38,325 bases of DNA from Synergistaceae bacterium. Its GTDB lineage: Bacteria; Synergistota; Synergistia; Synergistales; Synergistaceae. The notes beneath the pieces are model-generated. The model was not told the DNA's origin, did not search any database, and was given only the letters and a program-made list of their open reading frames with translations. Location of the stretch: assembly GCA_030523725.1 (NCBI GenBank), contig JAUNHV010000011.1, forward strand, positions 1-38,325, written 5' to 3'. Shown here in pieces: positions 1 through 38,325 of this stretch. The number at the start of each line of letters is the position of its first letter. The first letter of the stretch is position 1. Position numbers and translations under genes: made by a program.

Positions 1-49
1 TATAAAATAGTTGTTCAGGCTATCTTATGAGAAAGGAAAGGTGATTTAT

Positions 50-510
50 ATGGCCAATAAGGCAAACAGTTTATCGCACACTAAATGGATATGTAAATAC
101 CACATAGTGTTTACGCCAAAGTATAGGCGAAAAATAATTTATAATCAATACAAGGAAAGCATTAGGGATATAATAAGACAGTTATGGGCATATAAAGGGG
201 TCACGATTTTAGAAGGGCACCTAATGTCAGATCATATTCATATGTTGGTAAGTATTCCCCCCAAAATAAGTGTATCGAGTTTCATGGGTTACATAAAAGA
301 TAAGAGTGCATTGATGATATTTGATAAGCATGCAAATTTAAAGTACAAATTTGGAAATCGTCATTTTTGGGCAGAAGGTTATTATGTGAGCACAGTAGGA
401 TTAAATGAAGCAACCATAAAGAAATACATCCAAGAGCAAGAGAAGCATGATATACATTAGACAAACTGAGCGTGAAAGAATATGAGGACCCTTTTAAGGG
501 TAGCGAGTAG
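50..510 (+). pseudogene. tnpA: IS200/IS605 family transposase TnpA, C-terminus frameshifted
   Basis: This is a Y1-type HUH single-strand transposase. The frame opens at ATG 50, preceded by the purine-rich GGAAAGGTG, rather than at the upstream in-frame ATG at 11. Visible motifs are KYHIVFTPKYRR near the N-terminus, the HUH metal motif DHIHMLV around residue 65, and the tyrosine helix ATIKKYIQEQ near residue 125. The open frame ends at a TAG at 458-460 after 136 residues (…EKHDIH). In another frame the DNA from 457 to 510 reads LDKLSVKEYEDPFKGSE followed by a stop. As I recall the family, this is the normal C-terminal tail, which follows HDIA in intact relatives. A single-base deletion near 454 would explain it. 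The catalytic residues precede the shift, so activity may be reduced rather than lost. Confidence 0.8.
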
Positions 511-646
511 TACGAATACCCCTTAAGGGGTGGCAAAAGAGGCAAAGGCAAGATGGCTTGAACAAAGTGAAAGCCAGCGCCTTTAGACGCTGGCCGGTAA
601 CAAGCCCTTATAGGGCTAGTGCAAACCACCAGTTTGACGAGTGGTT
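488..646 (+). other. Hairpin-rich 3' tail of the IS element
   Basis: Five self-complementary units occur within 160 nt: ACCCTTTTAAGGGT at 488-501, ACCCCTTAAGGGGT at 518-531, GCCAGCG/CGCTGGC arms at 573-579 and 588-594, AGCCCT/AGGGCT at 603-608 and 612-617, and the right-end hairpin 624-646. The first lies inside the displaced tnpA tail. The last is the likely TnpA recognition hairpin. The others are not required for transposition in the textbook model and may shape an RNA made from the element. Function is not known from sequence. Confidence 0.55.
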
Positions 647-650
647 ATGA

Positions 651-1427
651 TTATTCAACGATACTGCTCACTCGTTCAATTTGAAGAGCCTTACCAGTCT
701 GTTCATCTATTTCAATAATTGCTGCTTGGAATTTTACGTTTTTTTCACATACATCAAATTTTGTAGGTAACCCCAGTAGAAATTTTGGCATTACAGACTC
801 AGCAGTCATGCCAATGAGCCCAGCATGTCCTCCTGTCATTCCAACATCAGTTAAAAATGCAGTACCCTTAGGCAGGACTTGTTCATCTGCCGTTTGTACG
901 TGCGTATGTGTTCCGCAGAATGCAGAAATCTTTCCATCTAGATACAAAGCAAGCGCTTTTTTTTCACTAGTAGCTTCTGCGTGAAAATCTACAAATACAC
1001 ATTTTTCATCACAACCATCTAAAATGCGATCCGCTGTTTGAAAGGGACAATCTATTGGAGGCATAAAAGTACGACCCTGTAGGCAAAGGACAGCAAGCCG
1101 TTTACCATTTTTCTCAAAGACTGCAAAGCCTCTTCCTGGTGCTCCCGCAGGATAATTGGCCGCCCTTAAGACATTGGGGAGCTCATCCAAAAGTGGAACA
1201 AAATCTTTTTTGTCCCAAATATGATTTCCATTTGTTAAGATATCTATTCCATAACTAAAGAGGTCATTCGCTACTTTTTCCGTAAGGCCAAAACCACCAG
1301 CAGCATTTTCGCTTTCTGCAATTATAAAATCAAATGGCCCTTTTTCCTGTTTTAGCTTTTTTATGAAAGCCCCGACAGCATTTCTGCCAGGACATCCCAT
1401 AATATCTCCAATAAATAGAACTTTCAT
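651..1427 (-). CDS. ymdB: YmdB-family metallophosphoesterase (TIGR00282)
   Basis: The predicted protein has 258 residues. It is a binuclear-metal phosphodiesterase of the YmdB family, known to hydrolyse 2',3'-cyclic nucleotides in Bacillus and to affect RNase Y-dependent RNA levels. The metal-binding motifs are in order: GDIMGCPGR at the N-terminus, ESENAAGG, TNGNHIWDK, DFHAEATSEK and GTHTHVQTADE. I chose the ATG at 1427 because the family begins MKVLFIGDI; the longer upstream frame overlaps rny and has no family match. The gene starts 7 bp after the rny stop, so the two are very likely cotranscribed, a pairing common in Firmicutes. Its stop codon sits at the right end of the IS element, and the last one or two codons may have been supplied by that insertion. 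Confidence 0.93.
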   Translation of the reverse strand: MKVLFIGDIMGCPGRNAVGAFIKKLKQEKGPFDFIIAESENAAGGFGLTEKVANDLFSYGIDILTNGNHIWDKKDFVPLLDELPNVLRAANYPAGAPGRGFAVFEKNGKRLAVLCLQGRTFMPPIDCPFQTADRILDGCDEKCVFVDFHAEATSEKKALALYLDGKISAFCGTHTHVQTADEQVLPKGTAFLTDVGMTGGHAGLIGMTAESVMPKFLLGLPTKFDVCEKNVKFQAAIIEIDEQTGKALQIERVSSIVE

Positions 1428-1434
1428 AACATTA

Positions 1435-3006
1435 CTACTTTGCGTATTCAACTGCTCTTGTTTCTCTAATAATTGTAACCTTAATTTGACCTGGATAACG
1501 CAACTCTGTTTCAATTTTTCTTGCAATATCATAGGCAAGTTTTTGCATTGTTCCCTCGTCCGTTCCTGTCGGAGAAACAGCTACACGCACCTCTCTACCA
1601 GCCTGAACTGCAAATGCTTTTTCTACTCCCTCAAATGACTTTGCAATATTTTCAAGATCCTCAAGTCTCTTAACATAGGCATCAAGACTCTCACGTCTTG
1701 CACCAGGACGAGATGCAGAAATAGAATCTGCTACTGCAACTATAATCGCATATATAGATGTAGGCTCAACTTCTTCATGGTGGCTTGCAATAGAATTTAC
1801 AATATCAGCATCTTCGCCATGACGCCTCGCTATATCTGCTCCAATTATAGCGTGAGATCCTTCCTGCTCACGGTCAACAGCCTTTCCAATATCATGTAAT
1901 AAACCTGCACGTCTTGCCTTCGCTTGATCAATGCCCAATTCTTGTGCCAAAACACCCGCAATATGAGCAACCTCTAAGCTATGGGATAATACATTTTGCC
2001 CATAACTTGTTCTGAAACGTAAGGAACCAAGTGTAGTTACCAGTTCATTAGCGATATTCTTTATTCCCACTTCAAGGATTGCCTCCTCGCCAGTTTCCAT
2101 AATTTGCTGATGAACATCTTTTTCTGATTTTTCAATCATCTCCTCTATACGAGTAGGATGTATCCTTCCATCCGTAATAAGCCTTTCAAGTGCTACACGA
2201 GCAATTTCACGACGAACGGGATCAAAGCTAGAGATTGTCACAGTTTCTGGTGTATCATCTACTATAATGTCAACACCAGTCAGTGTTTCAAAGGTCTTAA
2301 TGTTTCTTCCCTCTCTACCTATAATACGTCCTTTCATCTCATCTGAAGGAATATTGACAACACTAACTACCGCTTCAGAGGTATATTCAACATTACATTT
2401 TTGCAGTGCAGTAGCAATAATGCCACAAGCTCTTTTATCTGCTTCCCTCTTTGCCTTATCTTCAATTTCTTTTAAACGAATTCCAATACGAGAAGTAGCC
2501 TCCACCTCAACTCTTTTTAAAAGGAGAGCCTCAGCATCTTGACGAGACAGTTTAGAAATTTCTTCTAATTTTTTTGTGAATTCCTCCTCCTGTTTTGATA
2601 GGCGTAACAACCTTTCTTCAATTTTTTCCTGTTTTTCTCTCAGTGCATCCTCTCTTTGGGAAATCACATCCAGTTTCTTGTCGAGATTAGCTTCCTTTAA
2701 CGCAAGGTTCTCTTCCTTCTGTTCTAAACGCTGTTCCGAACGCTGTAATTCTACTTTGTGTTCCTTTACGTCCTTCTCAAATTCTTGACGTAATTTATGC
2801 AGTTCATTTTTCCCATCCACCAGCAATTCTTTTTTTGAATTTTCAGCTTTCTTTATAGCGTCACTCAAAATCTTCTCCGCCCTGGATTTTGCCGAGTCCT
2901 TTTTAGTGTCTTGCACCTTGTTACAGTGTCCATAGCCAATTACATATCCAATCACAGCACCAGCTACAGCTCCTGCAATTAAGAGCAAGTTTGGTGATAA
3001 ATTCAT
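1435..3006 (-). CDS. rny: Ribonuclease Y
   Basis: The protein has 523 residues, the usual RNase Y length. RNase Y is a membrane-anchored endoribonuclease that starts mRNA decay. The order is: one N-terminal membrane segment (residues about 5-25, with GAVAGAVIGYVIGYG), a long charged coiled coil to about residue 195, a KH RNA-binding domain with GRIIGREGRN near residue 230, and an HD domain with LLHDIGKAVDRE near residue 370, holding the catalytic His-Asp. The start ATG has a good ribosome binding site (AAGGAG, 7 nt upstream). ymdB follows directly, and the pair appears to be driven from the promoter at 3087-3115. No truncation or missing motif is seen. Confidence 0.97.
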   Translation of the reverse strand: MNLSPNLLLIAGAVAGAVIGYVIGYGHCNKVQDTKKDSAKSRAEKILSDAIKKAENSKKELLVDGKNELHKLRQEFEKDVKEHKVELQRSEQRLEQKEENLALKEANLDKKLDVISQREDALREKQEKIEERLLRLSKQEEEFTKKLEEISKLSRQDAEALLLKRVEVEATSRIGIRLKEIEDKAKREADKRACGIIATALQKCNVEYTSEAVVSVVNIPSDEMKGRIIGREGRNIKTFETLTGVDIIVDDTPETVTISSFDPVRREIARVALERLITDGRIHPTRIEEMIEKSEKDVHQQIMETGEEAILEVGIKNIANELVTTLGSLRFRTSYGQNVLSHSLEVAHIAGVLAQELGIDQAKARRAGLLHDIGKAVDREQEGSHAIIGADIARRHGEDADIVNSIASHHEEVEPTSIYAIIVAVADSISASRPGARRESLDAYVKRLEDLENIAKSFEGVEKAFAVQAGREVRVAVSPTGTDEGTMQKLAYDIARKIETELRYPGQIKVTIIRETRAVEYAK

Positions 3007-3086
3007 TTTTTTTCTCCTTCTACAATTATTTGAACATCATGATCCAAATAGATAAACTGATTTTTCTACAATGTTACATCGCAAGT

Positions 3087-3115
3087 ATTTTACTAGAAAA
3101 GACACTTTTTTACAA
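3087..3115 (-). promoter_or_regulatory. Predicted sigma-70-type promoter of rny-ymdB
   Basis: On the minus strand, TTGTAA (3110-3115) is followed by a 17-bp spacer and TAAAAT (3087-3092). It lies about 80 bp upstream of the rny start. Both boxes are one or two bases from consensus. No other promoter-like pair in the 262-bp gap looks better. Confidence 0.5.
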
Positions 3116-3216
3116 GTAAAAAATATCGCTAGCACTAATTAGCACTAATTACATGCTATTCATGCAAAATTAACTCTAATGATACAAGAGCTCAGTTTTT
3201 CCCAGGCATCTAATCC

Positions 3217-3238
3217 ATCTTGCAGCAAGCTGCAAGAT
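3217..3238. repeat. Perfect 10-bp inverted repeat between the phosphatase gene and rny
   Basis: ATCTTGCAGC and GCTGCAAGAT are separated by AA. It lies 31 bp beyond the 5' side (in + coordinates) of rny's leader and beyond the 3' end at 3268 of the… minus-strand gene that starts at 5515 ends at 3269, so this palindrome lies upstream of rny, not downstream of it; transcription from rny runs away from it. Neither side has a T-run, so a classic terminator is not clear. It could be an operator for rny or a weak hairpin. Confidence 0.45.
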
Positions 3239-3268
3239 ATTACAATCGGTATAATATCAAGATAAAAG

Positions 3269-5515
3269 CTATATCATTGCGCAATCATCTAGTCTAATTT
3301 CCATACGAAGGATATTTTGCCCATTCTTACTTTCATAACTTACACTATCAATAAGTTTTTTTACAATCAAAATACCAAGCCCACCTGGAATTCTCTCTTG
3401 TGCAGTCAAAGTAACATCTGGATCCTCATTTCTAAGAGGATTAAAGAGCACACCATTGCTATTGAAATATATAACTAAAAATTTATCTTTTTTGTAAATT
3501 TTTAGAGATGCACAATCAGCCCCGCTGTATTGTGCTATATTTGCACAAATCTCGTCAGAAGCGATGCATACATGCAAGATAATTTTTCTATTTATTCCAA
3601 GTTCAGACAATTTGCTTTCTAAATAATCCAGGACAAGCGGGACACTCTCAATATCGGGTTTAAAATTAAAGACATATCTATCTCTCGCTGCCAGACACAA
3701 AAGTGTTACATCATCCGCTTGCTCTGCTCCGTTAACAAAGTCTTTAACTGACTGTCTCACAAATTTGCACAAACTTGCCGCACAGTAATCATTCACATCA
3801 GTAACTGTAGAAAGAAGTCTTTCATTACCATAAAATTTGCCATAGTCATTCTGCGCCTCATTAACACCATCAGTATACAGCAATATTTTATCTCCAGCTC
3901 CCAAATAAACGGTATAATTTGTATACTTTATATTTTTCATGCCTGCAAGGAGAAAATTTGGTTTGTGGCTCAAGAATTCTACAGAACCGTTTTTAATAAA
4001 AATAGGATAATTGTGCCCAGCGTTGGCATAGGTTATCTTGCCCGTGTCTTGATCAAGAACACCTAGCCAACAAGTTAAGAACATTTCCACACTGTTTTCT
4101 TCACAAAGTATTTCGTTAGCTCTATATAAAATTTCTGCTGGATTGTCGTAATTATTTCTTGCAATAGCCTTTAATAGCGTTTTTGCGCGCATCATGAACA
4201 TTGCAGCATAGACGCCCTTACCAGAAACGTCAGCAACTAAAAAAACTATTTTATTTTCAGTAACATTATAGTAATCATAAAAATCTCCACCGACTTCTTT
4301 AGCTGTATCCATCTGTGCAAATATTTCAAAATCATCTGAATTATTAAAAATTGCTGTTTCTTGTGGAAGACTGGAAAATTGTATGTTTTTTGCAATTTCA
4401 AGTTCTAACATAACAGCTTTTTGTCTCTCTTCCAAATTTTCTTTCAGTGCTTTGACAGTATGATTTATACCATTGCACAATTCTCTAAATTCCGGACTAT
4501 CACTAACATCTATATTGGTATCAAGCTTGCCATTTGCAATACGAGAAAGCGCCAAATTTATATTATAAATATTGTCTAATACTGTTTTTTTTATTAAGTT
4601 ATTCGTTTCCAAAAACATTACAAAAAAAGCTATAGCAAAGAGTGTAACAAAACTATAAAAAAACAGATGTGTAGCTTTACTAGCTTCTTCCTTTGGTAAG
4701 AGAGCAATAATTGAATAGCCATAAAAATTGGACGTAACGTACAAATAGTCTTTGCCCTTCATTCTTGCAGTAGATACACCCGTAGCACGGAAATTGAAGT
4801 TATTTTGCAAATCCTTCGCATCAATGCGAGCCATTATGTCTCTTGGAATGTTCAAAATCTGATTTCTCGGGGTAAGCACGAGCACAAAGCCCGCATGTCC
4901 GATATGAAAATCGTTAAGAAATTTTGCTGCATGTGCATCGATAATGGTTACCAAAGTTTCAATATCTGTTCCAAAGCGCAAAAAACCACCTTTTGTAAGA
5001 CGAACACCGGCATAGCGATAAAAGGATTTTTTTAAAACTAGCTCATTATCGATAGGCTCAATGTATCCCTCATATGTATCACGCGAATAAAGCAAACCCT
5101 TAAATTTGCTCATTGCTGGGTCTTTCAATATACTTAGCCCAACTCGCGATGGTACACTGGATTTTTTGACAACACCATCAGAAGACACTAGATCTATTTC
5201 TCTAATACCAAGAAAATTAGCAAGATTCCACCATCTCTTTGTCTCTGTTTTGTGCTCTATGTTTTCCCACATATATGTCACTATTTTTGCATATTGTAGG
5301 GAATCTAAATCGGTTAATTTTATGAGCTGATGACGGACATCTTCTGCTTGAGAAAGAAGTATGCGAGCTACATAGTCATTATAAATTTTGTCTTTTATTA
5401 TGAACATAGAAAAAACTACGAAAACAAGGACAACCATCACGACACTTGCAAGCTTTAACGCAAATGCATGTGAAATACTAAGTTCATTGTTTCGTAGTTT
5501 TTTAATATCAATCAT
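3269..5515 (-). CDS. Membrane sensor with HAMP, SpoIIE-type PP2C phosphatase and RsbW-like kinase domains
   Basis: The protein has 748 residues. The start chosen is the ATG at 5515, preceded by AAGTAAGG; a TTG at 5539 would overlap the STAS gene. It has a membrane segment at about 20-44, an extracytoplasmic Cache-like sensor to about 285, a second membrane segment to about 312, and a HAMP-type linker. The PP2C domain (about 390-600) keeps the metal ligands (GGDFYD, ADVSGKG, YTDG, ADDVT). The C-terminal domain (about 615-745) resembles the HATPase of RsbW/SpoIIAB, with DEICANIAQY as N box and GGLGI near the end. In this family the phosphatase dephosphorylates a STAS antagonist and the kinase rephosphorylates it, so one protein may carry both opposing activities. 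The usual Asp of the D-x-G-x-x-F-N-P box is Ser here (FNSNGVLFNP), which may weaken ATP binding. No sigma factor lies nearby, so the output is unknown. Confidence 0.88.
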   Translation of the reverse strand: MIDIKKLRNNELSISHAFALKLASVVMVVLVFVVFSMFIIKDKIYNDYVARILLSQAEDVRHQLIKLTDLDSLQYAKIVTYMWENIEHKTETKRWWNLANFLGIREIDLVSSDGVVKKSSVPSRVGLSILKDPAMSKFKGLLYSRDTYEGYIEPIDNELVLKKSFYRYAGVRLTKGGFLRFGTDIETLVTIIDAHAAKFLNDFHIGHAGFVLVLTPRNQILNIPRDIMARIDAKDLQNNFNFRATGVSTARMKGKDYLYVTSNFYGYSIIALLPKEEASKATHLFFYSFVTLFAIAFFVMFLETNNLIKKTVLDNIYNINLALSRIANGKLDTNIDVSDSPEFRELCNGINHTVKALKENLEERQKAVMLELEIAKNIQFSSLPQETAIFNNSDDFEIFAQMDTAKEVGGDFYDYYNVTENKIVFLVADVSGKGVYAAMFMMRAKTLLKAIARNNYDNPAEILYRANEILCEENSVEMFLTCWLGVLDQDTGKITYANAGHNYPIFIKNGSVEFLSHKPNFLLAGMKNIKYTNYTVYLGAGDKILLYTDGVNEAQNDYGKFYGNERLLSTVTDVNDYCAASLCKFVRQSVKDFVNGAEQADDVTLLCLAARDRYVFNFKPDIESVPLVLDYLESKLSELGINRKIILHVCIASDEICANIAQYSGADCASLKIYKKDKFLVIYFNSNGVLFNPLRNEDPDVTLTAQERIPGGLGILIVKKLIDSVSYESKNGQNILRMEIRLDDCAMI

Positions 5516-5531
5516 AATCCTTACTTCACCA

Positions 5532-5828
5532 CTACTCAATTGTTAAAATATCAACAAATCCGGTTATTTCAAGAACTTCCATAACTACATCAGGAACATT
5601 CCTTAAAACAAGCTCTCCTTGCTTTTGCATTGTTTTTTGAGCAGACAATAATACTCTCAATCCTGCTGAAGAAACATAGTCAACTCCGGCAAAATCCAAT
5701 TCTAATTTTTCTATGCCGTCTAAAGAATTTTTTATTTCCGTCTCCAATTGCGGAGCAGTAGATGTATCGAGTCTTCCACTAAGGGTAAGACACAGAGTTG
5801 ATCCTTTATTTTCACTGTAAATTTTCAT
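5532..5828 (-). CDS. STAS-domain anti-sigma factor antagonist (SpoIIAA/RsbV type)
   Basis: This 98-residue single-domain protein fits the STAS family in length. The motif DYVSSAGLRVLLSAQK near residue 55 holds the serine that is phosphorylated in SpoIIAA and RsbV. When unphosphorylated, such proteins bind the anti-sigma kinase and release the sigma factor or another target. The gene has a strong ribosome binding site (GAGGAG before ATG), lies 25 bp after ftsH, and is followed 16 bp later by the PP2C/kinase gene. The pair therefore makes up a partner switch. Which downstream target it controls cannot be told from the window. Confidence 0.93.
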   Translation of the reverse strand: MKIYSENKGSTLCLTLSGRLDTSTAPQLETEIKNSLDGIEKLELDFAGVDYVSSAGLRVLLSAQKTMQKQGELVLRNVPDVVMEVLEITGFVDILTIE

Positions 5829-5853
5829 AATTATCTCCTCTCTATAGAATATT

Positions 5854-7737
5854 TCATGCTAAAGTTGCATCAGTTATATTATTTCGTTCGTCACTTTCAT
5901 TGTTTGATATTGTTTTGCGTTCAAGAGGATACCCTAACAATCTATTTAATTCATCCCCTTCCAAAATTTCTTTTTCCAGTAACAAATCCTTGATTTTTTC
6001 CAATTGCTCTCTGTGTTCAGTCAAGATCAGCTTTGCTTGCTGCATTGCCCCATCAATTATTTTCTTAATTTCTTTATCAACAAGCTTCGCAGTTTCGCCA
6101 CTATAGTTTGTGTCCTCAATTATGTCATGACCAAGAAAAACCTCTTGACGTTGTTTGCCAAGTGTCATCAAGCCAAGTCCATCACTCATCCCCCACTGTG
6201 TTACCATGTTTCTAGCTAATTTCGTTGCTCTTTCCAAATCATTAGCTGCACCTGTAGTAACAGAATCAATTGTAAGCATTTCAGCGACTCTACCACCAAA
6301 AAGCACAACTATTTCGTCAAGCAACTTTTGTTTTGACTTTAAAAATCTATCTTCTTTAGGTAGTTGCCAAGTAAGACCAAGAGCAGCATGTCCACGGGGG
6401 ACAATGGAAATTTTATGAACAGGATCTGCAGTTTTTAAATTTGCCGCAACAAGTGCATGACCAGCTTCGTGATATGCAATTATTATTCGTTCTTCTTCAC
6501 TAATCAACCTTGTATGGCGTTCCGGACCAGCTATGACTCTATCAATGGCTTCCTCAAATTCAGGCATATTGAGACAGTTTTTGTTGTGCCGTGCCGATAA
6601 AAGTGCAGCTTCATTAACGAGATTAGCTAGGTCAGCACCGACAAAACCAGGTGTACGTTTTGCAAGCACATCTACTTTGACATCAGGTGCGAGTTTCTTA
6701 TTCCTAGTATGAACCCTAAGTATAGCTTCTCTACCGTTAACATCAGGCTCATCAACTACTACTTGACGATCGAAACGACCAGGACGAAGCAATGCAGGAT
6801 CCAATATATCTGGTCTATTCGTTGCAGCAATAATGATAATTTCTTCATCACTTGCAAAACCATCCATTTCTACTAGAAGCTGATTTAATGTCTGCTCCCT
6901 TTCATCATGTCCTCCACCTAGTCCTGCGCCGCGATGACGTCCTACAGCGTCAATTTCATCAACAAATATTATACAAGGACTAGTTTGACGTGCATGTTCA
7001 AATAGATCTCTAACCCTGGAAGCACCAACTCCTACGAACATTTCAACAAAACCTGACCCAGAAACGCTATAGAACGGTACTCCAGCCTGTCCTGCAATTG
7101 CACGAGCCAAAAGAGTTTTTCCTGTGCCTGGAGCCCCAAGCAGAAGAACCCCTCGTGGAATTCTAGCACCAAGCTTCGTATATTTCTTGGGTGCCTTAAG
7201 AAAATCTACGATTTCTACCAGTTCTTCCTTAGCCTCATCACAACCAGCAACATCTTCAAAGGTTACAGGCTCACGGTTATCATCAAACATTTTTGATTTG
7301 CTCTTACCAAAGTCAAAAGCCCTTCCTTGAACCTTCATAGTGAACAGAATTAAAAAACCTATGAAAAGCAACGATGGAAAAATCGTAACTAACATTGACA
7401 CAAGCCAGTGTTTTTTCTCTGGTGGTTCAACTGTTACATCAACGCCAGATTTGGCTATAATGCTAGGCAACACACTAGCATCTAGTATATATGTTGTAAA
7501 TTTCGTCCCGTCTTTGCGGCTCACTGCCAAAGTTTCACGATTTATAGTGACTTTTGCTAACTTGCCTTGGTTCATCTCATTCATAAAATTGCTATAAGAA
7601 AGAACTGGAAGCTCTGTATTCTTTATAGCATTTGGATCGAGAAAAATATTTACGATACTAATGATTAGCACCATTAATATTATGAATAAACCAATATTTT
7701 TGTTATTTTTGATATTTTTTTGACGCCTTCTCCTCAC
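5854..7737 (-). CDS. ftsH: ATP-dependent zinc metalloprotease FtsH
   Basis: The protein has 627 residues, normal for FtsH. It is a membrane-anchored AAA+ protease that degrades misassembled membrane proteins and selected regulators. It shows an N-terminal membrane segment (about 15-33), an extracytoplasmic loop, a second segment (about 110-132), the AAA module with Walker A GAPGTGKT and Walker [13 protein letters not shown], the SRH region [19 protein letters not shown], and the zinc site HEAGH near residue 425. The start is GTG at 7737 with GGGGG upstream; no internal ATG is placed before the first membrane segment. It begins 11 bp after the hpt stop, a pairing widely conserved in Gram-positive bacteria. 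Confidence 0.97.
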
Positions 7738-7748
7738 GTATTGTCCCC

Positions 7749-8285
7749 CTATTCTTCTACCTCAGCCACACACAGATCCTTTAAGTGTCTATATTGTGAC
7801 GCAACATCTATTCCATAACCTAAGATAAACTCATCAGGCACTGGATATCCTACATATTTGACATAAACTTCCTTCTGTCTGCGTTCCTTCTTGTCGAACA
7901 ACACACAAAACTCAAGTGATTTGGGACGGCGAGCTAAGAGAAGGTCCTTGATGTAGGACAAGGAAAGCCCACTATCAATAATATCTTCAACTACTATAAC
8001 ACTCATATCCCTAATGTCATTCGAAAGATCCTTTTGGATTCTGACTGTTCCTGTGGTAACTCTAGATGAACCATAAGAAGAAACGGATAGAAATTCAAAT
8101 CTGACATCAACATCCCCACCTATTGCTCTCGCAAGATCAGTAAAGAAAGTTACAGCTCCAGTCAAAACGCAGACTAAAACAACTGTCTGCCCCTTATAAT
8201 CACGACGTATTTGTTCCCCAAGCTCTTCTACTTTTGTCTTCAATTGCTCTGCTGTGTACAAAACACGACCTACTTTATAGTTCAT
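7749..8285 (-). CDS. hpt: Hypoxanthine phosphoribosyltransferase
   Basis: The protein has 178 residues and salvages hypoxanthine (and guanine) to IMP or GMP using PRPP. The PRPP-binding motif is [17 protein letters not shown] near residue 96, and the C-terminal region [14 protein letters not shown] matches the purine-contact region of the family. The ribosome binding site TAGGAGGT is near-perfect. It leads a likely operon hpt-ftsH-STAS-phosphatase. In many Firmicutes tilS precedes hpt; here tilS lies elsewhere in the window at 21190. Confidence 0.96.
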
Positions 8286-8331
8286 ATTGACCTCCTACCC
8301 TTCAAACAAATAATACAATCAACAGGAACGT

Positions 8332-8340
8332 ATTGTAACA
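8332..8340 (-). promoter_or_regulatory. Extended -10 promoter of the hpt-ftsH operon
   Basis: The minus strand reads TGTTACAAT, an extended -10 element, about 50 bp upstream of the hpt start. No convincing -35 box is seen 16-18 bp further up, which is usual for extended -10 promoters. Confidence 0.45.
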
Positions 8341-8422
8341 CAAAAAACAAACTAATACCACATGTAATTCCGAGGGAAATTCAAAAAAATTATCACCATT
8401 TTACCGTAAAAAATCAGCAATG

Positions 8423-8431
8423 TGGTATAAT
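8423..8431 (+). promoter_or_regulatory. Extended -10 promoter of the penicillin-binding protein gene
   Basis: TGGTATAAT is a perfect extended -10. It is about 45 bp upstream of the gene start, with no clear -35 box. It is divergent from the hpt promoter; the two are about 85 bp apart. Confidence 0.6.
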
Positions 8432-8478
8432 GCATTGTTCTTCCATTTTATGTTGTAACAGAGGAGATGTGGATAAAA

Positions 8479-10686
8479 ATGCTGAATAGAAAAGAGATTC
8501 CGTCACAAAGAAAAATTTTTGTTGAACAAGAGAAGAAAAAATCATCATTTTTTTCTTCAATGTTGACGATTTGTTTGCTGATCGGAGCATTCTCTGCCGT
8601 TGTAAGTCTCTTTCTTTTACGCGGGGCAGAAGGACACATTCCAACAATGGCTGAAATCGCATCAACAAAACCTACCCTAGCTTCTCAGATATACGATAGA
8701 AATGGTGAGCTAGTTACGCAACTTTTTAAAGAAAACAGAAATTGGGTAAATCTTGAGGATATTTCTCATTGGATGACCAAAGCGGTTATTGCAGCAGAGG
8801 ATGGCGAGTTTTATCAACATAAAGGTGTCCGTCCCCTTGCCGTCGTAAGAGCTCTTATTGTTGACTTCGTCAGAAGCAAGAGAAAACAAGGTGGTTCAAC
8901 TATCACTCAGCAAGTAGCCAAAAATATGTTCTTAAGCCATGAAAAATCTATCACAAGAAAAGTTAAAGAATTAATAATTGCGGCACGACTCGAAAAAACC
9001 TACACAAAAAATCAAATTTTGGAAATGTATCTTAACACAATTTACCTTGGTCATGGTGCTTATGGGATCGATGTAGCTTCAAGACAATATTTTGGCAAGG
9101 CTCCAGCAGATCTTGATATACTCGAAGCAGCAACCATAGCGGGATTAATTGCAGCTCCGGAACGATTTTCTCCTTACAAACACCCCCAGGAGTGCCTCAT
9201 CCGCAGTAGATATGTTCTATCTCGTATGAGAGAAATGAACTACATAACAAACGAGGATTACGTCAAATATGCTGGCAGGATACCCCAACTTGCTCCTCGA
9301 AGAAGAGAAAATTCACTTCACATGAACAATGCAGCTTACTTCGTATCACATATACTTTTCAAACATCTTCTACCAAATTTTGGTAGTGACATGATATATA
9401 AAGGTGGTCTAAAAATTTATACGACAATAGACAAAAGACTACAAAAAAAAGCTGAAGAAATTATGCAGCGCCAACAATATCAAGGTGCTCTTATTGCAAT
9501 TGAACCAGCAACCGGTGAAATTATAGCCATGGTTGGTGGAAGAGATTTCAACGAATCAAAATTTAACCGCGTTACACAAGCACTCCGTGAGCCTGGTTCC
9601 GCCTTTAAACCATTTGTATATGCTGCTGCCATTGAAAAGGGCTATAGAGCTATAGACCATTTGATTGATGCGCCAATAACATTTAAAAATGGTTGGTCAC
9701 CTAAAAACTACGAAAAGAATAAGTTCATGGGAGAAATTACCATGACAACTGCTGTAGCTAAATCTCTTAACACCACTGCTGTAAGGATGGCACAAATCAC
9801 AGGATTAAATAACATCATAGATATTTGTAGACAACTAGGGATAACAACTGATTACTTGCCAAGAGATTTATCTTTAGCACTGGGTAGTGCCTCTGTCACT
9901 CCACTGGAGATGGCGGTTGCATACTCTGTATTTGCAGCGAACGGAGTGCGTGCCGAACCCTATGCGATAAAAGAGATAAAAAACAATAAGAATCAAACTA
10001 TAGAAAAAACTGGTCAATCACTACAAAGTGTAATTTCAGCTTCGACTGCCATGCAGATCCGTTCGATTCTAAAACAAGTAATAAACCGTGGTACTGGATC
10101 AAGGGCAAGCATTTCAGGTCATGAAACTTTTGGCAAAACAGGAACTACCAACGGAAATTCTGATGCATGGTTTATCGGAGGTATTCCTGGACTTGTGGTC
10201 TGCGTATATTTTGGAAACGATAATCATAAGAGCCTTGGCGCAGGCAAAACTGGTTCAAATGTCGCATTACCAGTTTGGAAGGAATTTGTACAATATGCTG
10301 TTTCTATCAATAAATACGACGCAAATTTCCCCTTCGCTAGTTCAGCAGCAGTGGCCCAGGCTAAGGTGTGCCAAGTAACAGGTTTTTTAGCCGGACAAAA
10401 CTGTAGATCTGAAAGCATTCTTTTACCAATGAATGCAATTCCAACAAGCACTTGTCCGCTACATGGTGGTAACAAGGCAGAAGCGATATCTGACAAAAAT
10501 GCTCCACGTCTTTTGCTATCTTCAAAAGACAAACACCATGTACCGCGTGACTCGTCTTTATATGAAACAAACCATGTTAAAGATGTCAAGACAATATCTG
10601 ATGATGTTCCAACTGAACAAGAGACAAATCACGCTCCGGAGGAACTTGATTATTATGACATGGAACAATCTAGACAAGATTATTAA
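8479..10686 (+). CDS. Class A penicillin-binding protein, PBP1A type
   Basis: This is a bifunctional peptidoglycan synthase of 735 residues. It has a short cytoplasmic N-terminus, one membrane segment (about 30-50), a GT51 transglycosylase domain with EDGEFYQHKGV and GGSTITQQVAKN, and a transpeptidase domain with the active-site motif SAFK (in GSAFKPF), SLN, and KTGTTNGNSDAWF. The C-terminal 70 residues are polar and poorly conserved. ATG 8467 is in frame but touches the GAGGAG motif, leaving no spacing, so ATG 8479 is preferred although its 12-nt spacing is long. The gene stands alone with its own promoter and ends at a hairpin shared with hisC. Confidence 0.95.
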   Translation: MLNRKEIPSQRKIFVEQEKKKSSFFSSMLTICLLIGAFSAVVSLFLLRGAEGHIPTMAEIASTKPTLASQIYDRNGELVTQLFKENRNWVNLEDISHWMTKAVIAAEDGEFYQHKGVRPLAVVRALIVDFVRSKRKQGGSTITQQVAKNMFLSHEKSITRKVKELIIAARLEKTYTKNQILEMYLNTIYLGHGAYGIDVASRQYFGKAPADLDILEAATIAGLIAAPERFSPYKHPQECLIRSRYVLSRMREMNYITNEDYVKYAGRIPQLAPRRRENSLHMNNAAYFVSHILFKHLLPNFGSDMIYKGGLKIYTTIDKRLQKKAEEIMQRQQYQGALIAIEPATGEIIAMVGGRDFNESKFNRVTQALREPGSAFKPFVYAAAIEKGYRAIDHLIDAPITFKNGWSPKNYEKNKFMGEITMTTAVAKSLNTTAVRMAQITGLNNIIDICRQLGITTDYLPRDLSLALGSASVTPLEMAVAYSVFAANGVRAEPYAIKEIKNNKNQTIEKTGQSLQSVISASTAMQIRSILKQVINRGTGSRASISGHETFGKTGTTNGNSDAWFIGGIPGLVVCVYFGNDNHKSLGAGKTGSNVALPVWKEFVQYAVSINKYDANFPFASSAAVAQAKVCQVTGFLAGQNCRSESILLPMNAIPTSTCPLHGGNKAEAISDKNAPRLLLSSKDKHHVPRDSSLYETNHVKDVKTISDDVPTEQETNHAPEELDYYDMEQSRQDY

Positions 10687-10812
10687 CATGTGGAATTGCT
10701 AGCTATCAATATAATGCTGATAACGATGCCGATATTTCATAAAAATTCCAATTCTGAAACAGATGCTAGAGGAAAAAACTTCAGAAAATGCTAAAATACT
10801 GTGTATTACAAT

Positions 10813-10840
10813 AAAAAGGATGTCTTACAACATCCTTTTT
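10813..10840. terminator. Bidirectional terminator between the PBP gene and hisC
   Basis: A perfect 11-bp stem (AAAAAGGATGT / ACATCCTTTTT) has a 6-nt loop. A- and T-runs on both sides let it serve both converging genes. It touches the hisC stop codon. The rest of the gap, 10687-10812, holds nothing I recognise. Confidence 0.8.
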
Positions 10841-11901
10841 TATGCATTTTGTATTGCAGATACTATTTTTACCATTTCGTTCTCTGTACCTATCGTAACT
10901 CTAATTGTTTCCCTTTCGTGGAATTTCCAAAATCTAACTGCTATACTATAGCTTTCAAAAATCTTCCGTAATTTTTCATTCTCTTCAGGGGTTGGTAGAA
11001 TATACACAAAATTAGTGCAAGAGGGTATAAAACGTATTGCTTTCTCCTCAAGAGTTTTTTCTAGCATCTTTCTTCCAGTTTTTACCCTGGATTTAACAAT
11101 TTGTATCATGTTTTTCATTGAAAAAGAAGCCTTGGCAGCTGCTTCAGCCACTTCTGAAACACAATAGGTTTCGCGAACAAGAGAAATTATCTTCGCTAAA
11201 TCCTTGTGCATTGCAGAGTAGCCAATACGCAAACCAGCCAAGGCACAAATCTTTGAGCATGTGCGACAAATAATAAGGTTGTCAAATTTCTCTAACAATT
11301 TATAACTGGCATCTTGTTTCACATCAGAAAACTCAATGTAAGCTTCATCCAATATGAATAAAATATTCTTTGGAAGTTTTTTTAGGAAATTTTTTATTTC
11401 CACAAGAGGAACAGCAAGACCGGTTGGATTGTTTGGATTACAATAAAAAATTGCCTTAGTGTTTGGCTTTATATTGGAATAATAATCATCAAGATTTTGC
11501 GAAAAATCTTCCCTAACTGGCACAACAGTAACAGAACTTCCAGCAATTTTTGCATTAAGTGCATAGACACTAAAGGTACAATCACTTACTAAGATATCAT
11601 CATTTGGTGACAAGAAAGCACGGCAAAACATTGTAAAGAACCCGTCCAAACCATTCGAAATGATAAAGTTTTCAGCTGAAAGCCCAAAGCGAGCTGCTAA
11701 TAACTCACGAAGCTGGGTGTTTGTGCTATCAGGATATCGCTTTGCGTTTGCAGCAGCACGACAAATTTCTTCATAAACTTCACTTGGAGCACCCCAATTA
11801 TTTTCATTCGCGTTGATGATAATTTCTGCTTCCCTTTTTGCAGGAATATAGGCTTCAAGATCTTTTATTTCTTTCCTTGCTATATTAAAAAATTTATTCA
11901 T
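10840..11901 (-). CDS. hisC: Histidinol-phosphate aminotransferase-like, PLP-dependent
   Basis: The protein has 353 residues and is a fold-type I class II aminotransferase. Family marks are NANENNWGAPSE near the start (the HisC substrate-loop region), SNGLDGFF, YCNPNNPTGLAVP with the Asn that contacts PLP, ILDEAYIEF, and the Schiff-base lysine in RTCSKICALAGLRIGY. It would make L-histidinol phosphate from imidazole acetol phosphate. Related enzymes act on aromatic amino acids or threonine phosphate (CobD), so the substrate is not certain, and no other his gene is in the window. The ATG has a good GGAGG site and its own promoter, so it is probably monocistronic. Confidence 0.85.
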   Translation of the reverse strand: MNKFFNIARKEIKDLEAYIPAKREAEIIINANENNWGAPSEVYEEICRAAANAKRYPDSTNTQLRELLAARFGLSAENFIISNGLDGFFTMFCRAFLSPNDDILVSDCTFSVYALNAKIAGSSVTVVPVREDFSQNLDDYYSNIKPNTKAIFYCNPNNPTGLAVPLVEIKNFLKKLPKNILFILDEAYIEFSDVKQDASYKLLEKFDNLIICRTCSKICALAGLRIGYSAMHKDLAKIISLVRETYCVSEVAEAAAKASFSMKNMIQIVKSRVKTGRKMLEKTLEEKAIRFIPSCTNFVYILPTPEENEKLRKIFESYSIAVRFWKFHERETIRVTIGTENEMVKIVSAIQNA

Positions 11902-11927
11902 AAAAAGCCATCCTCCATATCTAGGTT

Positions 11928-11936
11928 ATTTTATCA
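11928..11936 (-). promoter_or_regulatory. Extended -10 promoter of hisC
   Basis: The minus strand reads TGATAAAAT about 27 bp before the hisC start. There is no clear -35 box. The spacing from the start is compatible with a short leader. Confidence 0.4.
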
Positions 11937-11968
11937 TAAAATTTATATAAGTAGTTACATAATTATGT

Positions 11969-11996
11969 ATGCCGTTATTACCATGCCGTTATTACA
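11969..11996. repeat. Two tandem 14-bp units in the hisC-cmk gap
   Basis: ATGCCGTTATTACC is followed directly by ATGCCGTTATTACA. The two units differ only in the last base. They lie just upstream of the cmk promoter. They may be a chance slippage duplication or a pair of binding sites. Confidence 0.6.
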
Positions 11997-12007
11997 ATGG
12001 AATTGCT

Positions 12008-12035
12008 TTGTAAAAAATTACTTTTGGTGTATAAT
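12008..12035 (+). promoter_or_regulatory. Predicted promoter of the cmk gene cluster
   Basis: TTGTAA (12008-12013), a 16-bp spacer and a consensus TATAAT (12030-12035) lie 40 bp upstream of cmk. This is likely the main promoter of the long plus-strand cluster that follows. Confidence 0.6.
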
Positions 12036-12075
12036 GCCTAGGTTAGTATTATCATTGCTTGCTCGGAGAGTTAGT

Positions 12076-12744
12076 ATGCAAAAGAAAAAAAATATAATTA
12101 TTACGATAGATGGACCTGCAGGTGCTGGTAAAAGCACGGTAACCCATGATGTGGCACAAAAATTAGGCATTCCATATTTAGATACTGGTGCTATTTATCG
12201 CTCAGTAGCATTTATCTGTCACAAAAACGGTGTTTCACCAAATAATGAACCTGCTTTAGTTAAAACCTTGAAAAATTTCAAAATTACCATTACATCTGAT
12301 AAAATCCTTGCTAACAATATAGATGTTACAAAAGAAATTCGCACACATGAGATGGATCAGCTAGTTTCTCCATACGCCGCAAATGCAACTGTGCGTGCTA
12401 ATTTACTTGACCTACAACGTAGTCAGGCAAAAAACGGTCTTGTAGCAGACGGCAGAGACATGGGAACATGTGTTTTCCCAGATGCTGACCTCAAAATATT
12501 TCTCACGGCAACCGCTGAGACAAGAGCAAAAAGACGTTTCTTGGAAAGACAAGCGAAGGGGCAAAATCCTAATTTTGATGAAATTCTTAAAGATGTAATT
12601 CGTCGTGATGATTATGATATGAATAGGGAGATTGCACCATTAAAGCCAGCACTAGGAGCATGGATTCTTGATTCTAGCGACATGACGCAGGATGAAGTTA
12701 CAGAAAAGATTGTTGCGGTGGCGAAAAAGTTAATGCAGGAATAG
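12076..12744 (+). CDS. cmk: Cytidylate kinase
   Basis: The protein has 222 residues and phosphorylates CMP and dCMP. It shows the P-loop DGPAGAGKSTV, LDTGAIYRSVA, and the family signature DGRDMGTCVFPDA (usually DGRDIGTVVFP). The frame is open further upstream to 11965, but that would cross the promoter. ATG 12076 has CGGAG upstream and gives the family's usual N-terminus. It leads the cluster cmk-yicC-gmk, placing two nucleotide monophosphate kinases and a YicC ribonuclease together. The C-terminus, through residue 222, is complete. Confidence 0.96.
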   Translation: MQKKKNIIITIDGPAGAGKSTVTHDVAQKLGIPYLDTGAIYRSVAFICHKNGVSPNNEPALVKTLKNFKITITSDKILANNIDVTKEIRTHEMDQLVSPYAANATVRANLLDLQRSQAKNGLVADGRDMGTCVFPDADLKIFLTATAETRAKRRFLERQAKGQNPNFDEILKDVIRRDDYDMNREIAPLKPALGAWILDSSDMTQDEVTEKIVAVAKKLMQE

Positions 12745-12757
12745 AGGTAGTTGTTAT

Positions 12758-13642
12758 ATGTACACCAGCATGACAGGATTTTCTAAGGTAATTGAGCAAA
12801 CACCTAGGGGTGTTTTGTCGTTAGAAATTTCTTCCGTTAATCACAGATTTCAGGAAATTAATATTCGTTTACCAAGGGAGCTTTCATCATTTGAGCCATT
12901 TTTAATTGCAGAAATGCGTCGCCGCTTTGTCAGAGGTAAGGTGTTGCTTCGCTTTGAATTGCTTCTGAATGATGAATATAAAATGGCAACCATCAATAGG
13001 GCTCTTTTATCGCTGTATGCAGAAGCTTTTATTGACCTGAATAAGGAATTAAACATAAATAGAGAAATAGAGATTGAACGTTTACTTTCCTTGCCTGGTG
13101 TCATGGAGGTTCAAGGAATGCAGGAAATTGACCAAGAAGAGATCCAAGCCACACTGTTAGCTCTTCTTGACAAGGCTGTAGCTTCATGGAACCAAATGAA
13201 ACAAGTAGAAGGACAACATCTTAAGAAAAAAATCATGGCTGACCTTACCGAGCTCAAGGCAATAATCGCTCAGGTTGCCGAGAAATGGCAGGGAGCTCGT
13301 GATACAAGCTTTTCCACAATGAAGCAGAGAGTGGAATCTACCCTTGAAAAAATGGGAACTAGCCTTGATCCTAACAGGTATTTACAAGAAATTGTAATTT
13401 TGACTGACAAGTGGGATGTTGCAGAAGAATTTACACGTCTTGAAAGTCACTTCAAAAAATTTGAAGCCGTAGAACAGGAAAGTGATAGTGTTGGCAGAAA
13501 ACTTGATTTCATGGTTCAAGAAATTAATAGAGAAATTAACACAATGGGAACTAAAATTCAGGATGCAGAAATCAGAGCTCTTACTGTTGATGCAAAGGCT
13601 GCTCTTGAAAAAATACGTGAACAAATTCAGAATTTAGAGTAA
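12758..13642 (+). CDS. yicC: YicC-family endoribonuclease
   Basis: The protein has 294 residues and matches the family from end to end: MTGFSK at the start, a region rich in basic residues (RRRFVRGKVLLRFEL), and the DUF1732 C-terminal domain with DPNRYLQEIVILTDKWDVAEEFTRLESH and GRKLDFMVQEINREINTMGTK, including the acidic and His residues that bind metal. YicC proteins are metal-dependent RNases reported to act on small RNAs in enterobacteria. The gene starts 13 bp after cmk and ends 5 bp before gmk, its usual neighbour. Confidence 0.95.
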   Translation: MYTSMTGFSKVIEQTPRGVLSLEISSVNHRFQEINIRLPRELSSFEPFLIAEMRRRFVRGKVLLRFELLLNDEYKMATINRALLSLYAEAFIDLNKELNINREIEIERLLSLPGVMEVQGMQEIDQEEIQATLLALLDKAVASWNQMKQVEGQHLKKKIMADLTELKAIIAQVAEKWQGARDTSFSTMKQRVESTLEKMGTSLDPNRYLQEIVILTDKWDVAEEFTRLESHFKKFEAVEQESDSVGRKLDFMVQEINREINTMGTKIQDAEIRALTVDAKAALEKIREQIQNLE

Positions 13643-13647
13643 CCATT

Positions 13648-14217
13648 ATGAAAAAACGAGGCAATTTATTGGTAGTTTCTGGTCCGGCAGGTGTAGGGAA
13701 GGGGACGGTTTTACGTTCTGCCTTTGAAAAACTAGATGGAATGTGTTACTCTATTTCTTGTACAACAAGAGAACCTAGACCAAACTTGGATATAGATGGT
13801 ATAACCTATTATTTTCTTACCAAAGAAGATTTCGCAACAAGAATTTCACAAAATTGTTTTTTGGAATATGCGGTAGTCCATGGAAATTTTTATGGCACAC
13901 CACGTGATAAGGTTTTGCATGATTTAAATAACGGTCTTGACGTAGTTTTGGAAATAGATGTGCAGGGGGCTCTTATGGTAAAACAAAAGATGCCTGATGC
14001 AAAACTAATATTCTTTGCTCCGCCTAGCGAAGAAGAGCTAGAGAGACGTCTTCGTAGCAGGGGAACAGAGGATGAATCAACTATCAAGCTTAGGTTAAAA
14101 AATGCTCGTTGGGAAATGAATCAAATCGACAAGTATGATTACAAAGTCGTGAATGACAGTGTGACAAACGCAACAGAAAAATTTATTGATATTGTAAAAA
14201 ATATTAGGAGGTCTTAA
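13648..14217 (+). CDS. gmk: Guanylate kinase
   Basis: The protein has 189 residues. It converts GMP to GDP with ATP. The P-loop is SGPAGVGKGTV (with Gly-Lys-Gly-Thr in place of the common GKST), followed by the GMP-binding segment SCTTREPRP and DGITYYFLT, EYAVVHGNFYGTP, and LEIDVQGALMVK. It lacks a clear ribosome binding site and starts 5 bp after yicC, suggesting translational coupling. The order yicC-gmk-rpoZ-coaBC is classical. Confidence 0.97.
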   Translation: MKKRGNLLVVSGPAGVGKGTVLRSAFEKLDGMCYSISCTTREPRPNLDIDGITYYFLTKEDFATRISQNCFLEYAVVHGNFYGTPRDKVLHDLNNGLDVVLEIDVQGALMVKQKMPDAKLIFFAPPSEEELERRLRSRGTEDESTIKLRLKNARWEMNQIDKYDYKVVNDSVTNATEKFIDIVKNIRRS

Positions 14218-14218
14218 T

Positions 14219-14443
14219 ATGTTATATATGGATTTGGAACAAATTTACAAGGAACAGGGAATTTCTGACAAGTATGTATTGTCAATGGTTGTCACAGAAC
14301 GTGCTTTGCAGCTTTCTCAACTCAAAAGCACAATGCAAGATGGAACTGCAAAAGAAAAATTGATTTCACGTGCAGTAGGCGAAGCAGCACACGGTAAATT
14401 GACATACAAGATCACACCGAAAGCTAGTGTTGATGCTCACTAA
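14219..14443 (+). CDS. rpoZ: RNA polymerase omega subunit
   Basis: This 74-residue protein fits RpoZ in size and position, directly after gmk and overlapping coaBC. Conserved features include a central VTERALQL (for the usual xxRAxQL helix) followed by the acidic/basic stretch KEKLISRAVGEAAHGKL. Omega assists assembly of the core enzyme. AGGAGG lies 7 nt before the ATG at 14219; a second in-frame ATG at 14228 is too distant from it. The similarity is clear in the short RAxQL core and weak elsewhere, as is common for omega. Confidence 0.88.
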   Translation: MLYMDLEQIYKEQGISDKYVLSMVVTERALQLSQLKSTMQDGTAKEKLISRAVGEAAHGKLTYKITPKASVDAH

Positions 14444-15629
14444 AAAACATATCCTTCTTGGAATCAGCGGCGGAATAGCCGCCTATAAAATGCCTGACTT
14501 AGTTCATGCTTTGACAAAAGCTGGACACGATGTTAAGGTGATTTTAACAAAATCCGCAGAAAGTTTTGTTAGCCCTCTCGTCCTAGCTACATTAACTAAA
14601 AATAAAGTTTGGAGAGAGGAAGATTTTCTTGCTCCTAGTTACGGTTATCAAATTCCGCACATTTCGTTAGTTGAATGGGCGGATTTGTTTGTTTTGTGTC
14701 CAGCCACAGCAAATACGCTTCACGTAGCAGCTACTGGTGATGCGTCAACTTTATTAGGGTCAACTTTCGTAGCAAACACAAAGCCTGTTTTGATTTTTCC
14801 TGCCATGAATTGCAATATGCTAGCAAAAGAAACCGTGCAAAACGACATAGCAACCTTAAAGCAAAGAGGTGCAACTGTCGTTGATCCTGATGCAGGATTG
14901 TTGGCATGTGGCTATGAAGGAAAGGGAAGACTTCCCGCCAAAAATGTTCTGCTTGATTTCATAAATTATGCTTTAACTGAAAAAGATTTGAGCGGCAAAA
15001 AAATAGTTGTCACGGCAGGTCCCACACATGAATATATTGACCCTGTTCGTTTTATTTCAAATCCAAGCAGTGGCAAGATGGGGTATGCTTTAGCAATGGC
15101 AGCACGTGCAAGAGGGGCAGAAGTTACGTTAATTTCTGGTCATGTTGATATTGTTCCACCAGCGGACATACGTATAATATCAATTACTAGCGCAAAAGAA
15201 ATGCTGGACGCAACTTTGTCCTGTGCTAATGATTATAATGTTATGATAAAGGCTGCTGCTGTTGGGGATTACTCTTGCAAGCAAGTTGCTACGCAGAAGA
15301 TAAAAAGAGAATCCAAGGGTGGTTTTTCACTCCAATTAAAAGAAAACAAAGATATTGCAGCTGAGCTTGGAAAAATAAAAAAGCAAAATCAAATTTTGGT
15401 CGGCTTTGCAGCAGAAACAAACGATGTAATGCAAAATGCTAAGAAAAAACTTGCAAGCAAAAACCTTGATATGATAGTTGCAAATGACGTCACAGCACAA
15501 AATGCAGGATTTGCCACAGATACAAACACAGTCCATATTATTACAAAAAATGCTCCTGCTACCGAAGTAACTGGAACAAAATTAGAAGTTGCTAATACAA
15601 TTTTGGATAACATAAAGGCACTATTCTAA
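14433..15629 (+). CDS. coaBC: Bifunctional CoaBC: phosphopantothenoylcysteine decarboxylase/synthetase
   Basis: The protein has 398 residues and makes 4'-phosphopantetheine for coenzyme A. The N-terminal FMN-dependent decarboxylase half shows GISGGIAAYKMPDL, HISLVEWADL (with the catalytic His) and PAMNCNML. The C-terminal CTP-dependent synthetase half shows VTAGPTHEYIDPVRFISN, NPSSGKMGYALA and KIKRESKGG. The longer frame from GTG 14427 adds only two residues. ATG 14433 overlaps the last codons of rpoZ by 11 bp, which suggests coupled translation. Both halves are intact. Confidence 0.96.
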   Translation: MLTKKHILLGISGGIAAYKMPDLVHALTKAGHDVKVILTKSAESFVSPLVLATLTKNKVWREEDFLAPSYGYQIPHISLVEWADLFVLCPATANTLHVAATGDASTLLGSTFVANTKPVLIFPAMNCNMLAKETVQNDIATLKQRGATVVDPDAGLLACGYEGKGRLPAKNVLLDFINYALTEKDLSGKKIVVTAGPTHEYIDPVRFISNPSSGKMGYALAMAARARGAEVTLISGHVDIVPPADIRIISITSAKEMLDATLSCANDYNVMIKAAAVGDYSCKQVATQKIKRESKGGFSLQLKENKDIAAELGKIKKQNQILVGFAAETNDVMQNAKKKLASKNLDMIVANDVTAQNAGFATDTNTVHIITKNAPATEVTGTKLEVANTILDNIKALF

Positions 15630-15633
15630 AATA

Positions 15634-17466
15634 ATGTTTTATTACGATGTGGCTTTACCTACACCTTGGTGGACTCTCCTAACATACACTAGCGAAAAAG
15701 AAATTGAAAATTTTTGTCGTGTGGTCGTTCCCCTTGGACGAGCACATGCAACTGGTTTAGTTGTTGCCAAAAGGGACGACAGTAATCCTAATTTTAAATT
15801 AAAAAATATTGAGGAAGTTATAGACCGGACTCCACCACTTGATGAAGTAAATGCTGCCCTTATATCTTGGTTTTCTAACACTTTTTTTGTAAGCTTTGGG
15901 CTGGCTGCTAAGGCATTACTACCCAGCAAATTTTTTTCAAAAAAAGAGATTTTCGAAAAAAACAAAATTTTTCTTGATACAGGCAAAAATTTCAACACAG
16001 ATAAAAAATTCAATGTGATGCCTCTTTATTCCTTGAATAAACAAGAAAGATTTGCAAAATATCAATCCAAATTAGAAGAGCTCTGCAACAAAAGCATAGA
16101 TGAATCTGGCACAGCACTTGTAGCTTTTCCACGATTAGAACAGGCAAAAAAATTTTGGGACCAACTTCCCAGTGAGCTTAAAAAAAATGGAACATATTGG
16201 GCAGCTAATAGAGGTTTTAAGTGCTACAAAGAAACATTAGAGGGAAAATTTCGCTTTATCATCGGCACAATCTCCTGCATAATTGCCCCATTAAAAAATC
16301 TATCTCTTTGCATTGCAGAAGACGAGGCAAACCCTGCATGGTACAGCGACGAAGCACTTTACTACAATGGCAGGACATTATTGTTAGCAAAGGCAAAGAT
16401 TGCAAAGTCAGCTGTTATTTTAGGTGGTGCAATGCCTTCCGCAAATTCTTTTTTGAGCTTGAATAATTCCAGCAACTACGGCGTGAGTAAGGATAACATA
16501 AATTTTATTTCTACAAAAATTGCACAGGCAACAAAAGTTGATGGAGTTCAACTCGGACTTACCATTAGTAAGCCTTTAATTACAGAGACAAGAAGCGAGC
16601 TAAACAAGGGCAATTTTGTTTTTTGGATATTAGATAGAAAAAACTACGCTTCTGAAACAGAATGTCTAGATTGCGGATATGTTCCGACCTGCAAACGTTG
16701 CGGGACAACATTGCGGGTTATAAATGAAAATGTCTTGAGGTGTCCTTCTTGTGGCACAAAAGCCGAACATGAAAAGTTTTGCCCAAATTGTGGTGGTGTG
16801 TTCTTTCAGGCAGAAAAACCTGGGCTTTATGCTCTCTACGACGAGTTAAAAAAACATTTCAAGTCTCGCATTAGAAAATTATTTCTCGTTCAAGAGCCTG
16901 ACTTGATAGATGCAAAAGAAACACCTTTCCCAAAGGCAAACGAGCTAAAGGAAAAATTTCCATACGGTGCACTCATTCTTGGAACAAGAAAAATCTTAGA
17001 TTTAGCCGAAGAGCTTGCTCCGTCCGTTATAGGCTTTATTGATTTAGAAAACTTATACAGACAAAATGACCATAGAAGCAACTTTTTTGCATACTTCACA
17101 ATTTTTAGCTCATACTGCGAATCACAGCAACGCCCCAAAATAATAATTCAAACAACGCACCCTTTAATGGGATGGCAAAAAACATTGATTAGTGGTTACA
17201 ATTTTTTTTGGAAAGACGAGTTAAATCACCGGCGTGAATGGGAATTACCACCCTTTGCTTATGTTGTTATTATTCGAGCATCTGAAAATTTAGCAAGCAG
17301 AATAGAGCAAAAATTACAGGAGCATAATTTTGACGCTTATGCGAGTGAAGATGTAGTTTATTGCAAAACACATAAACTAGCAGAATTACGGACACAATTG
17401 GCAGAGTTTTTTAATATAAATAATAAAAACAAAGATTTTCCAAAGATTCAAATTTTTTTGGAATAA
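15634..17466 (+). CDS. priA: PriA-like primosomal protein with degenerate helicase motifs
   Basis: The protein has 610 residues, somewhat shorter than the usual 700-800. The N-terminus matches the PriA DNA-binding domain (VVVPLGRAHATGLVV, then a winged-helix-like segment ending KALLP near residue 95). The zinc module is intact, with eight cysteines in CxxC pairs at about residues 344-390. The C-terminus keeps the PriA pattern IIIQTTHPL, FFWKDELNHRREWELPPFAY. In between, the Walker A motif GxxGSGKT is absent. Walker B DEEH has become EDEANPAW, GSATPS has become GGAMPSANS, and the arginine-finger motif QVAGRAGR is missing. It therefore probably cannot hydrolyse ATP. Actinobacterial PriA homologues are known with the same kind of loss. 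It sits in PriA's usual place after coaBC, and starts 5 bp behind it. The frame is open and uninterrupted, so it is not a pseudogene. Confidence 0.85.
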   Translation: MFYYDVALPTPWWTLLTYTSEKEIENFCRVVVPLGRAHATGLVVAKRDDSNPNFKLKNIEEVIDRTPPLDEVNAALISWFSNTFFVSFGLAAKALLPSKFFSKKEIFEKNKIFLDTGKNFNTDKKFNVMPLYSLNKQERFAKYQSKLEELCNKSIDESGTALVAFPRLEQAKKFWDQLPSELKKNGTYWAANRGFKCYKETLEGKFRFIIGTISCIIAPLKNLSLCIAEDEANPAWYSDEALYYNGRTLLLAKAKIAKSAVILGGAMPSANSFLSLNNSSNYGVSKDNINFISTKIAQATKVDGVQLGLTISKPLITETRSELNKGNFVFWILDRKNYASETECLDCGYVPTCKRCGTTLRVINENVLRCPSCGTKAEHEKFCPNCGGVFFQAEKPGLYALYDELKKHFKSRIRKLFLVQEPDLIDAKETPFPKANELKEKFPYGALILGTRKILDLAEELAPSVIGFIDLENLYRQNDHRSNFFAYFTIFSSYCESQQRPKIIIQTTHPLMGWQKTLISGYNFFWKDELNHRREWELPPFAYVVIIRASENLASRIEQKLQEHNFDAYASEDVVYCKTHKLAELRTQLAEFFNINNKNKDFPKIQIFLE

Positions 17467-17483
17467 CATAAGGAGAAAATCAA

Positions 17484-17753
17484 ATGAAAGCAATCGTTAC
17501 TGTATTAGGTAAAGACAGAGTAGGAATAATAGCCACAGTTTGCACATATTTATCTGACAGGGGTGCAAACGTGGTAGAAATTTCACAAACTGTTGTTGGT
17601 GGATATTTTGATATGTTAATGATAATTGATATAGATAATATTACTTGCAAGATAGGTGAATTAGCCGGTGGGCTCGAAGAAGTTGGAACAGATCTTGGAT
17701 TGATTATTCGCTTCCAAAGAGAAGAAATTTTTGAATCAATGCACAGAATTTAA
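17484..17753 (+). CDS. ACT domain protein (UPF0237)
   Basis: This 89-residue single ACT domain begins [20 protein letters not shown], the ligand-binding loop pattern of UPF0237. The middle [20 protein letters not shown] completes the beta-alpha-beta-beta-alpha-beta fold. ACT domains bind small molecules, mostly amino acids. A good AAGGAG lies before the ATG. Next to it is the DUF711 gene, with which this family is very often paired. The ligand is unknown. Confidence 0.9.
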
Positions 17754-17767
17754 CGCAGGATAACAAA

Positions 17768-19126
17768 ATGGTCTCACGTCAGGAAATAAGAATGACAAAC
17801 AGGATGGTGACGAACGAAAATTTAGACGTTCGCACCATCACAATGGGCATAAACATTATGGACTGTGCAGACGAGGACATAACTCGTTTTTGCGACAAGG
17901 TTTATGACAAAATAACAAAAAAGGCTGAAAAACTTGTTTCTGTTGGAGAAGAAATTTCAGCAGAATTTGGCGTTCCCGTTGTAAATAAAAGAATTTCCAT
18001 CACACCAGTTGCGATAGCTGCTTCATCTGTAAGGGCAGATTCCTTTGTGCCGATTGCCAAAGCACTTGACAGGGCAGCAAAAACTGTCGGGGTTAATTTT
18101 ATAGGTGGTTTTTCTGCCCTCGTGCAAAAAGGAATGACACGAAGCGACGAAATTTTGATAGACAGTATCCCAGAAGCGCTTTCTACAACAGATTATGTAT
18201 GTTCGTCCGTCAACCTTGGAAGCACAAAGTCTGGTATAAATATGGACGCTGTAAAAAAAATGGGGCATATAATAAAGCAAACTGCTTATCTATCTCGTGA
18301 TAATGGCTCGCTTGGCTGTGCAAAGTTCGTAGTTTTTTGCAATTCCACAAGTGACAATCCATTTATGGCCGGTGCTTATCACGGAGTTGAAGAGGCAGAC
18401 GCAGCAATCAACGTTGGTGTATCTGGCCCTGGAGTAGTGAAAACAGCCTTGGAGGAAGTTCGCGGAGAGGACTTTGAAACGCTCTGTGAAACCGTAAAAC
18501 GCACCGCTTTTAAGATAACTCGCCTTGGGCAACTTTTTGCGCAGGAGGCATCAGCAAGACTCGGTGTTCCCTTTGGCATCATAGATTTGTCCCTTGCCCC
18601 AACTCCAGCACGCGGAGACTCAATAGCAGAAATTGTGCAGGAAATGGGCATTGAGCAGGTCGGAGCACCAGGCACAACCGCTGCTATTGCAATATTAAAC
18701 GACAATGTAAAAAAAGGTGGCATTATGGCATCCTCTTACGTTGGAGGGCTTTCTGGAGCTTTTATACCAGTCAGTGAAGACAGCGGAATGATAGAAGCAG
18801 TTCAGTGCGGTTCACTAAACATTGAAAAATTGGAAGCAATGACCTGTGTTTGCTCTGTCGGAATTGATATGGTTGCGGTTCCCGGAGACACAAGCGAAAC
18901 AACAATTTCCGGCATAATAGCAGACGAAATGGCGATAGGAATGATAAATGCAAAGACAACAGCCGTACGCATAATTCCCGCCTACGGCAAAACCGTTGGA
19001 GAAAGTGTGGCATGGGGTGGACTTCTTGGCACTGCACCAATTATGTCAGTTAATAAATTTAGCTGTGAAGACTTTATCAACCGTGGAGGCAGAATTCCCG
19101 CACCGGTTCACAGCTTCAAAAACTAG
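17768..19126 (+). CDS. DUF711/UPF0210 family protein
   Basis: The protein has 452 residues and matches the UPF0210 (PFL-like) family along its length: [13 protein letters not shown], a glycine-rich middle ([28 protein letters not shown]), [28 protein letters not shown], and MVAVPGDT in the C-terminal third. The family is distantly related to pyruvate formate-lyase but has no proven activity, and I see no glycyl-radical motif. It starts 14 bp after the ACT protein. ATG 17768 follows AGGATAA; ATGs at 17792 and 17801 are possible too. The ACT-DUF711 pair is widespread in anaerobes. Confidence 0.92.
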
Positions 19127-19153
19127 AGTAGCCAAAAATTCGGAGAATTATAT

Positions 19154-20467
19154 ATGGCAGTAGTAACAATCGTTGGACGTCCAAATGTCGGCAAGTCCTC
19201 AATTTTTAATAGAATTCTTGGCAGACGTGAAGCAATTGTTGACGATCAGCCTGGTGTAACAAGAGACCGCCTCTACGGTGAAGCCGAAGCAGGTGGTAAA
19301 AGATTTTATGTAGTTGACACCGGTGGCATAATGAGCGAAACAGAGCATCCCTTTATGGATCTCATTGCTCGTCAAGTTGACCTTGCACTAGAAGAAAGTG
19401 CTCTCGTAATTTTTGTCTTAGATGGCAAAATTGGCATCACTCCGCAAGATGAAGAAATTGCCATGAAGCTAAGAAGGTCGGGCAAGCCTGTCATTGTTGT
19501 AATGAACAAACTTGACAATGAAAAGCAAGAAGACCTTATGCTTGGCGAGGCTTGGTCTCTTGGCTTTGATTTTGTTTGTGCAACAAGTGCAGAGCACAAT
19601 GTGGGTTTTGCAGAGCTCTCCGATTTAATTGCAGAAAATTTACACGAAGACGAATTTATAGAAGAAACTGACGAGATTCGCGTGGCATTAGTCGGCAGAC
19701 CAAATGTTGGAAAATCTAGCCTTTTTAATGCTCTTTGTGGTCGTGAACGCTCAATGGTGTCAGACATAGCAGGAACAACAAGAGATGTTGTGGACACCGT
19801 AATTGAAATTGATGGCGAAAAATTCAGAATACTTGATACAGCAGGATTGAGAAAAAAAAACAAGGTCAAAGACGACCTTGAATATTATTCCAATGTGAGA
19901 ACTTATCAAGCCATAGACAGATGTCACGTTGCTTGCGTTTTGCTCAACGCACAGGAACTTATAACAGAGCAAGACAAGCGGTTAATAGGTCAAGTTTTAG
20001 AGCGTGGCAAGGGGCTTGTAGTGGTTGTAAACAAATGGGATCTTGCACCAAAGGAAGCAAAAATTGGAGACACAATTAGAGAAAAATTAAAAGACGAATT
20101 ACCAAATGCATTGTTTGCGCCACAAGTTTTCATTTCGGCAATTTCAGGTCGCTCACTGGGCAAATTGCCAGATATAATAAAATCTGTTGAGCAAAACCGT
20201 CACAGACGCATTGCAACGAGCGAATTAAACAGGCTCGTGCGTGAAGTACTGATTTTTGACAGACTTCCTGGTGACGGCAAAGGACACAACTTAAAAATAT
20301 TTTACTGCACTCAAGCTGACGGGGCTCCACCGGCTTTTATCTTCTTTGTCAATGAAAGAGAGCTTTGTTCAAATTCTTTCAAGCGCCATATTGAGAACAT
20401 TTTGCGTAAAATGGCAGATTTTACCGGAGTGCCTATAAAAATATTTATGAGAAATAAAGTGGAATAG
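19154..20467 (+). CDS. der: Ribosome-associated GTPase Der (EngA)
   Basis: The protein has 437 residues and matures the 50S subunit. It has two tandem GTPase domains and a C-terminal KH-like domain, the arrangement unique to Der. The first domain has GRPNVGKSS, DTGG and NKLD. The second has GRPNVGKSS near residue 180, the switch DTAGL, and NKWD. The C-terminal domain begins about residue 350 and ends FTGVPIKIFMRNKVE. The ribosome binding site is CGGAGAAT. It precedes nth by one base. Confidence 0.97.
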   Translation: MAVVTIVGRPNVGKSSIFNRILGRREAIVDDQPGVTRDRLYGEAEAGGKRFYVVDTGGIMSETEHPFMDLIARQVDLALEESALVIFVLDGKIGITPQDEEIAMKLRRSGKPVIVVMNKLDNEKQEDLMLGEAWSLGFDFVCATSAEHNVGFAELSDLIAENLHEDEFIEETDEIRVALVGRPNVGKSSLFNALCGRERSMVSDIAGTTRDVVDTVIEIDGEKFRILDTAGLRKKNKVKDDLEYYSNVRTYQAIDRCHVACVLLNAQELITEQDKRLIGQVLERGKGLVVVVNKWDLAPKEAKIGDTIREKLKDELPNALFAPQVFISAISGRSLGKLPDIIKSVEQNRHRRIATSELNRLVREVLIFDRLPGDGKGHNLKIFYCTQADGAPPAFIFFVNERELCSNSFKRHIENILRKMADFTGVPIKIFMRNKVE

Positions 20468-20468
20468 T

Positions 20469-21170
20469 ATGCACTCTGAATTAAAAATAAACCCAAAACA
20501 AGCAAAAGAAATTTTTGACATACTGGAATCGCTTTATGGAAACGAAGCAAAAGATGCATCTCAGTTCGCTTACGATGAGCCACTGGACGACTTAATTCTC
20601 ACTGTTTTGTCACAAAACACAAATGACAAATTGCGTGACATTGCCTTTGCAAATATGAAACAGAGATATAAAAGTTGGGCAAATGTCATGGATTCCCCTT
20701 TGGATGAGTTAAAAGATACTATCAGAATTGCAGGCATGACAAACAGAAAGCCAGCAAATATACAAGCAATCCTAAAAATTATTCAAGCAGATTTCGGTGA
20801 GCTTTCAATAAAATCAATGAGGAATTGGAAACACGCGGACGTTAGAAATTATTTTACAGCACTTCCTGGTGTGGGAGTAAAGACGGCTGCTGTTGTGGAG
20901 TGTTTTGACCTCAATATGCCCGCCTTTCCAGTTGATACTCATATTAGCAGAATTTCAAAACATTTCGGCTGGGCAAAGGAAAAAGAATCACCAGACAAAA
21001 TCCAAGCACGAATAGAATCACAACTAGGCAAAAAGTTTAGCGATAGATTTCTTGGGGCACACTTGAATTTTCTGTGCCACGGCAGAGGAATTTGCAGTGC
21101 AAGAGCTCCAAAATGCGAGAGCTGTGCTTTGAATAAAATTTGCAAAATTGGACGAAACATAAAAGAATAA
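20469..21170 (+). CDS. nth: Endonuclease III-family DNA glycosylase
   Basis: The protein has 233 residues. It is a HhH-GPD base-excision glycosylase. The helix-hairpin-helix is LPGVGVKTAAVV, with the catalytic Lys, and the catalytic Asp is in FPVDTHISR. The iron-sulfur cluster ligands are present as C-x6-C-x2-C-x5-C (from CSARAPKC to CKIGRN). Endonuclease III removes oxidised pyrimidines, though some homologues have wider substrate ranges. The gene starts one base after der, so the two are coupled. The N-terminal 30 residues are longer than in E. coli Nth. Confidence 0.93.
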   Translation: MHSELKINPKQAKEIFDILESLYGNEAKDASQFAYDEPLDDLILTVLSQNTNDKLRDIAFANMKQRYKSWANVMDSPLDELKDTIRIAGMTNRKPANIQAILKIIQADFGELSIKSMRNWKHADVRNYFTALPGVGVKTAAVVECFDLNMPAFPVDTHISRISKHFGWAKEKESPDKIQARIESQLGKKFSDRFLGAHLNFLCHGRGICSARAPKCESCALNKICKIGRNIKE

Positions 21171-21189
21171 TAAAAATTTGGTAAAAAAT

Positions 21190-22170
21190 ATGCGTCAAGG
21201 TAAATTTACTTCACTTACGAAAAACAAAATAACAAATTCATTAAAGAATTTAGGAATAAATCATAGTCATAAAATACTCTGTGCCGTATCCGGCGGTGGA
21301 GATTCTATGGCTATGCTTTTTTTGCTGCAAAATTTTTTCCGTGGAGAAATTGGCGTGTGCCACTTTGACCATTCCACAAGAAATGGGAAAAGCCATTCCG
21401 ATGCGGAATTTGTTAAAAATTACTGCGCGCTAAACTCCTTGCCATTTTTTGTGGAAGTCCTTCCCCTTGATTCTGAGAGAAACGGACAGTCATTTGAAGA
21501 TTTTGCAAGGCAGAAGAGATATTCTTTTTTTGACAAGATATGCAAAGAAGAAAATTATGATTTCATTGCCACGGCACACAACAAAAATGACAATGCTGAA
21601 ACACAGATTTTTAATTTTTTCCGTGGTGGGGGCATAAAGGCAATGGCTGGCATTCCGCAAAAGCGTGGGGCTATCATTCGCCCAGTGCTTACCTTTACGT
21701 CTGACGAACTACGTCAAATTTTGCAAGATAACAATATTGCCCACGTTGAAGACGAAACAAACAAGGAATGTATCTACACAAGAAACAAAATACGCCATAT
21801 TCTGCTCCCTTGGGTGGAGGAAAATATAAATCAAAATGTACTTGACACATTGGAAAACACCGCAATGATTGCAAAAGAAACTTACGATTATGTCTTCTCC
21901 ATTGCTCAAAAAAATTACAATAAAGTCATTGTCTCAAACGACAATGAACAACAAATTTTGCGAAAAGAAGCAAGAGAGCTTGAACCTGTAATTATGAAAG
22001 AAATATTAAAACTCCTTGGTAAAAAGAATCAGGTACATCCGCTTGAGGCTAGGCGTTTAATTTTACTGGAACAGCTCATTAGAAGCGACAATCCAAACTG
22101 GATATTTGAGTGGGAAGACGGATTACAACTCAAGGCAAAGGGCGAAATTGCAGAAATTTTAATTTGTTAG
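21190..22170 (+). CDS. tilS: tRNA(Ile)-lysidine synthetase
   Basis: The protein has 326 residues. It changes C34 of tRNA-Ile(CAU) to lysidine so that AUA codons are read. The N-type ATP pyrophosphatase loop is AVSGGGDSMAML. It also shows HFDHSTR, ATAHNKNDNAET and NFFRGGG, all family marks, followed by TRNKIRHILLPW. A TTG at 21178 is in frame, but the ATG at 21190 is more likely. Length is at the short end of the family because the C-terminal TilS domain is short (residues about 240-326). It is the last gene of the cluster begun by cmk and ends at a shared terminator. Confidence 0.92.
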   Translation: MRQGKFTSLTKNKITNSLKNLGINHSHKILCAVSGGGDSMAMLFLLQNFFRGEIGVCHFDHSTRNGKSHSDAEFVKNYCALNSLPFFVEVLPLDSERNGQSFEDFARQKRYSFFDKICKEENYDFIATAHNKNDNAETQIFNFFRGGGIKAMAGIPQKRGAIIRPVLTFTSDELRQILQDNNIAHVEDETNKECIYTRNKIRHILLPWVEENINQNVLDTLENTAMIAKETYDYVFSIAQKNYNKVIVSNDNEQQILRKEARELEPVIMKEILKLLGKKNQVHPLEARRLILLEQLIRSDNPNWIFEWEDGLQLKAKGEIAEILIC

Positions 22171-22189
22171 CCATAAAGCACATAAAGAT
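22167..22189 (+). repeat. Partial copy of one arm of the 30132-30200 palindrome
   Basis: TTAGCCATAAAGCACATAAA begins at the tilS stop codon. It matches the minus-strand sequence of 30178-30199 (TTAGCCATAAAGAACATAAA) with one mismatch in twenty. Chance similarity in an AT-rich genome is possible, but the length makes a shared origin more likely. Confidence 0.45.
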
Positions 22190-22191
22190 AA

Positions 22192-22231
22192 AAAAGGGGC
22201 AAGACTTCTTAATTGAAATCTTGCCCCTTTT
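22192..22231. terminator. Bidirectional terminator between tilS and rpsO
   Basis: The arms AAAAGGGGCAAGA and TCTTGCCCCTTTT form a 13-bp perfect stem with a 14-nt loop. Runs of T on either side allow use by tilS (plus) and rpsO (minus). Confidence 0.85.
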
Positions 22232-22244
22232 ATTGATTTTACAA

Positions 22245-22511
22245 TTAGTGACGGAGACCGAGTCTGCGAATCAATGTCTGGTATCTGTCGAAGCTCTTGT
22301 CCTTCAAGAAGCCAAGCAAGCGACGACGCTTACCGACCATCATCAAAAGACCTCTGCGGGAATGGAAATCCTTTGGATTTGCCTTCATGTGCTCGGTCAA
22401 TTCACGAATACGTGCAGTTAGAACTGCAACCTGAACTTCTGGTGAACCTGTGTCACCCTCGTGAGTCTTATACTCAGCAATAATTGCCTGTTTTTTTTCT
22501 GCTGCTATCAT
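22245..22511 (-). CDS. rpsO: 30S ribosomal protein S15
   Basis: The protein has 88 residues, the usual length for S15, which binds helix 22 of 16S rRNA early in 30S assembly. The family core [35 protein letters not shown] and [11 protein letters not shown] is complete. It has its own promoter at 22600-22628 and a leader of roughly 80 nt, in which S15 of other bacteria regulates its own translation. A good GGAG site precedes the ATG. It is transcribed after uvrB on the same strand, but the promoter lies between them. Confidence 0.98.
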
Positions 22512-22599
22512 AGCAAATTCTCCTTCTGAGCCTACTTCGCTCTATAAAATTCGTCTAACTCAGACAAGTCTAGGGCTTACCCGTGCCAGCGTGGGTAAT

Positions 22600-22628
22600 A
22601 TTGTACCACTAGCTAGCTTGTTTTGCAA
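22600..22628 (-). promoter_or_regulatory. Strong promoter of rpsO
   Basis: On the minus strand TTGCAA (22623-22628), a 17-bp spacer and TACAAT (22600-22605) are present, with an upstream TG making an extended -10. The transcript would begin near 22593 and carry a leader of about 80 nt containing GC-rich self-complementary sequence (ACCCACG … CACGGGT). Confidence 0.75.
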
Positions 22629-22658
22629 GACAGTATTTACACACCTGTTGCCTATATA

Positions 22659-24665
22659 CTATTTCCTTGTTCTATATTTTGCCCTGCGTTTCTTTTTGCT
22701 TGGTTGTTTTTTTATTTGACCTTGTCCCTTGAATTGCAAAATTTTGTCTCGCAATTCTGCTGCTCTTTCAAAGTCTAGCTTCTCCACACAAAGCCACATT
22801 TCCTCTTCCATCTGCTTAACCGTCATTTCATTGGCGACAGCATTATTACCCTCCTCCTGCAACTCAACAGGCAGGAGATTTTTTATTGCTTTTTTCACAG
22901 TTTGCGGAATTATTCCATGTGCTTCGTTATATTCAAGCTGTAATTTTCTTCTGCGGTTTGTTTCTTTGATAGCAGAATCCATACTTGCCGTAACCACATC
23001 TCCATAGAGAATGACACGCCCGTTAGCATTTCTTGCAGTTCTGCCTATCATTTGTATAAGGCTTCGTGTGTTACGCAGGAAGCCCTCTTTGTCTGCATCA
23101 AGAATAGCGATGAGCGAAACTTCCGGCAAATCTATTCCTTCTCGCAAAAGGTTGACACCGACCAAAACATTTGCTCCGCCAGTTCTGAGTTCCTTCAGCA
23201 TATCCGCTCTTTCAAAGGTGTCCATTTCTGAATGAATATAGCGTGATTTTATGCCCACTTCTGCCAGAAACTCTGACAAGTCTTCTGCTTGGCGTTTAGT
23301 TAGGGTAAGGGCAAGCACCCTGTCCCCAGACTCCGTAACCTGTTTTATTTCTCCAATTAGATCGTCAACCTGTCCTGTGGCACTCCGCACCTCTATTACA
23401 GGATCTGGAATACCCGTTGGACGCATAAGTTGCTCCACGACATTTTTTGAATTTTCCAGTTCATAATCTCCAGGCGTTGCAGATGTAAACAACACGTCGC
23501 CTACACGGCTTTCAAATTCGTCAAACATCAGTGGACGATTGTCAAGGCAGGACGGGAGACGAAAGCCAAATTGCACAAGCACATTTTTTCTTGCTCTGTC
23601 GCCATTGAACATACCACGCACCTGTGGAATAGTAATGTGGCTTTCGTCCACAAAATAAAGTGAGTTCTTAGGGAAAAAATCAAGGAGCGTGCCAGGTGGT
23701 TCACCGGGATTTCTTCCGTCTAGGTAAACAGAATAATTTTCTATCCCAGAACAATAACCAACTTCCGTAAGCATTTCCATGTCGTAAAGCGTTCTGCTTC
23801 GTAATCTTTCAGCTTCCAATGGCATATTTTTGTCTAAAAAATCTTGACAGCATTTTTCCATTTCTTCTAGGATTTTGTCTTTTGACGTAGCAATTGCATC
23901 TTGGTTTGTAACATAATGCTGTGCAGGAAATATTCCTACCTTTTTTTTGTCTGCAACAAAAGCCCCTGTGAGTGGCTCTAACTCAGTAATGCGTTCTATT
24001 TCATCGTCAAAAAATTCTACTCTGTAAATTGTGTCGGAATATGACGGATATATCTCAAGACTTTCGCCACGCACCCTAAATGTTGATGGTTGGAGCACTG
24101 TGTCATTTCTCGTATAGTAGCTTGTAATCAATTTTGACATAAAGCTACGTCTGTCGATTATATCCCCCACCGCAAAACGAAAAATTGCGTCCTCATAATT
24201 TTTCCTGACACCTAGTCCATATATGCAAGAAACACTCGCTACAACAACGCAATCGTTTCTTTCTAGCAAAGATTTTGTGCAGGCAAGACGCAATTTTTCT
24301 ATCTTTTCATTAACAGACGCATCCTTTTCAATGTATGCGTCTGTTGCAGGAATATATGCTTCCGGTTGATAATAGTCGTAATATGAAACAAAATAATTTA
24401 CAGAATTTTCTGGGAAAAAGCCTTTAAACTCACTATAAAGCTGTGCAGCAAGGGTTTTGTTGTGTGCTAAAACTAGCGTTGGGCGGTTTAAGCGTGCTAT
24501 GACATTTGCCATGGTAAAGGTTTTGCCGCTACCTGTCACACCTAAAAGCGTTTGTTTCGTGTGACCGTTGCTTGACAAAAATCCCTGCACAATGGATTCT
24601 GTCGCCTTTGCTTGGTCTTCAGACAATTCGTATTCAGAATGAAGTATAAATTTTTCTTCTTCCAT
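22659..24665 (-). CDS. uvrB: UvrABC system protein B
   Basis: The protein has 668 residues. UvrB loads onto damaged DNA from UvrA and guides UvrC. It shows Walker A GVTGSGKTFTMAN, the beta-hairpin YYDYYQPEAYIP, helicase motifs DESH, TSATPGDYE, GINLLREGIDLPEV (here GVNLLREGIDL), QMIGRTARN, and the C-terminal UVR domain EMWLCVEKLDFERAAELRD. The start ATG 24665 is chosen over a GTG three codons upstream that has no binding site. The C-terminus is a basic tail rich in Lys and Arg. No clear terminator follows, so some transcripts may run into rpsO. Confidence 0.97.
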   Translation of the reverse strand: MEEEKFILHSEYELSEDQAKATESIVQGFLSSNGHTKQTLLGVTGSGKTFTMANVIARLNRPTLVLAHNKTLAAQLYSEFKGFFPENSVNYFVSYYDYYQPEAYIPATDAYIEKDASVNEKIEKLRLACTKSLLERNDCVVVASVSCIYGLGVRKNYEDAIFRFAVGDIIDRRSFMSKLITSYYTRNDTVLQPSTFRVRGESLEIYPSYSDTIYRVEFFDDEIERITELEPLTGAFVADKKKVGIFPAQHYVTNQDAIATSKDKILEEMEKCCQDFLDKNMPLEAERLRSRTLYDMEMLTEVGYCSGIENYSVYLDGRNPGEPPGTLLDFFPKNSLYFVDESHITIPQVRGMFNGDRARKNVLVQFGFRLPSCLDNRPLMFDEFESRVGDVLFTSATPGDYELENSKNVVEQLMRPTGIPDPVIEVRSATGQVDDLIGEIKQVTESGDRVLALTLTKRQAEDLSEFLAEVGIKSRYIHSEMDTFERADMLKELRTGGANVLVGVNLLREGIDLPEVSLIAILDADKEGFLRNTRSLIQMIGRTARNANGRVILYGDVVTASMDSAIKETNRRRKLQLEYNEAHGIIPQTVKKAIKNLLPVELQEEGNNAVANEMTVKQMEEEMWLCVEKLDFERAAELRDKILQFKGQGQIKKQPSKKKRRAKYRTRK

Positions 24666-24690
24666 TACTTCCACTACTAGCTATAGCACA

Positions 24691-25200
24691 CTAATGTGTA
24701 GCGTGTTTATGGTGTTCTCTGTGTAACGCCATTTCCTCATTTCCACAGCCCGAAGCACAATTTTCACAAGAACAATCACAATTTTGTCCACGGAAGATAA
24801 CTTTTAACGCTGCTTCCATAAAAAATTCCTCTGGAATAACTTGCGATGTTTTGCCAGACAAGGTTGTAAAGGTGCGAACGGGAAAAGTGTAGCCATCAGG
24901 CGTAACACAATCAGAACAATCCGTGTAGGTTGGCTCTATAAAAAGCAAATTTTCTATTGGCGTTTCGTCAACATCCAGAGCTTCACATGATATTGATACT
25001 AAATTTGACGCTGCTAAATTTTCCTCGCAGTAGTCGTCTAGTTCCACCTGACGAAGCTTTAAGCCAAAGCCGAGGGGAGCAAATTTTGGTACCATTTTTT
25101 TGCAAAAGGCAATAAGATTATTGAAGGTTTCTTCCCAAGCAGAGACCTTCATACCTTTCATTAAATAATGCGTTAATGTAATTGTTTTTAATTCTGCCAT
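24691..25200 (-). CDS. Cys/His-rich protein, DUF2703-like
   Basis: The protein has 169 residues and no signal peptide or membrane segment. The pattern of its middle resembles DUF2703: a residue string E-N-L-A-A-S-N, then ETPIENLLFIEP, TDCSDC, and IPEEFFMEAALKVI, but I make this match from memory and rate it moderate. The C-terminus is striking: five cysteines within 13 residues (NCDCSCENCASGC), then four histidines in the last ten. Together these suggest metal or redox chemistry. The strong ribosome binding site AGGAGAAT makes translation likely. It lies 10 bp after holB and 25 bp before uvrB in one apparent operon with tmk, so a DNA-linked role is possible but unproven. Confidence 0.7.
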   Translation of the reverse strand: MAELKTITLTHYLMKGMKVSAWEETFNNLIAFCKKMVPKFAPLGFGLKLRQVELDDYCEENLAASNLVSISCEALDVDETPIENLLFIEPTYTDCSDCVTPDGYTFPVRTFTTLSGKTSQVIPEEFFMEAALKVIFRGQNCDCSCENCASGCGNEEMALHREHHKHATH

Positions 25201-25210
25201 AGCTATTCTC

Positions 25211-25987
25211 CTATAATTCTATAAGATAATTCAGCGGAACATGCTTGTATAACAATAAATATACTGCATCTTTCACCTGGGTTACGCCCGCATTGGTAGC
25301 GTCAAGCCGTTTGGCGAGATTTGCCAAGTCGCAAGAGGTGCTGTATTGTCCCCTGCTTGACAAGAAATGTGCAAAGGCATCTAACTCCTCTATCAATTCT
25401 TCCCTTGTCTTTTTATTGTTTTCGCTTAAATATGACGCCCATTCGGTAGAATTTTGTGGCGGAGATACAGACAAAATTTCTTCTGCAAAATGAAACCGAA
25501 AGAGGCGAATGCGACTTTTTATTGTTGGAATAAAATTGTCAAACTCGGACATATAAATAATTCTGCCATTCTGCGGTGGCTCTTCCGTCACCTTGAGAAG
25601 AGAGTTTGCAGCCGGCTTTAACAAACGCTCAGCATTCCAGATAACACAAATTCTACAAGTTGCAGAAATTGGATTTATAGAAAGCTCTGCTAAAATTTTT
25701 CTGCAATTTGTAATGGAAGCAGCTTTCTTTGGCATCTTTTTCTTGGACGGTGTAAAGGGCTCATCGTCTTCATGCACAAGGTGAATGACATCTGGGTGAG
25801 TTAAATTTTCAACAGACAAATTTCCGCCAAGCACCCTTGGCAAAAATAGCTCAAGAAAATCATACTGTGCATTTTGAGGCAAGATTACACCAATTGACTG
25901 TGGAAGACTTCCGCTAGATATACTAGTTTCTATATCATGCCAAGTTGGACTATTCAAAATTTCATTTTTCATATCCAGTTCTGCCAT
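25211..25987 (-). CDS. holB: DNA polymerase III delta-prime-like subunit
   Basis: The protein has 258 residues, shorter than the usual 300-330. The recognisable part is the clamp-loader AAA core: RICVIWNAERLLKPAANSLLKVTEEPPQNGRIIYMS, followed by IPTIKSRIRLFRF (the sensor-1 and SRC region, here SRI). There is no P-loop (GxxGxGKT) and no zinc cysteine set in the N-terminal part. Delta-prime subunits of other bacteria also lack ATPase activity. It follows tmk by 4 bp, the same tmk-holB order seen in many bacteria, which supports the call. An alternative start lies five codons downstream. Confidence 0.78.
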   Translation of the reverse strand: MAELDMKNEILNSPTWHDIETSISSGSLPQSIGVILPQNAQYDFLELFLPRVLGGNLSVENLTHPDVIHLVHEDDEPFTPSKKKMPKKAASITNCRKILAELSINPISATCRICVIWNAERLLKPAANSLLKVTEEPPQNGRIIYMSEFDNFIPTIKSRIRLFRFHFAEEILSVSPPQNSTEWASYLSENNKKTREELIEELDAFAHFLSSRGQYSTSCDLANLAKRLDATNAGVTQVKDAVYLLLYKHVPLNYLIEL

Positions 25988-25991
25988 AGGG

Positions 25992-26609
25992 TTACCTAGC
26001 CTTTATAAAATTCTCGTAGCACTTCACGACTTTTTCGTGAATTTCTGCTATGCTTTTTTTGCTAGATTTTATCGTGATAATTCTATCCTTGTTGTCACGG
26101 GCTAAACTGTCAAAGCCATTTTTGACACGTTGCATAAACTCTTGCCCCGATTTTTCTATTGAATCTAAATTGCCTCTATTAAGCACTCGTGCATAAGAAT
26201 CTTCCACAGAAATTTCAAAATATAATGTTAAGTCGGGCATTGGTAGCTTTGCAAATTCAAACATCTTGTCAACTGTCATTTTATCTAATTGTCTGCCGTA
26301 GCATTGGTATGCAACTGTAGAATCATGGTAACGATCCATAAGAATAGTTTTGCCTTGCTTTATAGCAGGGGTAATAACACGGCTAGCATGTTCTGCTCTA
26401 TCTGCCATAAAAACAAAAACCTCTGAAGCAACATTTTTAAGACAACCAGAAGTCAAAATTTGACGGAAATTTGGCTCTCCGTCAAAACCGCCTGGTTCTC
26501 TTGTAAAAATGACTTCGTCATCTTTTGCATTTTTCTTTAAATATTCAAAAAATAATTTTGCCTGTGTTGTCTTTCCACAGCCGTCAATTCCTTCAAATGT
26601 TATAAACAT
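25992..26609 (-). CDS. tmk: Thymidylate kinase
   Basis: The protein has 205 residues and converts dTMP to dTDP. It shows the P-loop FEGIDGCGKTTQ, the TREPGG motif near residue 38, and the dTMP-binding segment MDRYHDSTVAYQCYGRQL. It is followed by holB 4 bp later, and the cluster tmk-holB-DUF2703-like-uvrB reads as an operon. A GGTGG site precedes the ATG. Confidence 0.96.
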   Translation of the reverse strand: MFITFEGIDGCGKTTQAKLFFEYLKKNAKDDEVIFTREPGGFDGEPNFRQILTSGCLKNVASEVFVFMADRAEHASRVITPAIKQGKTILMDRYHDSTVAYQCYGRQLDKMTVDKMFEFAKLPMPDLTLYFEISVEDSYARVLNRGNLDSIEKSGQEFMQRVKNGFDSLARDNKDRIITIKSSKKSIAEIHEKVVKCYENFIKAR

Positions 26610-26716
26610 TTATACTACCACCATAAAATTATTGTGTTTGCCAATTGTAAATGATATTTTAACATATAAATTTCTATGAAATATAAATGTCACGGTAAAA
26701 CCATTTACTTTTCAAT

Positions 26717-26750
26717 AAAAAAAGACAGCAATCAAAAAAAGATTACTGCC
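26717..26750 (-). terminator. Rho-independent terminator of the hisS-aspS operon
   Basis: On the minus strand GGCAGTAATC pairs with GATTGCTGTC (two G-U pairs) around a T-rich 7-nt loop, followed by seven T. It lies 11 bp after the 63-residue ORF, so that ORF belongs to the hisS-aspS transcript. Confidence 0.75.
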
Positions 26751-26760
26751 CTGCTTAACT

Positions 26761-26952
26761 CTATTCAGTTGCAACAGAAAGTTTTACAAAATCTCCCTGC
26801 AAATTCCAGCTCTTTTCCATTATGTTACCAGTTTCACCAGGTTGCTTCCATGGCAACATGTTAGCCATGCCGTAAGCATCAACAATAGCAATGAAGCGCG
26901 AACCGTCAGGAGCGATGTAAAGATATATTCCTTCTTCTCTTTGCCGCGCCAT
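26761..26952 (-). CDS. Small hypothetical protein, 63 residues
   Basis: I do not recognise this family. The protein starts MARQREEGIYLYIAPDG and has a central IAIVDAYGMANMLPWKQP. It is neither hydrophobic nor low-complexity, and it has no cysteine. The ATG is one base after the aspS stop codon, with GGAAGAAGAG upstream inside the end of aspS, and a terminator follows the stop. This tight placement favours a real translated gene coupled to aspS rather than a chance frame. The function is unknown. Confidence 0.7.
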   Translation of the reverse strand: MARQREEGIYLYIAPDGSRFIAIVDAYGMANMLPWKQPGETGNIMEKSWNLQGDFVKLSVATE

Positions 26953-26953
26953 A

Positions 26954-28744
26954 TTAAAGCTCTTCTTCCACTTTTATTGAAAGCTCAGCTAACTGTGCAT
27001 TGTCCACAGTTCCTGGTGCATCTGTCATTGGACATTGAGCCTTCTGATTCTTTGGGAATGCCATTGTATCACGTATAGACTTTGCTCTAAGCATAAGCAT
27101 TACGAGTCTGTCTAAGCCCAAGGCGATTCCACCATGGGGAGGTGTTCCAAATGAAAGAGCATCCATAAGAAATCCAAATCTATCTTTTATCGCTTCTTGA
27201 GTAAAATTTAATGCCTTGAATGCCAATTCTTGAACTTGTGGTTCATGAATACGAATTGAACCGCCACCAAGCTCCGTTCCATTCAGGACAACATCATAAG
27301 CACGGGAACGTACACGACCAGGCTCCGTCAACATATAGTCAAGATCTTCATACATTGGTGAAGTGAATGGATGGTGAACAGCCGTGTAGCGTCCTTCCTC
27401 TTCACTCCATTCAAAGAGTGGGAATTCTGTGACCCAAAGGAATTTGAAACCATCTTCAACCTGCCCAAGTGAAGCAGAAACTTCCAATCTAATTTGACCT
27501 AAAATTTCACAAGCTTTTTTCCAATTAAGGTCTGCCATAATAAATAATGCATCGCCATCTTCAATTCCAGTTAATTCCTTCAAGAGTGCAATCTTGTCTT
27601 CTGACAAGAACTTCATCAATGGACCTTTTAATTCTCCATCTTTTGCAAGGAAATTTGCCATACCAGCCGCACCAAGGTCTTTGGCACGTGCTTCCCAAAC
27701 AGAAATATCCTTTCTGCTCATTGAAGCTCCACCCTTGACAAGCAAGCCTTTTATTGTGCCACCATTTGCAACAAGTCCTGCAAATGGATTTTCACCACCT
27801 TCAAAAACCTTCTCAAGAGCCACCATTGCAGAAGCAATACGGAGATCTGGCTTGTCACTACCGTATTTGTCCATTGCCTCTTTCCAAGTCAAACGAAGAA
27901 ATGGAGTTTTCACCTCAACACCAGCAACATCCTTCCAAAGACCTGCAAGGTAATTTTCAAACATGGTCATGATATCTTCTTCTGTGATGAAGCTCATTTC
28001 AAAGTCTAACTGTGTAAACTCTGGCTGTCTGTCTGCACGCAGATCTTCATCACGGAAACATTTTGAAATTTGCATATAGCGGTCAAGTCCGCTAACCATA
28101 AGAAGCTGCTTAAAAATTTGCGGTGATTGTGGCAAAGCATAGAAACAACCTTTATTAACACGAGAAGGCACAAGATAATCCCTAGCCCCTTCTGGCGTTG
28201 ACTTTGTCAACATTGGAGTTTCAACTTCAGTAAAACCATTTTTGGCAAAATAATTTCTCGTATATAGCGTAACATCATGACGAATCTTCAAATTATGCTG
28301 CATTTTTTCACGACGAAGGTCAAGGTAACGATACTTCATGCGAAGATCTTCATTTACGTTATCAGTAGTGTCATCATCAATTTCAAATGGGCTAAGACGT
28401 GCAGGAGACATGATGATAAAGTCCTCTGCTAAAAGTTCAACTGCACCAGTTGGTAGTTCCGGATTTTCTGTCCCTTCTGGACGAATACGAAGGCGACCTT
28501 TCACAGACAAGACATATTCATTTCTTAATGAATTTGCTTGCTCGTGTATCTCAGCATTGATTTCAGGATTGAAAACAACTTGTGTTACGCCTGTTTTGTC
28601 CCAAAGTTCTATGAAGATAATTCCACCAAGGTCACGCCTTGCACGAAGCCAGCCGTTTAGGACTATATCTTTGCCAGCATCTTCCTTGCGTGGCTCACCA
28701 CATTTCATTGTTCTTTGCCATGATGCATCATAATATCTAGCCAT
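26954..28744 (-). CDS. aspS: Aspartyl-tRNA synthetase
   Basis: The protein has 596 residues, the bacterial class II type. It has the N-terminal OB anticodon domain, the catalytic core with STPEGARDYLVPSR, KCFRDEDLRADRQPEFTQLDFEMSF, the GAD insertion domain (about 290-410), and motif 3 GIALGLDRLVMLM. In the OB domain the sequence is RRDLGG, whereas non-discriminating AspRS enzymes tend to have His at the Leu, which weakly favours a discriminating enzyme. The start has AAGGAG upstream. It lies 26 bp after hisS, a pairing typical of Gram-positive bacteria. Confidence 0.97.
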   Translation of the reverse strand: MARYYDASWQRTMKCGEPRKEDAGKDIVLNGWLRARRDLGGIIFIELWDKTGVTQVVFNPEINAEIHEQANSLRNEYVLSVKGRLRIRPEGTENPELPTGAVELLAEDFIIMSPARLSPFEIDDDTTDNVNEDLRMKYRYLDLRREKMQHNLKIRHDVTLYTRNYFAKNGFTEVETPMLTKSTPEGARDYLVPSRVNKGCFYALPQSPQIFKQLLMVSGLDRYMQISKCFRDEDLRADRQPEFTQLDFEMSFITEEDIMTMFENYLAGLWKDVAGVEVKTPFLRLTWKEAMDKYGSDKPDLRIASAMVALEKVFEGGENPFAGLVANGGTIKGLLVKGGASMSRKDISVWEARAKDLGAAGMANFLAKDGELKGPLMKFLSEDKIALLKELTGIEDGDALFIMADLNWKKACEILGQIRLEVSASLGQVEDGFKFLWVTEFPLFEWSEEEGRYTAVHHPFTSPMYEDLDYMLTEPGRVRSRAYDVVLNGTELGGGSIRIHEPQVQELAFKALNFTQEAIKDRFGFLMDALSFGTPPHGGIALGLDRLVMLMLRAKSIRDTMAFPKNQKAQCPMTDAPGTVDNAQLAELSIKVEEEL

Positions 28745-28770
28745 TTTTTTCTCCTTTTAGACACTATAGA

Positions 28771-30021
28771 TTATTTTAATTTTTCTATTAAAGCATCTAG
28801 TGACAAGCTCTCTTGCTCACCTGTCGCCATATTTTTCAATGTGTAAAACTTTTTCTCTATTTCATCTTGACCGAGTATAACTGCAAAATCAGAAGTACCG
28901 GCAGCAGCTTTCACTTGAGTTTTCATGCTGCGAGCCATGTAATCCATATCAGTCGCAATATGATTTGTTCTCAAAATATTTGCAAGGCTCGCCGCTTCTA
29001 ACAAAGCATTGTCATCTGCTGTTACAATAAATGCTTTGTTCTTTGGCTCCTTGCCAAAGGTAGCTCCTTGGCTTTCCATTGTAAGGATTACACGCTCAAG
29101 CCCAGAAGCAAACCCCACACCTGGTGTTGGTGCTCCGCCGATTGCCTCTGCAAGATGGTCATATCTTCCACCACCACAAACAGCGTTTTGCGACCCCAAG
29201 TCACCAGACAAAATTTCAAAAGCCGTTTTTGTGTAATAGTCAAGTCCACGGACAAGACGTTTGTCAAGCTTTATGTCTGCACCAAGTTTTTCTAAAGCCT
29301 TCATAACTGTTGCAAAATGTGATTTACAATCATCACAAAGGTTATCCAAAATTGATGGTGCGTTCTCTGTAATTGCTTTACAAGCAGGATTTTTACAATC
29401 CAAAATTCTTAATGGGTTTCTGTCAAATCTTCCTTGACAGCTTTCACAAAGTTCTGACATATGTGGTGCAAGATAATCTTGCAACGCTTTTCTATACAAA
29501 GGACGACATTCAGGACAACCAACAGAATTCAAGACAACCTGCAAATTTTTCAAGCCGAGCCGTCTGTAAAACTCCATAGACAAATCTATAATTTCTACAT
29601 CAAGCAATGGGCTACGCGAACCGATAGCCTCAATGTCCAGCTGAACAAACTGACGATAACGTCCCTTCTGTGGTCTCTCGTAACGGAACATAGGTCCAAT
29701 ACACCAAAACTTCTGTGGCTGACTGCCACGAGCCATATTATGCTCCAAGTAGCTTCTCATAACAGAAGCTGTAAGTTCAGGCCTCAATGTGATAGACCTA
29801 CCACCTTTATCGAGAAATGTATACATTTCTTTTTCCACGACATCTGTCGTTTGACCAACGCCTCTATGAAACAATTCTGTATGTTCAAATATCGGCAAGG
29901 TTATTTCTTTATAACCAAAATCAGAAACAACACCTTGCGCAACGTGGCTGACGTAAGCCCATTTCCAGCTTTCGTCTCCGAGTATATCCTTCGTGCCACG
30001 CGGTGCTTCTATCTTAGACAT
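28771..30021 (-). CDS. hisS: Histidyl-tRNA synthetase
   Basis: The protein has 416 residues. Class II motifs are in order: APRGTKDILG, FEHTELFHRGVGQTTDVVEKEMYTF, TLRPELTASVMR, FRYERPQKGRYRQFVQLDIE, then the His-specific motif LVRGLDYYTKTAFE and the C-terminal anticodon-binding domain. The Cys-rich stretch between about 188 and 240 (SVGCPECRPLY, CESCQGRF, CKNPACKAI, CDDCKSH) looks like an inserted zinc-binding segment found in some bacterial HisRS. ATG 30021 is chosen over a GTG at 30033 because AGAGGTG is placed properly. The promoter is at 30061-30089. Confidence 0.95.
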   Translation of the reverse strand: MSKIEAPRGTKDILGDESWKWAYVSHVAQGVVSDFGYKEITLPIFEHTELFHRGVGQTTDVVEKEMYTFLDKGGRSITLRPELTASVMRSYLEHNMARGSQPQKFWCIGPMFRYERPQKGRYRQFVQLDIEAIGSRSPLLDVEIIDLSMEFYRRLGLKNLQVVLNSVGCPECRPLYRKALQDYLAPHMSELCESCQGRFDRNPLRILDCKNPACKAITENAPSILDNLCDDCKSHFATVMKALEKLGADIKLDKRLVRGLDYYTKTAFEILSGDLGSQNAVCGGGRYDHLAEAIGGAPTPGVGFASGLERVILTMESQGATFGKEPKNKAFIVTADDNALLEAASLANILRTNHIATDMDYMARSMKTQVKAAAGTSDFAVILGQDEIEKKFYTLKNMATGEQESLSLDALIEKLK

Positions 30022-30060
30022 TCTTAGCCACACCTCTTACGTAAAGAAAATCTTCTGGTA

Positions 30061-30089
30061 ATGATACCGCAAAAATTCAAATTTCACAA
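30061..30089 (-). promoter_or_regulatory. Predicted promoter of hisS-aspS
   Basis: On the minus strand TTGTGA (30084-30089), a 17-bp spacer and TATCAT (30061-30066) lie about 40 bp before the hisS start. There is no T-box-like leader, since the 5' UTR would be only about 35 nt. Confidence 0.55.
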
Positions 30090-30131
30090 GGTTTTGAAAA
30101 ACAGAAAATAGTAAATCTTTAGAATAATAAA

Positions 30132-30200
30132 ATTAGCCACGAAGAACATAATGAGTGGTTATAGGTGTAACCATCAGTTTTTATGTTCTTTATGGCTAAT
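30132..30200. repeat. Long imperfect palindrome between tRNA-Cys and hisS
   Basis: The outer arms 30132-30151 and 30181-30200 agree in 18 of 20 positions. Inside, TGAGTGGTTA (30152-30161) pairs with TAACCATCA (30168-30176) with one bulge. The whole folds as a 69-nt nested hairpin. On the minus strand it is followed by TTTTATTATT and so could end tRNA-Cys transcription. It also shares GAGTGGTTAT and an ACCAyCAGTTT segment with the IS right end, in the reverse order, so it might instead be a small palindromic repeat element. The remaining gap, 30201-30241, holds nothing I recognise. Confidence 0.7.
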
Positions 30201-30241
30201 ATGTTCTTCTATATGACAAAAAAGAAAAAAAGACAAAAAAA

Positions 30242-30315
30242 TGGAGGAGGCACCCAGATTCGAACTGGGGATAAAGGATTTGCAGTCCTCTGCCTTACCA
30301 CTTGGCTATGCCTCC
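30242..30315 (-). tRNA. tRNA-Cys (anticodon GCA)
   Basis: The 74-nt RNA, read on the minus strand, has the acceptor stem GGAGGCA/TGCCTCC, discriminator T (U in the RNA, the usual identity base for Cys), and an encoded CCA end. The anticodon loop reads CTGCAAA with the GCA anticodon, and the T-loop reads GTTCGAATC. The D-loop AGCCAAGTGGTAAGGCA is normal. Promoter 30331-30359 drives it. Confidence 0.97.
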
Positions 30316-30330
30316 TCGCGACAGGGTGAG

Positions 30331-30359
30331 AGTATATCAAAAAAACATAATTCTGTCAA
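30331..30359 (-). promoter_or_regulatory. Near-consensus promoter of tRNA-Cys
   Basis: On the minus strand, consensus TTGACA (30354-30359), a 17-bp spacer and TATACT (30331-30336) precede the tRNA by about 16 bp. This is the best promoter in the window, as expected for a tRNA gene. Confidence 0.85.
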
Positions 30360-30382
30360 TGCAAATCATTCATAGAATCTTA

Positions 30383-30416
30383 AAAAAATTTAGCCACAGA
30401 CAAAATGCCTGTGGCT
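30383..30416 (-). terminator. Terminator of recA
   Basis: Arms AGCCACAG (30392-30399) and CTGTGGCT (30409-30416) form a hairpin followed, on the minus strand, by AAATTTTTTT. It begins 15 bp past the recA stop codon. Confidence 0.8.
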
Positions 30417-30431
30417 CTATAGCTTGTTTGA

Positions 30432-31568
30432 TTATTCATTTACATCAATCTTGAGGACACCTTCGTTAATGAGAGCTTCCTCAGCTTTTTGTATCGCATC
30501 AAAGTCATCTTCCGGTTCTTCAGGTTCAGGATCAAGCATACCGAGGTGCTCTGCAACTTTTTTCAAGACAAGCGACTTCACTTCTTCCATTACATCCGGA
30601 TTTTCCTCAAAGAATGTAGAGGCTTTTTCTCTTCCCTGTGCAAGCGACTCTCCTTTATATGTAATCCAAGAACCTTTCTTCTTCAAAATTCCATAGTCAA
30701 TTCCCATATCAACTACAGCCATTGTCTTTGGCACACCTTTGCCGTAAATCAAACTACATCTTGCTGTACGGAATGGAGGTGCCATTTTGTTTTTAACGAC
30801 CTTAATAGCCAATTCATGACCAATAACTTCGTCACCAACTTTGATTTGACCAATACGGCGAACATCAATGCGAAGTGAACTGTAGAATTTAAGAGCTCTA
30901 CCACCAGTGGTGGTTTCTGTTGGTCCCTGACCATAACCAGTGCTAATCTGCGCACGCAACTGGTTTATAAAAATTACTGTCGTTTTGCTCTTGGCAATCA
31001 CAGCTGTCAATCTCCTCAAAGCATAGCTCATCAAACGTGCATGAAGCCCCATTTGAACAGTATCACCAATATGTCCGTCTATTTCTGCCTGAGGTGTAAG
31101 AGCCGCAACCGAGTCAACAACTATGAGGTCAAATGTGCCACTACGAACAAGCTCATCCACAATGAAAAATGCCTGTTCTCCGCTATCAGGCTGTGAAAGG
31201 TAAAGATTTGTTGTGTCAACTCCTATTGCTGCTGCTAGGCGTGGATCAAGCGCATGCTCTGCATCCACAAATGCAACAAGTCCTCCCTTCTTTTGTGCCT
31301 CTGCTAAAGCGTGAAGCGCAATGGTAGTTTTACCACCACCTTCAGGACCGTAGATTTCTACAACTCTGCCACGTGGAATACCACCAATGCCAAGGGCAAC
31401 ATCGAGTTGTAAAATGCCTGTTGGAATAACATCCATAGGCGCTTGCACTTCGTCCCCTAGCCTCATTATGGCTCCATCGCCAAATTTTTCACGAATGTTT
31501 TTTAGAGCCTGTGCTAAAATTTCATCCTTTGTTGTTGCCTTTGATGTTTTATCTAATTTTTTTGCCAT
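30432..31568 (-). CDS. recA: Recombinase RecA
   Basis: The protein has 378 residues. RecA forms the filament for homologous recombination and triggers the SOS response. It shows KFGDGAIMRLGD, the catalytic Glu and DNA-binding L2-region FINQLRAQISTGYGQGPTETTTGG, and a C-terminal acidic tail (DPEPEEPEDDFD). The Walker A reads GPEGGGKTT, whereas most RecA proteins have GPESSGKTT. The P-loop GxxxxGKT is kept, so it should bind ATP. The start is ATG 31568 with CGGAG upstream. It lies 24 bp after the POTRA gene, so the two may be cotranscribed. No LexA box is obvious. Confidence 0.97.
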   Translation of the reverse strand: MAKKLDKTSKATTKDEILAQALKNIREKFGDGAIMRLGDEVQAPMDVIPTGILQLDVALGIGGIPRGRVVEIYGPEGGGKTTIALHALAEAQKKGGLVAFVDAEHALDPRLAAAIGVDTTNLYLSQPDSGEQAFFIVDELVRSGTFDLIVVDSVAALTPQAEIDGHIGDTVQMGLHARLMSYALRRLTAVIAKSKTTVIFINQLRAQISTGYGQGPTETTTGGRALKFYSSLRIDVRRIGQIKVGDEVIGHELAIKVVKNKMAPPFRTARCSLIYGKGVPKTMAVVDMGIDYGILKKKGSWITYKGESLAQGREKASTFFEENPDVMEEVKSLVLKKVAEHLGMLDPEPEEPEDDFDAIQKAEEALINEGVLKIDVNE

Positions 31569-31592
31569 TACTTTTCTCCGTTTCTATTAGCA

Positions 31593-32123
31593 CTATTTTA
31601 TATTTAACATATTTTTTAATGTTTCTTCCTTATGGTTGAGGATGTTATCATCTGGCGTAGCACGTTCACGCAAAGCAATGAGCAATGTCCCAGCTACTAC
31701 CGGTTCCTCTGGCAAATATGCCTTTGAAACTTCGTCCCCTTTCTTACGATATAATTCCGTAACTGCATCAACCAATTCATGAATTTGCTTCATAGTGACT
31801 TCTCTGTCTAACCAAGGTTTCAATATAGGATTAAGCTCTTCTTGAGTCAATATTTTCGAATCCTGAACAGAAATTTGTTTTAGAACATAAACACGCTCCA
31901 TGTAAGGCAAATCTTTATTTTTCTTTTCACGCTTCTTTTCATCATAATACTGGTCATACGCTTTTTGCTCCTGCTGCAACTGGTACATTAGCTCTTCCTG
32001 CTTATATAGCTCTTGCATCCGCCTCATTTCAACTGCAGGATCTACAAAAGGATCAGCAAAGGCTGGTAACACAATGACAAGAGACAACACAAAAAACAAT
32101 ACTGCCGAAATTATTTTTTTCAT
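31593..32123 (-). CDS. Exported protein with a single POTRA-like domain
   Basis: The protein has 176 residues. Residues 1-23 form a signal peptide (MKKII…FADP) with an AxA-type site FAD. A charged, Gln/Glu/Lys-rich helix region follows to about 70. Residues about 75-155 (RVYVLKQISVQDSKILTQEEL, PILKPWLDREVTMKQIHELV, VAGTLLIALRE) fit the POTRA type 2 domain of ShlB/FhaC two-partner secretion pores, based on the pattern I know. No outer-membrane barrel follows, and no ShlA/FhaB exoprotein is nearby. The frame is intact, so it is not a recent truncation. It may serve as a periplasmic adaptor. The gene has a GGAG site and its own predicted promoter. Confidence 0.75.
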   Translation of the reverse strand: MKKIISAVLFFVLSLVIVLPAFADPFVDPAVEMRRMQELYKQEELMYQLQQEQKAYDQYYDEKKREKKNKDLPYMERVYVLKQISVQDSKILTQEELNPILKPWLDREVTMKQIHELVDAVTELYRKKGDEVSKAYLPEEPVVAGTLLIALRERATPDDNILNHKEETLKNMLNIK

Positions 32124-32175
32124 AGTCCAAACATCTCCATATACTTTTAGAATACATTGCCACTATACACCATAA

Positions 32176-32204
32176 TTTATAGCAAATTTTTAATAAATCA
32201 GCAA
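32176..32204 (-). promoter_or_regulatory. Possible promoter of the POTRA-recA unit
   Basis: On the minus strand TTGCTG (32199-32204), a 17-bp spacer and TATAAA (32176-32181) lie about 50 bp before the POTRA gene. The boxes are imperfect, so the call is tentative. Confidence 0.4.
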
Positions 32205-32226
32205 GGAAAAATGAAAAATTTATGCA

Positions 32227-32721
32227 TTAAAAGAGGGCTAATATTTCATCACGAATAATAAAAAGACCACCTGCAAAAAATAGCCAGCTAAAAAGACGTA
32301 ACAAGAAATTAACAATAACTCCACCGAGCAAATCATCTGCCATAATTCCAACCCCACCAGGAAGTTTTTCCATCCACTTTATTGGACAAGGCTTTGTAAT
32401 ATCAACTATGCGAAATGCCATAAGTGCGATAATAGCATAGTTTAACGGCAAGGCAAAGGAAGCAAGCCACACACCAGCAACTTCGTCTATGACACATTCT
32501 GATGGATCGGTAACACCAGTTTTTTTAGCGTAAATATCTGCACATATCGTTCCAAGAACAGTTACTGCAAGAATTGCCCACCACGCAACACCACCAGAGG
32601 CAAGCCAAATTATCGTTCCAACAATAGAACCGAGCGTGCCTGGCATTTTTGAAAATCTGCCAACAGTGCCCACCGTCGCAACAAGCCCATACCAACTTGT
32701 CATTTCTTTTGTTAATTTCAT
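32227..32721 (-). CDS. pgpA: Phosphatidylglycerophosphatase A
   Basis: The protein has 164 residues. PgpA removes a phosphate from phosphatidylglycerophosphate to make phosphatidylglycerol. Motifs are KMPGTLGSIVG near the N-terminus, DPSECVIDEVAGVWLA in the middle, RIVDITKPCPIKWMEKLPGG, and IMADDLLGGV, all typical. Three to four hydrophobic segments are visible. ATG 32721 (with GAGGG upstream) is preferred over ATG 32739, which lacks a ribosome binding site. It lies after the ferritin terminator. Confidence 0.92.
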   Translation of the reverse strand: MKLTKEMTSWYGLVATVGTVGRFSKMPGTLGSIVGTIIWLASGGVAWWAILAVTVLGTICADIYAKKTGVTDPSECVIDEVAGVWLASFALPLNYAIIALMAFRIVDITKPCPIKWMEKLPGGVGIMADDLLGGVIVNFLLRLFSWLFFAGGLFIIRDEILALF

Positions 32722-32768
32722 ACGTTTCACATCCCTCATAGAAACTAACGGCGATTATAACAAAATTT

Positions 32769-32807
32769 CAAAAAAAAGAAAGTCCATTAACGAATAATGG
32801 ACTTTCT
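32769..32807 (-). terminator. Terminator of the ferritin gene
   Basis: The perfect 13-bp stem AGAAAGTCCATTA / TAATGGACTTTCT with a 5-nt loop is followed on the minus strand by a run of eight T. It lies about 20 bp past the ferritin stop. Confidence 0.9.
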
Positions 32808-32826
32808 GTGAAAAGCAATAAATTTT

Positions 32827-33315
32827 TTATCTTTCACCGAGCTGGCTATCCAGTTTGACAAGTAAGCAGGTGTGATTTTTTGCAACCTTTACTTTTTCGT
32901 AGATGGCAAGCGAATCCTCTTCTTCCTCAACTTGTTCATTCACGAACCAAAGCAACATCTCAACTGTTGCAAAATCTTCCTCAGCTCTTGCAACACGGAC
33001 AAGGTCATATATCATGCCCGTTACCTTTTGCTCATGCTCATAAACCTGTGCAAAAAGTTCCTCAAGGTCTTTCCACTCTGTGCGAGGGGCTTCAATCGCT
33101 GTGAGCGTAACACGACCTGCTCTACGGAAAACAAAATCAAAAATCTTCATAGCATGAGTTTGCTCTTCTGCTGCTTGCTTTCTGAGCCAATTTGCCGTGC
33201 CACCTAAGCCATTTGCCTCTGCCCATGTAGCCATGGAAAGGTAGAGGTAACCCGAGTAAAGCTCAGCGTTAATCTGGGCATTTAATTTTGCTTCTAACTG
33301 TTGTGATATCTTCAT
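32827..33315 (-). CDS. ftn: Ferritin (FtnA type)
   Basis: The protein has 162 residues, a single four-helix ferritin. It has the ferroxidase ligands in INAELYSGYLYLSM (Glu), KQAAEEQTHAMKIFDF (Glu-Glu-x-x-His) and WFVNEQVEEEEDSL. It would store iron in a 24-mer shell. A strong AGGAGGT site and its own promoter (33347-33374), and a terminator, make it monocistronic. In anaerobes such ferritins often help against oxygen stress. Confidence 0.95.
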   Translation of the reverse strand: MKISQQLEAKLNAQINAELYSGYLYLSMATWAEANGLGGTANWLRKQAAEEQTHAMKIFDFVFRRAGRVTLTAIEAPRTEWKDLEELFAQVYEHEQKVTGMIYDLVRVARAEEDFATVEMLLWFVNEQVEEEEDSLAIYEKVKVAKNHTCLLVKLDSQLGER

Positions 33316-33346
33316 AAGACCAACCTCCTAAATATTCTATAATTAA

Positions 33347-33374
33347 ATTATAAACAGAAAACAAGAAATTACAA
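33347..33374 (-). promoter_or_regulatory. Predicted promoter of the ferritin gene
   Basis: On the minus strand TTGTAA (33369-33374), a 16-bp spacer and a consensus TATAAT (33347-33352) precede the start by about 30 bp. I see no clear Fur or PerR box. Confidence 0.6.
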
Positions 33375-33400
33375 GAGGTAAAATTTATAATAACGCGAGA

Positions 33401-34708
33401 TTATAATACCAATGTTGCAATCATATCATGTGGTGTAGCGTCTTCAATTTCTACATTAACAAAGTCGCCAGCAGAAAGAGTGGGGGAGTCTTTCAAGCCA
33501 CGAATTTCTATTACTCCATCAACCTCTGGTGCCTCACGATATGACCTTGCAATTGCGTAGTCTTCGGCAAGGTTTACTTCTTCCACAAGCACCTGCATTG
33601 TTTTTCCTATGAACAAATTTTGACGTGACTGCGAAATATTTTCTTGTAATGACATAAGGTGCGCAAGGCGTTTTTGTTTTGTTGCCTCTCTACATTGGTG
33701 TGGCATTGCATCTGCCAAAGTTCCTTCTTCTTTGAAATAGGTGAAGGCACCAAGCCTGTCAAATTTCACCTGCTCCAAAAAGTTCAAAAGATTTGCAAAA
33801 TGTTTTTCTTGCTCGCCAGGAAAACCAACCATGCAGGTAGTACGGAGCGCAAAGTCTGGTCTTATGGAACGTGCAGTCTTAAAGACTCGAAGCAAATCTG
33901 ATGAGTCCTGTCCCCTGTTCATTGCAGACAAAATTTTTGGATCAGCATGTTGAATTGGTATATCTAGATATGGCAAAATCTGTTTTCCACAAGCCACACG
34001 CTCTAGCAATTTGTCTGACACACGCACGGGGTGAAGATATAACAAGCGAATCCAAATATCATTTGGCAAAGCTTTTTCTAAATTATCAAGGAGCTCTAGC
34101 AAATGGCTTTTGCCATCAAAATCTGTGCCATAAACTGTCAAATCCTGCCCGACAACACAAAGCTCTTTTGCCCCAATTTCCACAAGTTTTGTAGCTTCAT
34201 TCACAATTGTTTCCTGCGTGAGACTCTTGAGTTCGCCACGAATTGAAGGAATTGCACAGTAAGCGCATTTATTTTCGCACCCTTCAACAATTTTCAAATA
34301 ACGAGAGAAAAGAGGGCTAGCGGGTAACTTGCCACGCTCGCGACAATTTTGTGTTTTCTGTGTTTGCCCCTTCAAGCTTTTGACTACGCTTTCCCAATCT
34401 TCACTTTTAGCCCAAAAATCTACATGCTTAAATTCTCGCTTTAAGTCGTCACCATATCTGTTAAAGAGGCAGCCAACAACGCCAATTTTTTTTAATTGAC
34501 CTGTTTCTTTCAATTCTTCCATATTCAAAATTTCTTCTATGTTTTCTTCAACAGCAGGGCGAATAAAACCACAGGTATTGATAATTGCACAATCTGCCTC
34601 CTCAGCGCATGCCACAATTTCAAAGCCCTCTTGCTCTAACCATCCCACAAGGCATTCAGAGTCTACCTTATTTTTTGCACAGCCCAAGCTCAATATGTAT
34701 ATCTTCAT
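33401..34708 (-). CDS. rimO: Ribosomal protein S12 methylthiotransferase RimO
   Basis: The protein has 435 residues. RimO adds a methylthio group to an Asp of S12 using two iron-sulfur clusters. The N-terminal UPF0004 domain begins MKIYILSLGCAKNKVDSE and has the other ligand cysteines in NTCGFIRPA and VVGCLFN. The radical SAM motif C-x3-C-x2-C lies in CENKCAYCAIP. The TRAM domain ends the protein. The sister enzyme MiaB differs in the SLGCAKNxVDSE start, which favours RimO. miaA is its divergent neighbour. Confidence 0.95.
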   Translation of the reverse strand: MKIYILSLGCAKNKVDSECLVGWLEQEGFEIVACAEEADCAIINTCGFIRPAVEENIEEILNMEELKETGQLKKIGVVGCLFNRYGDDLKREFKHVDFWAKSEDWESVVKSLKGQTQKTQNCRERGKLPASPLFSRYLKIVEGCENKCAYCAIPSIRGELKSLTQETIVNEATKLVEIGAKELCVVGQDLTVYGTDFDGKSHLLELLDNLEKALPNDIWIRLLYLHPVRVSDKLLERVACGKQILPYLDIPIQHADPKILSAMNRGQDSSDLLRVFKTARSIRPDFALRTTCMVGFPGEQEKHFANLLNFLEQVKFDRLGAFTYFKEEGTLADAMPHQCREATKQKRLAHLMSLQENISQSRQNLFIGKTMQVLVEEVNLAEDYAIARSYREAPEVDGVIEIRGLKDSPTLSAGDFVNVEIEDATPHDMIATLVL

Positions 34709-34743
34709 TTTTCTTGCACACCTATTAACGACTTATTTTTATT

Positions 34744-34752
34744 AGTATAGCA
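34744..34752 (-). promoter_or_regulatory. Extended -10 promoter of rimO
   Basis: The minus strand reads TGCTATACT about 36 bp before the rimO start. There is no clear -35 box. Confidence 0.5.
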
Positions 34753-34790
34753 TAAATTTTTTCTCAAATCATACACAAAACCTCACTTTA

Positions 34791-34799
34791 TGATACAAT
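34791..34799 (+). promoter_or_regulatory. Extended -10 promoter of miaA
   Basis: TGATACAAT lies 28 bp before the miaA start. It is divergent from the rimO promoter, the two being 40 bp apart. Confidence 0.5.
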
Positions 34800-34827
34800 A
34801 CACAAAATTTTTGTCAGGATAGATTGT

Positions 34828-35778
34828 ATGAAAAATAAGATCCCGCTCATAGCAATAATTGGACCAACTGCTGTCGGCAAAACTGCAACTAGCCTTTCTC
34901 TTGTTGAGGGGCTCAATGGGGAGATTATCTCCGTTGATTCTCGCCAAGTATATCGCCTGCTAGATATTGGAACAGATAAGGTACCACCACACATAAGAAA
35001 AAAAATCCCACATCACCTCATTGATATTGTTGATCCAGATGAAGTTTACAGCGCCGCAGATTTTGCAAACGACGCAGGGCGTGCAATAGAACGCATAAGA
35101 AAACGTGGCAAAACGCCACTCCTGATCGGCGGTTCTCCAATGTATTACACAGCACTTTTGGGTGCTCTACATGAAGACTTGCCAAAAGATGAGAATATTC
35201 GCCGTGATCTGGAAGCAGAAATTGCAGAACGTGGGCTTTTAGCTCTCCATCAAGAATTGGAAAACATAGATCCAATTTCTGCATCTCACATCCATGAACA
35301 CGACCCTGTTCGTACAATGAGAGCACTGGAAATTTATCGTATAACCGGAAAACCATTATCCTGGCATTATAAAAACCAGCAAAAACAAAGCAGCCCATAC
35401 GAAATTTTTTATATTGGACTTTTACGTGATAGGAAAACCTTATACAAAAATATAGCTCGTCGCGTACGCGAGCAATTTGTAACCGGATACATTGAAGAAG
35501 TAGATTACCTTCTGAAGAATGGTTACTCACCTCGGCTTCCATCTCTTCAAGGTTTTGGCTACAAAGAAATTGTAGAATATTTACAGGGGAAACGTTCTCT
35601 TTCCTCTGCAATTGAAGGTGATGTCCGTGCAACGAAAGCATTTTCCAGGCGTCAAATGACATGGTTCAAGCATTTTGAACCCGCCCATTGGTTTAATCTA
35701 GATGATATGAATGAAAATAAAGTCATAACAACATCACTCAAAATTTCAAAAGAATTTTTAGAAAAAGCTGGTGAGTAA
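34828..35778 (+). CDS. miaA: tRNA dimethylallyltransferase
   Basis: The protein has 316 residues. It adds a dimethylallyl group to A37 of tRNAs that read U-starting codons. It shows the P-loop GPTAVGKTATS, ISVDSRQVYRLLDIGTDK, PHHLIDIVDPDEVYSAADF, GGSPMYYTALL (usually GGTGLY), RTMRALEIYRITG, and the C-terminal FSRRQMTWFK. It precedes ispH, which makes the isoprenoid supply, and overlaps it by 8 bp. Confidence 0.96.
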   Translation: MKNKIPLIAIIGPTAVGKTATSLSLVEGLNGEIISVDSRQVYRLLDIGTDKVPPHIRKKIPHHLIDIVDPDEVYSAADFANDAGRAIERIRKRGKTPLLIGGSPMYYTALLGALHEDLPKDENIRRDLEAEIAERGLLALHQELENIDPISASHIHEHDPVRTMRALEIYRITGKPLSWHYKNQQKQSSPYEIFYIGLLRDRKTLYKNIARRVREQFVTGYIEEVDYLLKNGYSPRLPSLQGFGYKEIVEYLQGKRSLSSAIEGDVRATKAFSRRQMTWFKHFEPAHWFNLDDMNENKVITTSLKISKEFLEKAGE

Positions 35779-36610
35779 TTTGGAAATTTTAACTGCATCC
35801 CCAACAGGGCTTTGTTTTGGCGTTCAACGTGCAATAAAAACACTTGAACAAGAGTTAAAAAACGGAACAGTTTATGCAATAGGCAGTCCTATTCATAATC
35901 CTCAAGAAACTCATCGCCTGGAAAAACTGGGGCTTATCGTGGTGGAGACACCATCAGAAGTGCCACAAGGAGCTGTATGTTTTATTCGTGCACACGGTAT
36001 AACGCCTCAAATGCAAACAGAATTAGAAGCTAAAAACGCTAGGATAGTAGATGGAACTTGCCCCTTTGTAAAAAATGCACAAGAAAAAGCAAAAAAGCTT
36101 TCACAAAATGGATATTCTGTGGTAATATTAGGTGATGTGTCTCATCCAGAGATCGTAGGAATAAATGGTTATGCGGGAAATGCGGCCACAGTTCTTACGA
36201 CAGACGACGAAGTACCAAAAGAGCTTTTTGGCAAACGCATAGGTTTTCTCAGCCAAACTACGCAGAGAGTTGAAGATTTTTGTACCATGGCTGCAAAGCT
36301 TACAGCTAGAAGTCAGGAATTATGTATTTTTAACACTGTTTGCAAGGCTACGCTTGAAAGGCAACAGGCAGTTCAAGTATTAACAAAAAAAACTGATGGT
36401 GTAATAGTTCTCGGTGGTCGCAATAGTGCAAACACACGAAAACTTGTTGAAATCTCCTCGTCACGAGTTTCTACCATTTGGATAGAACATGCGGACGAAT
36501 TGGACAAAACGTGGTTAGAGGACAAGCACACAATAGGAATTGCCGCTGGCGGTAGTACCCCAGACTGGCTAATTCAGAATTTAATTCTCACATTACACAA
36601 ATCGTCGTAG
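35771..36610 (+). CDS. ispH: 4-hydroxy-3-methylbut-2-enyl diphosphate reductase
   Basis: The protein has 279 residues. IspH makes IPP and DMAPP in the last step of the MEP pathway. The iron-sulfur cluster cysteines are in TGLCFGVQRAI, GTCPFVKN and NTVCKAT. The start is a GTG at 35771, inside the miaA end; TTG at 35780 is the alternative. Its product DMAPP is the substrate of MiaA, so the adjacent genes are functionally linked. In many Clostridia IspH is fused to the S1 protein; here rpsA is separate, starting 12 bp later. Confidence 0.95.
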   Translation: MSNLEILTASPTGLCFGVQRAIKTLEQELKNGTVYAIGSPIHNPQETHRLEKLGLIVVETPSEVPQGAVCFIRAHGITPQMQTELEAKNARIVDGTCPFVKNAQEKAKKLSQNGYSVVILGDVSHPEIVGINGYAGNAATVLTTDDEVPKELFGKRIGFLSQTTQRVEDFCTMAAKLTARSQELCIFNTVCKATLERQQAVQVLTKKTDGVIVLGGRNSANTRKLVEISSSRVSTIWIEHADELDKTWLEDKHTIGIAAGGSTPDWLIQNLILTLHKSS

Positions 36611-36622
36611 GAGGAAGTAGGA

Positions 36623-38218
36623 ATGGTAGACGAACTCGCTAATAATAGCGTGGAAACAGAAGTAACAGCAACAGCAACAGAAACAGCAGAGGTGGCAGAA
36701 ACAACCGAGGCTACACAAACTGCAACGGTAGCAACACCAGAGAATGAAGAATCAATGGAAGAGTTAATTCAGCAGTACGATGCTCACATGAATTTTCATC
36801 GCGGTTCAGTCGTTGAAGGCACAGTAGCACGTCCAACAGATGAGGGGTGGCTTGTTGACTTTGGCTACAAATGCGAAGGATTACTCCCAAGGAATGAATG
36901 GACACTTTCATCTCTCGTTGAAGTAACACAAGAACCAACTGTCGGTGACAAAATAACAGTTCAAATTATTTCAACCGGTTCAGGAGAGGAACCACAGCCC
37001 TTGCTCTCACGTGCAAGAATGGAATTTGCAAAACGCTGGAAATCACTAGAAGAAGCAACAGAGGAAAATCCTGTTGTAAAAGTGAGAGGACTTCGTAGTA
37101 CAAGAGGTGGACTTGTTGTAGATGCGTTTGGTCTCGAGGCGTTTATCCCTATCTCACATATTTGCTTAAGAGGACAAGGAATCACACCGACAAAGCTTGT
37201 TGGTGAAGAATTTGAAGCAAAGCTTATAGAAAAAGATAGAAGGAAGCGTCGTCTTATTTTCTCCCGCACAGCATTACTTGAAGGCGAATATATTAAACTT
37301 CGTGAAGAGTTCTTTGCTAATACCCATGAAGGTGATATCGTTGAAGGTGTTGTCTCGAACATAATCGATTTTGGTGTTTTTGTGAACATCAATGGAGTTG
37401 ACGGTCTTGTACATGTGACAGAGCTAGGTTATAAACGTGGTGCTAAACCTAAAGATCTTTACAAAAAGGGTGATCACGTTTCTGCTAAGGTTTTAAAGAT
37501 TAACACTGAAACGGGCAAGGTCTCGCTCTCGATCAAGGCAGCTTTGCCAGATCCGTGGGATGGAATTGCTGAGCGTTTTGCTGCCGGCACTGTCTTTACT
37601 GGTCGCGTCACAAGTCTTACAGATTTTGGAGCTTTCGTTGAACTTGAGCCAGGTATTGAAGGTCTAATTCACCTCGGTGACCTTAGCTGGAAGCGTATTA
37701 AGTCTCCAAAAGATATTCTCCAGAGGGGACAAGAGATCCAAACAATTGTTATTGATATTAACACGGAGAAGAAACGCATTAGCCTTGGATACAAACAACT
37801 CAATGATCCTTGGAAAGGCATTTCAGAGAGATATCCCAAGGATTCACAGGTTCAAGTTAAAATTGCACGCATTGCAGACTTCGGAGCTTTTGCAGAAATC
37901 GAAGACGGAATCGATGGACTTATCCATATCTCACAAATTTCAAATGGCCGCGTCAAGCATCCTAGCGACGTGCTAAAGATTGGTGACGAAGTAACAGCAA
38001 GAATCCTTGAGGTTAATGATGCAGAAAAACGTATTCGCCTTAGCTTAAGGGATCCCAACGACGAGAAGGGAAATTATGATTTTACTTACGACGATGATGA
38101 CTATGAACAAAAGCCTCGTCGTACACAAAAATCACGTCGTGCTCAAAATCCTTTAGACTTCGTTTCGCAAGAGGAAATGAACGTTTCACTCGGTGATTTA
38201 CTAGGCAAACTAGACTAA
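36623..38218 (+). CDS. rpsA: Ribosomal protein S1, five S1 domains
   Basis: The protein has 531 residues. The first 45 residues are an unusual Thr/Ala/Glu-rich tract of low complexity. Five S1 RNA-binding domains then follow at about 59-125, 150-215, 235-310, 320-395 and 405-480, the last three very alike (DFGAFVELEPGIEGLIHL). The C-terminus is acidic, then basic. S1 helps mRNA bind the ribosome. E. coli S1 has six domains. The strong AGGAGG site precedes ATG 36623, and a terminator follows. Confidence 0.94.
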   Translation: MVDELANNSVETEVTATATETAEVAETTEATQTATVATPENEESMEELIQQYDAHMNFHRGSVVEGTVARPTDEGWLVDFGYKCEGLLPRNEWTLSSLVEVTQEPTVGDKITVQIISTGSGEEPQPLLSRARMEFAKRWKSLEEATEENPVVKVRGLRSTRGGLVVDAFGLEAFIPISHICLRGQGITPTKLVGEEFEAKLIEKDRRKRRLIFSRTALLEGEYIKLREEFFANTHEGDIVEGVVSNIIDFGVFVNINGVDGLVHVTELGYKRGAKPKDLYKKGDHVSAKVLKINTETGKVSLSIKAALPDPWDGIAERFAAGTVFTGRVTSLTDFGAFVELEPGIEGLIHLGDLSWKRIKSPKDILQRGQEIQTIVIDINTEKKRISLGYKQLNDPWKGISERYPKDSQVQVKIARIADFGAFAEIEDGIDGLIHISQISNGRVKHPSDVLKIGDEVTARILEVNDAEKRIRLSLRDPNDEKGNYDFTYDDDDYEQKPRRTQKSRRAQNPLDFVSQEEMNVSLGDLLGKLD

Positions 38219-38240
38219 TTCAATTGCATTAAAAGATTTA

Positions 38241-38275
38241 AAGGCAGGCAATCATTTAGATTGCCTGCCTTTTTT
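38241..38275 (+). terminator. Terminator of miaA-ispH-rpsA
   Basis: The arms AAGGCAGGCAAT and ATTGCCTGCCTT form a perfect 12-bp stem with a 7-nt loop, followed by a T-run. It lies about 22 bp after the rpsA stop. Confidence 0.95.
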
Positions 38276-38325
38276 CATACATAAAATATGTTGAACATTG
38301 TCACATTGAAATTAACTGTATTTTC

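Follow-up and report, generated by a model that had tools for sequence, protein, structure and literature searches.

The priA gene of a Synergistaceae bacterium very probably encodes a pseudohelicase derived from PriA, which serves as the usual form of PriA in the phylum Synergistota and acts as a fork-recognising scaffold that recruits DnaB without unwinding DNA. PriA restarts stalled DNA replication; it is nearly universal in bacteria, and its helicase, although conserved, is not essential in the laboratory. The gene lies in a contig stretch of 38,325 nucleotides (the window), which belongs to a 1.55 Mb genome estimated to be 100% complete and carrying one PriA-like gene. The computed basis of our reading is that the gene is single-copy, holds a conserved place and is under purifying selection, and that its product keeps the 3′-DNA-binding domain, the zinc module and the PriA fold but has lost the motor motifs. 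The original prediction is upheld in part: the protein lacks the ATPase motifs, is the sole PriA of its genome and is very likely a structural restart factor.

Results

Identity and genomic position of the gene

The open reading frame begins with ATG and encodes 610 amino acids. The neighbouring genes carry names that we assigned from sequence. The genes concerned are as follows.

13648 to 14217, plus strand: gmk, a conserved neighbour of priA
14427 to 15629, plus strand: coaBC, the upstream neighbour of priA
15634 to 17466, plus strand: the priA pseudohelicase gene, 610 amino acids, the sole PriA homologue in the genome
19154 to 20467, plus strand: the gene for the der GTPase, a conserved neighbour downstream of priA

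The coaBC stop codon lies 4 bases upstream of priA, coaBC adjoins priA in 38/41 loci, and the gene occupies the usual place of PriA after coaBC. These 41 loci all come from Synergistota, including Acetomicrobium and Pyramidobacter; the 38 have both gmk and coaBC upstream of priA, and at least two of the three loci without the gmk-coaBC-priA order end at contig edges. On the downstream side, the window has three genes in the order ACT-domain gene, DUF711/PFL gene, der. The two intervening genes (17484-19126) lie between priA and der in just 6/41 and 5/41 loci, respectively (Synergistaceae). Since der is directly 3′ of priA in many of the other loci, the pair was either inserted into the operon or lost from it.

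The Pfam family PF17764 (PriA_3primeBD) matches residues 5-97 of the protein with an E-value of 8e-17, a phmmer search of the PDB returned PriA entries exclusively, and residues 198-552 align with the helicase core of E. coli and Klebsiella PriA, which shows that the protein is a PriA homologue and more than a zinc protein. The NCBIfam PriA models match it far under their cut-offs: TIGR00595 gave 142.6 bits (cut-off 230.35), the PRK05580 models gave up to 181 bits, and the PRK14873 models gave 25-73 bits, the best being 73.3 bits, where the lowest cut-off is 812. The original prediction had proposed a search for a second, helicase-competent PriA. None was found in the genome with TIGR00595, as each of the remaining matches covers a short part of the model alone (one lies within uvrB), and a single PriA-like locus is left. 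The protein thus combines single copy number, the coaBC-priA place and the PriA fold (see below), as a PriA orthologue would.

Motor motifs and predicted structure

The former motor regions and the retained domains of the protein map to the window as follows.

15646 to 15924, plus strand: 3′-DNA-binding domain, residues 5-97 (PF17764, E-value 8e-17), with T17 at the position of E. coli D17
16027 to 16062, plus strand: former Walker A region, residues 132-143, without a P-loop; R139 at the Lys position is invariant and Y143 is conserved
16318 to 16332, plus strand: degenerate motif II, EDEA, whose third-position Glu is conserved in 85/85 proteins of the phylum
16423 to 16440, plus strand: degenerate motif III, GGAMPS by alignment (GSATPA in E. 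coli)
16663 to 16791, plus strand: cysteine-rich zinc module, C344-C386, with all eight Cys present
17098 to 17133, plus strand: former motif VI region, approximately residues 489-500; QVAGRAGR is absent and the phylum-typical WESxWRG is also lost

When the window protein was aligned with E. coli PriA, Walker A GVTGSGKT corresponded to SLNKQERF, motif II DEEH to EDEA and GSATPA to GGAMPS. Motif V has lost its Lys-Gly, QVAGRAGR (motif VI, the arginine finger) has no counterpart in this alignment, and the stretch preceding Walker A is also deleted. The claimed loss of the ATPase motifs is therefore borne out, with Walker A, DEEH, GSATP and QxxGRAGR all absent in the alignments, and the decay is deeper than had been stated. 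In most Synergistota PriA proteins, GWIDADAEAR and WESxWRG replace helicase motifs. The window protein lacks both of these phylum-typical motifs in residues 460-500 (17011-17133).

An AlphaFold2 model built with 28 sequences (pLDDT 84.6, pTM 0.83) recovered the PriA fold. The nine best PDB matches of the model are all PriA, with 8fak_H, in which E. coli PriA is bound to a replication fork together with PriB, at the top (TM 0.76 over the query), and the best non-PriA match is weaker by thirty orders of magnitude in E-value. In the model, a strand at residues 127-132 is followed by three residues and then by a helix at residues 136-152, with R139 in its first turn. Because the strand leads almost directly into the helix, the predicted structure has no room for a P-loop. 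The structure prediction suggested earlier thus returned a PriA fold with no intact Walker A.

Retained and altered domains

All eight zinc-ligand positions are Cys (C344, C347, C353, C356, C370, C373, C383 and C386), in agreement with the original prediction. The N-terminal DNA-binding domain that it described is also kept, as shown by the PF17764 match, but the pocket for the 3′ end is altered, with Thr in place of D17. In E. coli PriA, D17 contacts the 3′ base. Residue 17 (15682-15684) is Thr or Ser in 81/85 Synergistota PriA proteins, which suggests that recognition of the 3′ end may be altered. The winged-helix domain (E. coli residues 106-180) is missing, with an alignment to 18 of its 75 positions in E. 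coli, and in this region the pLDDT of the model falls to about 50 near residues 110-120. The claimed C-terminal pattern is kept in part, with 72/102 positions aligned, while the C-terminal domain itself is shortened.

Loss of the motor across Synergistota

A profile search found the motorless PriA in 176/188 Synergistota genomes and in 115/116 of those of good quality. The TIGR00595 search of the 188 genomes found no canonical PriA, and no genome had more than one match at E ≤ 1e-40. Scores were about 100-185 bits in Synergistales, and the cut-off was exceeded solely by proteins of families f11 and f12, the deepest ones, which are nevertheless without Walker A and without motifs III and VI. 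Among 85 aligned PriA proteins from 12 Synergistota families, Walker A and motifs III and VI were each found in 0/85. In contrast to this loss, the eight zinc Cys, an Arg at the Walker A Lys position (E. coli K230) and the third-position Glu of motif II (E. coli E322) were each present in 85/85. The first three positions of motif II are acidic in nearly all members, and the fourth is usually Ser, Ala, Asn or Gly. As a control, six canonical PriA proteins besides that of E. coli (from Bacillota, Pseudomonadota and Fusobacteriota) were treated by the identical method, and all had GVTGSGKT and QxxGRAGR. These six came from a search for PriA on mobile elements in a plasmid collection, in which the PriA proteins are distant (identity below 60%).

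In a quick tree with canonical PriA, supported by SH-aLRT only, 80 Synergistales proteins form one group with the f11 and f12 proteins outside it, and the window protein has diverged strongly and sits on a long branch. The simplest reading of the alignments and tree is that the motor was lost once before the phylum diversified and that more trimming followed in Synergistales. The loss is not peculiar to this genome; it is common to the whole phylum, including the deepest families (0/85 for Walker A). One genome (G155), estimated to be 9% contaminated, carries two PriA pseudohelicases (loci L190 and L191), which probably reflects a mixed assembly and not a duplication.

Selection on the gene

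Pairwise dN/dS between near relatives was 0.09-0.23 for the informative pairs; one near-identical pair carried no information, and silent sites approach saturation in the most divergent pairs. Across 28 aligned sequences, which share 26-35% identity with the window protein, 44 columns are invariant, including R139, Y143, W331, D334 and R335. Taken together, the low dN/dS, the invariant columns and the conserved synteny show that priA is a working gene here. The earlier view that it is not a pseudogene is confirmed, and the pseudogene reading is ruled out by the phylum-wide presence together with the dN/dS values.

Candidate partners

DciA is an ATP-independent DnaB loader. It was found in 160/188 Synergistota genomes, and the window genome has no Pfam match to it. 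A phylum-specific profile detected a weak candidate after mnmG in this genome (E-value 5e-4).

G000:C6:7439-7822: divergent DciA-like open reading frame (locus L214), next to mnmG

The dnaA-dnaN-recF cluster of the window genome (L213) has no dciA alongside, and from these sequences dciA seems to have diverged and moved. For a loader of the DnaC/DnaI type, the sole match over the cut-off in the window genome lies within the dnaA frame. A UvrD/PcrA-type helicase is present in the genome and could supply unwinding.

Comparison with known PriA proteins

The best precedent is the PriA pseudohelicase documented in Deinococcus-Thermus (PMC4504706). D. radiodurans PriA has Arg for the Walker A Lys and shows neither ATPase nor unwinding activity, and it still binds single-stranded DNA and forks at near-normal affinity and forms complexes with DnaB (PMC4504706). 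In E. coli PriA, K230R by itself abolishes ATPase activity, and ATPase-deficient forms, K230R included, still assemble primosomes (PMC4504706). The window protein, with R139 and a degenerate motif II, has the sequence features described for the Deinococcus type (PMC4504706). Apparent loss of the ATPase motor, the Lys-to-Arg change and a degenerate motif II are thus common to PriA of Deinococcus-Thermus and Synergistota. Retention of DNA and DnaB binding was shown in Deinococcus. Unlike the Deinococcus-Thermus protein, Synergistota PriA has no P-loop and no motifs III, V and VI, and its winged-helix domain is deleted. Eight of the nine listed controls exceed the TIGR00595 cut-off; both Deinococcota controls match the model at E ≤ 1e-40, at least one of them over the cut-off, compared to the 100-185 bits of Synergistales. 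Judged by sequence, Synergistota PriA is the more degenerate of the two.

Compared to canonical PriA (E. coli and Klebsiella; 8fak, 4nl4), the Synergistota form shares the 3′-DNA-binding domain, the helicase-lobe scaffold, the eight-Cys module, the place after coaBC and the fold. It differs from it in having no Walker A, DEEH, GSATP, QxxGRAGR or winged-helix domain and in its shortened C-terminal domain.

The original prediction pointed to a similar case in Actinobacteria. Actinobacterial PriA proteins (NCBIfam PRK14873 series) are annotated as having no detectable helicase domains. A Corynebacterium control matched TIGR00595 at E ≤ 1e-3 and not at 1e-40. Since the PRK14873 scores of the window protein are well under its PRK05580 scores, it falls outside the actinobacterial group; an actinobacterial-type PriA is ruled out by these model scores, and the motor decay in Synergistota was probably independent of the actinobacterial one. 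Our literature search gave nothing usable on helicase loss in actinobacterial PriA, only genome announcements and unrelated papers on PriA of Synergistetes, and, among openly licensed papers, no report of PriA motor loss in Synergistota. What Synergistota show is a variant, spread through the whole phylum, of a known phenomenon, and not a new kind of system.

Discussion

By analogy with the characterised PriA proteins, we infer fork binding, docking at the zinc module and DnaB recruitment for Synergistota PriA. The same role as that of D. radiodurans PriA is most likely. The 3′-DNA-binding domain and the helicase-lobe scaffold would recognise the fork or the nascent 3′ end, and the zinc module would be the docking site for the next factor. 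DnaB would then be recruited, directly or, more probably, with DciA, to forks that already expose single-stranded lagging-strand template, with no unwinding by PriA; where unwinding is needed, another helicase would have to act. A salt bridge between the invariant R139 and the invariant Glu of motif II (E231) may hold lobe 1 in place.

It is unlikely that the protein has instead acquired a new function, for example as a gap- or 3′-end-binding repair or regulatory factor, with restart left to DciA and DnaB without PriA. The loss of the ATPase, the altered 3′ pocket (D17 to Thr or Ser) and the appearance of new motifs in the phylum, GWIDADAEAR and WESxWRG among them, would fit such a change, but the fold is nearest to fork-bound PriA, the zinc module is intact in 85/85 proteins, no other PriA was found, and the Deinococcus pseudohelicase still binds forks and DnaB (PMC4504706). 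We consider it very unlikely that the gene is a decaying remnant that is nearing loss, has no important function and remains open by chance or recency. As expected of decay, the protein has neither catalytic motifs nor a winged-helix domain, and further motifs have disappeared from the window copy; against this stand its presence in 176/188 genomes and 115/116 good ones, the dN/dS of 0.09-0.23, the eight Cys in 85/85 proteins and the invariant R139, Y143, W331, D334 and R335. Scarcely credible is a rebuilt site, with Arg at the Lys position and the acidic residues of motif II, that still binds or slowly hydrolyses nucleotide: nearly all members do retain acidic residues in the first three places of motif II, and E322 is kept in 85/85, but the P-loop is absent from both sequence and model, the motif VI Arg finger is absent, and K230R alone kills the ATPase of E. 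coli PriA (PMC4504706). That the gene is a paralogue beside a complete PriA elsewhere can practically be dismissed, given one PriA-like locus in a genome estimated to be 100% complete and the same result across 188 genomes.

A single early loss of the motor via the Lys-to-Arg change in the common ancestor of Synergistota and Deinococcota, with Synergistota now the most reduced, is rather improbable; if true, a large bacterial branch would have relied on a motorless, ATP-independent restart factor ever since.

Under the preferred reading of a motorless scaffold, Synergistota are a second whole phylum without the PriA motor, in which the DNA-binding and zinc parts remain strongly selected. This natural experiment would separate the essentials of PriA, fork recognition and the handover of DnaB, from dispensable unwinding. 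It also gives structural studies a reduced PriA and points to DciA as a candidate partner. Since priA scores under the current PriA family cut-offs, automatic annotation may miss PriA in Synergistota.
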